Assembly: GCA_929200535.1 (NCBI GenBank)
Contig: CAKMZV010000013.1
Coordinates: 1-54,634 of the forward strand
Direction of reading: 5' to 3'
DNA from: an uncultured Gammaproteobacteria bacterium
GTDB lineage: Bacteria > Pseudomonadota > Gammaproteobacteria > CAKMZV01
DNA: 54,634 nt
The position numbers were made by a program, and so were the translations under genes. The notes below the pieces were generated by a model. The model did not search any database. It was not told where the DNA came from and saw nothing but the letters and a program-made list of their open reading frames with translations. This document shows, piece by piece, positions 1-54,634 of this stretch; the stretch's first letter is position 1, and each line of letters begins with the position of its first letter.

Positions 1-1046
1 CATCCTGCTCTGATAATTCAAAAGATGTCTCAGCAACGACCTTTATTGATACCCCCGGTCTTAGCTTAACAGCGGATAGTGTTTCACAAATTACGGTACG
101 GTGGAATAGCGTTGCTGGAGTAGCGTATTATGAAATTTACCGCAACACTAGCAATACAAATACTAGCTTGACAGCTATTGCTAGCCCTATGGTAAGTGAA
201 GGTACCACTTATACTGATAGCGGGCTTACCCCAAAAACCAGATATTATTATTGGATTAAAGCATGCAATACAGGGAATAATTGCTCTGCATTTTCAGAAA
301 TGGCATCCACACAAACACATGCCGTACCGTTTCCACTCAACGACACAGGCATTACTTGGAGTGGAAATTACTCATCAGGTAATTCAACTGGTACCAATTG
401 CACCCCCACAGGCTTTGCCACAGGCACCGAGCAAGATTGCGATCAGGGTAGAGATGCTCAAGCCGATGATGGCAAGCTGACTAAAGTAGGCAGAGGTAAT
501 GCAGGCTTTGATTTTACCAAATTGGGTAGCACTGGCACAGTATTGGTAGATCAAAACCAAAGCTGGTCAAACTCAGGCAGTGAATCGGCAGGCACAAAAT
601 GGAGCTGTATAAAAGATAACCACACAGGTTTAGTCTGGGAGGTCAAAACCGATGATGGTGGCATTCACGATAAGGATACTGAGTACGCTTGGGGTGGGAA
701 AACGGCTATTGGTGAGGATGCCAAGCCCCGTTGGGGGACCGACTGGTTCAACGCTTGGGATACTCTAGTCGATGGAAGTAATAACGCTACTTTATGCGGT
801 TTTACTGATTGGCGTGTACCAGTGAGAGAAGAGTTACGCTCCATTGTTGATTATAGTCGCACCAAGCCGGCTATTGATACGAATTATTTTCCCAATACGC
901 CATCATCGCGTTATTGGACGTCCTCGCCCAATGCCGGCAATCATCGAGATGCCTGGAATTTCGATTTCAGTAACGGCAATGACAACCTCATCTCCCGCTT
1001 CGGCGACATTCATGTGCGGTTAGTGCGTGGCGGTAGTGGTTCTTAA
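1..1046 (+). CDS. Fibronectin type III plus DUF1566 surface protein, 5' truncated
   Basis: The frame is open from the first bases of the window, so the true start lies upstream; the TTG at 168 is internal. Residues encoded by about 60-330 form a fibronectin type III-like module (VRWNSVAGVAYYEIYR, then TPKTRYYYWIKAC). The C-terminal half is a DUF1566 (Lcl C-terminal) domain: TGLVWEVKT, FTDWRVPVREELRSIVD, FPNTP, YWTSSP and the terminal VRLVRGG. DUF1566 is related to the C-type-lectin fold and is a known target class of diversity-generating retroelements. The last 45 or so codons match those of the gene ending at 1825 in a very unusual way (see findings). Likely exported and ligand-binding (inference); its ligand is unknown. 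Confidence 0.8.
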   Translation, partial: SCSDNSKDVSATTFIDTPGLSLTADSVSQITVRWNSVAGVAYYEIYRNTSNTNTSLTAIASPMVSEGTTYTDSGLTPKTRYYYWIKACNTGNNCSAFSEMASTQTHAVPFPLNDTGITWSGNYSSGNSTGTNCTPTGFATGTEQDCDQGRDAQADDGKLTKVGRGNAGFDFTKLGSTGTVLVDQNQSWSNSGSESAGTKWSCIKDNHTGLVWEVKTDDGGIHDKDTEYAWGGKTAIGEDAKPRWGTDWFNAWDTLVDGSNNATLCGFTDWRVPVREELRSIVDYSRTKPAIDTNYFPNTPSSRYWTSSPNAGNHRDAWNFDFSNGNDNLISRFGDIHVRLVRGGSGS

Positions 1047-1086
1047 TTTTTTTATTTTATCAATCAATAAAATTAGCAAAATAATT

Positions 1087-1209
1087 ATGAGCCAATGGCA
1101 CCGAGAAAAATTCACCATTTGGGCAGATGCTGAACGCCTAAATCTATTAATTGAAGAAGCCGTACGTACCTTTCCAGGCTGCCAATTGCGCCAAGTGGAA
1201 ACGAGGTGA
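1087..1209 (+). CDS. Small 40-aa ORF between the DUF1566 genes
   Basis: An ATG at 1087 opens 40 codons (MSQWHREKFTIW, then LIEEAVRTFPGC) ending at 1209. No convincing ribosome binding site precedes it. I do not recognise the family. The segment with a helix followed by FP and a later LR faintly recalls the FP-containing turn of S23/Avd four-helix proteins, but the ORF is far too short for those and the likeness may be chance. It may be a gene fragment or untranslated. The DUF1566 gene at 1280 follows after 70 bp. Confidence 0.25.
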   Translation: MSQWHREKFTIWADAERLNLLIEEAVRTFPGCQLRQVETR

Positions 1210-1279
1210 AATCTTATCCTAAAAAGTGCCTACCAATAAATAAAAATAATAACCACAATAAATTAACAGGAAAAAAACA

Positions 1280-1825
1280 ATGATAAAAACACAAATGATA
1301 AAAACACACCGCTGGTTATTGGCTACGCTACTGAGTATGTACGGCATAAGCGCCATAGCCGCTCAAGAGTGCTTACCTGAATCCCAGTACCCCAATCAAT
1401 GGAAGGACAGTCGTTATACAGACCATAGCAACGGCACAGTAACAGACAACAACACAAACCTAATGTGGGCGAAATGCTCACTGGGACAAAATGCCACCGC
1501 ATGCAGTGGCTCAGCCACTACTTACACGTGGAAACAGGCCCTTGAAGCAGCAAGCAATAGCACCCTTGCAGAATATAGTGATTGGCGCCTCCCCAATATC
1601 AAGGAAATTGGTTCTCTATCAGCACTAAATTGTCTTAATCCTACCATCAATCTGAACCTTTTCCCCAATACCCCAACATCGGCTTTTTGGGCGTCCTCGC
1701 CCTATGCCGGCAGTAGTGGCAATGCCTGGATTTTCTTTTTCTTTGGCGGCAGTGACGGCAATGAAAGCCGTGACCGCAACGGCTACAGTCGTGTGCGGTT
1801 AGTGCGTGGCGGCAGTGGTTCTTAA
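1280..1825 (+). CDS. Secreted DUF1566 domain protein
   Basis: 181 aa. Residues 1-28 look like a signal peptide (basic start, hydrophobic WLLATLLSMYGISAIAA, cleavage before QECLP). The rest is one DUF1566 domain: GTVTDNNTNLMWAKC, YSDWRLPNIKEIGSL, FPNTP, FWASSP and the terminal VRLVRGGSGS. The start at 1280 follows AGGA at a proper distance; a second in-frame ATG at 1295 comes from a short duplication of ATGATAAAAACACA. The domain keeps the conserved scaffold, while the segment between WASSP and VRLVRGG differs from its neighbour mostly in first and second codon bases, as expected for a lectin-like variable surface. Function is not known. Confidence 0.8.
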   Translation: MIKTQMIKTHRWLLATLLSMYGISAIAAQECLPESQYPNQWKDSRYTDHSNGTVTDNNTNLMWAKCSLGQNATACSGSATTYTWKQALEAASNSTLAEYSDWRLPNIKEIGSLSALNCLNPTINLNLFPNTPTSAFWASSPYAGSSGNAWIFFFFGGSDGNESRDRNGYSRVRLVRGGSGS

Positions 1826-1858
1826 TTTTTTATTTTAAAAGGGAAGGACTTACTCTTA

Positions 1859-2156
1859 GAGACCTTTGCATAAAAGTATGGCACAAAAAACGTTTTTACT
1901 CTTGGCGAGCTTGCGAGCCTTAGAGTAACAGTGTTTGAACTGCTTGCAGGTAAAAGAAAAAAGATAAAAAATCGTTCTGATTGAGGCGTGGAACGCAGCT
2001 AATACGTCCGTCTTCGCAAGTTTCACAACACAAAAAGCGTTTTTACTCTTGGTGAGTTTACGAACCATAGAGTAACAGCGTTTGAAGCGCTTGCGAATAA
2101 AAATCAGGGCGATTTTTTATCTTTTTTACTTGTCATATCTTTTGTGCAAAAGTCTC
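1859..2156. mobile_element. Non-autonomous MITE, long form, copy 1
   Basis: A 298-bp element with imperfect inverted ends: GAGACCTTTGCATAAAAG on the left and the complement of GAGACTTTTGCACAAAAG on the right. It is flanked by a perfect 5-bp duplication TCTTA (1854-1858 and 2157-2161). Inside are two similar 69-bp direct modules (1882-1950 and 2029-2097, roughly 83% identical by eye), each starting CACAAAAA and containing a hairpin TTACTCTTGGC...AGAGTAA. It has no transposase, so it would need one in trans. It is nearly identical to the copy at 46490-46786. Its ORFs on the minus strand are not genes. Confidence 0.88.
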
Positions 2157-2224
2157 TCTTAATAATAATCAGGGTCAGGGTGTGATTTATTTGCGGAAAC
2201 TGTAACAAAATCTCCGCTGTACAC

Positions 2225-2271
2225 GTCATTGCGAGGTAGCGTTTTTCAGCGACCGTGGCAATCTCTGTCAT
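2225..2271. repeat. Palindromic intergenic repeat (GTCATTGCGAGG type)
   Basis: The segment has outer arms ATTGC (2228-2232) and GCAAT (2258-2262), inner GAGG/CCGTG partners and flanks GTC and CTC. Repeats reading GTCATTGCGAGG...CGTGGCAATCTC are widespread in bacterial intergenic regions. Only one copy lies in this window. It sits between the MITE and the end of the ABC ATPase gene. No gene was seen in 2157-2332. Confidence 0.5.
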
Positions 2272-2332
2272 CCCTTTTTTATTTTTGGTTGAATACGTGT
2301 AGTAGTACAATGTTTCTACGAATCTTCTGTAG

Positions 2333-3094
2333 CTATATTAAATGGCTGAGAAAATGTTGAAATTCTTTACTTTGGGGTTGGGTTAGGATATTTTCACCTT
2401 CTTCGGCTATTTTTCCATCTTTTAAGAATAGAACATAATCCGAGATTTTCTTGGCGAATTCAATTTCGTGGGTAACGAGAATCATTGTGCGATTTTCTTT
2501 GGCAATATCGCCCATTAGTTGAAGAATGCCATAAACCATTTCGGGGTCTAAGGCGGAGGTGGGTTCATCAAAGAGTAGAACCTTGGGGTTCATTGCTAAT
2601 GCTCTGGCAATGCCAATGCGTTGTTTTTGCCCACCTGAGAGTTGCGATGGGTATTTTTTGATGTGTTGGTGCATATCTACTTTTTTTAGTATCTCATAAG
2701 CTTCATCACTGGCTTCGGCTCGGCTTTTTTTAAGCACGATTGTCGGAGCTTCAATCACATTTTCCATTATCGTTTTATGCGACCATAAATTAAATTGTTG
2801 AAATACCATACTAATATTTTTTCTTAGTGCTATTAGCTCTTGTTGATTAGATACCATAGCGTTGCCTTTCTTATCTTTGCTTAGAGCAATATTTTTTCCA
2901 GCAAATTCAATTTTTCCAGCAGAGGGGATTTCCAATAGATTTAGGCATCTAAGAAGTGTGCTTTTGCCAGATCCGCTGGAGCCAAGAATGGTAACTACTT
3001 GCCCTTCATAGGCTGTGAGTGAAACGCCTTTTAAAACAGCATCTTGTCCGAAGTTTTTTTCAATATTTGTGGCTTGAATAATTGGAGTTTTCAT
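2333..3094 (-). CDS. Polar amino acid ABC transporter ATP-binding protein (HisP/GlnQ type)
   Basis: 253 aa, normal for the family. Walker A GSSGSGKST (residues 38-46), Q-loop VFQQFNLW, signature LSGGQKQR, Walker B VLLFDEPTSALDP and switch THE are all present. The segment between Walker A and the Q-loop is extended, as in HisP-like ATPases of the PAAT family, which energise uptake of basic or polar amino acids. No permease or binding-protein gene is adjacent, so it is either an orphan or works with components coded elsewhere. It begins 4 bp after the ThiF/MoeB-like gene and is the last gene of the trxA-rho-ctaA string. Confidence 0.85.
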   Translation of the reverse strand: MKTPIIQATNIEKNFGQDAVLKGVSLTAYEGQVVTILGSSGSGKSTLLRCLNLLEIPSAGKIEFAGKNIALSKDKKGNAMVSNQQELIALRKNISMVFQQFNLWSHKTIMENVIEAPTIVLKKSRAEASDEAYEILKKVDMHQHIKKYPSQLSGGQKQRIGIARALAMNPKVLLFDEPTSALDPEMVYGILQLMGDIAKENRTMILVTHEIEFAKKISDYVLFLKDGKIAEEGENILTQPQSKEFQHFLSHLI

Positions 3095-3098
3095 AGCA

Positions 3099-3884
3099 TT
3101 AAGGATGTTGTTTTTGACATTGACAGGCTGGGTCTGCTTTTATTTGAATAATACGTTGTTGTTGGCTTAGGGTATCTAATAACAATAAACGATTATCTAA
3201 GGTGGGTAAGCCCATTAACATTTTGAGCGTCTCATTGGCTTGCATTACGCCGAGAATGCCAGCAGCGGTCGAAAGTACGCCGACTTCACTGCAGTTCTGG
3301 ATTTCTTGAGGTGGGGAGTTGCTATCGGGAGGTGGAAATAAACAGGCATAGCAGGCACTTTCTTCTTTTCTAAAATCAAAGCAGGCTAATTGTCCTTGGA
3401 AGGCAATAACAGAGGCAGAAATCAAGGGTTTTTTATAGTGTTTGCAAAGTGTGTTTACAAGGTAGCGAGTATCAAAATTATCACTGCAATCAACCACAAT
3501 AGTTGCCTGTTTAATCAATGTCTTTGCATTTTTTTGAGTCAGTTTTTGCTCTATTGGAGTAATGTGTGTGTGTGGGTTGAATTGGGTTAATAAGCTAACT
3601 GCAGATGCTGTTTTTTTATTGCCTATATTTTTTGTGGAGTGAATAACTTGACGTTGCAAATTTGATAGTTCTATCTCGTCATAGTCCACAAGCACTAATT
3701 CTCCTATACCACTGGCATTGAGATAAAGAGAACAAGGGCTGCCGAGCCCTCCTAAGCCAATGATTAAGGCACTTGCATTTTTCAGAGCAACTTGTCCTTG
3801 ATAGCCTATTTCTGGTAGAAAAATTTGTCGGCTATAGCGTTTTAGTTCATCAATTTCAAATGGGGAAGGGGAGTTAGAGGGCAT
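3099..3884 (-). CDS. HesA/MoeB/ThiF family adenylyltransferase
   Basis: 261 aa. E1-like fold: RYSRQIFLPEIGYQGQ at the N-terminus, nucleotide-binding GLGGLGSP, then DEIELSNLQRQVIH with the adenylation residues, DCSDN and ITASAV-like ISASV. Zinc cysteines are visible as CYAC and the terminal CQC; a candidate active-site cysteine is in NCSEVGVLS. These enzymes adenylate the C-terminal glycine of a sulfur carrier (MoaD for molybdopterin, ThiS for thiazole). Sequence alone does not separate MoeB from ThiF here, and no carrier gene is adjacent. The start overlaps the end of ctaA by 11 bp. Confidence 0.85.
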   Translation of the reverse strand: MPSNSPSPFEIDELKRYSRQIFLPEIGYQGQVALKNASALIIGLGGLGSPCSLYLNASGIGELVLVDYDEIELSNLQRQVIHSTKNIGNKKTASAVSLLTQFNPHTHITPIEQKLTQKNAKTLIKQATIVVDCSDNFDTRYLVNTLCKHYKKPLISASVIAFQGQLACFDFRKEESACYACLFPPPDSNSPPQEIQNCSEVGVLSTAAGILGVMQANETLKMLMGLPTLDNRLLLLDTLSQQQRIIQIKADPACQCQKQHP

Positions 3885-4878
3885 TTATCAAGGTGAGGCT
3901 TTTTCTGTGGTGTTTTAATTGAATAAAAAAATTGAATTGAATGCCAAGAATAATTGTTGCTAATAGTAAATGAGCTGGTTGTACAATAATTGGAAATTCA
4001 TAGTGATTGAGCAATGAGCCGCTGATGATTTGTAGTGTAATTAACAAACAAACAATCATTTGATGGGAGAATAAAAATGTATTTTTAAAGTGTTTATAAA
4101 TGGTAAATAATAGAAATATATTCGCAATAATAATCACCCAAGAGAAGCTACGATGGACATAAAAAAGCTCACTGAGAAGATTAACCCATTGGCTTCTTTC
4201 ATTGGTAATTTTGCCAGCAAAGTCTATCATTTCTCTTACTTGAGTTCCCATCAATATCTGTAGCAATAATATGCTCAAAACAAAGACAATAAGATAATAA
4301 GTTTTTTTATATTCTTTGAGGGGTGTGTTGGTTGGTAGTCGAAAATTTTGTTCGGCATTGCTTGATAGACGGATAGAAAATATGAGATAAATGTAAAGAC
4401 TCATAATAATTAGTGCAATTATCATATGTGCACTAATCATCCCTGGAAGTAAATTAGTGGCAACGACAATTGCTCCTAAGCCACCTTGAAGACAAACTAA
4501 AATGAAAATACTTAGAGATAAGCACATTAATTTTTTATGTGTTTTCCGAAAATATAGTGAAAATAAGAAAATACATAAAGAGAGAAAACCAACAAAAACA
4601 CCAAAAAGGCGGTTTAGGTACTCGGTCCAAGTCTTTTGAACGTTGAATTTTTCTAATGTTTGGTTTTTGCCCGCTAACTTAGGAGCATAGATTTTTTGAT
4701 AGTCTGGAGGAAGTTGAGATTCTGAAATAGGGGGAATAATTCGTCCAAAACAAGTCGGCCAATCTGGACAACCCATTCCAGATCCAGAGGCACGTACAGA
4801 GGCACCAATAAGAATTAAAGTATAAACAGCAAGTAGCGAAACAATGGTCAGTCTTTTAAAAAAATTAAGCTTTTCCAT
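3874..4878 (-). CDS. ctaA: Heme A synthase, CtaA/COX15 family
   Basis: 334 aa integral membrane protein with about eight hydrophobic helices. Diagnostic motifs are GASVRASGSGMGCPDWPTC after helix 1, the EYLNRLFG segment, QGGLGAIVV and a second half with VHRSFSW. CtaA oxidises the C8 methyl of heme O to the formyl of heme A, which serves aa3-type terminal oxidases. This implies a heme-copper oxidase elsewhere in the genome. The gene lies 29 bp downstream of rho and overlaps the following adenylyltransferase gene. Confidence 0.88.
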   Translation of the reverse strand: MEKLNFFKRLTIVSLLAVYTLILIGASVRASGSGMGCPDWPTCFGRIIPPISESQLPPDYQKIYAPKLAGKNQTLEKFNVQKTWTEYLNRLFGVFVGFLSLCIFLFSLYFRKTHKKLMCLSLSIFILVCLQGGLGAIVVATNLLPGMISAHMIIALIIMSLYIYLIFSIRLSSNAEQNFRLPTNTPLKEYKKTYYLIVFVLSILLLQILMGTQVREMIDFAGKITNERSQWVNLLSELFYVHRSFSWVIIIANIFLLFTIYKHFKNTFLFSHQMIVCLLITLQIISGSLLNHYEFPIIVQPAHLLLATIILGIQFNFFIQLKHHRKSLTLINAL

Positions 4879-4907
4879 TAAATGAAAATTTTTAATTTAG
4901 TTGACGA

Positions 4908-6164
4908 TTATTTACGCATCGCCTCAAAAAAATCAGCATTAGTTTTGGTTTTTGCCAGGCGGTCAATTAAAAATTCAGTGGCTTCAGTGTCTTCCATTGA
5001 GGATAATAATTTGCGAATAACCCAAATACGGTTTAATTCTTCAGCTGAACAGATAAGTTCTTCACGTCTTGTACCGCTTCTATTAATGTTAATAGCAGGA
5101 AATACACGTTTTTCAGCAAGTTTGCGATCAAGGTGAATTTCCATATTTCCAGTACCTTTAAATTCTTCATAGATAACTTCATCCATTTTTGAACCTGTGT
5201 CAATGAGTGCTGTAGCAATAATAGTTAAACTTCCGCCTTCTTCAACGTTACGCGCTGGTCCAAAAAGACGCTTAGGACGATGTAGTGCTTTGGCATCGAC
5301 ACCTCCAGTAAGGACTTTTCCAGAGGAGGGGGTTTCGGTATTATAGGCACGTGCTAATCTTGTGATTGAATCGAGCAGAACAACAACGTCTTTTTTATGC
5401 TCAACCAAGCTTTTAGCTTTTTCAATGACCATTTCAGCCACTTGAATATGACGACTCGCTGGTTCATCAAAAGTAGAGGAAATGACTTCACCTTTAACTG
5501 AACGTTGCATTTCTGTTACTTCTTCAGGGCGTTCATCGACTAACAATACCATCAAAATACATTCTGGATGGTTCTTTTCAATAGAATGTGCAATATTTTG
5601 TAGTAATAATGTTTTACCAGCCTTAGGCGGTGCAACAATGAGACCACGTTGTCCTTTGCCAATAGGGGCAGCTATGTCAATAATTCTTGCGGTTATATCA
5701 GAGGTTGAGCCATTGCCTGTCTCTAATTTAATGCGTTCATCTGCATGTAAAGGCGTTAAACTTTCAAAAAGTAGTCTTTTACGATTTTTTTCTGGTGGCT
5801 CAAAGTTAATGCTTTCCAATTTGTGCATCGCTAAATAGCGCTCACTATCACGTGGTGGACGCAATGTCCCTTTCAGGCTATCTCCAGTTTTGAGATTGAA
5901 TTTTCTAACTTGATTTGGCGATAAGTAAATATCATCAGGACCCGCAAGATAGGAGCATTCAGGAGAGCGTAAAAATCCAAATCCATCAGGTAATACTTCT
6001 AAAACTCCTTCACCGTCAATTTGTGTGCCATCAGCGATTTGGGCTTTGAGTATAGCGTAAATAATATCTTGTTTACGACGGCGTGATATATTGCTAATTC
6101 CTAAATCAGAAGCAAGTTGATTGACTTCAGTAATAGGCATTCTTTTAAGGTCGACGATGTTCAT
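4908..6164 (-). CDS. rho: Transcription termination factor Rho
   Basis: 418 aa, close to E. coli Rho (419). The start is placed at the ATG at 6164 ([18 protein letters not shown]), which matches known Rho N-termini; the frame is open further up to 6230, but that would overlap trxA. RNA-binding domain: [21 protein letters not shown]. ATPase: Walker A PPKAGKT, Walker [12 protein letters not shown]-loop SGKVLTGG, R-loop GTGNME. Rho is a hexameric RNA helicase that ends untranslated transcripts. It lies 13 bp after trxA, as in many gammaproteobacteria. Confidence 0.97.
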
Positions 6165-6177
6165 TATTTTCTTTAAT

Positions 6178-6501
6178 TTAAATATGTTGCTCAAGAAATG
6201 CAGCAATTTCTGATTGAGGAAACGCTCCAACTTTTGTATCGATTGGTTCAGCGTCTTTAAAAAGTATCATTGTTGGAATGCCTCTAACCATATATTTTTG
6301 TGGTGATTGAGGATTTTCATCAATGTTGATTTTAGCAATTTGAACTTTGCCATCAAATTCAACGGCAAGTTTTTCTAAAATAGGGGCTATTGTTTTACAA
6401 GGACCGCACCATTCTGCCCAAAAATCGATAAGTACTGGAATAGTTGATTGAGTAATTGTGTTTTCAAAATTTTCATCAGTAATTTGAATGATTGCACTCA
6501 T
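6178..6501 (-). CDS. trxA: Thioredoxin
   Basis: 107 aa, single thioredoxin fold. Redox motif WAEWCGPCK around residues 29-37, cis-proline region GIPTMILF, and a buried Asp in LIDFWAEW. It is a cytosolic disulfide reductant, kept reduced by thioredoxin reductase. A GGAG ribosome binding site lies 9-10 nt upstream of the ATG. It is the first gene of the minus-strand string with rho directly behind it. Confidence 0.97.
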
Positions 6502-6913
6502 ATTTTAAACTCCTATATAGATGGTAATTAACAAAGGTATTAAGTAATGGTTAAAAAAGAATGTGAGAAGAATTAGGAAGATTAATTTGCCTTGTAACTA
6601 ATGTTGGTCAAATTTAGTAATCAGGTAGTGAGATTATTTTTTTATGTGTTCAGGTAGAGTTATGGGGTTAAAAAACATTAATATTATTTGATGGGTGTCG
6701 TAGATATTTGAGTGCTACAAAGCAATGTGCCTTCTTGTATCAAGTAAATGAAGCTTGTTTTGGTAAAAGTGAAATTTTTGGTAAAAGTGAAATAGGGGGA
6801 AATAATGTTTTCGATAAATTGAGAATGAATTTCTTAATTTACTATAAGAATTATAACACACAATTTTTATTCATAAGTATTTAAATGTATAAAAGTAAGA
6901 CTAATAAAATTAT

Positions 6914-6989
<76 letters not shown>

Positions 6990-7323
6990 AAAAAAATAAA
7001 TGATTTAATTTAGTATTGAAAATATTGAGTTCTCTCTTTTTTCAACAGTTAAACTCTCTATCACAGATTATGGTTAAACTCTAATTAGATATATGGGTAT
7101 AACTGAAATTTTAGAGTTCCATCATCTCAAACAATAATTATAGATTATAAGCAAAAGATATACTTATAAGTGAAAATAATAAATAAAATTGAGAGTTTAC
7201 TTGTAATTTTTATAAAACAATTAAAATAAATTAGGAGTTGTGCCATGATATTTAAGCAAAAATTATACTCAAAATACCTTCAAAATACCTGTTGATGCTG
7301 TGAATAGCAAGTTTTTTTGACGG

Positions 7324-7329
7324 TATAAT
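7324..7329 (+). promoter_or_regulatory. Candidate -10 box upstream of the DUF1185 operon
   Basis: A perfect TATAAT lies 44 bp before the ATG at 7373. No good -35 box is seen at the usual distance; a TTGACG lies too close. A GGTGA ribosome-binding-like sequence precedes the start codon. Confidence 0.35.
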
Positions 7330-7372
7330 GGGTTCTATGAATATTTTTTATAAAGTTATATGGTGAAAAAAA

Positions 7373-7972
7373 ATGAGTTTAGAAATTAGAAAAGTAGTAA
7401 CCTTCAACGAAGAAACACGAATTGAAGGCTTTCGTAAAGTAGAGTCTCCTTTACGTTTATTTGCAGCAGCTGCTGTTATACGGAATCCTTGGGCTGGGCG
7501 TTATGTTGAGGATCTTAAGCCCGAAATTAGAGGTTACGGACCTATATTAGGGGAGTTACTTACCAAAGAAATGCTTGAAATTGCTGGCGGTGGGGATAAC
7601 ATTGAGGCATACGGCAAGGCTGCTATTGTCGGTTTAAATGGAGAAATAGAGCATGCTTCTGCATTAATTCATACCTTACATTTTGGTAATCATTATCGTG
7701 AAGCTGTTGGGGCAAAAAGTTATTTATCTTTTACAAATTCTCGCGGACCAGCGAATACACAATTGATGATTCCTTTAATGGATAAGCACGATGCCTCACG
7801 TCGTTCCCATTATCTTACTGTGCAATTTTCAATTTTTGATGCACCGAGTGCGGATGAATTAGTTATTGCTCTTGGTGGCTCAACTGGTGGAAGACCTCAT
7901 CATAGAATTGGGGATAGACATCAAGACCTTAAAGAATTAGGACATTCTTCTGAAAATCCTGCTGGTGTTTAA
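7373..7972 (+). CDS. DUF1185 / amino acid synthesis family protein
   Basis: 199 aa, full length for the AA_synth (DUF1185, PF06684) family. Recognisable features are RKVVTFNEETRIEGFR, AAAAVIRNPWAGRYVEDL, GKAAIVGLNGEIEHASALIHT and a GGSTGGRPHHRIGDR C-terminus. The biochemical role of the family is not settled; it often travels with flavin reductases, aldehyde dehydrogenases and amidohydrolases in catabolic clusters, as here. It is the first gene of an apparent operon with 7988 (15-bp gap) and 8925 (19-bp gap). Confidence 0.8.
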   Translation: MSLEIRKVVTFNEETRIEGFRKVESPLRLFAAAAVIRNPWAGRYVEDLKPEIRGYGPILGELLTKEMLEIAGGGDNIEAYGKAAIVGLNGEIEHASALIHTLHFGNHYREAVGAKSYLSFTNSRGPANTQLMIPLMDKHDASRRSHYLTVQFSIFDAPSADELVIALGGSTGGRPHHRIGDRHQDLKELGHSSENPAGV

Positions 7973-7987
7973 TTTTCATAAAAAAAT

Positions 7988-8905
7988 ATGCCAAACTCAG
8001 TAATTGATTCTGCTCAGTTACGAAAGGCTTTTGGTTCTTACTTGACTGGTGTTACAGTAGTCACTGCTTGCACCGAAGAAGGGGGAATGGTTGGCTTTAC
8101 GGCAAACTCTTTTACATCTGTATCTTTAGAACCACCGCTATTATTGGTTTGTCCAGCTAAAGGGTTGAATTGTGCGGATGTTTTTAATAAATGCGAGCGG
8201 TTTGTTATTAATATTTTGGCTGAAAATCAACAAGAGGTATCAACTGTTTTTGCTCAAAATATTGAAAATCGCTTCGATAAAGTCAATTGGCATAATGATG
8301 CTTGGGGTGTCCCTATTATTGAGGGAGCAGTTACGCACTTTTCTTGTCGTACATTTAAGCGAATAGATGCTGGGGATCATATCATCCTTGTTGGAGAAAT
8401 AGTTGATTTCAAAACTCAAGGTGGAGCAGGTTTAGGCTATGCTAATGGAGGATATTTTACTCAAAACGTAAATCTTGACACCTTTGCTTTAGCTCAAGCG
8501 AGCAATACTTTACAAGTTGGTGGTATTATTAACTATGAAAATCAAATTTTAGTAAATTTCTGCGATGGTAAGAGTAGTTTGCCTTGCTTTTCTTGTCAAT
8601 CTTTAGAGCGTGCACCTGGTATTTTACAAAAATCTTTAAATGATGCAGGGATTGAGGTTTCTCTGTTACAAATATATTCTATTTTTCAAGATATTAAAGG
8701 GCGATATTTTGTGTATTATCGTTGTATTGCATCGAATGATAATCAAGGAGATTTGGGGGAATATTTGGAGTTATCTGATTTGGAGGTCTCTTCTTTTCAG
8801 AATTATCCTTTACGCTCTATGATTGGGCGTTATATTGCGGAAAAACAAAAAGAAGATTTCGGGATATATATAGGGGGAGATTTAGAAGGAAAAACTTATA
8901 TTTAA
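7988..8905 (+). CDS. Flavin reductase with a C-terminal extension
   Basis: 305 aa. Residues about 8-165 form a flavin reductase-like FMN-binding split barrel (FGSYLTGVTVVTACTEEGGMVGFTANSFTSVSLEPPLLLVC, then CRTFKRIDAGDHIILVGEIVDF), as in the reductase part of two-component flavin monooxygenases. These normally have about 160-180 aa. The extra roughly 135 residues (from LQVGGIINYENQILVNF to the end) are an additional domain that I cannot name; a Nudix-like fold is possible. No partner monooxygenase is adjacent. The start is ATG with little ribosome-binding sequence. Confidence 0.8.
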   Translation: MPNSVIDSAQLRKAFGSYLTGVTVVTACTEEGGMVGFTANSFTSVSLEPPLLLVCPAKGLNCADVFNKCERFVINILAENQQEVSTVFAQNIENRFDKVNWHNDAWGVPIIEGAVTHFSCRTFKRIDAGDHIILVGEIVDFKTQGGAGLGYANGGYFTQNVNLDTFALAQASNTLQVGGIINYENQILVNFCDGKSSLPCFSCQSLERAPGILQKSLNDAGIEVSLLQIYSIFQDIKGRYFVYYRCIASNDNQGDLGEYLELSDLEVSSFQNYPLRSMIGRYIAEKQKEDFGIYIGGDLEGKTYI

Positions 8906-8924
8906 GATGTTTAAAAATTAAACT

Positions 8925-10403
8925 ATGTCAAAATTACCACATTATCAACTCTACATAGGAGGCACTTGGATTGATGGTGAACAGCCATTAGTAGAAACAC
9001 TTAATCCAGCTACAGGAAAAATATGGGCAACATTTTCTTGTGCCTCTAAGGAGCAAGTTGATAACGCTGTGCGTTTAGCTAAACAAGCCCAACAATCTGT
9101 AGAATGGCGACAAATGTGTGCTTCTAATCGGGCAAAATTGTTGTATAAATTGGCGGATATTGTTGAAAAAAATGTCAAGAAAATTGCAGAAGTTGAATCT
9201 CTTGATAGTGGTAAATTACTTAAAGAAACAATGGCTCAAACAGGTTATGTGGCTGAGTATTATCGCTATTTTGCTGGGATGGCAGATAAGATAGAGGGTG
9301 GCACTTTACCTATTGATAAGGCGAATATGTTTGTTTATACAACGCGTGAGCCTATTGGAGTTGTGGCAGCCATTGTGCCGTGGAATTCACAAATGTTCTT
9401 GGCAGCAACAAAACTTGCCCCAGCTTTGGCAATGGGATGTTCGGTGATTATTAAGGCATCTGAGATTGCTCCTTGTGCAATGTTGGAATTTGCAAAACTT
9501 CTTGATGAGGTTGGTTTCCCCAAAGGGGTTATTTCAATTATTACTGGTGATGCTGAAAATTGTGCTGTACCACTGACTTCACACCCTGATATTGATCGCT
9601 TGGCATTTACTGGAGGTGCAGAAACAGCAAAGCATATTGTGCGAAATTCAGCAGAAAATTTTGCCGTGACAACCTTAGAGTTGGGTGGTAAATCGCCCAT
9701 TATTATTTTTGACGATGCGGATTTAGAAAGTGCAATTAATGGTATTATTGCTGGAAATTATGGGGCGTCAGGACAATCTTGTGTAGCCGGTTCCAGAGTG
9801 ATTATACAGAGGACTATTTTGGATAAAGTAATTGCGAAAGTTAAGCTGAGAGCTAAGGAGATTGTTATAGGTGATCCCTTAGATAATAAAACTCATATGG
9901 GTCCCTTATGCACAGTAGCACAAGTAGAAAATATAGAGAGAGTGTTATTGTCTTCACAAAAACAAGGAGCCAAAGTTCATTTTGGAGGGGAACGAGTGAA
10001 CAAACAAAGTGGTAATTATTTTCAGCCCACCTTAATAGAATGCCCAACAATTGATGTAGATAGTATCAATACGGAGTTTTTTGGTCCTATAATGTCTGTG
10101 ATTGCTTTTGATACAGAGGAGGAGGCAATTGAAATGGCAAATAAAAATCAATTTGGGTTGGGATCTGGAGTTTTTACCCAAAATCTTGCCAGAGCACATC
10201 GGGTATCTAAAGAAATTAGAGCGGGAATTTGCTGGGTTAATACCTATCGAGCAATTTCTCCTATTGCTCCTTTTGGTGGGTACAATAAATCGGGATATGG
10301 ACGTGAGGCAGGCTGGGAAAGTATGCTTGATTACACTCGCACTAAAACAACTTGGATAAATATTGATAATGAGCCGATGAGCAATCCTTTTGTTATTAGG
10401 TAA
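8925..10403 (+). CDS. NAD(P)-dependent aldehyde dehydrogenase
   Basis: 492 aa, typical ALDH superfamily length. Cofactor site: PWNSQMFLAATKLAPALAMG and VIIKASE; FTGG turn; general base Glu252 in LELGGKSP; catalytic Cys286 in GQSCVAGSR; C-terminal PFGGYNKSGYGREAG. It oxidises an aldehyde to an acid. The substrate cannot be read from sequence. A taurine-pyruvate aminotransferase nearby (12202) makes sulfoacetaldehyde one candidate, and the DUF1185/flavin reductase neighbours suggest others, such as a semialdehyde from ring or amine catabolism. Confidence 0.88.
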   Translation: MSKLPHYQLYIGGTWIDGEQPLVETLNPATGKIWATFSCASKEQVDNAVRLAKQAQQSVEWRQMCASNRAKLLYKLADIVEKNVKKIAEVESLDSGKLLKETMAQTGYVAEYYRYFAGMADKIEGGTLPIDKANMFVYTTREPIGVVAAIVPWNSQMFLAATKLAPALAMGCSVIIKASEIAPCAMLEFAKLLDEVGFPKGVISIITGDAENCAVPLTSHPDIDRLAFTGGAETAKHIVRNSAENFAVTTLELGGKSPIIIFDDADLESAINGIIAGNYGASGQSCVAGSRVIIQRTILDKVIAKVKLRAKEIVIGDPLDNKTHMGPLCTVAQVENIERVLLSSQKQGAKVHFGGERVNKQSGNYFQPTLIECPTIDVDSINTEFFGPIMSVIAFDTEEEAIEMANKNQFGLGSGVFTQNLARAHRVSKEIRAGICWVNTYRAISPIAPFGGYNKSGYGREAGWESMLDYTRTKTTWINIDNEPMSNPFVIR

Positions 10404-10428
10404 ATCTTTAAATATTTGCGAGAAAAAA

Positions 10429-11253
10429 TTGAGTTTTTTAGAAAAATTATCAAAAATATGGGTAGCCAATAATACATTATTATGCGTTGGCTTAGATCCT
10501 GATATTTCACGAATTCCTGTTCATCTCAGTAAAACGGAAAATCCACTCTTTGAATTTTGTAAAGAAATTGTTGATTCAACGGCGGACTTAGTCTGTGCCT
10601 TTAAGCCGCAGATAGCTTATTTTTCCGCACAATCGGCAGAAAATCAGTTAGAAATGCTGACTAATTACATTCAGTGTAATTATCCTCATATTCCAATCAT
10701 ATTAGATGCAAAAAGAGGGGATATAGGAGTTACGGCAGATCAATATGCGATTGAGGCTTTTCAAAGGTATCAAGCGGATGCCGTTACGATAAACCCTTAT
10801 ATGGGATATGATGCCGCTGAACCTTTTTTAAAACACTCAGATAAGGGGGTTATTTTATTGTGTAGAACCTCCAATCCCAGTGCAGCTGATATACAAGATC
10901 TCTTAATAGGGGATGCACCCCTCTACCAACATATCGCCAAATTAGCGATGACTAAGTGGAATGGAAATAATAATTGTCTATTGGTGATGGGAGCTACGTG
11001 GCCTAAACAGATGGAAGAAGTTCGGGAAATAGTCGGCGATATGCCATTTTTAGTGCCGGGTGTTGGAGCACAGGGGGCTGATATAGAAGCATTAATCAAA
11101 GCAGGTCAAACCAAAAATGGAGCTGGTTTGATAATAAATTCATCAAGGGCAGTTATTTATGCAGACAGCAGTGCAGATTTTGCTAATTCAGCTCGGCATA
11201 TAGCTAAAGACTTACGTGATACTATTAATCAGTATCGAAATAGCAAAAATTAA
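10429..11253 (+). CDS. pyrF: Orotidine 5'-phosphate decarboxylase, type 2
   Basis: 274 aa from a TTG start at 10429 (SFLEKLSKIW, then LLCVGLDPD), preceded by GCGAGA. This start matches family N-termini; an upstream TTG at 10390 would overlap the aldehyde dehydrogenase. The catalytic motif LDAKRGDIG with its Lys/Asp, the long-form insert NPYMGYDAA and the phosphate-binding VPGVGAQG are visible. It makes UMP, the last step of pyrimidine synthesis. It follows the aldehyde dehydrogenase by 25 bp and may share its transcript, although functionally unrelated. Confidence 0.9.
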   Translation: MSFLEKLSKIWVANNTLLCVGLDPDISRIPVHLSKTENPLFEFCKEIVDSTADLVCAFKPQIAYFSAQSAENQLEMLTNYIQCNYPHIPIILDAKRGDIGVTADQYAIEAFQRYQADAVTINPYMGYDAAEPFLKHSDKGVILLCRTSNPSAADIQDLLIGDAPLYQHIAKLAMTKWNGNNNCLLVMGATWPKQMEEVREIVGDMPFLVPGVGAQGADIEALIKAGQTKNGAGLIINSSRAVIYADSSADFANSARHIAKDLRDTINQYRNSKN

Positions 11254-11292
11254 TGGCAGTAGAGTAAGTTTTTTGCTTATTGCTTTTCTCTA

Positions 11293-11937
11293 TTAATCGT
11301 CCCAAAGAACTATCATCAATCGAGTTAGTGCGTATAAAGATAGGGCAATTAATGCAATTGCTATGTATTGCATATAGGTATTGATGATGGCTGAGATTTC
11401 ATTGTGAGTAAGATTGCCTACACTAATGGAAATAAGTAGCACAATGGCTCCAACATTAATGAAATTTCTAAATCCCAGTACTTTTGAGCGTTCAGAAACC
11501 TTGATGCTATGTAATGCTGTGATTAGAGAGTAGATCAGAACGGATATTATCCACAGAATCATTGCAGCTAATTCTATGTTATAGAACAAAGAAAACCCAA
11601 TAATAGTGATGACGCTACCTAAGGTGTCGCAGGTCGTATCGATGATTGAGCCAGCAAAAGATTTTAAGTTGTGTCGCCTTGCAACAACCCCATCTAAACC
11701 GTCAATAAATAAATTAAGTAGTATTAAAAATGCAGCAAGTATTGGATACTTAAGCAAAAACATCGCTATGATAATGATAAAAATACCAACAATTGAAAGA
11801 GCGTTTGGGGTAATTCCCAAAGAATACACAAATGTTGCAGGTTGCATTAAAAATTTATCTCTAAATGCTTCAAAAGTTAAATCACTTTTGAGACGATAAA
11901 GCATTATTTTTTTAAACGTATTTGTCTTTTTTTGCAT
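11293..11937 (-). CDS. CDP-alcohol phosphatidyltransferase family protein
   Basis: 214 aa, mostly hydrophobic with about six membrane helices. It has the complete family motif D-G-x2-A-R-x8-G-x3-D-x3-D (DGVVARRHNLKSFAGSIID followed by TTCD). The family transfers a phosphatidyl group from a CDP-diacylglycerol-type donor to an alcohol acceptor, or uses a CDP-alcohol as donor. The member type (PgsA, PssA or other) is not clear; the preceding RDKFLMQPATFVYSLGITPNALS resembles the N-terminal helix of the PgsA group. It is convergent with pyrF, 39 bp apart. Confidence 0.85.
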   Translation of the reverse strand: MQKKTNTFKKIMLYRLKSDLTFEAFRDKFLMQPATFVYSLGITPNALSIVGIFIIIIAMFLLKYPILAAFLILLNLFIDGLDGVVARRHNLKSFAGSIIDTTCDTLGSVITIIGFSLFYNIELAAMILWIISVLIYSLITALHSIKVSERSKVLGFRNFINVGAIVLLISISVGNLTHNEISAIINTYMQYIAIALIALSLYALTRLMIVLWDD

Positions 11938-12086
11938 TGCTATTCTTATTTAAGAGCTGCTCGGACTATTTAGGGAAATTAAAAAATTTGATATAATCTT
12001 GCGATTTTTTAGGAACGGGAAAGAGAATAAATTATACCCTTTTTACAATTTAGGTTCTATAGGTGTTTTTTTGAGGAATTTTTGTG

Positions 12087-12095
12087 TGCTATAAT
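12087..12095 (+). promoter_or_regulatory. Extended -10 promoter element before taurine aminotransferase
   Basis: TGC followed by TATAAT (12090-12095) is an extended -10 element about 107 bp before the ATG at 12202. A T-run stands 17 bp upstream in place of a -35 box. A second TATAAT occurs at 11992-11997. The intergenic stretch 11938-12201 holds nothing else that I can name. Confidence 0.4.
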
Positions 12096-12201
12096 GTATT
12101 CAGTAATGGGCTCCAATGCACTATACTTCAATAGAAATTGGTAATAAAAATCATAATGAAGTTTTATGTAAATAAAATTTTATTTTTACTTGGAAATAAT
12201 A

Positions 12202-13575
12202 ATGGAAAACAGTCAATCTACAACAGTTAATAGCAAAGATAAGCAACACGTATGGCATCATATTACTCAGCATGCTAAGTTTGATAATAGTGATCCTGTG
12301 GTAATGGTAGAAGGTCAGGGGCTGACTATTACAGATTCTAAAGGGCGTGAGTTTTTAGATGCTTCTTCTGGCGGTGTATGGACTGTTAATGTTGGCTATG
12401 GTCGTAAGAGTATGGGGCAAGCAATTTATGATGCAGTGATAAAAGTGCCTTTTTTTGCGGGCAATACAGGAACCGTACCCGGTGCTAATTATGCTGCTGA
12501 ATTGATTGATTTAATTCCTCATATGAGTCGTGTTTATTACTCTAACTCAGGCTCTGAAGCAAATGAAAAAGCCTATAAAATGGTGCGCCAAAGAGCTCAC
12601 GCTTATAACGGTGGGAAAAAACATAAAATTGTCTTTCGAGATCGTGATTATCATGGTACAACTATTGGAGCATTGAGTTCAACAGGACATCCGCAACGTC
12701 GTGAAAACTATGGACCATTTGCACCTGGTTTTGTGGAAATGCCACATTGTTGTTGTTATCGTTGTCCTTTTGGCAAAAAATATCCCGATTGTAATATTGA
12801 ATGTGCTACAGCACTTGAGGATATTGTTAAACGTGAAGATCCGGATACAGTAGGAGCTGTTGTCCTTGAACCAATTACCGCTGGTGGCGGTGTTATCCCC
12901 CCTGTGAAAGAATATTTTCCCATTATTTCTGAAATATGCAAAAAATACGATTTGCTCTTGCATATCGATGAAGTGGTTTGTGGAATGGGGCGTACTGGCT
13001 TATGGTTTGGGCATTCGCATTATGATGTCAAACCCGATATTATTTCTATGGCAAAAGGCGTAGCAAGTGGCTATGCCGCTATTTCAGTGACCATAACTAC
13101 CGATGATGTTTTTAAAATTTTTAAAACAGATGAAACTGATACCACTGGATTTTTCCGTGATATTAGTACTTTCGGAGGATGCACTGGAGGACCAGCAGCA
13201 GCCCTTGAGAATTTGCGTATTATCAAAGAAGAAAACTTATTAGAAAATGCAGTGAAGATGGGTGAGTATTTATTGGATAAGTTGAATGTTTTAAAAGAAA
13301 AGCATGCTATTGTTGGCGATGCAAGAGGTAAAGGCTTATTTGCAGGGCTTGAGTTGGTGAGTGATAAAGCGACGAAGTTACCGTTGCCAGAAGCTAAAGT
13401 CCAGCAAGTAATCAAAAACTGTTTTGAGCAAGGAGTGATTATAGGTTCCACAAACCGTAGCTTAGAAGGATTTAACAATACCCTAACACTTAGCCCAGCT
13501 CTAATATGCACTAAAAGTGATATAGATACAATTATTGCTACTATGGATGTTGCTTTATCAAAAATAGAGGTGTAG
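12202..13575 (+). CDS. tpa: Taurine-pyruvate aminotransferase
   Basis: 457 aa from ATG 12202 (an upstream TTG at 12190 is less likely). Class III PLP aminotransferase: SNSGSEANEKAYK (cofactor phosphate), RDYHGTTIGALS, HIDEVVCGMGRTG and PLP lysine in SMAKGVASGYA (Lys285). From memory of the Bilophila enzyme, the match is close throughout: VWHHITQH at the N-terminus, GGVWTVNVGYGRK, YGPFAPGF, RDISTFGGCTGGPAAALENLRII and FNNTLTLSPALI. It converts taurine and pyruvate to sulfoacetaldehyde and alanine. A cysteine-rich insert CCCYRCPFGKKYPDCNIEC may bind metal. No sulfoacetaldehyde acetyltransferase is seen; the aldehyde dehydrogenase at 8925 could act next. Confidence 0.8.
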   Translation: MENSQSTTVNSKDKQHVWHHITQHAKFDNSDPVVMVEGQGLTITDSKGREFLDASSGGVWTVNVGYGRKSMGQAIYDAVIKVPFFAGNTGTVPGANYAAELIDLIPHMSRVYYSNSGSEANEKAYKMVRQRAHAYNGGKKHKIVFRDRDYHGTTIGALSSTGHPQRRENYGPFAPGFVEMPHCCCYRCPFGKKYPDCNIECATALEDIVKREDPDTVGAVVLEPITAGGGVIPPVKEYFPIISEICKKYDLLLHIDEVVCGMGRTGLWFGHSHYDVKPDIISMAKGVASGYAAISVTITTDDVFKIFKTDETDTTGFFRDISTFGGCTGGPAAALENLRIIKEENLLENAVKMGEYLLDKLNVLKEKHAIVGDARGKGLFAGLELVSDKATKLPLPEAKVQQVIKNCFEQGVIIGSTNRSLEGFNNTLTLSPALICTKSDIDTIIATMDVALSKIEV

Positions 13576-13583
13576 GGGTTTAG

Positions 13584-13934
13584 ATGCATGAAAAAATCAA
13601 CTATGTTGAATTTCCAAGCAATAATCTAACCGCAACAAAGCAATTTTTTCAGCAAGTTTTTGGATGGAAATTTGAAGATTTTGGCGAACAATACACCGCC
13701 TTTTCAAATCAAGGTTTAGATGGCGGTTTTTATCAAGCAGACTTAAGCTCGGTCGCAAAAGAAGGCTCCGCTTTAATTGTTTTTTACAGCAATGCCTTAG
13801 AAACAACACGGCAAAAAATCATTCAAGCTGGCGGAATCATCACCCAAGATATTTTCACGTTCCCCGGAGGTCGGCGTTTTCATTTTACAGAACCTTGCGG
13901 TAATGAGCTTGCGGTTTGGTCTGATTTGCTATAG
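13584..13934 (+). CDS. VOC family (glyoxalase-like) protein
   Basis: 116 aa, one VOC domain: INYVEFPSNNLTATKQFFQQVFGWKFEDFG and C-terminal PGGRRFHFTEPCGNELAVWS, giving the usual paired beta-alpha-beta-beta-beta modules and a Glu near the end. Substrate unknown. It begins 8 bp after the aminotransferase stop, so it is probably cotranscribed. Confidence 0.8.
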   Translation: MHEKINYVEFPSNNLTATKQFFQQVFGWKFEDFGEQYTAFSNQGLDGGFYQADLSSVAKEGSALIVFYSNALETTRQKIIQAGGIITQDIFTFPGGRRFHFTEPCGNELAVWSDLL

Positions 13935-13955
13935 AAAAAATTATGATCTTATCAA

Positions 13956-15356
13956 ATGAAAGTTAAATTAAAACATTTAGGGGTATTAGAATGTGCTGAA
14001 TTTGAGCTTGGCGAATTCACTATAATTTGTGGAAAAAACAATACAGGTAAAACTTATGCTACCTATGCCTTGTTTGGTTTTCTTCATCACAGTAAAGATT
14101 TACTTAGTAACCAAATTGGTAAGATAATTGAATCTGATATAAGTGCTGTATGGCAACGAGGAGAAAGTGATTTTGACATTGATATAGAAAAAATATTAGA
14201 AAAAGTACCGCAGATGCTTGCGGAGGCTAGTAAAGAGTATACGACCAGACTGCCAACGGTCTTTTCCTCTAACGAGAGTTTTTTTTCCAAGGCGGATTTT
14301 TGCTTTACTCTAAATAATATTGATTTTCGAAACAAAATACGTGAATATGAATATGAACATCAATTTTCAAGTACAAATGAATATGAGTTGGCTGAGCCTT
14401 GTTTTTTGAGCAAAAAACAAGGCTCCTTTACATTGAATGTATCATCAAGTATAAGAAATCATTTTCTTCATTTTTACTTGCAAAACGCCTTATTTGAGAT
14501 TTTATTTCAAAGTATTTTTCCTCAAACTTTTATTGCAAGCGCTGAAAGAACTGGAGTGGCTATTTTTTCTCGCGAGTTAGATTTAGCTCGTAATCGCTTG
14601 TTAAAAGAAATTAGCAAAGAGAAAGAAATTAACCCATTAGAATTACTTTTAAAACACTCTTCTGACTATCCGCTACCAGTAGAAACCAATGTTGATTTTA
14701 CAAGAAATTTGGAAAAAATAGTTAAAAAAGATAGTGAAATTGCTAAAAATTATCCTGAAATATTAGAGTCTTTTGCGAGTATTATCGGTGGCACTTACGA
14801 AACAAAAAGAGGTATGGGAGTACTGTTCAAACCTAAAGGGAAATCACTTAAGCTATCGATAGATGAAAGTTCTAGTGCCGTACGCTCAATGTTGGATGTT
14901 GGGTTTTATTTAAAGCATCTTGCTAAACCAGAAGATCTGCTTATTATTGATGAACCTGAACTTAATCTACATCCAGAAAATCAAAGGTTAGTCGCTCGTT
15001 TACTTGCTTCATTAGTGAATATAGGCATCAAAGTGTTTGTAACCACCCATAGTGATTATTTTATTAAAGAAATCAATACATTGATTATGTTGAATAATGA
15101 AAACATCACTCATAAAAAAATAATGGATAGGGAGGGGTACCTTAAAGAAAGTTTACTCAACTCAAATCAACTTAAAGTATATATTGCAGAAGAGGCAAGA
15201 ATTTCTGTTGAGGGATATAAAAACAAGGTGAAGCGTCAAACCTTAACTTTAGCTGATATAAATGATGAGCATGGCATTGAGGTAGCAAGTTTTGATGATA
15301 CTATCAAAACAATGAATAGAATTCAAGACGAAATTTTATGGGGTGATGATGAATGA
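13956..15356 (+). CDS. AAA-family ATPase, SMC/OLD-like, of a putative two-gene defence module
   Basis: 466 aa. The N-terminus begins MKVKLKHLGVLECAEFEL, as in RecF/OLD-type ATPases, with Walker A GKNNTGKT (residues 26-33). A long helical middle follows. An ABC-like signature region DESSSAVRSM, Walker B LLIIDEPELNLHPENQ (Asp332, Glu333) and TTHSDYF are then seen. No Toprim domain is visible, unlike OLD or GajA nucleases. It overlaps the next gene, which carries PD-(D/E)XK-like residues, suggesting an ATPase sensor with a nuclease partner. PARIS has a comparable ATPase but a Toprim (DUF4435) partner. Biological role inferred only. Confidence 0.75.
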   Translation: MKVKLKHLGVLECAEFELGEFTIICGKNNTGKTYATYALFGFLHHSKDLLSNQIGKIIESDISAVWQRGESDFDIDIEKILEKVPQMLAEASKEYTTRLPTVFSSNESFFSKADFCFTLNNIDFRNKIREYEYEHQFSSTNEYELAEPCFLSKKQGSFTLNVSSSIRNHFLHFYLQNALFEILFQSIFPQTFIASAERTGVAIFSRELDLARNRLLKEISKEKEINPLELLLKHSSDYPLPVETNVDFTRNLEKIVKKDSEIAKNYPEILESFASIIGGTYETKRGMGVLFKPKGKSLKLSIDESSSAVRSMLDVGFYLKHLAKPEDLLIIDEPELNLHPENQRLVARLLASLVNIGIKVFVTTHSDYFIKEINTLIMLNNENITHKKIMDREGYLKESLLNSNQLKVYIAEEARISVEGYKNKVKRQTLTLADINDEHGIEVASFDDTIKTMNRIQDEILWGDDE

Positions 15357-15900
15357 TGATTTTACCTTTCTTAGAACGAATTTGCTCAATCAAAAAGCCA
15401 TTAAGGTTCAAATTGGCGGTGTATTAATATTGAAAGAATCTGCTAATGATAGGAATTACACCATTGAAATAGCAAAAGTTCCAGAAAACACCTTAGCCAT
15501 TAAAACAGATTTATTTCCGCCACCGAAAAAGTTTTTGAATTGCGGTGGAGGGATATGTAAACGTGCTGATTATGTTATTCTAAATACTGATGAAATAATT
15601 TTTATTGAGCTCAAAAGCGGAAAGAGTCAAACTAGTCAAGTTATCAAACAATTAAAAGGTTCTCAAAGTGTGATAAAGTACCTTTTTTCTATTGCTGAAT
15701 TTTTTTACGATAGAAAGAAATTTTTCTCTAAAGCGCAGTTAAAACAATATTTTGTTAGCATTTACTTTAGTAGTACTTGTAATAAAAGATTGACAAGACC
15801 AGAAAAAAGGGAAAAAAAGTCATTTACGAATAATATTCCTAAGAAGATGTTAAAAATACGTGGAGAACACTTCAAATATCAAGATTTAAAAAATCAATAA
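15346..15900 (+). CDS. Putative PD-(D/E)XK nuclease-like partner of the AAA ATPase
   Basis: 184 aa from ATG 15346; GTG 15343 and ATG 15349 are alternatives. It overlaps the ATPase gene by about 11 bp, indicating translational coupling. The segment RADYVILNTDEIIFIELKSG gives Asp, then Glu and Lys in the order D-x12-E-x-K on predicted beta strands, as in PD-(D/E)XK nucleases. The C-terminal 50 residues are very basic (RLTRPEKREKKSF), consistent with nucleic-acid binding. I cannot assign a named family. A Cys pair in LNCGGGICKR precedes the site. Confidence 0.65.
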   Translation: MMNDDFTFLRTNLLNQKAIKVQIGGVLILKESANDRNYTIEIAKVPENTLAIKTDLFPPPKKFLNCGGGICKRADYVILNTDEIIFIELKSGKSQTSQVIKQLKGSQSVIKYLFSIAEFFYDRKKFFSKAQLKQYFVSIYFSSTCNKRLTRPEKREKKSFTNNIPKKMLKIRGEHFKYQDLKNQ

Positions 15901-15910
15901 TCATTCTTTT

Positions 15911-16351
15911 ATGGGGAATTTGGAAAAGTCATCGCACTTGCAACGAATTAGAACAGGCGGTTGCTTATGTGGTGCCGTTCGCTACCAAGTGAGCGGTGAA
16001 TTACGAGGTGTTGTGAATTGTCATTGCAGCACGTGTCGTTATCATCATGGTACTTTTGGAGCCTATACCAAAGCTGAAAATGCCCAATTGAAAATCCTAA
16101 CTGAAGAAGGTTTGAAGTGGTATGATAGTGGGGATAAGATAGCTATCAGAGGTTTCTGTGTAAATTGTGGTACCAATTTATTTTGGTGTCCACTAAACAA
16201 AGATACCACTTCTATCGTGGCAGGCACGCTTGATGATCCCAAAGGCTTGGAAACTGTCGCTCATATTTTTGTTGAAGACAAAGCAGATTTCTATGAGATT
16301 TACGATTCACTACCGCAATACCCACAAGGATTAAATTCTAAAAAATTATAG
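15911..16351 (+). CDS. GFA family (CENP-V/GFA domain) protein
   Basis: 146 aa. The zinc ligands of the GFA fold are present: GGCLCGAVRY, NCHCSTCR and FCVNCGTNLFW. The family includes glutathione-dependent formaldehyde-activating enzyme, but most members have unknown substrates. The gene ends 13 bp before a minimal palindromic element (16365-16385) that separates it from the convergent oxidoreductase. Confidence 0.85.
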   Translation: MGNLEKSSHLQRIRTGGCLCGAVRYQVSGELRGVVNCHCSTCRYHHGTFGAYTKAENAQLKILTEEGLKWYDSGDKIAIRGFCVNCGTNLFWCPLNKDTTSIVAGTLDDPKGLETVAHIFVEDKADFYEIYDSLPQYPQGLNSKKL

Positions 16352-16364
16352 AATTGAAAACTCT

Positions 16365-16385
16365 GAGACTTTTTGTAAAGGTCTC
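16365..16385. mobile_element. Minimal 21-bp end-to-end MITE remnant with target duplication
   Basis: The 21 bp read GAGACTTTTTG then TAAAGGTCTC, that is the two terminal repeats of the local MITE family joined with no interior. Flanks are ACTCT on both sides (16360-16364 and 16386-16390), a 5-bp duplication of the size seen at the larger copies. The right duplication abuts the stop codon of the oxidoreductase at 16391. As an RNA hairpin it could terminate transcription from both convergent genes. Confidence 0.65.
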
Positions 16386-16390
16386 ACTCT

Positions 16391-18040
16391 TTAAGCAGAA
16401 CGCAGAATTGCTTTAGCCGCATTTCTTCCTGCTCCCCCACATACCCCACCTCCTGGATGATTTGCTGAAGAGCAACTATACAGTCCTTTGATAGGCGTTT
16501 TATATTGGTTGTATTCTGGCATTGGACGGTGTGCATTGATATTATCTAAGCTCATTTCTCCTTGAAATATATTTCCGCCTGTTAAGCCCAAAATTTCTTC
16601 TATATCAGGTGGAAAAACAGCATCTATATGTTTGACTAATTGAGAGAAATTTGGTGCATAAGAATCAATATGCTTAAAGACACTTTGGATAAATTTTTCT
16701 CTATTGGTTTCACTCCAACCCCCTTGAATATCATAAGGGGTATATTCAACAAAAAGTAGGGCAATAATATCTTGGCTATTAGGTGGCGTTAGGCTATCGT
16801 CTAATAAGGATGGCATTAGCATTTGAATGGTTGGTTTGGGTGAGAGCTTTCCTTGTTCTGCTAATAAATAGTTGGTATGAAGTTGTTGCATATCATCACC
16901 CACAATTAGGGTGTTGTGCATTATTTCACAAGCTAATTTTTTGCGTTGTTGATAATTTAATTTTGGATCAATTTTTTTAGCTAAACATTTGAAATTTGGA
17001 ATATCTTTGAGGACGATATTTATCTTACTGCAATTCGTTTTATAGCGGATAGATTTTAGCCCTCTTTGAAAATTTTTGGGTAATGTTTGTGGTTTATCTA
17101 ATAGGTGATTAAAGGTTAAATCATAGCTTAAATTTGAAATAACATTTGCGGCATAAAAAGTTTCACCCTCGGTGCCAACGCCTTTTACTTCATTATTCTC
17201 AGAGATAATTCGTTTGACTTTGGCACCTGTTTGCAATTTAACGCCACGTTTTAAGGCTAATTGGCATAAATATTCACTCACTGCCCCCATTCCGCCACGT
17301 GGATAATAACGATAGCGAATTGCCTCTTTGGTGTTATCTGTGCTATTTGGCATCGCAATCGTGTTGGCAACATGATGTAGCTGTAAAAATGCACTACCTG
17401 GGGAGTAGGGGGATTGCAATTGACCCACCGTTCCAGCATAGGAAAGGGCTGTTTTTAGGAAATTGTTCTCTAACCATCTATCTAACACAGTAGCTGAGGA
17501 TGAGGTTAAAAATTCGGTTATTTGAGCAAGGGAGTGCTTTTTTGGCAAGCGAAATTTGGGAGTATTTTTAATCGCTTGAAGAATAGAGTGAATAGGAGCC
17601 TCATCAATCAAGGGTTCTATAATTTTTGCAGTCTCTTTGAGTAGTGCGTAAAATTCTTTATAATTTTCTGCCTCTTGTGGATTAGCAAATTCACTGATGT
17701 TGTGCAATGTTTTGTTTAAATCATTGCTAAGAGTTAGGTATTTCCCCGTTTGCTTGGTGGGAATAAATAAAGAAGGTTCGGTTGGATAGAGGATGAGTTC
17801 TTTATGCCAATCTTTAGGGAATAACTCATCAATAACTTTTTGTCTAAATATACTAAAAACATAAGAAAATCGAGAAAATTTATATCCGGGGATGATTTCC
17901 TCCGTAGCAGCAGCTCCGCCGACTTGACTCCTTTGCTCTAAAATAATGACTTTTTTACCTGCTTTGGCTAGGTAGTTGGCACAAATTAAGGCATTATGTC
18001 CAGCACCAATAATAAGATAGTCGTAGTTTTGAGGGGTCAT
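16391..18040 (-). CDS. FAD-dependent oxidoreductase, phytoene desaturase/PYROXD2-like
   Basis: 549 aa. N-terminal Rossmann motif YLIIGAGHNALICANYLAKAG and IILEQRSQVGGAA, then TEEIIPGYKFSRFSYVFS, which is typical of the PYROXD2 branch of the CrtI-like amine oxidase superfamily. The C-terminal FAD-binding end is GLYSCSSANHPGGGVCGGAGRNAA. No carotenoid genes are nearby, so phytoene is unlikely to be the substrate; the true substrate is unknown. The start codon overlaps the DUF2970 gene stop in an ATGA. Confidence 0.85.
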   Translation of the reverse strand: MTPQNYDYLIIGAGHNALICANYLAKAGKKVIILEQRSQVGGAAATEEIIPGYKFSRFSYVFSIFRQKVIDELFPKDWHKELILYPTEPSLFIPTKQTGKYLTLSNDLNKTLHNISEFANPQEAENYKEFYALLKETAKIIEPLIDEAPIHSILQAIKNTPKFRLPKKHSLAQITEFLTSSSATVLDRWLENNFLKTALSYAGTVGQLQSPYSPGSAFLQLHHVANTIAMPNSTDNTKEAIRYRYYPRGGMGAVSEYLCQLALKRGVKLQTGAKVKRIISENNEVKGVGTEGETFYAANVISNLSYDLTFNHLLDKPQTLPKNFQRGLKSIRYKTNCSKINIVLKDIPNFKCLAKKIDPKLNYQQRKKLACEIMHNTLIVGDDMQQLHTNYLLAEQGKLSPKPTIQMLMPSLLDDSLTPPNSQDIIALLFVEYTPYDIQGGWSETNREKFIQSVFKHIDSYAPNFSQLVKHIDAVFPPDIEEILGLTGGNIFQGEMSLDNINAHRPMPEYNQYKTPIKGLYSCSSANHPGGGVCGGAGRNAAKAILRSA

Positions 18041-18216
18041 CTCAGAATGATTTTAACGATAAAAATAATAGTGCCAATAAAAAGAAGCGTGAAAATTATT
18101 CCAGATAAAATAAAGGGGAGTATGCTACTTTGAGAAAAATCCTTTCGTAAATTTTTTTTACTTTGAATCCCTATCATTGCGGCTAAGGTGCTTTTAATTA
18201 CTGACAAAGTATTCAT
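18037..18216 (-). CDS. DUF2970 small membrane protein
   Basis: 59 aa, translated from the minus strand: MNTLSVIKSTLAAMIGIQSK, then a short polar stretch KNLRKDFSQSS and one hydrophobic helix (LPFILSGIIFTLLFIGTIIF) ending IVKIILR. Layout and residues (VIKSxLAAxxGxQS, then DF) fit DUF2970 (PF11174), a family of about 60-70 aa found in beta- and gammaproteobacteria. Function unknown. Its TGA overlaps the ATG of the oxidoreductase, suggesting coupling. Confidence 0.82.
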   Translation of the reverse strand: MNTLSVIKSTLAAMIGIQSKKNLRKDFSQSSILPFILSGIIFTLLFIGTIIFIVKIILR

Positions 18217-18279
18217 TTTGAACGATGAGTTGAATTGTTGATAAGTTTGTTGAAAACTCTATGGATGTGTACTTTAAGT

Positions 18280-18315
18280 ATTTGAAAAAAAACCATAAAA
18301 AATCTTTTTTCAAAT
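18280..18315. repeat. Perfect inverted repeat upstream of the candidate RNA
   Basis: ATTTGAAAAAA and TTTTTTCAAAT form an 11-bp perfect inverted repeat around a 14-nt AT-rich spacer, just before the 6S-like RNA region. It may be a terminator-like hairpin or a protein site; no transcript ends obviously there. Confidence 0.4.
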
Positions 18316-18348
18316 GTGTATATCTCTTCTCTTAATCCTAATATGTAT

Positions 18349-18522
18349 AGAGATTTTAATTGAAAGTTCCACAGTGGCGCTCAGAGAGAGTGAACCTGAA
18401 CCGAGTGTGTTCATAGGAGGTGAATCATAAGACACTTTAGGTTTACTAATGAATAGCACTCACACCATGCTTATCTCAACACCAATTCTTATTCAAATTA
18501 AGGTAACAGGCGATGTATCTCT
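18349..18522 (+). ncRNA. ssrS: Candidate 6S-like RNA
   Basis: No ORF fills 18217-18709, but about 174 nt can fold as one long interrupted rod. AGAGAT (18349) pairs with ATCTCT (18517), TTAATT-GAA with TTC-A-AATTAA, and GAGTG..TTCAT with ATGAA...CACTC. It contains CACAGTGGCGCTC, like the conserved TGTGGCGCTC of gammaproteobacterial 6S RNA. Its 3' part (CACC...AAGGTAACAGGCGATGTATCTC) resembles the ACC...AAGGGTTACAG...GGCATCTC end of 6S. Length fits 6S (about 180 nt). 6S binds RNA polymerase in stationary phase. Strand and ends are inferred; the usual neighbours zapA and ygfA are absent. Confidence 0.45.
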
Positions 18523-18709
18523 TAGCACGCACACTGCAGAATTAATAGAAATTATACTACAGATAATTTTGCATATTAGTCCTTTCATAAAAAATCAAAA
18601 TAATAGATTTTTAAAGCTTTCAATTTAGTGTTATTTTTAAAATTATTGCTTTGAGTAGGTTTATAATTCATTGTCTAATATTTTATTTTTTTTAGTTAAC
18701 GTTGAAAGA

Positions 18710-19735
18710 ATGTCAAAGCATCAAGTTTTAGTTACAGGAGGGGCAGGTTATATCGGTTCGCATGCCTGTTTGCAATTATTAAAAGAGGGATTTGAGGTGG
18801 TCGTTATTGATAACCTCACCAATAGCTCTAAAATTTCATTACAGCGTGTTGAAGAGTTAGTCGATAGAAGGCTTGTTTTTGTCGAGGAAGATATAAGGAA
18901 CGAAAAAGAAGTAGAGAAAATTATACGTTTTCATAACATCGGTTCTGTAATACACTTTGCCGGCTTAAAGGCAGTGGGGGAATCGGTGGAGTATCCATTA
19001 GAGTATTATGAAAATAATGTTGGAGGGGCACTTAGTCTTTTTAAGGCAATGAAAAATTGTGGGATAAAAAACTTGATTTTTAGTTCTTCTGCGACGGTGT
19101 ATGGCATCCCAGAAAAATCTCCGATTACAGAAAATAGTTCTTTATCTGCCGTTAATCCTTATGGATCTACTAAGCTAAGTATTGAAAAAATCATTCAGGA
19201 TATAGTTAATAGCGATAATCAATGGCGTAGTGCTATATTGCGTTATTTCAATCCTGTAGGTGCTCACCCAAGTGGAAAAATTGGCGAAGATCCTAAAGAT
19301 ATTCCCAACAATCTAATGCCTTATATTACTCAAGTAGCTATGCGTAAGTTAGAAAAATTAAGTGTGTATGGCGATGATTATGATACGCCTGATGGAACCG
19401 GAGTAAGAGATTATATTCACGTGATGGATTTAGTCGATGGACATATTGCAGCACTTCATTATCTACTTAATCAACCACCAAAAAATAATGTTATTGTGAA
19501 TCTCGGCACGGGTATTGGTTGCTCTGTTTTAGAGTTAATAAAGACTTTTGAAAAAATTAATAATATTGAGGTGCCGTATGAAATCGCTGAGAGAAGAGCT
19601 GGCGATGTTGCCTCTTGTTATGCAGATGCCTCGTATGCTTATGAGCTTTTAAATTGGAGTGCAAAACGTGATATATCTCAAATGTGCAAAGATAGCTTTG
19701 AATGGCAAACAAAGAATCCAAATGGTTTTGAGTGA
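18710..19735 (+). CDS. galE: UDP-glucose 4-epimerase
   Basis: 341 aa from ATG 18710 (MSKHQVLVTGGAGYIGSH), the start that fits family N-termini; the frame extends upstream to 18671 but adds an unlikely hydrophobic tail. NAD site GGAGYIGS, catalytic YGSTK (Tyr-x3-Lys) after SSSATVYG, and NPVGAHPSG. It interconverts UDP-glucose and UDP-galactose for surface polysaccharide or LPS sugars. No other sugar genes are adjacent. Confidence 0.93.
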   Translation: MSKHQVLVTGGAGYIGSHACLQLLKEGFEVVVIDNLTNSSKISLQRVEELVDRRLVFVEEDIRNEKEVEKIIRFHNIGSVIHFAGLKAVGESVEYPLEYYENNVGGALSLFKAMKNCGIKNLIFSSSATVYGIPEKSPITENSSLSAVNPYGSTKLSIEKIIQDIVNSDNQWRSAILRYFNPVGAHPSGKIGEDPKDIPNNLMPYITQVAMRKLEKLSVYGDDYDTPDGTGVRDYIHVMDLVDGHIAALHYLLNQPPKNNVIVNLGTGIGCSVLELIKTFEKINNIEVPYEIAERRAGDVASCYADASYAYELLNWSAKRDISQMCKDSFEWQTKNPNGFE

Positions 19736-19743
19736 GGCAAATA

Positions 19744-20925
19744 ATGTTGTTTAATAAAGGTTGGAAAAAAACATTTCTTTTTTTGTCTGTCTGCTTTTTC
19801 TTGCAGATTGCTAAAGCTGAAGAAAATAATGGTAACAATCAAATAATTATAGAAGTTTTGGGAACTGGTTTATCTAAAAGACAAGCTAAAACTAATGCCT
19901 ATAAAAATATTATTACTCAAATATATAATAATAAAATTCTGACTAAACTAAAATTTGATGAAATGCCTTTTGCTGAAGATGCGTTATTTTTAACGAAGGT
20001 GGTGCGTAAAATTTTGTTTCAAAATATTGAGTATGTTGCACTCCCTGAAGAGACAAATCTATACAGAGGGAGTGCGTGGTTAACGAATAAAAAATTAAAT
20101 ATTTTGTATGATGTAGTACAGCCACGAATATCGGTTGATTTATCAGAGATGAGTGCATCAGAAAGAAAAATTGCCACTTTGGAGAGTGCACAGATCGCCA
20201 TTCTATTAGATGTAGCTCGGCAAGTAGATCCTTTGCAGTACAAAAAAAAGTTTAATTATGCTCTTGATAGGGTTTATTACTATACTCAGAAGGAAAATAC
20301 AGGACTTGCAATTTTTCCTGAAGAGATTTTTAAGAAAGCAACCGTAAAAATAAATGATATAGAAATAACTTCTAATGAAGTTTTTTTACCGCAAGGAAAA
20401 CACTCATTTAAAGTCACCGCACACAAGTACTTTCCTGTGAACGGATATTTCTATATGGAGGGTGATGGAGTAAAAAAAATATCGGTACCTATAGTGAGAA
20501 AACCAGAAAAACGCTTAGCTGTTGCTTTAAAGGTTAATTTTTCTAATCAGTTATTGCAATACACTAAACATATTTTAAATTCTTATGGCTGGGATATTGA
20601 CAATAAAGCAAATTTCATCTTAGAGGGTAGTCTATTTCACAAGAATGAGGATTTATCGAATAATTTAATAAAACGTAAAGTGAAAATTTCTTTTGCAATG
20701 GGAGAAAAAGTGGTTGATAAATCTAAAAAAACCATATCCTCAAAACCTTTTACAGAAATTCATCAACAAGTTTATGATACTGAATTTATCTATTCAGGTA
20801 ATGATTTAGCAACGCTTGCACGCCAACAAAGGCTTGCAATAATTAATTCTTTGCTCACTTTTCTTGCAAAATTTGATGATCATGATTATCGTTTTGTCTA
20901 TTTTAGTCAAGAGGAGTCTAATTAA
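19744..20925 (+). CDS. Uncharacterised periplasmic protein
   Basis: 393 aa from ATG 19744 with GAGG 6 nt upstream; a GTG at 19732 overlapping the galE stop is less likely. Residues 1-26 form a signal peptide (FNKGWKKTFLFLSVCFFLQIAKA). After it, LGTGLSKRQAKTNAYKNIITQIY resembles the start of LPP20/FlgT-like modules found in bacterial lipoproteins and flagellar proteins. The middle contains a PEGA-like stretch (ATVKINDIEITSNEVFLPQGKHSFKVTAHKYFP) and the end a second alpha-beta module (ANFILEGSLF). I cannot name it. It follows galE by 8 bp and its end overlaps convergent dgkA by 8 bp. Confidence 0.65.
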   Translation: MLFNKGWKKTFLFLSVCFFLQIAKAEENNGNNQIIIEVLGTGLSKRQAKTNAYKNIITQIYNNKILTKLKFDEMPFAEDALFLTKVVRKILFQNIEYVALPEETNLYRGSAWLTNKKLNILYDVVQPRISVDLSEMSASERKIATLESAQIAILLDVARQVDPLQYKKKFNYALDRVYYYTQKENTGLAIFPEEIFKKATVKINDIEITSNEVFLPQGKHSFKVTAHKYFPVNGYFYMEGDGVKKISVPIVRKPEKRLAVALKVNFSNQLLQYTKHILNSYGWDIDNKANFILEGSLFHKNEDLSNNLIKRKVKISFAMGEKVVDKSKKTISSKPFTEIHQQVYDTEFIYSGNDLATLARQQRLAIINSLLTFLAKFDDHDYRFVYFSQEESN

Positions 20926-21268
20926 ACAGGATGCTCCCCCAAATCATAACACCAATACATACAGCTATAAATACTGCAGCAGAGCTTTGATCTTTAGCGT
21001 TTTTAGATAGTGGGTGTTTTTCTAAACTAACTCGATTAACAGTTGATTCAATAGCAGAATTAATAAGTTCAACCATAATAACCAATAGTAGCGAGGCAAT
21101 AAGCAAGGCTTTTTCTAATAACGAATTTCCCAACCATAAGGCTATAGGAAATAGGATGATTGAACAAACAATTTCTATTCTAAAAGCATATTCGTTACGC
21201 CACGTTGTTTTTAACCCTTGCAGTGAATAGTTGGATGCTTGAATAAGTTTTTGGGTGAGTTTTTTCAT
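20918..21268 (-). CDS. dgkA: Diacylglycerol kinase
   Basis: 116 aa, three membrane helices. Conserved motif VELINSAIESTVNR and KNAKDQSSAAVF, matching the catalytic Glu and the AKD segment of DgkA. It phosphorylates diacylglycerol to phosphatidic acid, recycling the diacylglycerol released when phosphoethanolamine or glycerophosphate is transferred from phospholipids. This fits its place 2 bp after the phosphoethanolamine-transferase-like gene. Confidence 0.93.
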   Translation of the reverse strand: MKKLTQKLIQASNYSLQGLKTTWRNEYAFRIEIVCSIILFPIALWLGNSLLEKALLIASLLLVIMVELINSAIESTVNRVSLEKHPLSKNAKDQSSAAVFIAVCIGVMIWGSILFN

Positions 21269-21270
21269 TT

Positions 21271-23031
21271 TTATGGGTAAAAAAGGTTTTTATCAGATAC
21301 ATAAGGGATTTTCCCGTGCAAGGTTAGTGCCTCATTATCTTTAAGATTGTAATGAGAATTGCTAAGATCAAATCTTGGATTGTAGAATTGTTTTAGTGGA
21401 ATGTCGTAAAGTCCGATAAGAGTATCAAAAATCAAATCATTACTAAATAGTTTATTACGATTTAATTGTAATGCTTGGACTTTCTTGGGATATTGTTTTC
21501 GATATTTTTCAGAGACCCAAATGATTAAGGGAATTTCAACCATATCATAAGTAAATTGTGTTGGGTTGTGAGCAATCCCTCTGTTCACATCTTCGCCGTG
21601 GTCAGCAAAATAGAGCAGGGTTGAAGTAAGGTTTAATTTTTCGATGTGTTCAATAAAGCGACTAATCACAAAATCGGTAAAGAGAATGCTATTATCGTAG
21701 TGGTTAATTTCTGATGTGTTTTGCTGAGTTATTCCCAACCCATTTTTGATAGAGTCTATTAACACTTCAACAAATGGGGTTTTGAATTTTTCAAATTCTT
21801 TGGGATAACGCTCTTTATATAAACTATGATTGCCGATAAGATGGAGAAAAATAACAAGATTGGTTTTTTTATCCCAATTGTTAATGGTTTTTTTGAGTGG
21901 TTCCAACAGTTGTGAGTCAAATACCTTAATCTCATCATCACCAACAGCTTCATTAATATAAATAGTTGCATCGCTATCATTTGAAAGGAGGCTGATTAGG
22001 TTATCATAAATCCCATATCGACGTTGATTGGATAGCCATGCCGTTTTGCTATTTATAGCCTTCAAAATTCGAATAATTGAATGTGCTTTTTGGAGGCTTT
22101 GTTGATTAATTTGATTGGTCGAGGTTAGTGCTAAAGATAATGCTGGCACAGTTGTTGTATGGTTTGAAAAAGCATGCTTAAAAACAATAAGATTGTTTTT
22201 TTGAGATAGGGCATCTAATTTCGGAGTGGTTTTTTTTGAGTAGTTATACAGGCTCATATGATGTTTATTAGAAGACTCTCCGATAACAATAAGATGCAGG
22301 TTACCTTGTTGCTTTTGTGCTAACTTCAGAGTGTTAAGCTCAAGAAAGTTGGATACAGGGGCGGTGTTTTGTTTAAATAATGCTAAGCTATGAGTATAGT
22401 TTTGGAAGGCATAAAAGGGTGATAAATAAAGATTGTTATCTTTGGGAATAATCCATAAAATTCCCATTATGATTGTGGTGTGCAGAATAATCAGGCGATA
22501 GTTAGTTTTTCTTTGAATAAAAAGAGATGAACTCTTATAGATGATTTTAAAGAGCAGATAGATCATCGTAGCAAGAATAAGATAACTATAAAAAGGTATA
22601 AATTGTTGGATAAAATCTTTCATTTCTATCCAATCAGTTTGGAAAATAGCGTAGAATGTGTCCGTTTGTAGAGTTGATTGAAAAATAAGTAAGTGGAATA
22701 CATAGCACAATGGTATTACTGTAAGAATAATCAGTAGTAAAAAACTTGATGTGATGAGAATAACTCTATTTTTCACTACACTAAAAAGAATGAGTAAAAT
22801 AGTAGCAGCAAAATAAATAATAATAAATTCTAGAACCAGCCCGTAAGGATACACAACAGGAAACGCTAATATCTCTAAAGTAATAATAGAAATAATAAGA
22901 ACAATAAAAAATAGGCTAAGGTTTATTAAGCCAAGATTTTTATATTCTCGGTGTAGTTTAATAAATAGATAGATTAAATAGCTGAGAATGGCTATTTTGA
23001 TAAATATATTTTCCAGAAAAATCTCTAACAT
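21271..23031 (-). CDS. Phosphoethanolamine transferase-like membrane sulfatase-fold protein
   Basis: 586 aa. About six N-terminal membrane helices (residues 1-210) precede a periplasmic alkaline-phosphatase/sulfatase fold. Its motifs are LIVIGESSNKHHMSLYNY, SNHTTTVPALSLALT (candidate nucleophile Thr), LHLIGNHSLYKERYP and YFADHGEDV (metal site). This is the layout of EptA/EptB/CptA enzymes, which modify lipid A or core heptose. The acceptor is not predictable. The coupling to dgkA supports diacylglycerol-releasing chemistry. It overlaps rnfG by 7 bp. Confidence 0.85.
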   Translation of the reverse strand: MLEIFLENIFIKIAILSYLIYLFIKLHREYKNLGLINLSLFFIVLIISIITLEILAFPVVYPYGLVLEFIIIYFAATILLILFSVVKNRVILITSSFLLLIILTVIPLCYVFHLLIFQSTLQTDTFYAIFQTDWIEMKDFIQQFIPFYSYLILATMIYLLFKIIYKSSSLFIQRKTNYRLIILHTTIIMGILWIIPKDNNLYLSPFYAFQNYTHSLALFKQNTAPVSNFLELNTLKLAQKQQGNLHLIVIGESSNKHHMSLYNYSKKTTPKLDALSQKNNLIVFKHAFSNHTTTVPALSLALTSTNQINQQSLQKAHSIIRILKAINSKTAWLSNQRRYGIYDNLISLLSNDSDATIYINEAVGDDEIKVFDSQLLEPLKKTINNWDKKTNLVIFLHLIGNHSLYKERYPKEFEKFKTPFVEVLIDSIKNGLGITQQNTSEINHYDNSILFTDFVISRFIEHIEKLNLTSTLLYFADHGEDVNRGIAHNPTQFTYDMVEIPLIIWVSEKYRKQYPKKVQALQLNRNKLFSNDLIFDTLIGLYDIPLKQFYNPRFDLSNSHYNLKDNEALTLHGKIPYVSDKNLFYP

Positions 23032-23642
23032 TGTTGCTTAGCGTACTTTATCGTAAAGGTTTGTAAGGTGTTTTTCAATAACTCCAGCACCGCTTTTGAG
23101 GTAATGGTAGCAGCAGTAATGGCATCAAAAGAATTTGTTTTTTGTATGCCTTGTCTTGTTGTGAGTTTCCACACAGATTCTTTTGAATGCCCTATAAATT
23201 GCTTTATCCACTGACTTCTTGAGAGTTCAATTTTATCACCAAGCCCTGGTGTTTCTTGGTGTTTAAGTACACTAATACCAACAATGCTTTGCTTATTATC
23301 AATACCAACAAGCAAATCAATATTTCCACTATAACCTTGTGTCGTTCGTACTGTTAGGATTATTCCCATTTGATTGTGAGCATTGCAGACTAACCAAGCA
23401 TTTGAATGCTTGGGATCCTTTTTTATAGGGAGCAGGGGGAGATTATCCTCTATATTTATTTTAATTAAAATCGGCTTGATTTTTTCATTGAGTGAAGTAG
23501 GAAATACATTGCTAAGTTTTTTTTGTAGCGTGAATCTTTGTTGTTCGGCTATGCTCTCTTTTGAGGCTTGATAGACGCTCTCAACTCCTATCAAACAAAC
23601 AATGACAAAAGGTAATAAACTTAGGGCTAAACTTTTTTTCAT
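23025..23642 (-). CDS. rnfG: Rnf/Rsx complex FMN-binding subunit G
   Basis: 205 aa. One N-terminal membrane helix, then an FMN-binding domain: GYSGNIDLLVGID and HQETPGLGDKIE, and DAITAATITSKAV, where Thr179 would carry covalent FMN (family consensus S/T-G-A-T; here TAAT). It is part of the membrane complex moving electrons between NADH and ferredoxin or the SoxR-reducing pathway. Its start overlaps the rnfD stop by 4 bp. The next gene would normally be rnfE but is a phosphoethanolamine transferase. Confidence 0.9.
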   Translation of the reverse strand: MKKSLALSLLPFVIVCLIGVESVYQASKESIAEQQRFTLQKKLSNVFPTSLNEKIKPILIKINIEDNLPLLPIKKDPKHSNAWLVCNAHNQMGIILTVRTTQGYSGNIDLLVGIDNKQSIVGISVLKHQETPGLGDKIELSRSQWIKQFIGHSKESVWKLTTRQGIQKTNSFDAITAATITSKAVLELLKNTLQTFTIKYAKQQC

Positions 23643-24589
23643 TGTTTGAGGTAACGGTCAATAATAGGTACGCTTAGATTAGCGAGTAATACGGCAAAAG
23701 CAAATCCATCAGGGAAATTTCCCCAAGTACGGATGATAATCACTAAAACTCCAATCATCAGTGCATAGCAAAACTTTCCTTTATTTGAGGTGGCAGCTGA
23801 TACTGGATCGGTGGCAATAAAAAACGCCCCAATCATTGTTGCGCCAGTAAAAAGATGGAAGGATAGCGAGTCTAACAAAGTCTCGTTTGAATGGGCTAAA
23901 AAAACCATCAAACATAAGCCAATAATTACTCCCACTGGAATATGCCATTGTATTACTCTCAATAATAGCATAAATAGTCCGCCAATAAGAAAGCTGATGC
24001 TGAGATAAAAAGAGGGTTGCTCTAACCAGTTTATATTCGTTGGAATGGCTTGTCCTCTTGATTCAGAAAGTAGGGTGGCTGAAGAATAACTAAACGCCTC
24101 TTGCTGTAAAAAAACAACGCCAAAGGCTTGTTTGAAATCAATATTTATATCGTTCAAAAATGAGCCTTGCCACACTGCAAATTCAGCTGGAAAGGAGATA
24201 AGGACAATGGCATATCCAATCATCGCAGGATTAAAAATATTTTGTCCAAGACCACCGTACACGTGTTTACCCAGAAGCATCGCAAAAATACAGGCACAGA
24301 CACTTAACCACCAAGGGGCAAGAGGTGGTAAGCAAAAAGCTAATAGCAAGGCGGTAATCATTGCTGTGCCATCTTGTAAAAACAATCTGATAGCTTTCCC
24401 TCGTATTTTTAGAATCAGTAATTCAATTGAATAGCAGGTTATCACACAAAGAAAAAATTGAATAATGCTACCTGCACCGTAGAGATAAACCCATATAAGC
24501 AATGCAGGAATTAATGCAAGTAAAACCTTGCTCATTAATACGCTGATGGTATTGGTATTAGTGATAAATGGTGGCGAATGGAATGGCAT
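23639..24589 (-). CDS. rnfD: Rnf/Rsx complex membrane subunit D
   Basis: 316 aa from ATG 24589 (MPFHSPPFITNTNTISVLM), which matches RnfD N-termini and sits 4 bp after rnfC with AGGA upstream; the frame itself stays open to 24652. About nine helices, with GKHVYGGLGQNIFNPAMIGY, FMN site YSSATLL (Thr172), ATDPVSAAT and PDGFAFAVLLANLSVPIID. It carries a flavin and forms the membrane core with RnfA and RnfE, neither of which is found beside it. Confidence 0.92.
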   Translation of the reverse strand: MPFHSPPFITNTNTISVLMSKVLLALIPALLIWVYLYGAGSIIQFFLCVITCYSIELLILKIRGKAIRLFLQDGTAMITALLLAFCLPPLAPWWLSVCACIFAMLLGKHVYGGLGQNIFNPAMIGYAIVLISFPAEFAVWQGSFLNDINIDFKQAFGVVFLQQEAFSYSSATLLSESRGQAIPTNINWLEQPSFYLSISFLIGGLFMLLLRVIQWHIPVGVIIGLCLMVFLAHSNETLLDSLSFHLFTGATMIGAFFIATDPVSAATSNKGKFCYALMIGVLVIIIRTWGNFPDGFAFAVLLANLSVPIIDRYLKQ

Positions 24590-24593
24590 TACT

Positions 24594-26204
24594 TTAATCC
24601 TTGCTTTGATTTTTATTTTTTCTTGAAAGTGCTGTTGCTCTGGCTTTAGCAACCGCTGCCGATACAGCTTCTTGTGATGAATTTTCTGATGTTGGCTGTA
24701 GAGCTTTTTGTTTATTTTTTTGTGCTAATTTTTGCTGTGCTTGTAAACGTTTTTGCTCTAGCATCTTTTGATGTTTTTGTCGTTTTTCTTCTAAGCGTAT
24801 AAGGCGTTTTTCGTAACGTTCTTTCGCAATTTGAATTTTATATTGTTCTAATTTTTTCTCACTAATATCTTTCTTTTGTTGTCGATAGTAATGCACCAAT
24901 GGAATTTTACTTGGACAAACAAAAGCACAATTACCACATTCAATACAATCAAATAATCGATATTGCTCACTTTTTTCATTTTGCTGTGCTTGTGCATACC
25001 AAAAAAGTTGTTGTGGAAGCAGATTGGATGGGCACACAGCAACACATTCACCACATCGAATACATGGGGAATGTTTTTCTAAAGAGGTGTGAGTTTGGTT
25101 TTTGGGTAAAACAACAAGACAATTGGTATTTTTTGCTACCCCAATATGGCTATTATTAAGCGCAAGCCCATTCATTGGACCACCCATTATTAAATTTTGA
25201 TTATTAGAATCGTACTTAATGCCTTGAGCGTCCAATAGTTCTATAATTGGGGTGCCTATAAGTGCCCACTGATTGATGTTTTTTTCGCCGTTGCTAATGG
25301 TGATTAAACGTTGAGTAAGTGGTTCTCCTAAATGGCAAGCACGGTAAAATGCATAGCAAGTGGCAACATTAAAGACCGCGTAGCCAAGATCATAGGGTTT
25401 TTCCTCTGCTGTTAGAGTCGTATTAGTGATATAGCTAACGAGTTGTTTTTCATGCCCGCTGGGATAAATATTCGGCACAATTTTAAGAGTAATATGTGGG
25501 TAGTTTTGTAAATAGGATTGAAGTTTTTTTATGGCAATAGCTTTATTATCTTCAATAATAATCACTGCCTGCTTTGCCTGAATGCAATTTAGTAGGCTCA
25601 TAGTACCCATAAGAATTTCTTCTGGTTGTTGTTCACTAAGTCCCTGATCACAGCTAATAATGGGTTCGCATTCACATAAATTTATAAGCACTGTATGCAC
25701 AGCCTTGCGATGGCTGATTTTGATTTTTTCGATGGTAGAAAAACCGGCTCCTCCCATTCCCATAATACCGCTTTTTTCTAATTGGGTGTGTAAGATTTCC
25801 AATTTTTTTTCAGAGAGTAATGCAAGCTGAGAGTAGATTATTTCTTCATTCAGTGGCAAAGTAGGTTCATCTTTCCAAGGGTCTTCCATACTTGGTTGTA
25901 TAACTATTGTTTGTACTTTCTTTTGAGGCGACGAGCACGATGGATGTTGAATAATATCAAGTACTGTACCTGCAACGGGTGAATGCAGTAATGCAGATGG
26001 TTCTATCCCTTCTGCAATAATTTGGTTTTTAAGTATGTGCTGTGAAATACTTACTTTTGCTTGTAAATACAGCTGTCTTTCGTTATACAGCGGTAGGTAT
26101 AATTTGGAGGGAAGGAGGGGTGGCAAAAGTGGTGTTAATGGGGCGATTTTATTATCACTTGGTTGAGTTTTTGGCGAGAAAAAGCGTTTTAAGGTTGTTA
26201 ACAT
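24594..26204 (-). CDS. rnfC: Rnf/Rsx complex NADH-linked subunit C
   Basis: 536 aa. Contains the flavin/NADH-binding motif GMGGAGFSTIEKIK, CECEPIISCDQ, and two 4Fe-4S motifs CIRCGECVAVCPSNLLP and CIECGNCAFVCPSKIP, followed by a basic, glutamine-rich coiled tail of about 110 residues. The N-terminus is diverged: the usual GGIHPPE segment is replaced by a proline-rich APLTPLLPPLLPSK. It is the NADH-oxidising peripheral subunit. It starts 9 bp after rnfB. Confidence 0.9.
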   Translation of the reverse strand: MLTTLKRFFSPKTQPSDNKIAPLTPLLPPLLPSKLYLPLYNERQLYLQAKVSISQHILKNQIIAEGIEPSALLHSPVAGTVLDIIQHPSCSSPQKKVQTIVIQPSMEDPWKDEPTLPLNEEIIYSQLALLSEKKLEILHTQLEKSGIMGMGGAGFSTIEKIKISHRKAVHTVLINLCECEPIISCDQGLSEQQPEEILMGTMSLLNCIQAKQAVIIIEDNKAIAIKKLQSYLQNYPHITLKIVPNIYPSGHEKQLVSYITNTTLTAEEKPYDLGYAVFNVATCYAFYRACHLGEPLTQRLITISNGEKNINQWALIGTPIIELLDAQGIKYDSNNQNLIMGGPMNGLALNNSHIGVAKNTNCLVVLPKNQTHTSLEKHSPCIRCGECVAVCPSNLLPQQLFWYAQAQQNEKSEQYRLFDCIECGNCAFVCPSKIPLVHYYRQQKKDISEKKLEQYKIQIAKERYEKRLIRLEEKRQKHQKMLEQKRLQAQQKLAQKNKQKALQPTSENSSQEAVSAAVAKARATALSRKNKNQSKD

Positions 26205-26213
26205 TATTCTAAT

Positions 26214-26723
26214 TTATAGGGTCTTTTTAGCTAAGGCTTCGGAATCAAGCATAAGAATACAATCCACAGGGCATACAGGGGCACATAAATCACATCCTGT
26301 GCATTCTTTGTTGATTACTGTATGCATTTGTTTTACTGCCCCAAAAATAGCATCAACTGGACAGGCTTTAATACAGAGTACACAACCAATACACTTATCT
26401 TCTTCTATCCAAGCAGTAAGATTACTCTCTTGAGTCTTTTCTAAAGGTTTAATTTCAAGATGCAATAACTGCGCAAGGTTTTTAACAGTCTCTTCACCTC
26501 CTGGAGGACATAAATTAATATTGGCCTCGCCTTTAGCAATCGCTTCTGCATAAGGACGGCAGCCGGGATAACCACACTGAGCACACTGTGTTTGAGGGAG
26601 CATTTGATCTATTTGTGCAATAACTGGGTCTTCATTTGTTCGATACTTTTTACTAACCCAAGCAATAATAATACCAAATAACAAAACAATAAAAATAATG
26701 ATTAAAATAGCTGTTAGATTCAC
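26214..26723 (-). CDS. rnfB: Rnf/Rsx complex ferredoxin-type subunit B
   Basis: 169 aa. N-terminal membrane helix, then a four-cysteine ASC module (QCAQCGYPGCRPYAEAIA ... NLCPPGG) and two ferredoxin motifs CIGCVLCIKACPVDAI and CTGCDLCAPVCPVDCI. RnfB passes electrons between ferredoxin and the membrane flavins. It is the first gene of this operon; rnfA, which normally precedes it, is absent and 372 bp of non-coding DNA lies upstream. Confidence 0.92.
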   Translation of the reverse strand: MNLTAILIIIFIVLLFGIIIAWVSKKYRTNEDPVIAQIDQMLPQTQCAQCGYPGCRPYAEAIAKGEANINLCPPGGEETVKNLAQLLHLEIKPLEKTQESNLTAWIEEDKCIGCVLCIKACPVDAIFGAVKQMHTVINKECTGCDLCAPVCPVDCILMLDSEALAKKTL

Positions 26724-28517
<1,794 letters not shown>

Positions 28518-28602
28518 AACTGATATTTTCTTGCAAAAACGTTTCATTTTTAATTTGTAGAAACTCTGAATAAGTTATTATTTTTAATATGAAAAATAAA
28601 AA

Positions 28603-31380
28603 ATGAAGCTTCTCAATAATATTTTTGGTAGTCGTAATTCACGATTAATTAAGCAGTATAAAAAAACCATACTAAAAATTAATGCCCTTGAAGATACATT
28701 AAAAAAACTATCTGATGAGGAGCTTTCGGCACACACTGATATATTCAAACAGCGGCTGAATGATTCAAAAAATCCCGCTACTTTAGATGATTTACTTCCT
28801 GAAGCATTTGCCGTTTGTCGTGAGGCTGCAGTACGTGTTTTGAAAATGCGACATTATGATGTCCAATTGATTGGCGGTATTGTTCTTCATAATGGTAAAA
28901 TTGCCGAAATGAGTACAGGCGAAGGGAAAACTTTAGTCGCTACTTTACCCGTTTATTTAAATGCTTTAACTGGTGATGGCGTTCATGTTGTCACCGTAAA
29001 TGACTACCTTGCCAGACGTGATGCAGAATCGATGGGTCAAATCTATAAATTTCTTGGGCTTAGCGTAGGCATTGTACATAGTGAACAAAACTATGAAGAG
29101 AAAAAAATTGCTTATCAAGCAGATGTTGTTTATGCAACTAACAATGAATTAGGGTTTGATTATTTGCGTGATAATATGGTGTTTAACCGTAAGGAACAAC
29201 GCCAAAGAAATCATTGTTTTGCTATTGTTGATGAAGTTGATTCTATCCTAATTGATGAAGCTAGAACACCACTCATTATTTCTGGAGCAACGGACGATAA
29301 TATAGAAGTTTATCCAATTATCGATACAATTCCCAACAAGCTAACCTGTCAAATTGGAGAAATAAACAAAGAGGGAATTCCATCTGAAAATTTTAAGGCG
29401 GGCGACTACACGGTTGATGAAAAGTCAAAACAAGTTTATTTAACCGATCAAGGGCATGAAAAGGTTGAAAAAATGCTCAACCAAAAAGGATTATTACCAG
29501 ATAATGCCAGTCTTTATGATGCTCGTTATATTTCTCTTAACCAATATGTTAATGCCTCAATTCGTGCTCATCTACTTTATGAAAAAAATGTTGATTATAT
29601 TATTGAAGAAAATGAAGTCGTTATTATTGATGAATTTACAGGGCGAAAAATGTCTGGCAGACGTTGGTCAGATGGTTTACATCAAGCGATAGAAGCTAAG
29701 GAAAAAGTAGCTATTCAAAGTGAAAATCAAACCCTTGCCTCTATCACTTTCCAAAATTATTTTCGTTTGTACGATAAGTTAGCTGGAATGACGGGCACAG
29801 CAAACACTGAAGCCGTCGAGTTACAGCAAATTTATAAATTAGAAGTGATTGTTATTCCTACGAATAAGCCTATTATTCGTGAAGATTGTGCCGATGTTAT
29901 TTATTTAACAATGCAAGAGAAGTTTCAAGCCATTGCCGATGAAATTCAAGAAGTGCAAAAAAATGGAGGCAGACCTATTCTTGTAGGAACAGCCTCTATT
30001 GATTCTTCAGAAAAATTATCGAGTATGCTCACTAAAGCAAATGTTAAGCACGAACTTCTTAATGCAAAGCAACATTTGAGAGAGGCATTTATTATTGCAC
30101 AGGCAGGGCGAATAAATTCTGTTACCATTGCGACTAATATGGCGGGGCGTGGTACCGATATTGTGCTTGGTGGCAATATAACTGCTACGATTGAAAAAAT
30201 TGAAGATATTTCAGAGGAAAAATATCAAGAACTTCAAAAAGAATGGGAAATAGAGCATAAAAAAGTTTTAGAATTAGGTGGGTTATACGTTATAGGTACT
30301 GAACGAAATGAGTCCAGGCGTGTTGATAATCAATTGCGAGGGCGTTCGGGACGACAAGGAGATCCTGGAATGAGTCGTTTTTATCTCTCTCTCGAAGATG
30401 ATTTAATGCGCATTTTTGCTTCGGATAGAATGCGTACAATGATGCAAAAATTAGGACTTGAACATGGTGAATCCATACAGCATTCAATGGTTTCAAAGGC
30501 AATTGAGAATGCACAATCAAAAGTGGAAGGGCGTAACTATGAAATGCGTAAACAGCTTTTGGAGTATGACGATGTAATTAACGAACAACGTAAATTAGTT
30601 TACAAACAACGTGATCAACTCATTAGCGATGAGGATATTTCTAAAATAATTGAAGAAATGCGAGAATCAGTTTTTGAAGGCATTATTAGTGAATACATTC
30701 CCACAGGTTCGCTTGAAGAACAATGGGATATAGAAGGCTTAGAGATGTTATTGAAAAACGACTTTTCTCTTGATTTACCTCTACAACAATGGTTAGATGA
30801 AGATAGCTTGCTTAATGAAGATAGTTTGCGTAAAAAAATTATAGAGGCATCCGTTACTCAATATAATGAAAAAGAAATCCTTGCTGGAAAAGAGCAGCTT
30901 AGAGAATTTGAAAAAGCTGTGCTGTTGCAGCTTTTAGATCATCTTTGGAAAGAACATATAGCCTCTTTGGATTATTTAAGGCAAGGAATTCATTTGCGGG
31001 GTTATGCACAAAAAAACCCTGTACAAGAATACAAACGTGAAGCATTTGAAATGTTTCAAGAATTTCTTTTTAACCTTCGCCGTGATGTGATTAAATTACT
31101 TTCGCAAGTAAAAATATCTCAAGACTACGAAGCTCCAGAGTTTGATCAACCTCGTGATGAAAATTATAATTTTCATCACGAGGCTTCCGAAAGTTTATTT
31201 GCTAACAATCCACTTTCTGAATCGCCTCAAAATTCTTCAACCTCTTTTTCAAATGCAACGCAACAACAAGAACCAGAAAAAGAGCAACCTTATATTAGAA
31301 AAGATCCAAAAATAGGACGCAATGATCCTTGTTATTGTAACTCAGGTAAGAAGTATAAGCATTGTCATGGGAAAACTTGA
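28603..31380 (+). CDS. secA: Preprotein translocase ATPase SecA
   Basis: 925 aa, close to the E. coli length. Walker A MSTGEGKT, DEVDSILIDEARTPLIISG, NMAGRGTDIVLGGN, RGRSGRQGDPG and C-terminal SEC-C zinc motif CYCNSGKKYKHCHG are seen. SecA drives unfolded preproteins through SecYEG. It stands alone, without secM or mutT next to it. The ATG is preceded only by an A-rich sequence. Confidence 0.97.
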   Translation: MKLLNNIFGSRNSRLIKQYKKTILKINALEDTLKKLSDEELSAHTDIFKQRLNDSKNPATLDDLLPEAFAVCREAAVRVLKMRHYDVQLIGGIVLHNGKIAEMSTGEGKTLVATLPVYLNALTGDGVHVVTVNDYLARRDAESMGQIYKFLGLSVGIVHSEQNYEEKKIAYQADVVYATNNELGFDYLRDNMVFNRKEQRQRNHCFAIVDEVDSILIDEARTPLIISGATDDNIEVYPIIDTIPNKLTCQIGEINKEGIPSENFKAGDYTVDEKSKQVYLTDQGHEKVEKMLNQKGLLPDNASLYDARYISLNQYVNASIRAHLLYEKNVDYIIEENEVVIIDEFTGRKMSGRRWSDGLHQAIEAKEKVAIQSENQTLASITFQNYFRLYDKLAGMTGTANTEAVELQQIYKLEVIVIPTNKPIIREDCADVIYLTMQEKFQAIADEIQEVQKNGGRPILVGTASIDSSEKLSSMLTKANVKHELLNAKQHLREAFIIAQAGRINSVTIATNMAGRGTDIVLGGNITATIEKIEDISEEKYQELQKEWEIEHKKVLELGGLYVIGTERNESRRVDNQLRGRSGRQGDPGMSRFYLSLEDDLMRIFASDRMRTMMQKLGLEHGESIQHSMVSKAIENAQSKVEGRNYEMRKQLLEYDDVINEQRKLVYKQRDQLISDEDISKIIEEMRESVFEGIISEYIPTGSLEEQWDIEGLEMLLKNDFSLDLPLQQWLDEDSLLNEDSLRKKIIEASVTQYNEKEILAGKEQLREFEKAVLLQLLDHLWKEHIASLDYLRQGIHLRGYAQKNPVQEYKREAFEMFQEFLFNLRRDVIKLLSQVKISQDYEAPEFDQPRDENYNFHHEASESLFANNPLSESPQNSSTSFSNATQQQEPEKEQPYIRKDPKIGRNDPCYCNSGKKYKHCHGKT

Positions 31381-31449
31381 GGTAAAATTTTTCTTAAGGA
31401 TAGCAAAGATATCGTTTTTAAATGAGACAAAAAAATTAAATAAAAGGTG

Positions 31450-32022
31450 ATGAATAAATTAAGCGAAATAAATTTTAATTTTAGAGCTATTTTTTTTAGT
31501 TGCGTATTCTTGACTTTGTTCTGTCTTGTGAACTCCAATGTCCAAGCTGAACTGCATCCAAAAATTGAGGAGGCATTAAACCGAGATATAGGTGTTGATG
31601 GATTTATTTTTGATATACAAAGCAATAACCCAGAATACTACGAGGAAAACTTAGAATATCTCAAAGAACAATTACAGGCAATTTATGACTTCTCAAAACT
31701 CTATCAAGTTATTGTGCTCTCCAGAGGTAGAGAATTACAATCTCTGGTTACTTTGAGTTATGAAAAACCTGCGTATAGATTATTAAAATCCTATCATGAT
31801 ACTTATGGGACGAAAATACAGGTTGATATTGCTGTTGCTGCAGCACTTGGCTACACAGAAAATTCCTTCTCGCGCATAATAGACACCCTAAATGACTCCT
31901 ATATTACGATTGTGACTGGAAGAAATAATAATATGGTGATTATCGAGCTTGACCGAATGAGCCTACAAGAAACAAAACAAGTTAAACTTAGCCCAACTTG
32001 GCGCACAGATAGTATAGATTAA
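31450..32022 (+). CDS. Secreted protein, possibly DsrE-like
   Basis: 190 aa from ATG 31450 with AAGG close upstream (a GTG at 31447 is also in frame). Residues 1-34 are a signal peptide (FRAIFFSCVFLTLFCLVNSNVQA). The mature part has an alternating alpha-beta pattern: DGFIFDIQS, QVIVLSRGRELQSLV, YGTKIQVDIAVAAALGY, ITIVTGRNNNMVIIEL. The strand-loop VLSRGRELQSL followed by a small helix recalls DsrE/DsrF-like proteins, but no cysteine is left in the mature protein, so sulfur transfer is unlikely. Function unknown. Confidence 0.55.
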   Translation: MNKLSEINFNFRAIFFSCVFLTLFCLVNSNVQAELHPKIEEALNRDIGVDGFIFDIQSNNPEYYEENLEYLKEQLQAIYDFSKLYQVIVLSRGRELQSLVTLSYEKPAYRLLKSYHDTYGTKIQVDIAVAAALGYTENSFSRIIDTLNDSYITIVTGRNNNMVIIELDRMSLQETKQVKLSPTWRTDSID

Positions 32023-32050
32023 GTTAATATTTGCGTTCAAGTTTGCCCCT

Positions 32051-32797
32051 GTGTCTATTATTTTAAAAACTCCTGCACAAATTCAAAAAATCAAAGATGC
32101 AGGAATTGTCGTAAAAAAAATTTTAGACCAACTTGATGAGATCATAGCACCTGGAGTAACCACAAAAGAGCTTGATGATTTTGCTGCGAGATCAATGCAA
32201 AATTTTGGTGTTATCTCAGCAACTTTAGGATATAGAGGCTTTCCTGCTTCAATATGTACCTCGGTTAATCATGTTATTTGTCACGGCATTCCTAATAATA
32301 AACGCCTTAAAGCTGGCGATATTATTAATGTTGATGTGACGGTAATTAAAAATGGTTGGCATGGGGATAGTAGTCGTATGTATTATGTTGGTGAGCCTGC
32401 ACCACACAGCAAACGTTTAGTAAAGATCACCAAAGAATGCCTTGATTATGCCATTGAAATAATCAAACCAGGCATTCACCTTAATAACATTGGCTATGTT
32501 ATCCAAAATTATGCAGAAAAAAACGGCTATTCAGTCGTGCGTGATTATTGTGGGCATGGCATTGGTGAATCTTTTCACGAAGAACCCCAAGTACTACACT
32601 ATGGAAAAAAAGATACTGGGATGCTGTTAGAAGAAGGAATGACCTTTACCATTGAGCCTATGATTAATATGGGAACAGAAAAAACTAAATTATTAGCCGA
32701 TCAATGGACTGTGGTGACTAAAGACAGGCGTTTATCAGCTCAATGGGAACATACCATAGCAGTAGTCAAAGATGGAGTTGAAATTTTAACTCTGTAA
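32051..32797 (+). CDS. map: Methionine aminopeptidase, type I
   Basis: 248 aa from a GTG start at 32051. Metal-binding residues lie in INVDVTVIKNGWHGDSSRMY (two Asp), CGHGIGESFHEEP (His), TIEPMIN (Glu) and WEHTIAVV (Glu). It removes the initiator methionine from nascent proteins. glnD follows 25 bp downstream, a pairing common in gammaproteobacteria, although here the two are codirectional. Confidence 0.96.
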   Translation: MSIILKTPAQIQKIKDAGIVVKKILDQLDEIIAPGVTTKELDDFAARSMQNFGVISATLGYRGFPASICTSVNHVICHGIPNNKRLKAGDIINVDVTVIKNGWHGDSSRMYYVGEPAPHSKRLVKITKECLDYAIEIIKPGIHLNNIGYVIQNYAEKNGYSVVRDYCGHGIGESFHEEPQVLHYGKKDTGMLLEEGMTFTIEPMINMGTEKTKLLADQWTVVTKDRRLSAQWEHTIAVVKDGVEILTL

Positions 32798-32822
32798 ATT
32801 TCGAGTTTATCTTGATACGATT

Positions 32823-35477
32823 TTGAACACCCCTCAAATTTTCATCAAAGAAATAGAAAAAAAGTGGGATTCCTGTAGAAGCTCACCTTCTAAAATTATT
32901 CGACAAGCCTTAAAGGAATTCACTTCAGCTCAACACAAAATATTTTTTTCAAATTGTGCTTGTTCAGCAATACAAGATTTGATTCATCAACGTACTATTC
33001 TTATAGACCAAATTATTGAATGTATATGGAAAAAGTATGGACAAAAAGAAAAAATTAGCCTTATTGCGGTTGGTGGTTATGGGCGTGGGGAATTATTTCC
33101 GTATTCAGATATTGATTTACTCATCATAGTTCCACAATCGCAGACAAAAGAGAATGTATGTGTACAAAAATTTTTACACGTATTATGGGATAGTGGGTTA
33201 AAAGTTAGTTGCAATATCAGCACTCTAAAGGACTGTCAAGGCATTTCAAATGAAGACAACACCATTATGACTGCTATGTTAGAGTCTCGTTTTTTATGTG
33301 GGGATTTAAATGCTTATCATCAGTTTAAAAAAAATTTTGATAAACAAATAATAGCTATTGCTTCAACCTTTATAAAACATAAAAAAGAAGAACGCAAGCT
33401 CAGGCATCAAAAATACAACAATACTATCCATTTATTAGAACCTGACGTTAAAAATAGCCCAAGTGGCTTAAGAGATATTCATATGGTTATGTGGGTCGCA
33501 AGAGTCATTCTAAGGGTTACTAAATTTGAACAATTTGTGGATAAAGGCTACCTGACCCAAAAAGAGTATGAAAACTTTCAATATGCTCAAAATCATCTAT
33601 GTCGTTTTAGGTTTGCACTTCATTTACTGACTAAAAGAGATGAAAATAGATTGCTTTTTGAATTGCAAATTAGGATTGCACAAAAATTTGGTTATAAAAA
33701 ACGCAGTAACAAACACATCGTCGAGCTTTGTATGCAAGATTATTACAAACACCTAATAGTCATCAGGAGGACCTGTTTTTTACTACTTCACGAGATGGAC
33801 GAGTATAGGCAGAATGACGATAATAGCTCACCAACAGAAATAATCAATGAACGCTTTCAAATCAGAAGAGGAATTATGGAAATGCGTAATCCTACTATTT
33901 TCAAGCGTTACCCTTTTGCACTTTTGGAAATATATCTTCTAATGCAAGTAAATCCAAAACTCAGAGACTTTAGTGCTCAAACGAGCAGACAAATGATAGA
34001 AGATGTTGTATTAATTGATCATAAGTATCGCAAAGACATAAAAAACAAATTGCTTTTTATGGAAATTATTCGTAATAAACAAGGAGTTCATTGGGCACTA
34101 CACAGTATGCATGAGCATGGAATTTTGGGGGCATACATTCAAAATTTTCACTACATTGAAGGTTTAATGCAATTTGATTTATTTCATACTTATACGGTAG
34201 ATGCACATTCTCTAATCGCAGTGCGTAATTTGCTCGATTTTTTTAATCCGGATAATTCAAACTATTTGATGGAATATGAAATTAGTCAAAAAGTGGCTAA
34301 ACCTGAACTACTTGTTATAGCTATCTTATTTCATGACATTGCTAAAGGGAGACAAGAAGCTCATGAGAAATTAGGAGAGAAGATTGTTTATGAATTTTGC
34401 CAATTACATTTTTTAAGCCAAGAGGATACTCATTTAGTCAGCTGGTTAGTTAGGTACCACTTAGAATTGTCAATGACAGCACAAAAAATGAATATCAATG
34501 CTCCTGATGTTCTCAAAAATTTCATTAAGCGGAATCAGCCTAAGTCCATCCTATATTTAGATTGTTTATATTTGCTTACAATAGCTGATATTTCAGCAAC
34601 TGCTCCCAATTTATTAAACGATTACAAGCACTCGCTTATCAAACAGCTATGGTTATCTATTAAGAATTTAATGGTACAAAATAGTTCTGAGCAGTTAGCG
34701 TTAGATTCTAATCAAAGGATAGCAAAAATCAGGCAAAAAATAACTACTCACCTAAAAAATGAATATTCTGAGGAAAAAATACAGCAATTTTTTAATCACT
34801 GGGATAATAAATATTTTATAGAACAAAAAGTTGAAGACATTATTGCTCAGACTCATTTTGTGCTTGGGAATGAAACCCAAAAAATTGCTGTCCAAGTAAA
34901 ATACAATGACTCTTTTAAAGCAACTGAAATTTTTGTTTGGACAGAGCGTCAAAAATTTCAATTTGCATTAATTACGACTTGCTTAGATCAACAAGATTAT
35001 TCAATTATTCAAGCACAAGTGAAAAGAGATTTAGGTACATATGTTCTATATACTTTTATTGTTATGCCTTTATCTGCATCCAATAACAGAAATAAAATAC
35101 AAGAACAACATTTAACTCAAAAAATTCGCCAAAATTTATCTGATTTAAACAAAGGTATCCCCATTCACCTTGAGCCAAAACAACGTCTTCAAGATAGACG
35201 AATTAAAACTTTACCTATTTCTACAAAGGTGTTTTTTGATGAAGAACAACCTAATGGGCAAATTGCGTTGAATTTAATTACTCGAGATCGTTCAGGACTT
35301 TTAGCCTTAGTAAGCAAAATTCTTAGTAATTTTCAAGTAGTCGTTGTGGGAGCATATATTACCACCGTGGGCGGCAGGGTAGAGGATAAATTTTTGTTAC
35401 TAAATAGTAATCAAAAATCCATATCAATTTCATTGCAAAAAAAAATAATCACAGAATTGAAAAAGGCAATTAGTTAG
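32823..35477 (+). CDS. glnD: Bifunctional [protein-PII] uridylyltransferase/uridylyl-removing enzyme
   Basis: 884 aa from a TTG start. Nucleotidyltransferase motif GGYGRGELFPYSDIDLLIIV near residue 88, GlnD linker with SGLRDIHMVMWVAR, HD hydrolase motif LFHDIAKGRQ, and C-terminal ACT modules (RDRSGLLALVSKIL ... TTVGGRVEDKF). It senses glutamine and modifies PII proteins to control nitrogen assimilation, consistent with the gltD gene upstream. Confidence 0.95.
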   Translation: MNTPQIFIKEIEKKWDSCRSSPSKIIRQALKEFTSAQHKIFFSNCACSAIQDLIHQRTILIDQIIECIWKKYGQKEKISLIAVGGYGRGELFPYSDIDLLIIVPQSQTKENVCVQKFLHVLWDSGLKVSCNISTLKDCQGISNEDNTIMTAMLESRFLCGDLNAYHQFKKNFDKQIIAIASTFIKHKKEERKLRHQKYNNTIHLLEPDVKNSPSGLRDIHMVMWVARVILRVTKFEQFVDKGYLTQKEYENFQYAQNHLCRFRFALHLLTKRDENRLLFELQIRIAQKFGYKKRSNKHIVELCMQDYYKHLIVIRRTCFLLLHEMDEYRQNDDNSSPTEIINERFQIRRGIMEMRNPTIFKRYPFALLEIYLLMQVNPKLRDFSAQTSRQMIEDVVLIDHKYRKDIKNKLLFMEIIRNKQGVHWALHSMHEHGILGAYIQNFHYIEGLMQFDLFHTYTVDAHSLIAVRNLLDFFNPDNSNYLMEYEISQKVAKPELLVIAILFHDIAKGRQEAHEKLGEKIVYEFCQLHFLSQEDTHLVSWLVRYHLELSMTAQKMNINAPDVLKNFIKRNQPKSILYLDCLYLLTIADISATAPNLLNDYKHSLIKQLWLSIKNLMVQNSSEQLALDSNQRIAKIRQKITTHLKNEYSEEKIQQFFNHWDNKYFIEQKVEDIIAQTHFVLGNETQKIAVQVKYNDSFKATEIFVWTERQKFQFALITTCLDQQDYSIIQAQVKRDLGTYVLYTFIVMPLSASNNRNKIQEQHLTQKIRQNLSDLNKGIPIHLEPKQRLQDRRIKTLPISTKVFFDEEQPNGQIALNLITRDRSGLLALVSKILSNFQVVVVGAYITTVGGRVEDKFLLLNSNQKSISISLQKKIITELKKAIS

Positions 35478-35906
35478 ATTTTATTTTTTTCTTTTTATCT
35501 GCAAAGAGTTACATAAAAAACAATTAATTTAAATCTTCTTTAGAGGATTTAGGAGAAAAAAAACAACTTATTTTTAACCCTTGATTTTAAATTTTAAAGT
35601 AAATAATTTTTTTCTCTTTTTCTTTGATTTTTTGCTTGCGGTTATGGGTAAAAATCATTTAGAATTTTATATACTCCCATGTATATTTGCTTCTTTATTT
35701 TATTGTCGCTTTATTTTATCGGTGAGATTTTATTAAGGGGAATTTTTACGCAATAATACTTTTTATTGTGTTTTACGAAAGACTTAGCTCTTTTAATTTT
35801 TTTATACTTCTATCAAACTATCGTAATGTTTAAAATGATTCAAAGTCCTCATCTACAGTTTGAAAGCCTTATATTAACAACCCTCCGCACTCTTTAGTTT
35901 ATTAAT
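35478..35906. other. AT-rich region upstream of dnaA
   Basis: 429 bp without a gene. This is the usual place for oriC in many bacteria. I find no TTATCCACA box; the nearest sequences, TTATCTGCA near 35496 and TCATCTACA near 35850, each differ at two positions. Several T-runs would melt easily. No firm origin call can be made. The dnaA promoter should lie in the right part. Confidence 0.4.
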
Positions 35907-37319
35907 ATGGATCAAAATTCTTGGAAGCAGTGCATGCACTTATTAGAGGAAAAAATTTCTTCAAATGATTACAAAAGATGGGCAAATCTATTGACTTTTT
36001 ATTCGACAGAAGAACATTCATTCGTGATTGCTCCAAATGAACATTTTGTTCAACTATTAAACAGTAAATCAATATGGCAAGAAATTGAAAAAATTTGTGA
36101 TGATAAAAATTTTGAAATGCCAGAATTAATTACTAAAGGAAGTCAAAAATACAAAACATTAAATATTGCCTCGGCTATCATAAATCCTGAAAAACCAGCA
36201 AGTGTCAAATATAAACTTCCCGAAAAAGCAGATGACTTAATCAATAAAGTCACTCAAAAACTTAACCCTAAAAAGAGGCAGCCGAGCTGTCGCCACGAAC
36301 ACTATACTTTTGAGAATTTTTTTGAAGGTAAAAGCAATCAACTTGCCTTGCAAGTTTCAAAAAATCTATGTGAGCAAGGAGATGGACAAGATGCGATGCT
36401 CTACAATCCACTCTTTATTTATGGTCAATCAGGAGATGGTAAAACGCATTTACTGCATGCCATAAAAAATAAAATCATTGCTATGGATGATGGCAGAAAA
36501 GTGTATTATCAGCAGGCAAGTGAATTTGTTTCTCGTTTGGTGTTATCCATTCGCAATAACAAGATGAGCGACTTTAAAGAATTTTATCGTCAATATGATG
36601 TGCTTCTCATCGATGACGTGGAATTTTTTGTTTCTAAAAGTTCAAGCTTGGAAGAATTCTTTCAGTTAATGAGTTTCTTTATTGAAAATAATAGGCAAAT
36701 TGTTCTTACCAGTGATCGTCCCTCACATGAAATTGATATGCCAGATCGCATTCGTTCTCGTTTGGCTTCAGGATTATCGGCATACATTTCTCATCCTGGA
36801 TTTGAATTAAGAGTTAATATTTTGTACACAATGGCACGTAAAGTAGGTCTTAATCTCTCTCAAGATCTCATTTATGTCATTGCTTCTAAAGCTAAAGTAA
36901 GTATTCGCGAGTTGCATGGCATTATTAAAATGATTAAGGCAAATATAGATCTTAATGGATATAGGCAGGAAATAACATTAAAAGATATGGATGATATTTT
37001 AATGCCTACATTGAGACGTATGAACGTAATGGTAACTCCAAAACAGGTGATAGATACCATTACCGAATACTACGCTTTACGTACAGGAGAGCTTGTTTCA
37101 AAAGTTCGTCGTCGTCCGATTGTAGAAGCAAGACATATAGCAATGTATATTATGAGAGAAAACACAACATTAAGTCTTGATGAGATTGGAAAATGTTTTT
37201 CTCGCGATCATTCTAGTGTAATACACGCCATTAGAAAAATTAAAAAAGAAGTCAAAACAAATTCTATTTTGGCAAAAAATTTAGAAAATTTATCAATGAA
37301 ATTGTTGAATAATAACTAA
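35907..37319 (+). CDS. dnaA: Chromosomal replication initiator DnaA, divergent
   Basis: 470 aa with all four DnaA domains. Domain III: YTFENFFEGKSNQLA, Walker A GQSGDGKTHLLHAI (usual form GGxGLGKTHLLHA), Walker B LLIDDVEFF, sensor LTSDRPSHEIDMPDRIRSRLASGL. Domain IV helix-turn-helix: EARHIAMYIMRENTTLSLDEIG and CFSRDHSSVIHAIRKI, where E. coli has FGGRDHTTVLHACRKI. Thus one residue is missing before RDH and Thr is Ser in the DNA-contact loop. It initiates replication at oriC. dnaN and recF follow in standard order. Confidence 0.92.
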   Translation: MDQNSWKQCMHLLEEKISSNDYKRWANLLTFYSTEEHSFVIAPNEHFVQLLNSKSIWQEIEKICDDKNFEMPELITKGSQKYKTLNIASAIINPEKPASVKYKLPEKADDLINKVTQKLNPKKRQPSCRHEHYTFENFFEGKSNQLALQVSKNLCEQGDGQDAMLYNPLFIYGQSGDGKTHLLHAIKNKIIAMDDGRKVYYQQASEFVSRLVLSIRNNKMSDFKEFYRQYDVLLIDDVEFFVSKSSSLEEFFQLMSFFIENNRQIVLTSDRPSHEIDMPDRIRSRLASGLSAYISHPGFELRVNILYTMARKVGLNLSQDLIYVIASKAKVSIRELHGIIKMIKANIDLNGYRQEITLKDMDDILMPTLRRMNVMVTPKQVIDTITEYYALRTGELVSKVRRRPIVEARHIAMYIMRENTTLSLDEIGKCFSRDHSSVIHAIRKIKKEVKTNSILAKNLENLSMKLLNNN

Positions 37320-37447
37320 TAGGTTATTATCTTTGTGAGATACAGAAGAAAAAATTAGGTGCTACTATTTTAAAGTAAGTTTTTAAAGTGGGGGTTAAAT
37401 ATGATACAGTATTTACACTTCCTTTAGAATTCTGTTTTTTCTTGTGC

Positions 37448-37453
37448 TATACT
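37448..37453 (+). promoter_or_regulatory. Candidate extended -10 promoter element of dnaN
   Basis: TATACT preceded by TGC (an extended -10) lies 83 bp before the dnaN ATG in the 216-bp dnaA-dnaN gap. The long gap suggests that dnaN has its own promoter. AAAGGAA serves as ribosome binding site. Confidence 0.35.
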
Positions 37454-37535
37454 TTTATACAAAGCCTCTAATTTTTATAGAATGGTTTTTCATTAATGTG
37501 TTTTATTTAAATAAAAAAAATAAAGGAAATAAAAA

Positions 37536-38663
37536 ATGAAGTGGGTTGTTGAAAGAGACAATATGGTAGAAGTTTTGCAAGACTTAGTCACTGTTATTGA
37601 AAAAAGTAGTGTCATTCCGATTACTTCACACGTGAAACTAACGATTAAAGGCAATGTGATTTCAATGGTAACTACGGATACTAAGCTACAAATCAAAGCA
37701 AGTATTAATTTAGCTTCAGATCAAAATATAGATGAAGCCATTCATACGACTGTATCAGCACAGAAACTTTTAGATACTTGTCGAGTTGCTCAGGATAAAG
37801 AAATTGTTTTTAATCTTGAAGAAAACAAATTGGTCATATCTTTTAAACAAGGAAGTTTTTCTTTATTAACACAACAAGCAGTTGACTTTCCTGAAATTGA
37901 AGACCCCGAAATTTCAAGCACTTTATCATTACCTCAAAAAGTTTGGTTAGATTTGATTAAATCCTCTATTTTTGCCGTTTCTGAGAGTGATCATAGAGAG
38001 GCACTTTGTGGATTATTGTTAGAAGTAGAAGGCTCCACTGTTCGCTTTGTTGGAACTAATGGACATCGTTTGGCAATAGCTCAAACACAAAGCGATCAAG
38101 CCTTAGAAGGTGACTTTAAAAAAGCAATTTTGCCCAAAAAATCTGTGCAAGAAATGCAACGTCTTTTTAGTGATAGTGATGAACCTCTTTCACTATCATT
38201 TCAAGGAGATACTCATGTTTTCTTTAAACTAACTAATAATAATATCACTTTTACCAGTAATTTGATTGAAGGTGATTATCCTACCTATCAGGCAGTTATT
38301 CCTACCAATAATCCTAATACCTTAAAAGTCAATAAAGAAGCGTTGAATCAAGCTATTACAAATGCGGTTATTATTCAAAAAACACCACCACGAACCGTTG
38401 AATTTATGATTCAAGATGACTCAATTACCGTTTCTTCAAATACCTATGAAGGAGAAAATAGTCGAATGTTGGTTAATGCAAGCTTTGATGGCAAAGAAAA
38501 TATCGAAATGAGCTTCAATGAAGAGTATATTCATGCAGCACTAAAATCTTTTGAACAAGAGATGGTGGATATTAAAATTGGCTCTTCTAATGGCAGTATT
38601 TTAATTGATGAGGAAGGAGAGACTATCAATAGACAAAGCGTTATTATGCCTCTTAACAATTAA
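37536..38663 (+). CDS. dnaN: DNA polymerase III beta sliding clamp
   Basis: 375 aa, three clamp domains. Recognisable parts are MKWVVERDNMVEVLQDLVTVIEK at the N-terminus, FVGTNGHRLAIAQT, LIEGDYPTYQAVIPTNNP and a C-terminal NRQSVIMPLNN (family end MPMRL). It encircles DNA as a dimer and tethers polymerase III. Positioned between dnaA and recF as in most bacteria. Confidence 0.96.
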   Translation: MKWVVERDNMVEVLQDLVTVIEKSSVIPITSHVKLTIKGNVISMVTTDTKLQIKASINLASDQNIDEAIHTTVSAQKLLDTCRVAQDKEIVFNLEENKLVISFKQGSFSLLTQQAVDFPEIEDPEISSTLSLPQKVWLDLIKSSIFAVSESDHREALCGLLLEVEGSTVRFVGTNGHRLAIAQTQSDQALEGDFKKAILPKKSVQEMQRLFSDSDEPLSLSFQGDTHVFFKLTNNNITFTSNLIEGDYPTYQAVIPTNNPNTLKVNKEALNQAITNAVIIQKTPPRTVEFMIQDDSITVSSNTYEGENSRMLVNASFDGKENIEMSFNEEYIHAALKSFEQEMVDIKIGSSNGSILIDEEGETINRQSVIMPLNN

Positions 38664-38696
38664 TTTTTTTATTCGTCTAAAAACTCTTTATGCTCA

Positions 38697-39839
38697 ATGG
38701 CAAACATAGAGCATTTAAACTTAGCAAATTTCAGGCTATTTAAGCACTTTTCTTTGGAACCAAGCCCAAATATAAATCTTATATCGGGCATCAATGCGAG
38801 CGGAAAAACTTCCATTTTAGAATCTATTTGGTACCTTGCAACAGGCACCTCTTTTTGTACTAAAAATTTAGATGATCTTTTCCATCGTACTTCTGATAGT
38901 GGTTCTATTTTTTCTGAAAACCCTATTCATTTATTGAATATACAGGCAAAAATCTCTCAGGAAAACGATTCCTTAGCAACTCCTACCACCTATAGTATTC
39001 AGCGAAAAGATGGGAAAAATCAATTTTTTATTGCTGATAAAATTCAAAAAAATGCAATCAAGCATGCTGAGAAATTAGCAACAGTGCTTGTTACGCCAGA
39101 AAATTTATTAATGATAGGCGGTGCTCCATCTCTAAGAAGAAAACGACTTAATTGGGGATGTTTTTATATTTTTCCGCTGTATCATAAAATTCTTTCCCGT
39201 TATGAGCGTGCTCTCAAGCAACGAAATAAAGCCCTTAAAAGACAATACGCCAATCAGGAAATCCAACAATGGGATAGTATTTTAGCACGTGAAGCAAGAT
39301 ATATTAGCGAGTGTCGGGAGAGCTATCTTGAACTATTAGAACCTCATTTCAAACACGCTTTAGAGTGCACCGTTCATAGTCTTGATAGCAAGGCAATTTC
39401 TATGAAGTATGACAACACAATCAATACCTCACCAGCGACTGAACTTTCAGAACAATTTTGGCTACATTCGTATGAAAAAAGCTTACAGCGAGACCGCCGT
39501 GATGGATATACAAACTATGGTCCTCATCGAGGTGATATGCATATAAAACTTCAAGATAGAATGGTGGATAATTGGCTTTCACGTGGGCAATGGAAAATTC
39601 TATCCAGTGTGCTATTGCTTTCTCAAGCAATGCTGTTAAAACAAAAATCAAATCTTCAACCAATCGTTTTAATCGATGATTTTTCTTCAGAATTAGATGC
39701 TAAACACCAAGACAATTTTATTCGTTATATTCATGACCACATCGGAGGTCAAACGTTTATTTCTGCAGTTTCTACAGACAGATTAAAAAAAGAGATTAAG
39801 CACTATAATATCAAATGCTTTGAGTTAATGGATCGGTAA
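38697..39839 (+). CDS. recF: DNA replication and repair protein RecF
   Basis: 380 aa. SMC-like ATPase: IEHLNLANFRLFKHFSLEPSPNIN, Walker A GINASGKTSILESIW, signature region LSRGQWKILSSVLLLSQA and Walker B PIVLIDDFSSELD. It loads RecA at gaps with RecO and RecR. It lies 33 bp after dnaN; the stop is within 10 bp of the recB start, so recF and recB are probably cotranscribed. Confidence 0.93.
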   Translation: MANIEHLNLANFRLFKHFSLEPSPNINLISGINASGKTSILESIWYLATGTSFCTKNLDDLFHRTSDSGSIFSENPIHLLNIQAKISQENDSLATPTTYSIQRKDGKNQFFIADKIQKNAIKHAEKLATVLVTPENLLMIGGAPSLRRKRLNWGCFYIFPLYHKILSRYERALKQRNKALKRQYANQEIQQWDSILAREARYISECRESYLELLEPHFKHALECTVHSLDSKAISMKYDNTINTSPATELSEQFWLHSYEKSLQRDRRDGYTNYGPHRGDMHIKLQDRMVDNWLSRGQWKILSSVLLLSQAMLLKQKSNLQPIVLIDDFSSELDAKHQDNFIRYIHDHIGGQTFISAVSTDRLKKEIKHYNIKCFELMDR

Positions 39840-39848
39840 ATTTTGACT

Positions 39849-42800
39849 ATGGATATATCGATAAACAAAGGTATCAATGTTATTGAGGCAAGTGCAGGCA
39901 CGGGCAAAACCTTTCAATTAAGTTTTCTTTTTATTCGCCTGCATTTACAAAAAAAGATCCCTTTGAAAAACCTTTGTGCCATTACTTTTACTAATTTAGC
40001 AACGGCTGAATTACGTGGAAGAATTCGACTTCTTTTCAAAGAAATCAGAGATTATCTGTATTATAAAAACATTGCGAATCCTACTGATGAAAAATTAGCT
40101 CCTAATATTAGAGAATGGTTAGATAAAACATTTGCTTCAAAAGAATATACACAGATTATCAAAGAGTGTGATTTAGCATTACTCTATATCCATCATGCAA
40201 AAATTTCTACCATCCATAGCTTTTTTCAAGAACTATTACAACGTTACTATCTACAAGCAGATATTGCTTCAAATTTTGAAGTAATCACTGAAAATTCTTA
40301 TTGGCAAGATTTAATGGCATTATGGGCAAGAGAGTTTTGGCTAAAACAAATACATAGCAACAAAGCCAGCTACAAAGAAATATTTCAAAAACTATTTCCT
40401 AACCCAGATGAACTACTTAAATTCCTTTCTCACAATAGTCTTGGTAGAGCAATCTCCACGGATATGCAAGACTTAAATTGGCAAGAAATATGGGAACTTT
40501 TATCCACCAAAAGAGCAAGAGGTAAACCGGCACAAGAGAAAAAGTGTTTACATTATTTCAAAAATCTATTTTTGCAAGTAGTCAATGCCAAAACCGATAG
40601 CTTAGTTCAAAATGGAAAACTAAGTTACAACCTAATTATTGAGAGAATGGTAACAGCCAGTAAAAATAGGGCTTTTTGTGAAAATGTTAATCAAGAAATA
40701 AAAGCGCTCTTAGTTGATGAATTTCAAGATACTGATTATTTGCAATGGAATGCTATCCAAAACCTATTTATTAAAAAGCAAACCAAGGAACAACAACCAT
40801 TTATTTATTTAATAGGCGATCCCAAGCAATCTATTTATCGTTTTCGTTCAGCTGATATTGAGTGCTACTTTTCTGCTGTTAAGGAGAGTGAGACAAAACA
40901 AAACCTATTGTTAAACTGGCGTAGTGACAAGCAACTTATCGATGCCTTAAATGCCATTTACTCACAAAGCCAACTAACACCTACACCATTTGAACATCCT
41001 GATTTAAATTATCAATTAGTCAATGTGCCAGAAAATAAAGGTGCAGAAGAGAGTAGCTTGCAATTTGTACAAGGCAATGAAGAGACATTACAAAAGAAGG
41101 CGATTGTCCTAAGAGCTAACGACTCTGAGAGAATGCGTAAGCCTGCTTGTGATGAGCAAATGGCAAAATGGGTCCTGCAAGATTGTTTACAATTATGCAC
41201 CTTAATACAACAAAAAAAAGCCCACCTAAAACAAACAAATTCTCAAGCACCTTTAGATTATTCCGATATTCTTATTCTCTGTAGAACCAATGCGGCTATT
41301 TTAAAAATAGCCTATCTGCTTGAAAACCATGATATTCCTACCTCTCGGGAGATAAAAGTCAAATTGTGGGAAACCAACGAAGCAGGGCGTGTTATTTCTC
41401 TTTTGCAAAACCTTAAAACTTATTCACAAGATAACAAGCCTTCTTCTTTGGAAGCAATCCTCTTTACCTTGGGTTATCCTGCCTTTTCTTGTGAAAAAAC
41501 CAAACAAACAACTATTGATAAAATTAAAAATATCATTGATGATTGGCAAAATTTCTCCTATTATCAAGGTCCCTTGTATTTATGGAAAAAAATTCTTGCC
41601 GAGCGATGCTATGGGACTTTCCATCTACCAAAAAATCAATTAAAAAAATACCTTGAACAAATTACTCAGTTATTTGAAAAATTGCAATCTTGGTGGGTAA
41701 CAGGAGAATTAAGCATAGACTCTTGGTTACATAAAATCCAAATGAGTAGCGAACCCAGTGAGCTAAAAAATACTCAAGAGGGAGGCATTCGTTTGATGAC
41801 AGTGCATCACGCTAAAGGTTCAGAGGCAGCAATTGTGATTTGCCCCGATCTTTGGAACATTGGTGGCGATAAAACGGATCATTTTACAGATTATTTAAGC
41901 TATACTCCTACTCGACAACATTATGTACTCACTGAAGAAGCAAATACAGAAGCAAAAAAAATTGAAAATCACCGCTTACTCTATGTTGCCCTAACCAGAG
42001 CAAAAAGCAAACTTTTACTCTACTGGCTTCCGTATCAACAAAGGAAGGGGGTAGTAAACACCTTCGAATCATTATTATTTCACACACAATATGAGGCTGA
42101 GAATAAAGAATTGAACGATGATAATGAAGCTAATAGTTTGCACGGTCTCTCTGAAATCCCTAATATGTGGCTATTAAGAGAAAATGAACATCTTCTCAAA
42201 ACTATTGACTTTTCTTATAAAAAAATTAAAGCAGAAAAAGAACATATAGAAAAAAAACTCCCTGAACATAAGCAATTAAAGGCATTTAACCAAACTCAAT
42301 ATGGTTTGTGGAGCTTTACTCGTTTTAATCAATACAACAATCATCAAGATGACCAACCTTTGGAATACGAAAAAGACGTTGAAGAACAGGGAGAAAAAAT
42401 TTCACATACTCAAACATTCTCCAATTTATTGAGCGGTACTCGTTTGGGTACTTTAGTGCATCAATTAATTCAAACTATTTTGGAGAACCCACCAACTACT
42501 GAAGAACATTTATCGATATATATAAATGATGAAGTCAGCAAATTACTATCAAACACAAGGCTACCAAAACAAGAAAAAGCAAATGCTATTGAACTTATAT
42601 CTTCACTCAGCAAAGCAACCTTAAAAACCACCTTAGCCTCATCACAGCAAAGAAGTGAATATTACCCTTTATTCTCTCCTTTCTGGCATAAATTTTGCGA
42701 AATTCGTTTTGATATTCAGGTAACTCATTGGCAAATTGAAAAATTGAACCACATTAGTCAAAAATACCCAGAACTACCCTTACCATCATTAAACAAACTT

Positions 42801-43187
42801 AGCATTAAAAATACACTGTTTAATGGCTTTATCGATTTAGTTTTAGTGCCAATAGAATGTGGCAAAAACATTTGGATTGTGGATTTTAAAACTAATTTTT
42901 TGGGGGAGCATATAGAAGACTACTCTTATGAAAAAATGCACCAAGCAATGTTAGATCATCACTACGGATGGCAAGCGGTATTCTATGCTCTTGCTGTTTA
43001 TAAATGGTCAAAAGCGACCAGCAATAAAGAACAAATTCCCTCTGAAATTCGCATTGCTTATTTATTCAGCCGTGGTTTAAAACTGGCAACCGACGAACAG
43101 TCCTACTCTGATGCTGGAAATGTAGGGAAATACTTTCTTACTATTCCTGAATTAGCCTTAAACGAAATTGCCCAAATTTTACAATAA
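39849..43187 (+). CDS. recB: Exodeoxyribonuclease V beta subunit RecB
   Basis: 1112 aa from ATG 39849 (a TTG at 39843 is also possible). UvrD-type helicase: Walker A EASAGTGKTFQL, FTNLATAELRGRI, Walker B ALLVDEFQDTDYLQW, GDPKQSIYRFRSADI, RLMTVHHAKGSEAAIV and YVALTRAKSKLLLYW. The C-terminal RecB nuclease is complete: FNGFIDLVLV, IWIVDFKTN and HHYGWQAVFYALAVY. It is the 3'-5' helicase-nuclease of RecBCD. recC, its partner for Chi recognition, is not in the window. Confidence 0.93.
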   Translation: MDISINKGINVIEASAGTGKTFQLSFLFIRLHLQKKIPLKNLCAITFTNLATAELRGRIRLLFKEIRDYLYYKNIANPTDEKLAPNIREWLDKTFASKEYTQIIKECDLALLYIHHAKISTIHSFFQELLQRYYLQADIASNFEVITENSYWQDLMALWAREFWLKQIHSNKASYKEIFQKLFPNPDELLKFLSHNSLGRAISTDMQDLNWQEIWELLSTKRARGKPAQEKKCLHYFKNLFLQVVNAKTDSLVQNGKLSYNLIIERMVTASKNRAFCENVNQEIKALLVDEFQDTDYLQWNAIQNLFIKKQTKEQQPFIYLIGDPKQSIYRFRSADIECYFSAVKESETKQNLLLNWRSDKQLIDALNAIYSQSQLTPTPFEHPDLNYQLVNVPENKGAEESSLQFVQGNEETLQKKAIVLRANDSERMRKPACDEQMAKWVLQDCLQLCTLIQQKKAHLKQTNSQAPLDYSDILILCRTNAAILKIAYLLENHDIPTSREIKVKLWETNEAGRVISLLQNLKTYSQDNKPSSLEAILFTLGYPAFSCEKTKQTTIDKIKNIIDDWQNFSYYQGPLYLWKKILAERCYGTFHLPKNQLKKYLEQITQLFEKLQSWWVTGELSIDSWLHKIQMSSEPSELKNTQEGGIRLMTVHHAKGSEAAIVICPDLWNIGGDKTDHFTDYLSYTPTRQHYVLTEEANTEAKKIENHRLLYVALTRAKSKLLLYWLPYQQRKGVVNTFESLLFHTQYEAENKELNDDNEANSLHGLSEIPNMWLLRENEHLLKTIDFSYKKIKAEKEHIEKKLPEHKQLKAFNQTQYGLWSFTRFNQYNNHQDDQPLEYEKDVEEQGEKISHTQTFSNLLSGTRLGTLVHQLIQTILENPPTTEEHLSIYINDEVSKLLSNTRLPKQEKANAIELISSLSKATLKTTLASSQQRSEYYPLFSPFWHKFCEIRFDIQVTHWQIEKLNHISQKYPELPLPSLNKLSIKNTLFNGFIDLVLVPIECGKNIWIVDFKTNFLGEHIEDYSYEKMHQAMLDHHYGWQAVFYALAVYKWSKATSNKEQIPSEIRIAYLFSRGLKLATDEQSYSDAGNVGKYFLTIPELALNEIAQILQ

Positions 43188-43191
43188 TACA

Positions 43192-44799
43192 ATGATTTCC
43201 TCTGCTACCTCTTCCGCTATCACCCAAGATAATTATGGTGAAGCTCTTGCCAGAAAAATCAGCTGGGATATTCTCAAGCATTATCAGAAAACAAGTAACT
43301 TATCTATAAAAGAGCATACCTTAAACCAATTACAACTGATTTGTAGCCATACCATTACCGTAGCACTCAATGGAAAATCCAAGCTATCTGTGGATGAATT
43401 AGGAGTAACCCTCAACATCAGCTTAGAAGAATTAAAACAATACCTCAGCAAACCAATATTTACACAAATTAAAGAGGGAAATGACGAAGATGATGTAGAG
43501 AATAGTCCGTTTATTATCTATCAAGATAAAATCTATTTAAGGCGTTATTGGGAGGCAGAACAAACCATCATAAAGAAACTCAAAGAAATTGACTCTTACC
43601 ACGCCACTCACAATGGTTTTTTGCACACGCGAAATTTACAACAAATTCTTGCTCCTATAGAAAATTCATTCTCTACCCATCAAAAACAAATTTTGCACTA
43701 CCTTAGCAACCCAAAATCAGGCATAACTATCGTATCAGGCGGAGCAGGGACTGGAAAATCTTGGGCAAGTATGCGAATTTTCAAAACACTTTTAAAAACC
43801 CAACCTGATTCACTTTATGCAGTATGTGCATTTACAGGTAAATCAGTTTCTCGTTTATCAGAAGAATTAGAGGGTGAAGAGAATATCACCGTAACAACCA
43901 TTCATCAACTGTTAAGACTGCGTCCCCAAAGCAACCAACCCCAATACCATAATAATAATTTATTGGCATATGAATTTTTGCTAATTGACGAAGTTTCAAT
44001 GATTGATATGGAATTACTCGCCAAATTATTAATAGCCGTGAGGAAAGACTGTAAAGTGCTGTTAATTGGCGATCCTGGGCAACTTTTTCCGGTTGGTGTT
44101 GGTGGAGGTTTAGAGTTAATTCAACAAACCTTTGTAGATAAGCATATTTGCTTACAAACACAACATCGCTTCCAAGAAGATAGTAAAATTCACCATATTG
44201 CGAAATTGGCAAGAGAGGGACAATTTTTTGATAATGAACTACCTTCGCCTCACAATCTCAAAGCATCTATCGAACAGCAAAACGAATTGTTAGAGCAATG
44301 GATAGAAGACTATTTATTCCCCTGTTATCACCAAAAAGAATATCAAAAAATAGTTCAACAAATTGTATTAAGTCCTTGGCGTTACTCAGCAGATGGTATG
44401 CTAAAGTTAAATCAATTTATTCAAAAAAAGCTACACGAAAAAAAACTAATATCACAAGCTCAAGGTTGGTGCGAAGGCTTAGTTATTGTGATGCGTAAAA
44501 ATGATTATGTACAAAAAATTTATAATGGTGACAAAGCCTATTTACAAATGTTTGATGGCTGTTTATATGCTATTTTTGTTGAGCAAAAAAACAGGAAAAT
44601 ACCTCTTGAAACATTAGAAAATTTTGAAATAGCTTTTGCAATGACAATTCATCAAATTCAGGGTTCAGAAGCTGACAATGTATTTTTATGGTTAGGTACT
44701 ATCGATACCAAAGCTAAACAATGGATAGACAATAATCTACTCTACACCTCAATTACTCGGGCTAAAAAAACAATTCAAATCTGTGGCGATATAGTATGA
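43192..44799 (+). CDS. recD: Exodeoxyribonuclease V alpha subunit RecD
   Basis: 535 aa from ATG 43192, 4 bp after recB; an in-frame TTG at 43168 is rejected. Superfamily 1B helicase: Walker A SGGAGTGKSWASM, LLIDEVSMIDMELL, GDPGQLFPVGVGGGL, MTIHQIQGSEADNVFL and LLYTSITRAKKTIQICG. The N-terminal roughly 130 residues fit the RecB-contacting domain rather than a RecD2 extension. It is the fast 5'-3' motor of RecBCD. It ends 17 bp before a convergent gene. Confidence 0.92.
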   Translation: MISSATSSAITQDNYGEALARKISWDILKHYQKTSNLSIKEHTLNQLQLICSHTITVALNGKSKLSVDELGVTLNISLEELKQYLSKPIFTQIKEGNDEDDVENSPFIIYQDKIYLRRYWEAEQTIIKKLKEIDSYHATHNGFLHTRNLQQILAPIENSFSTHQKQILHYLSNPKSGITIVSGGAGTGKSWASMRIFKTLLKTQPDSLYAVCAFTGKSVSRLSEELEGEENITVTTIHQLLRLRPQSNQPQYHNNNLLAYEFLLIDEVSMIDMELLAKLLIAVRKDCKVLLIGDPGQLFPVGVGGGLELIQQTFVDKHICLQTQHRFQEDSKIHHIAKLAREGQFFDNELPSPHNLKASIEQQNELLEQWIEDYLFPCYHQKEYQKIVQQIVLSPWRYSADGMLKLNQFIQKKLHEKKLISQAQGWCEGLVIVMRKNDYVQKIYNGDKAYLQMFDGCLYAIFVEQKNRKIPLETLENFEIAFAMTIHQIQGSEADNVFLWLGTIDTKAKQWIDNNLLYTSITRAKKTIQICGDIV

Positions 44800-44816
44800 G
44801 ACTCTTCGCTTCAGCC

Positions 44817-45527
44817 TTAATTACTTGAGTTTTGATCTTTAGCTTGATTTTTTTCAATCCATTTTAGCAAAGTGCTACTCCCACAACCATAGCCTGCTGG
44901 TAATACACGATAATCTTTAGTCTGTATGCGTGGTGGATCTCCCCAATGGATAGGGAATGCTTTAACGTTAGAGGGATTACAGATTCTATTAATGGATTTT
45001 TTGCTTTGTAATAAAAGCTCAGAGATATTAACTCCATCGATAGGAGCATCATCGGCAATTCTCAGATCAATAATGTAGCTGGATTGTAACAAACCTTGTT
45101 TATCAAAAGAGACATAACGTTTCTCATATTTTTTAAGTTTACGTTGAAGTAGTGTTTTCGCTTGTTGGTAAAGTTCATCTAATGTTTTAATCGGTGCACC
45201 TTCTGTGGATTGTCCCAACCCACGTCCAACCTCTGTCCAATCAACATTAACGATTCTTGTACTGCTATTAGTAGTTTCAGATGGTACAGAAAATAAGCGA
45301 AATTGTCGCTCAACAACCTTATTATAATTAACGATAATTTCAGTTTCGTTCGTAACACCAGTCATACTTGACTGAGTGACTTTATAAGAGTAATTCCCTT
45401 GGATTTCTTGGCGAATTTCTTGCCACTTCATCAGACTTTCTTCTAATTGTTCAAGATGTTTATTCTCAGTAACAGAACAATTTGAAACAACCAATAGCAA
45501 AAAAATAAATCCTCCTATTTTTTGCAT
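44817..45527 (-). CDS. Uncharacterised exported protein, possible lipoprotein
   Basis: 236 aa from ATG 45527 (the frame extends to an ATG at 45548). Signal peptide GGFIFLLLVVSNC, with a cysteine that could be lipidated, although VSNC is a poor lipobox. The mature protein opens with a helix (LEQLEESLMKWQEIRQEIQGNY), then beta-rich segments including YSYKVTQSSMTGVTNETEIIV. The C-terminus has two cysteines (NRICNPS and AGYGCGSS). I do not recognise the family. It lies 38 bp downstream of the hydratase gene on the same strand. Confidence 0.6.
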   Translation of the reverse strand: MQKIGGFIFLLLVVSNCSVTENKHLEQLEESLMKWQEIRQEIQGNYSYKVTQSSMTGVTNETEIIVNYNKVVERQFRLFSVPSETTNSSTRIVNVDWTEVGRGLGQSTEGAPIKTLDELYQQAKTLLQRKLKKYEKRYVSFDKQGLLQSSYIIDLRIADDAPIDGVNISELLLQSKKSINRICNPSNVKAFPIHWGDPPRIQTKDYRVLPAGYGCGSSTLLKWIEKNQAKDQNSSN

Positions 45528-45565
45528 AAATTTTAAAGAAATTAACAAATAGCACTAAAAAGCAT

Positions 45566-46363
45566 TTATTCTTTAGAAAGTGATATTTTAACTTCACCCA
45601 AGCCCTCTATATGTGCCTCTAAATGAGAGCCTGCCTGTATGGGTAGCATTGGAGCCAAAGAGCCAGAAATAATGGTTTCGCCTGCGGATAGGGGATTACC
45701 GATAATCGCCAATCTATTGGCTAACCAGCGCAAAGAATTTAAGGGAGAGCCTAAGCAAATACTACCGATACCCTCAGCAATTTTTTCTTTTTTATTACAT
45801 AATTGCATTTGACAATTGATTAAATCAACCTTATCTAAACGCTTGAAATTATGTCCCAAAACAAAATGGCTTGCCCCCATATTATCGGCAACCATATCGG
45901 TTATTTTCACATCCCAATTCATCCTTGAACCAACAATCTCAATAGCTGGAGCAACATAATCAATGGCTTGTACTAATTGAGCCGTAGAAACAGGGGAGGT
46001 AATACTTTTTTTCATAATAAAGGCGATCTCAACCTCAACCTTGGGGCTGTAAAACTCCTCAAAGCCAACTTCAACATTATTATCAAGCTCCATATTTTGA
46101 AAAAGCGTTCCGAAGACCGGCTCTGAAATCCCAAAACTTTTTTGCCCTGCAAAGGCGGTAACGCCAATTTTTCTACCAATAACCGCATTACCGTTATTCA
46201 GTTTTGCCATTGAGGTATTTAATGAAGATTGAATTTCATAGGCTTTTTGTAAATCAGTATCACCAATTAAATTACGAATTGGTTCACAAACGCTATGCTC
46301 TTGGTAAGCTCTAAATAAGGCATCGCTGGCTGTTTGGATTAAGTTATCTTTGTTAGTATTCAT
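45566..46363 (-). CDS. 2-keto-4-pentenoate hydratase (FAH superfamily)
   Basis: 265 aa. Fits the MhpD/DmpE/DmpH group: AYEIQ near residue 40, GRKIGVTAFAGQKSFGISEPVFGTL, metal-binding SPKVEVEIAFIMKKS, YVAPAIEIVGSRM and GSLAPMLPIQAGS. These enzymes hydrate or decarboxylate dienol acids in the meta-cleavage pathway. No other aromatic degradation genes are adjacent, so the pathway here is unknown; it could pair functionally with the aldehyde dehydrogenase region at 7373-10403 (speculative). A 21-bp palindrome lies just upstream. Confidence 0.82.
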   Translation of the reverse strand: MNTNKDNLIQTASDALFRAYQEHSVCEPIRNLIGDTDLQKAYEIQSSLNTSMAKLNNGNAVIGRKIGVTAFAGQKSFGISEPVFGTLFQNMELDNNVEVGFEEFYSPKVEVEIAFIMKKSITSPVSTAQLVQAIDYVAPAIEIVGSRMNWDVKITDMVADNMGASHFVLGHNFKRLDKVDLINCQMQLCNKKEKIAEGIGSICLGSPLNSLRWLANRLAIIGNPLSAGETIISGSLAPMLPIQAGSHLEAHIEGLGEVKISLSKE

Positions 46364-46385
46364 TTTTGCGTATTTTTATTATTAA

Positions 46386-46406
46386 GAGACCTTTTGCAAA
46401 GGTCTT
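46386..46406. mobile_element. Second minimal 21-bp MITE remnant with target duplication
   Basis: GAGACCTTTTG followed by CAAAGGTCTT joins two family ends with no interior. ATTAA flanks it on both sides (46381-46385 and 46407-46411), a 5-bp duplication. It lies 22 bp upstream of the hydratase start on the minus strand, in its 5' leader or promoter region, where the hairpin could affect expression. Confidence 0.65.
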
Positions 46407-46489
46407 ATTAAGTATATTTTTTTTTAAAGACTACCTCTACTATACTATGTGAACAAATATAAAGTTTTTTTTTATTAGATTCACATTTA

Positions 46490-46786
46490 GAGACCTTTGC
46501 ATAAAAGTATGGCACAAAAAACGTTTTTACTCTTGGCGAGTTTGCGAGCCGTAGAGTAACAGTGTTTGAACTGCTTGCAGGTAAAAGAAAAAAGATAAAA
46601 AATCGTTCTGATTGAGAAGTGAAACGCAGCTAATACATCCATCTTCGCAAGTTTCACAACACAAAAAGCGTTTTTACTCTTGGTGAGTTTACGAACCTTA
46701 GAGTAACAGCGTTTGAAGCGCTTGCGAATAAAAATCAGGACGTTTTTTTACTTTTTTACTTGTCATATCTTTTGTGCAAAAGTCTC
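46490..46786. mobile_element. Non-autonomous MITE, long form, copy 2
   Basis: 297 bp, nearly the same as the copy at 1859-2156 in the same orientation, with a few scattered substitutions. The ends are the same inverted repeats, and ATTTA is duplicated on both sides (46485-46489 and 46787-46791). Both internal 69-bp modules are present. It fills most of the 473-bp gap between the hydratase and thiL and leaves about 50 bp for the thiL promoter. Confidence 0.88.
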
Positions 46787-46836
46787 ATTTAATAGAAGTA
46801 GCCAAAAGATAGATTATAAATGATAATTTACTTACT

Positions 46837-47898
46837 ATGAACACTATGAATGAATTTGATATTATAGAGCGTTTTTTTAAGTCTAAAAACGACGACCATT
46901 CCGTATTGGTTGGTATTGGTGATGATTGTGCAGTTATTAAACCCTCAGAAAACAACGCTATACTCGTTAGCGTGGATAGTATGGTATTAGGAACTCATTT
47001 TTCAACAATCACCCCAATTGATGCAATTGCTCACAAACTGGTTGCTTCAAACATAAGTGATATGACAGCCAGCGGTGGAATTGCCCGTTGGGCAACATTA
47101 TCACTAACACTGCCAAGTATTGACACTAACTGGTTAGAGACCTTTTCACAAACTCTTCTTAAGAGATTAAAGTATTATGGGGTTTCCCTTATTGGTGGAG
47201 ATACCACACGAGGCAAAGAAATCCACTTATCTCTCACTGTAATAGGTGAATGTAGAGATTCACAACATATAAATAGAAATGGGGCATCTGCAGGAGATTT
47301 TATTTGTTTAAGTGGAGAAATAGGAGATGCTGGCTTGGGTTTTTTGATAGAACAAAAAATGCTTCAAGATTCTGATTTTCTAATTCGTCACCAGAAGGAC
47401 AAATCGGATATGCAAAAAGTTTTACAAAGATTTTATTATCCTGATGTGCATAATAAATTGGCTCAGCACATAAAAAATTACGCAAATGCTATGATTGATG
47501 TTTCAGATGGCGTTTTACAAGACTTAAAGCATATTATCAACTCTTCAAATGCAGTCTCAAAACTTAAAGTAAAGTGCGGTTTTGAGCTATATTCAAATAA
47601 AATACCACTATCTAAATATTATATAAATATTTTCAATTTATTTTTAAAAAACAAATACTTAGATGATAAATATGATGACAAAATAAACTTCGCTTTAACT
47701 TCTGGAGAGGCATATATTCTTTGTTTTACAATTTCTCCAATAAATTGGGAAAAACTACAAAATAAACTAAAACAAAGCTCTTATGAGAAAGAAATCATTA
47801 AAATAGGAGAAATCACTTCAAGAGATGCTTTAACTCTTGATGGAATAGAAATTTCAACGATAAAATCAATGCAAAAAAAAGGTTTTAAACATTTTTAA
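46837..47898 (+). CDS. thiL: Thiamine-monophosphate kinase
   Basis: 353 aa. ATP/Mg-binding motifs of the PurM-like fold: GIGDDCAVIK, VSVDSMVLGTHF, ASNISDMTASGG, LIGGDTTRGKEIHLSLTVIG and IDVSDGVLQDL. It phosphorylates thiamine phosphate to the active diphosphate. ATGs at 46837 and 46846 are both plausible. The typical neighbours nusB and pgpA are absent. Compared with E. coli (325 aa) the C-terminal part is somewhat longer and lysine-rich. Confidence 0.92.
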   Translation: MNTMNEFDIIERFFKSKNDDHSVLVGIGDDCAVIKPSENNAILVSVDSMVLGTHFSTITPIDAIAHKLVASNISDMTASGGIARWATLSLTLPSIDTNWLETFSQTLLKRLKYYGVSLIGGDTTRGKEIHLSLTVIGECRDSQHINRNGASAGDFICLSGEIGDAGLGFLIEQKMLQDSDFLIRHQKDKSDMQKVLQRFYYPDVHNKLAQHIKNYANAMIDVSDGVLQDLKHIINSSNAVSKLKVKCGFELYSNKIPLSKYYINIFNLFLKNKYLDDKYDDKINFALTSGEAYILCFTISPINWEKLQNKLKQSSYEKEIIKIGEITSRDALTLDGIEISTIKSMQKKGFKHF

Positions 47899-48073
47899 AA
47901 GCATCTAAATTTAATTTTAAAACAAATAGTTAAATAGATTTATTGAACTTAAAAATAAAGTACAAAAACCGATTTTGATAATTTACTTTAACTTCTTATA
48001 TTGCTTAAAATAACTTTTTCAGAGGTTATATTGCAAGAAAGAGATTGTTTCGGTATCAAATATCACAAAATCT

Positions 48074-48232
48074 GAGACCTTTGCATAAAAGTATGGTAAA
48101 AGAAAAAAGATAAAAAATCGTTCTGATTGAGGCGTGAAATGAAGCTAATACGTCCGTCTTCGCAAATTTCACAACGACAATCAGAGCGGTTTTTTGCTTT
48201 TTTACTTATCATATCTTTTGTGCAAAGGTCTC
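48074..48232. mobile_element. Non-autonomous MITE, short form
   Basis: 159 bp with the same ends (GAGACCTTTGCATAAAAG left; complement of GAGACCTTTGCACAAAAG right) and a 5-bp duplication AATCT (48069-48073 and 48233-48237). It lacks module A exactly between GTATGG and TAAAAG, and lacks module B, keeping only the core found between the two modules and the right end. It lies in the 527-bp gap between thiL and trpB, which holds no gene. Confidence 0.85.
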
Positions 48233-48365
48233 AATCTATAAAACATTCACGTGATAAAATTACTAAGTACGGTGGTGAATCATCGCCTTAGAGTCTTTCG
48301 TATTGAAAGATAATAACTATCATATTGAATTACTTGCGAAATAAAACTTTAATTTCCTACACAGA

Positions 48366-48399
48366 GCAATGCTCAACAAATGGCAATGCTCAATAAGTG
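48366..48399. repeat. Short tandem duplication upstream of trpB
   Basis: Two 17-bp units, GCAATGCTCAACAAATG and GCAATGCTCAATAAGTG, lie 27 bp before the trpB start. They differ at two positions. They could form part of the trpB leader; no trp attenuator hairpin with a Trp-rich leader peptide is visible. Confidence 0.45.
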
Positions 48400-48425
48400 A
48401 TACACAATAAAATAAATACATAAAA

Positions 48426-49625
48426 ATGAAAAATTTTTTTCAACATCCTGATTCACAAGGCTATTTTGGGCAATTTGGTGGGCGGTTTGTCGCCGAAAGC
48501 CTTATTTATCCACTTGAAGAGCTAGCAAAAGCGTATAACCATTATAAAAAAGATCCTGATTTTATAGCAGAAGTAGGGGATTTATTGTCTTCTTATGTCG
48601 GTCGTCCGACCCCATTGTACCATGCAAAAAAATGGTCTGAAAAAATTGGTGGTGCCCAAATTTATTTTAAACGCGAAGATCTTAATCACACTGGAGCCCA
48701 TAAAGTAAATAATACGGTAGGGCAGATTTTACTGGCTAAAAAGATGGGAAAAACTCGCATCATTGCTGAAACTGGAGCAGGGCAACATGGGGTTGCAAGT
48801 GCGACAGTATCAGCCTTATTAGATATCCCCTGTGTTGTTTATATGGGAGAAAAAGACGTTGCCAGGCAAGCGATTAATGTTTATCGTATGCAACTATTAG
48901 GGGCTGAAGTTGTACCAGTGAAATCAGGCACTAAGACCTTAAAAGATGCTCTCAATGAAGCATTAAGAGACTGGGTAACCAATGTAGATGATACATTTTA
49001 TGCCATTGGTACTGTTGCTGGTCCACATCCATACCCTGAAATGGTAAGAGATTTTCAAAAAATAATTGGTGAAGAAACTCGTGAGCAAAGCAAAAAACAA
49101 CTTGGAAAATTACCAGATGCCTTAATAGCTTGTGTCGGAGGTGGTTCAAATGCAATGGGTTTATTCTATCCATTCCTAAATGATGAAGAGGTGAAAATTT
49201 ACGGTGTTGAAGCTGGCGGTTTAGGCATTGCAAAAAATGCCCATGCAGCCCCATTATGTGCTGGCAAACCGGGGATATTACACGGAAATAAAACCTACCT
49301 GATGATGGATGATGATGGACAAATTATGGATACACAATCTGTATCTGCTGGTTTAGACTACCCAGGCGTTGGTCCTGAGCATTCGTATTTAAAAGATGAA
49401 AGCCGTGTGGAATATACCTATACTACCGATGATGAAGTTTTAGAGGCTTTTTACGAAGTTACTCGAACAGAAGGAATTATTCCTGCATTAGAGACGAGTC
49501 ATGCTTTAGCCTATGCTAAAAAGCTATCTAAAAATCTTGACAAAGGGAAAAACATTGTAGTTTGTCTTTCTGGGCGTGGAGATAAAGACATTGACTCCGT
49601 ACGTGCAATTGAAAAACAAACTTAG
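48426..49625 (+). CDS. trpB: Tryptophan synthase beta chain
   Basis: 399 aa. PLP lysine in [14 protein letters not shown], phosphate-binding [13 protein letters not shown], and N-terminal [15 protein letters not shown]. It condenses indole with serine to tryptophan and channels indole from TrpA. No other trp genes are upstream; trpA follows after 6 bp. Confidence 0.97.
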
Positions 49626-49631
49626 ATACAA

Positions 49632-50447
49632 ATGAGTAACCTAATGAATAGAATAGAAAAAAAATTTTCCGATTTAAAAGCTAACCATCAAACTGCGTTA
49701 ATTCCTTTTATTACTGCCGGATATCCAGATAAAAAAAGTACCTTACCCTTACTACACTGTTTAGCTGAGAATGGTGCACACATTATTGAAATTGGCGTAC
49801 CTTTTTCAGACCCTGTGGCAGATGGACCAACCATTCAAGCCTCCAGTTTTGAGGCAATTAAGAACGGAGTAAATAGCAAGGCGGTTTTGGATATAGTCGC
49901 AGAATTTAGAAAGACCAACCAACACACCCCCATTGTGCTAATGGGCTATGCCAATCCTATTGAAGCATTTGGTTGGGAAGAATATGCTCAACAAGCGAGT
50001 GCAGTAGGAGTTGATGGTCTGCTGACTGTTGACTTACAACCTGAGCCTGATGATAAATGGGGTGCACTTTGCCAAGACAATGGGCTTAATCGCATTATTC
50101 TTATTGCACCCACGACATCTAAAGAAAGGCAAACTTATTTATCTCAATATGCTTCAGGATACATTTACTACGTTGCATTAAAAGGAATTACTGGAAGTAA
50201 CGCTTTACAGCCTATACAAGTAAAAGAGGCTATAATAAAATTGAAAAGTAAAGTAGAACTTCCTGTTGTTGTTGGTTTTGGAATCAAAGATGCTAAAACA
50301 GCTGCGGAGCTATCTCAATGTGCTGATGGCATTGTTGTTGGCTCGCAACTTCTTCACATACTATCACAACATATTGACAACCCTAATGAAGGCATTAAAC
50401 AAGCAGGCGATTTTATAAGCGAATTAAATCGCGCAATACAAACATAA
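49632..50447 (+). CDS. trpA: Tryptophan synthase alpha chain
   Basis: 271 aa TIM barrel. Catalytic Glu in IIEIGVPFSDPVADGPTIQ and Asp in GVDGLLTVDLQPE; phosphate loop VVGFGIKDA and GIVVGSQ. It cleaves indole-glycerol phosphate to indole and glyceraldehyde phosphate. The start at 49632 is used for spacing to trpB; a second ATG at 49644 is possible. Confidence 0.96.
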   Translation: MSNLMNRIEKKFSDLKANHQTALIPFITAGYPDKKSTLPLLHCLAENGAHIIEIGVPFSDPVADGPTIQASSFEAIKNGVNSKAVLDIVAEFRKTNQHTPIVLMGYANPIEAFGWEEYAQQASAVGVDGLLTVDLQPEPDDKWGALCQDNGLNRIILIAPTTSKERQTYLSQYASGYIYYVALKGITGSNALQPIQVKEAIIKLKSKVELPVVVGFGIKDAKTAAELSQCADGIVVGSQLLHILSQHIDNPNEGIKQAGDFISELNRAIQT

Positions 50448-50478
50448 AATACAAGCATAATAAAAAATAAGAAAAAAT

Positions 50479-51357
50479 ATGAGCTGGTTAGATAAATTAA
50501 ATCCGAAAAAAATCCTATGGGATGATGACTCTCTCTCTTCAAGTTCTGTGCCTGCAGGTGTTTGGATAAAATGTGATTCCTGTGATGCAACACTTTACAA
50601 AACCGAAGTTGAGAAACAATTTTATGTTTGCCCCAAATGTAATCATCATATGCGTATTTCGGCGCGTCAGCAACTACAATTTTTCTTAGATGAAGAAAAT
50701 CTCATAGAATTATCCCCAGAATTAGGATCTATTGACGTTCTTAAATTTAAAGACAGCGTTAAATACACCGAAAGAATTAATAAAGCCAACAAAAAAACTC
50801 AAGAAAAAGATGCGCTCATTTGTATGACTGGCACCCTAAAAGGTATGCCGGTTGTCGCTGTTAGCTTTGAATTTTCATATATGGGCGGTTCAATGGGTGC
50901 TGTTGTTGGTGAAAAATTTGTTCGTGCAGCTCAATACTCTTTGGAAAAAAATGTGCCATTAATTTGTTTTTCTGCAAGTGGAGGAGCAAGAATGCAAGAA
51001 TCAATGTTTTCTCTAATGCAAATGGCAAAAACAAGTGCAATTATTAAACGCCTTAATCAAGAAAAAATACCATTTATTTCAGTACTAACAAATCCTACTA
51101 TGGGCGGAGTTTCTGCCAGCTTGGCAATGCTTGGAGATATTATTATTGCTGAGCCAAAAGCGACAATTGGCTTCGCTGGTCGTCGAGTTATTGAGCAAAC
51201 TGTGCGTGAAAACCTACCTGAAGGATTTCAAAAGAGTGAATTTCTGTTGAAGCATGGGGCAATTGATATGATTGTTAAAAGAAATAATATGCCTATTAAA
51301 ATATATGAAATTCTTTGTATGCTAAAAAATCAGCCTTCTTTGTTAGCAAATGCTTAG
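50479..51357 (+). CDS. accD: Acetyl-CoA carboxylase carboxyltransferase subunit beta
   Basis: 292 aa. N-terminal zinc ribbon CDSC...CPKC (residues 32-55), carboxyltransferase core [36 protein letters not shown] and [18 protein letters not shown]. With AccA it transfers the carboxyl group from biotin to acetyl-CoA, the first step of fatty acid synthesis. The order trpBA-accD-folC is conserved in gammaproteobacteria. Confidence 0.96.
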
Positions 51358-51362
51358 AATGC

Positions 51363-52751
51363 ATGGTGACAGAAAATTTATTAAATTCAAACTTAATTAC
51401 AAAAGCAACAAAAGAAGGTACAAACGCTTTTAGTTCGATTTCAAAGGCTTTTGAATGGTTGGAAAAAACTTCTCCCTCGACCTTAATTACCCCGGGCTTA
51501 GAATCGATCAGCAAAGTAGCAACTAAACTGGGACTTAACGCACTACACAAACAAAGCAAGATAATCACTGTTGCAGGCAGTAATGGCAAAGGAAGCACCT
51601 GTTTTTTTGCTGAACAAATTGCTCTTTCACATAATCACAAAGTAGGCTTATACACCTCTCCTCATTTAACCTCTTTCAATGAAAGAATTCGTATTGATGG
51701 CAATAATATATCAGATAAAAAACTACTCAATGCTTTTAATATTGTGTTAAAAGCGAGCCTCCACCTTAAAACTCAACTTAGCTACTTTGAATTTACCACG
51801 CTCTGTGCTTTATACTGTTTTAAAGAAACTGAATGTCGCCTAATTATTCTTGAAGTTGGATTAGGAGGGCGCTTAGACGCTACTAATATAATTCACAATC
51901 ATTGTGCTATTATTACTTCGATCAGCTTAGAACATACCCAATGGCTGGGCAATACACTATCAGAAATTGCGGCAGAAAAAGCAGGAATTATTAAACAAAA
52001 TGAAACAGTTATTCTAACCGACAATTTACCCCAAAAATGTCGGGATATTGCAAAAGAAAAAAGAGCAACCATCTATCAATATAACAAAGACTTTCACATC
52101 ACTACCACCTCTAATCATTTACTAACCATTAAAACAGAAGAGGGCAATACTCTAAAAATATCTATTGCAAAGAACTCAACCACGTGTTTTCAAACCAATA
52201 AAACAAACCTTGAAATAGACTGGATACGCCTAAAAAATCTTAGTTTATCTATTCTTGGCTTATTTGCTGTGGGGGTACAATTACAACAAGAAAAAATTAC
52301 TAAAGCCGTCAATAACACTACTTTTTCTGGTCGTTTGGAACCTTTTAGCTATGGCAAACTGCAAGGATGGCTTGATGTTGCACATAATCCAGAAGCGGTA
52401 ACAAACTTACTCTCTTTTATTGAGAAATTAGAAAATAAGGTTGATGTTGTGTTTGCTTGCCTTGCTGACAAAGAGATTGATAAAATTATTTCTTTATCTA
52501 AAGCCTATATTCAGCATTGGCATCTTATTGATATGCAAAATCCTCGTGCTATTGGTGGGGAAACAATGAAAAAAACATTGCTATCTCAAGATATTCCAAT
52601 AGAAAACATCACGCTTTACGAACAAAATAATTTTATGTACGAAATTGCTCAAAAATCAAAAAAATCGAATAAATCAATTATTATTTTTGGTTCATTTATG
52701 CTTGTTGGCTTAGCCAAAGCACTAATATCACAAAAGCATTTAAATAAATGA
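51363..52751 (+). CDS. folC: Bifunctional folylpolyglutamate/dihydrofolate synthase
   Basis: 462 aa from ATG 51363, 5 bp after accD; the frame extends into accD but that start is unlikely. P-loop VAGSNGKGSTCFFAE, HLTSFNERIRIDG, LEVGLGGRLDATN, ITSISLEHTQWLGNTLSEIAAEKAGI and LDVAHNPEA are present. It adds glutamates to folates. Its length exceeds E. coli FolC (422), partly through a longer N-terminus. Confidence 0.93.
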   Translation: MVTENLLNSNLITKATKEGTNAFSSISKAFEWLEKTSPSTLITPGLESISKVATKLGLNALHKQSKIITVAGSNGKGSTCFFAEQIALSHNHKVGLYTSPHLTSFNERIRIDGNNISDKKLLNAFNIVLKASLHLKTQLSYFEFTTLCALYCFKETECRLIILEVGLGGRLDATNIIHNHCAIITSISLEHTQWLGNTLSEIAAEKAGIIKQNETVILTDNLPQKCRDIAKEKRATIYQYNKDFHITTTSNHLLTIKTEEGNTLKISIAKNSTTCFQTNKTNLEIDWIRLKNLSLSILGLFAVGVQLQQEKITKAVNNTTFSGRLEPFSYGKLQGWLDVAHNPEAVTNLLSFIEKLENKVDVVFACLADKEIDKIISLSKAYIQHWHLIDMQNPRAIGGETMKKTLLSQDIPIENITLYEQNNFMYEIAQKSKKSNKSIIIFGSFMLVGLAKALISQKHLNK

Positions 52752-53218
52752 TGGAACTGCAAAAAAAAGCCTTTTTTATAGGTGCCTCGATATGGATAGG
52801 TCCTTTTATTTTATTCACTATTGTTATAGGGCTTATTTCCTCTTATATGCAATCTATAGAAGCGACGCCTACACCTGAAGTAACTTTCTCTACTGAGAAA
52901 AAAACCGAAGAAAAAAAGAACAGCAAAAAGGCGGTGGAAAAAACCATTCACGAAGTAAAATCCAATTCTCTTACTTTATGGGTCATTCAAGTTAGCTCTT
53001 ATACGAAAAAAAAATACGCAGAAGAACTTATTAGATTATTAGAAGAGAAGAACTATCAACCCTCTCTATTTACTCAAAAAAGAGGCAAAAAAACAATTTA
53101 TGCGGTTCGTCTTAAACCATACTCTACTAAAGAAGAAGCGCAAACTGTGGTGAAAAAAATCGAGCAACAATTAAATTTAATCCCAATAATTATTTATATT
53201 AATAAATCAGAACGATAA
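52748..53218 (+). CDS. SPOR domain cell-division protein, DedD-like
   Basis: 156 aa. Short cytoplasmic start, one membrane helix (residues 9-31), a charged lysine/glutamate-rich linker, and a C-terminal SPOR domain (about 75-153: LWVIQVSSYTKKKYAEELIRLL, YAVRLKPYSTKEEAQ). SPOR domains bind denuded peptidoglycan at the septum. Its ATG overlaps the folC stop; in E. coli dedD follows folC in the same way. Confidence 0.87.
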   Translation: MMELQKKAFFIGASIWIGPFILFTIVIGLISSYMQSIEATPTPEVTFSTEKKTEEKKNSKKAVEKTIHEVKSNSLTLWVIQVSSYTKKKYAEELIRLLEEKNYQPSLFTQKRGKKTIYAVRLKPYSTKEEAQTVVKKIEQQLNLIPIIIYINKSER

Positions 53219-53253
53219 ACACTCAAGTACGGCATGAGAGCCCTCAATTTGTC

Positions 53254-53276
53254 ATTCTGAGGCTTGCCCTCAGAAT
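53254..53276. repeat. Hairpin repeat, TCATTCTGAGG type
   Basis: Perfect 9-bp stem ATTCTGAGG / CCTCAGAAT with a 5-nt loop, 36 bp after the SPOR gene stop. It may act as a terminator or as a dispersed intergenic hairpin. Confidence 0.6.
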
Positions 53277-53308
53277 CTCTTTGTTCTATGGGAGGCTGAG
53301 CTCTTGAA

Positions 53309-53330
53309 ATCCTGAGACAAGTCTCAGGAT
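53309..53330. repeat. Hairpin repeat, ATCCTGAGAC type
   Basis: Perfect 10-bp inverted repeat ATCCTGAGAC / GTCTCAGGAT with a 2-nt spacer, the second of three hairpins within 152 bp. Confidence 0.6.
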
Positions 53331-53375
53331 AACAGGGTAGGGGTTTCAGGATGGCAGAAAGGGGGATGAGATGCA

Positions 53376-53405
53376 CTCATTCCCACGCAGAAGCGTGGGA
53401 ATGAG
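53376..53405. repeat. Hairpin repeat, CATTCCCACGC type
   Basis: Perfect 13-bp stem CTCATTCCCACGC / GCGTGGGAATGAG with an AGAA loop. Hairpins with this core are common intergenic repeats in diverse bacteria. It lies 15 bp before the end of the convergent kelch gene and could end both transcripts. It is markedly GC-richer than its surroundings. Confidence 0.65.
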
Positions 53406-53420
53406 AAATAATTGAGAGGC

Positions 53421-54482
53421 TTATTCTCTAACAATATGCCATACGTCGTTTTTTGCACCCTTACAGATATCATCATCACTATCGCTTGGATAGCAAAACC
53501 CACCAATCACCCATATTTTATCCTTAAATACCACAGCTTGATGCTCACCTCGCTCGGAGAATCGTTCCGAAGATGTCAACTTACCTACGGGCATCCAAGT
53601 CTTACCATCGGCAGAGTTCCATACGTCGTTTGTGTAGTCGTGATTCTCTGTATTGTTCCCACCAATCACCCATATTTTATTATCAAAAACTACAGCTTGA
53701 TGTTGTTGCCTCATCGAGAATCCTGATGAATCATTAGCCTTAACTTCAGTCCATTTGCTGCCATCTTCAGAGCTCCATACGTCGTTTTTTATTCCATCAG
53801 CACTACTGCGCCCACCAATCACCCACATTTTATTATCAAACACTACGGCTTGGTGCTCAAATCGAGCTGTGAATCCTGCTGAATCATTAGCCTTAACTGT
53901 AATCCAATTTTCACCATTGACAGACCTCAATACGTCGTTTTTTGCTTCATCATCACTACTGACCCCACCAATCACCCACATGTGACCGTCAAATACTACG
54001 ACTTGGTGCCGAGCTCGAGCAGGGAAAGTGAATCTTTGGTCAGTAGGCTTAACCTTAGTCCAAGTGTTACCATTGGTAGAGCTCCATACGTCGCCTATGT
54101 GTTTATCGTTGATATCGAGGCCCCCAATCACCCATATTTTATTATTAAACACTACGGATTGATGCTGTGATCGCTCCGAGAATCGTTTATCATGATCGAA
54201 AGCTGAGGACTCCCAATTGATGCCGTCGTTAGAGCTCCATACGTATTGTGTGGGCCTACTAGCGTACCCAGCAATCCGCCACATTTGATCTTTAAATACT
54301 AAGGCTTGATGTTCAGATATTGCTGAGAATGCTGATTTAACAGCAACTTTTTCCCAGCGATACGTAATTTCATCTGGGAGGGGGTCGCCATCACTACCGC
54401 AAGCCACTATAAGCGGTAAACATAAGGTAATGATGAAAATTTTTAAAAATGACAGAAGAGAGGCGGATGAGAATAGTTTCAT
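53421..54482 (-). CDS. Kelch-repeat lipoprotein
   Basis: 353 aa. Lipoprotein signal ending LPLIVAC with Cys28 as the lipidation site, followed by GSDGD. Six kelch units follow, each with HQ-x-V-V-F-x-x-x-x-W-V-I-G-G (for example HQAVVFDNKIWVIGG), then DVWSSxDGxxW, together forming a six-bladed beta propeller. Units three to five are very similar, suggesting recent internal duplication. Anchored in the envelope, it likely binds proteins or sugars; no partner is known. A MITE copy starts 102 bp upstream. Confidence 0.88.
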   Translation of the reverse strand: MKLFSSASLLSFLKIFIITLCLPLIVACGSDGDPLPDEITYRWEKVAVKSAFSAISEHQALVFKDQMWRIAGYASRPTQYVWSSNDGINWESSAFDHDKRFSERSQHQSVVFNNKIWVIGGLDINDKHIGDVWSSTNGNTWTKVKPTDQRFTFPARARHQVVVFDGHMWVIGGVSSDDEAKNDVLRSVNGENWITVKANDSAGFTARFEHQAVVFDNKMWVIGGRSSADGIKNDVWSSEDGSKWTEVKANDSSGFSMRQQHQAVVFDNKIWVIGGNNTENHDYTNDVWNSADGKTWMPVGKLTSSERFSERGEHQAVVFKDKIWVIGGFCYPSDSDDDICKGAKNDVWHIVRE

Positions 54483-54584
54483 AATTTATTTAAGATAAGT
54501 TTTTTTAAGTTTTTTATAAAAAAAGTTTTTTTGCACAATTTGTACAATTTGCACAAATTAAAACGCAAAAAAAATAGAAAAGAT

Positions 54585-54634
54585 GAGACCTTTGCATAAA
54601 AGTATGGCACAAAAAACGTTTTTACTCTTGGCGA
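54585..54634. mobile_element. Non-autonomous MITE copy, cut by window end
   Basis: The last 50 bases match the left end of the long form (GAGACCTTTGCATAAAAG, then GGCACAAAAAACG) through ACTCTTGGCGA, so module A is present. The right end and target duplication lie outside the window; the left flank is AAGAT. Confidence 0.8.

Follow-up and report, generated by a model that had tools for sequence, protein, structure and literature searches.

At the start of the window, by which we mean the whole 54,634-nucleotide stretch of DNA that was analyzed, two genes for DUF1566 proteins lie on the forward strand with a short open reading frame (ORF) between them:

3–1046, + strand: gene 1, encoding fn3 plus DUF1566 (PF07603, Lcl_C; E = 1.6e-30) and truncated at its 5' side by the contig end; candidate "long" target of a diversity-generating retroelement (DGR), from an operon place like that of the long target in the related genome G059.
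887–1059, + strand: variable-region (VR) block of gene 1, with a hypervariable core at 930–1013 and a constant VRLVRGGSGS tail at 1014–1046.
1087–1209, + strand: putative truncated copy of avd, the gene for the DGR accessory protein, which stops after 40 codons and lies between both targets, assigned from an Avd profile, an alignment with the Avd of a second relative (G115), and start spacing.
1210–1279, + strand: predicted scar, where the 3' part of avd, the template repeat, and the reverse transcriptase (RT) would be missing; these are present in the equivalent G059 interval and absent here and assembly-wide.
1280–1825, + strand: gene 2, encoding a short DUF1566 protein of 181 residues with a signal-peptide-like start (PF07603, E = 4.7e-30; 55% identity to the G059 short target); candidate "short" DGR target.
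1660–1837, + strand: VR block of gene 2, with its core at 1703–1792 and its tail at 1793–1825.

At 1859–2156 there follows a MITE-like insertion. Its terminal inverted repeats (GAGACC/TTTTGCA type) are imperfect, its target duplication is TCTTA, and a locus on contig C21 of the same genome shows the empty site.

An earlier note on this DNA had recognized a DGR-like mutation pattern at the 3' ends of the two genes, and a recount bears out its figures: when codons 915–986 are paired with 1688–1759, the third base is the same in 23 of 24 pairs, and none of the changes in the 12 differing codons is synonymous. Beyond a two-codon indel, the third base is again the same in 8 of the 9 following codons, and the VRLVRGGSGS tails (1014–1046 and 1793–1825), which the note had called nearly identical, differ by 1 base. 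At the DNA level, the two genes share a homologous block with abrupt edges (887–1059 vs. 1660–1837; 77% aligned identity), and no significant similarity between them is found outside these last ∼170 bp. The scaffold is saturated, with 69 of 82 codons different, and where a scaffold codon differs at its first or second base, the third is retained in only 15 of 55 cases; the figure for the variable region is 15 of 18 (binomial p ≈ 1e-6 vs. the scaffold); the pattern is thus beyond chance. As in known DGR targets, a C-type-lectin-like domain (PF07603 in both genes) carries a C-terminal VR, both VRs run into a common constant tail resembling an initiation of mutagenic homology (IMH) site, and variation is confined to AAY sites, the last being an indirect match because the genome's own template is missing.

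The window's genome assembly (1.97 Mb in 50 contigs, 100% complete) contains 25 DUF1566 domains, most of them located at the ends of contigs. The usual arrangement is a long fn3 gene with short ones behind it, and the proteins sort into groups by their C-terminal tails. The signature is carried by at least seven VRs, namely those with GGSGS tails (L006 and L009) and the ASQ group (L001, L002, L004, and L010, with L003 included by its core); the other DUF1566 subfamilies lack it. Taking the GSGS and ASQ tail groups together, 163 of 175 variable codons (93%) end in C or T, and base use at codon positions 1 and 2 is nearly identical (A,.35/.37; G,.37/.37; C,.13/.13; T,.14/.14). Variation in the LGR, SDF, and STL groups lacks the AAY signature; codons ending in a purine make up 38% of the variable codons in the LGR group vs. 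7% in the signature group (p ≈ 7e-14). Members of the LGR group (L007, L011, L013, L014, L018, L020, L021, and L024) show variable patches on an otherwise conserved scaffold, with mostly non-synonymous changes. The finding that 46 of 46 columns contain an A was set aside as proof by itself, because for seven or eight sequences almost that number is expected from base composition.

At C21, C8, and C47, dissimilar scaffolds carry this discrete block too, its start lying about 153–165 bp ahead of the stop codon. In addition, the long genes on C8 (L035, C8:1671–2104) and C47 (L034) share an identical tract of 434 bp in loci that are otherwise about 82% identical, which is the product of a recent gene conversion through much of the DUF1566 domain including the VR; the VR within this tract shows no re-mutation since then.

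Relatives of gene 2 are encoded by 61 of 369 genomes of the class, the window's own counted, and cassettes with the machinery in place are found in G059 and G115. The order in G059 (contig C276) is long DUF1566 target, avd, template, RT (499 residues), and short DUF1566 target, and in G115 (contig C72, a short contig) it is long target, avd, template, and RT. In both, as in the window, the long DUF1566 target has a C-terminal VR that ends in VRLVR, with an AAY template in the cassette, and G059 shares with the window a short target as well, placed behind the RT. The G059 RT matches the Brt of Bordetella phage BPP-1 (E = 1e-31) and has the PIGNLSSQ motif; the Avds of both genomes match those of viral DGRs, and that of G115 weakly matches Avd models. 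Mismatches between template and VR fall at 14 of 34 A and 0 of 80 non-A sites for one G059 target, at 14 of 34 and 4 of 80 for the other, and at 19 of 36 and 1 of 95 in G115. A further RT, in G014, was rejected as a DGR control, being retron-like in appearance and having no DUF1566 target beside it. In G115 (L205 and L256–L264), about 35 DUF1566 candidates retain third bases between neighbors and are apparently many dispersed targets of one DGR-bearing genome, and the cassette-adjacent target of this genome (G115:C72, L275/L251) has a 1-nt VR deletion relative to the template, which shifts the frame.

A template inferred from the window genome's own ASQ group, before the cassettes of the relatives were known, resembles the G059 template: TCCTCGCCCAATGC, AATAGCAACAATGC, and TTCAACAAC occur in both, in the same order. 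When viral contigs were searched with the template-like pattern, 62 of 71 stretches found also carried a Brt-like RT; the pattern retrieves viral DGRs. Measured against the G059 template, six signature VRs have mismatch fractions of 0.47–0.56 at A sites and 0.21–0.26 at other sites, the gene 1 VR has 0.50 and 0.35, and the LGR group has 0.24–0.42 at other sites. The own template behind these VRs is an inferred one, and the two window VRs differ by 2 codons in length; template-VR indels are present in G059 as well.

To calibrate the pattern, we measured the fraction of third bases kept in changed codons for long-short pairs within one locus. In the cassette-bearing genomes, this fraction is 0.78–1.00, mostly 0.92–1.00 (G115 pairs, 0.78–1.00, with 4 of 5 loci at or above 0.92; G059 pair, 0.94). 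Other pairs range from 0.19 to 0.72 overall, mostly 0.19–0.56; those of the class lie mostly at 0.28–0.56, with one at 0.72, and in the window's genome, the C47 pair has 0.53 and the C26 pairs have 0.19–0.35. With values of 0.88 for the window, 0.94 for C21, and 0.87 for C8, the window pair groups with DGR targets. The mutation fingerprint reported in the earlier note is therefore real, as calibrated against complete cassettes in relatives; the cassette acting from elsewhere that the note had also envisaged finds no support in the assembly.

The ORF between the two targets (1087–1209), which the note had passed over, reads MSQWHREKFTIWADAERLNLLIEEAVRTFPGCQLRQVETR. In a search of 5130 ORFs from the genome's own loci with an Avd profile built from 58 sequences, it is the top match (E = 0.0052, with the next at E = 3.1); the stub is short, and this E value over 5130 ORFs is modest when taken alone. 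Aligned with the G115 Avd, the ORF has 65% identity over 20 residues (score 62; maximum of 1000 shuffles, 43), and the distance from its ATG to the gene 1 stop codon is about equal to that in G059. The stub has no match in a Pfam search and is absent from the matches listed for an own-genome search with the G059 Avd. A solitary PF05635 gene on C27 was rejected as an Avd, as it sits in a MoxR/DUF58 operon and lacks a match to the Avd profile. A second avd remnant, of ∼33 residues (E = 2e-5), is found in G272 (L220:1851–2058), between its long and short DUF1566 genes.

Taken together, we think it likely that the window holds a decayed DGR locus with orphaned VRs that were recently templated and now have no visible writer. 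The gene order in the window is that of G059, except that a truncated avd (1087–1209) alone is left between the targets; avd, template, and RT are all present in G059 and G115, and of these the window retains 40 avd codons. Because the stub lies there and the G059 cassette lies between homologous genes, the cassette most likely sat between genes 1 and 2 and was then deleted. Genes 1 and 2 would have been the long and short targets of one DGR, for which the adenines of an AAY-rich template would have been randomized by error-prone reverse transcription, with the cDNA replacing the last ∼130–170 bp of each target; the outcome would be lectin-like tips whose variation lies at the first two codon positions, with third bases in common. 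The later loss of the 3' part of avd, the template repeat, and the RT from the interval would have removed this genome's own RT and template, the C21, C8, and C47 loci would have been in-trans targets of this or a sister DGR, and the lectin tips would now be altered by ordinary mutation and gene conversion alone.

That no RT or template repeat lies inside the window, as the note had stated, is confirmed, and no DGR RT or template is found in the assembly as a whole. Searches of the assembly for a DGR-clade RT (with Pfam RVT_1, BPP-1 Brt, and the G059 RT) return only a Cas6-RT-Cas1 fusion of 986 residues (L026, G000:C18; RT domain at 29264–29884, minus strand), the assembly's only RT, and searches of the genome for a template repeat, with either the VR or a concatenation of 15 VRs as the query, return only the VRs themselves. 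A Cas2-like gene lies behind the fusion on C18, forming an RT-bearing (type III-like) CRISPR adaptation module. Of the Avd that a complete DGR would have, the genome holds just the 40-codon remnant, and the GC-rich hairpin or cruciform of DGR targets is not found just downstream of its signature VRs; in BPP-1, the post-VR structure is needed for efficient homing (PMC3240598). In G059, an 8-bp GC-rich hairpin comes after each of the two VRs, a feature that is likewise not found at most G115 targets. The earlier note had proposed that its reading would fall if the genome had no RT or template repeat and other paralogues diverged at third positions in the ordinary way; the former is the case for this assembly, and the latter holds for the LGR, SDF, and STL tail types, in part of the family, which argues against present activity in this assembly and not against a DGR origin of the pattern.

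Between the two VRs, the non-A sites are almost unchanged (1 of 24 third bases different, then 1 of 9), which indicates recent templating, so that a cassette could still exist in other cells or in DNA that was not assembled. A DGR might then persist and act in trans from DNA absent in the assembly, whether a collapsed repeat, a plasmid, a phage, or a subpopulation with an intact locus, and most DUF1566 loci do lie at contig ends in an assembly of many contigs; in Thiohalocapsa PB-PSB1, the locus in the assembly was degenerate while other cells carried intact copies of it (PMC10907252). We nevertheless regard a persisting DGR as unlikely, given a complete genome in which no DGR RT, template, or template-like tail is found, phage records and viral contigs that gave chance matches alone (one viral contig with an IMH-like tail, L202, proved to be a chance match within a phage terminase-like gene), signature VRs without the hairpin that G059 has, and a C8/C47 VR that was not mutated again after its conversion. 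A broader and more speculative extension of the decayed-locus reading, which we hold to be rather improbable, is that paired DUF1566 targets repeatedly lose the DGR cassette between them, leaving a short N-terminal avd ORF (as in the window and G272) that might keep a function, and that the multigene lectin family then diversifies by gene conversion of frozen DGR-made tips. That no DGR was ever involved, and that the pattern arose from diversifying selection acting on lectin loops together with gene conversion between the 25 paralogues, is highly improbable even though gene conversion is real in this family (C8/C47) and hypervariability occurs without the AAY signature in the LGR, SDF, and STL groups, since selection would also favor purines at the third base (N to K, D to E, H to Q, S to R), which the LGR group has far more often than the signature group, and since the avd remnant and the cassette between homologous genes of relatives would be left unexplained.

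Among DGR targets, DUF1566 is the most frequent Pfam domain (PMC6642488), and orphaned DGR targets are already known, to which the decayed locus in the window adds an unusually clear scar. Treponema denticola isolates lacking RT and TR still carry orphan DGR targets (PMC4891356), so that there, as in the window, VR-bearing targets persist without the core cassette; the window differs in its avd stub and recent shared templating, and belongs to a different phylum and target family. Thiohalocapsa PB-PSB1 has degenerate and trans-target DGR loci (PMC10907252) that, like the window, are missing machinery and contain MITE-like elements, but intact DGRs remain in its genome, and none was found in the window's. 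The BPP-1 DGR has target with VR, small gene, TR, and RT in the corresponding order and uses adenine mutagenesis, although it is an intact phage system with another target protein, and remnant TR-VR homology has been described for a cyanobacterial paralogue (PMC7517822). Because a large metagenome survey of DGRs goes through the RT and states that remote targets are missed (PMC8144416), orphan targets are probably undercounted. As the window pair illustrates, DGR-made diversity can be recognized without RT or template, from the share of third bases that long and short targets retain, once this is calibrated on cassette-bearing relatives, and paired targets with a cassette (G059 and G115) and without one (the window and G272) make the gain, loss, and after-life of DGRs testable within one gene family.
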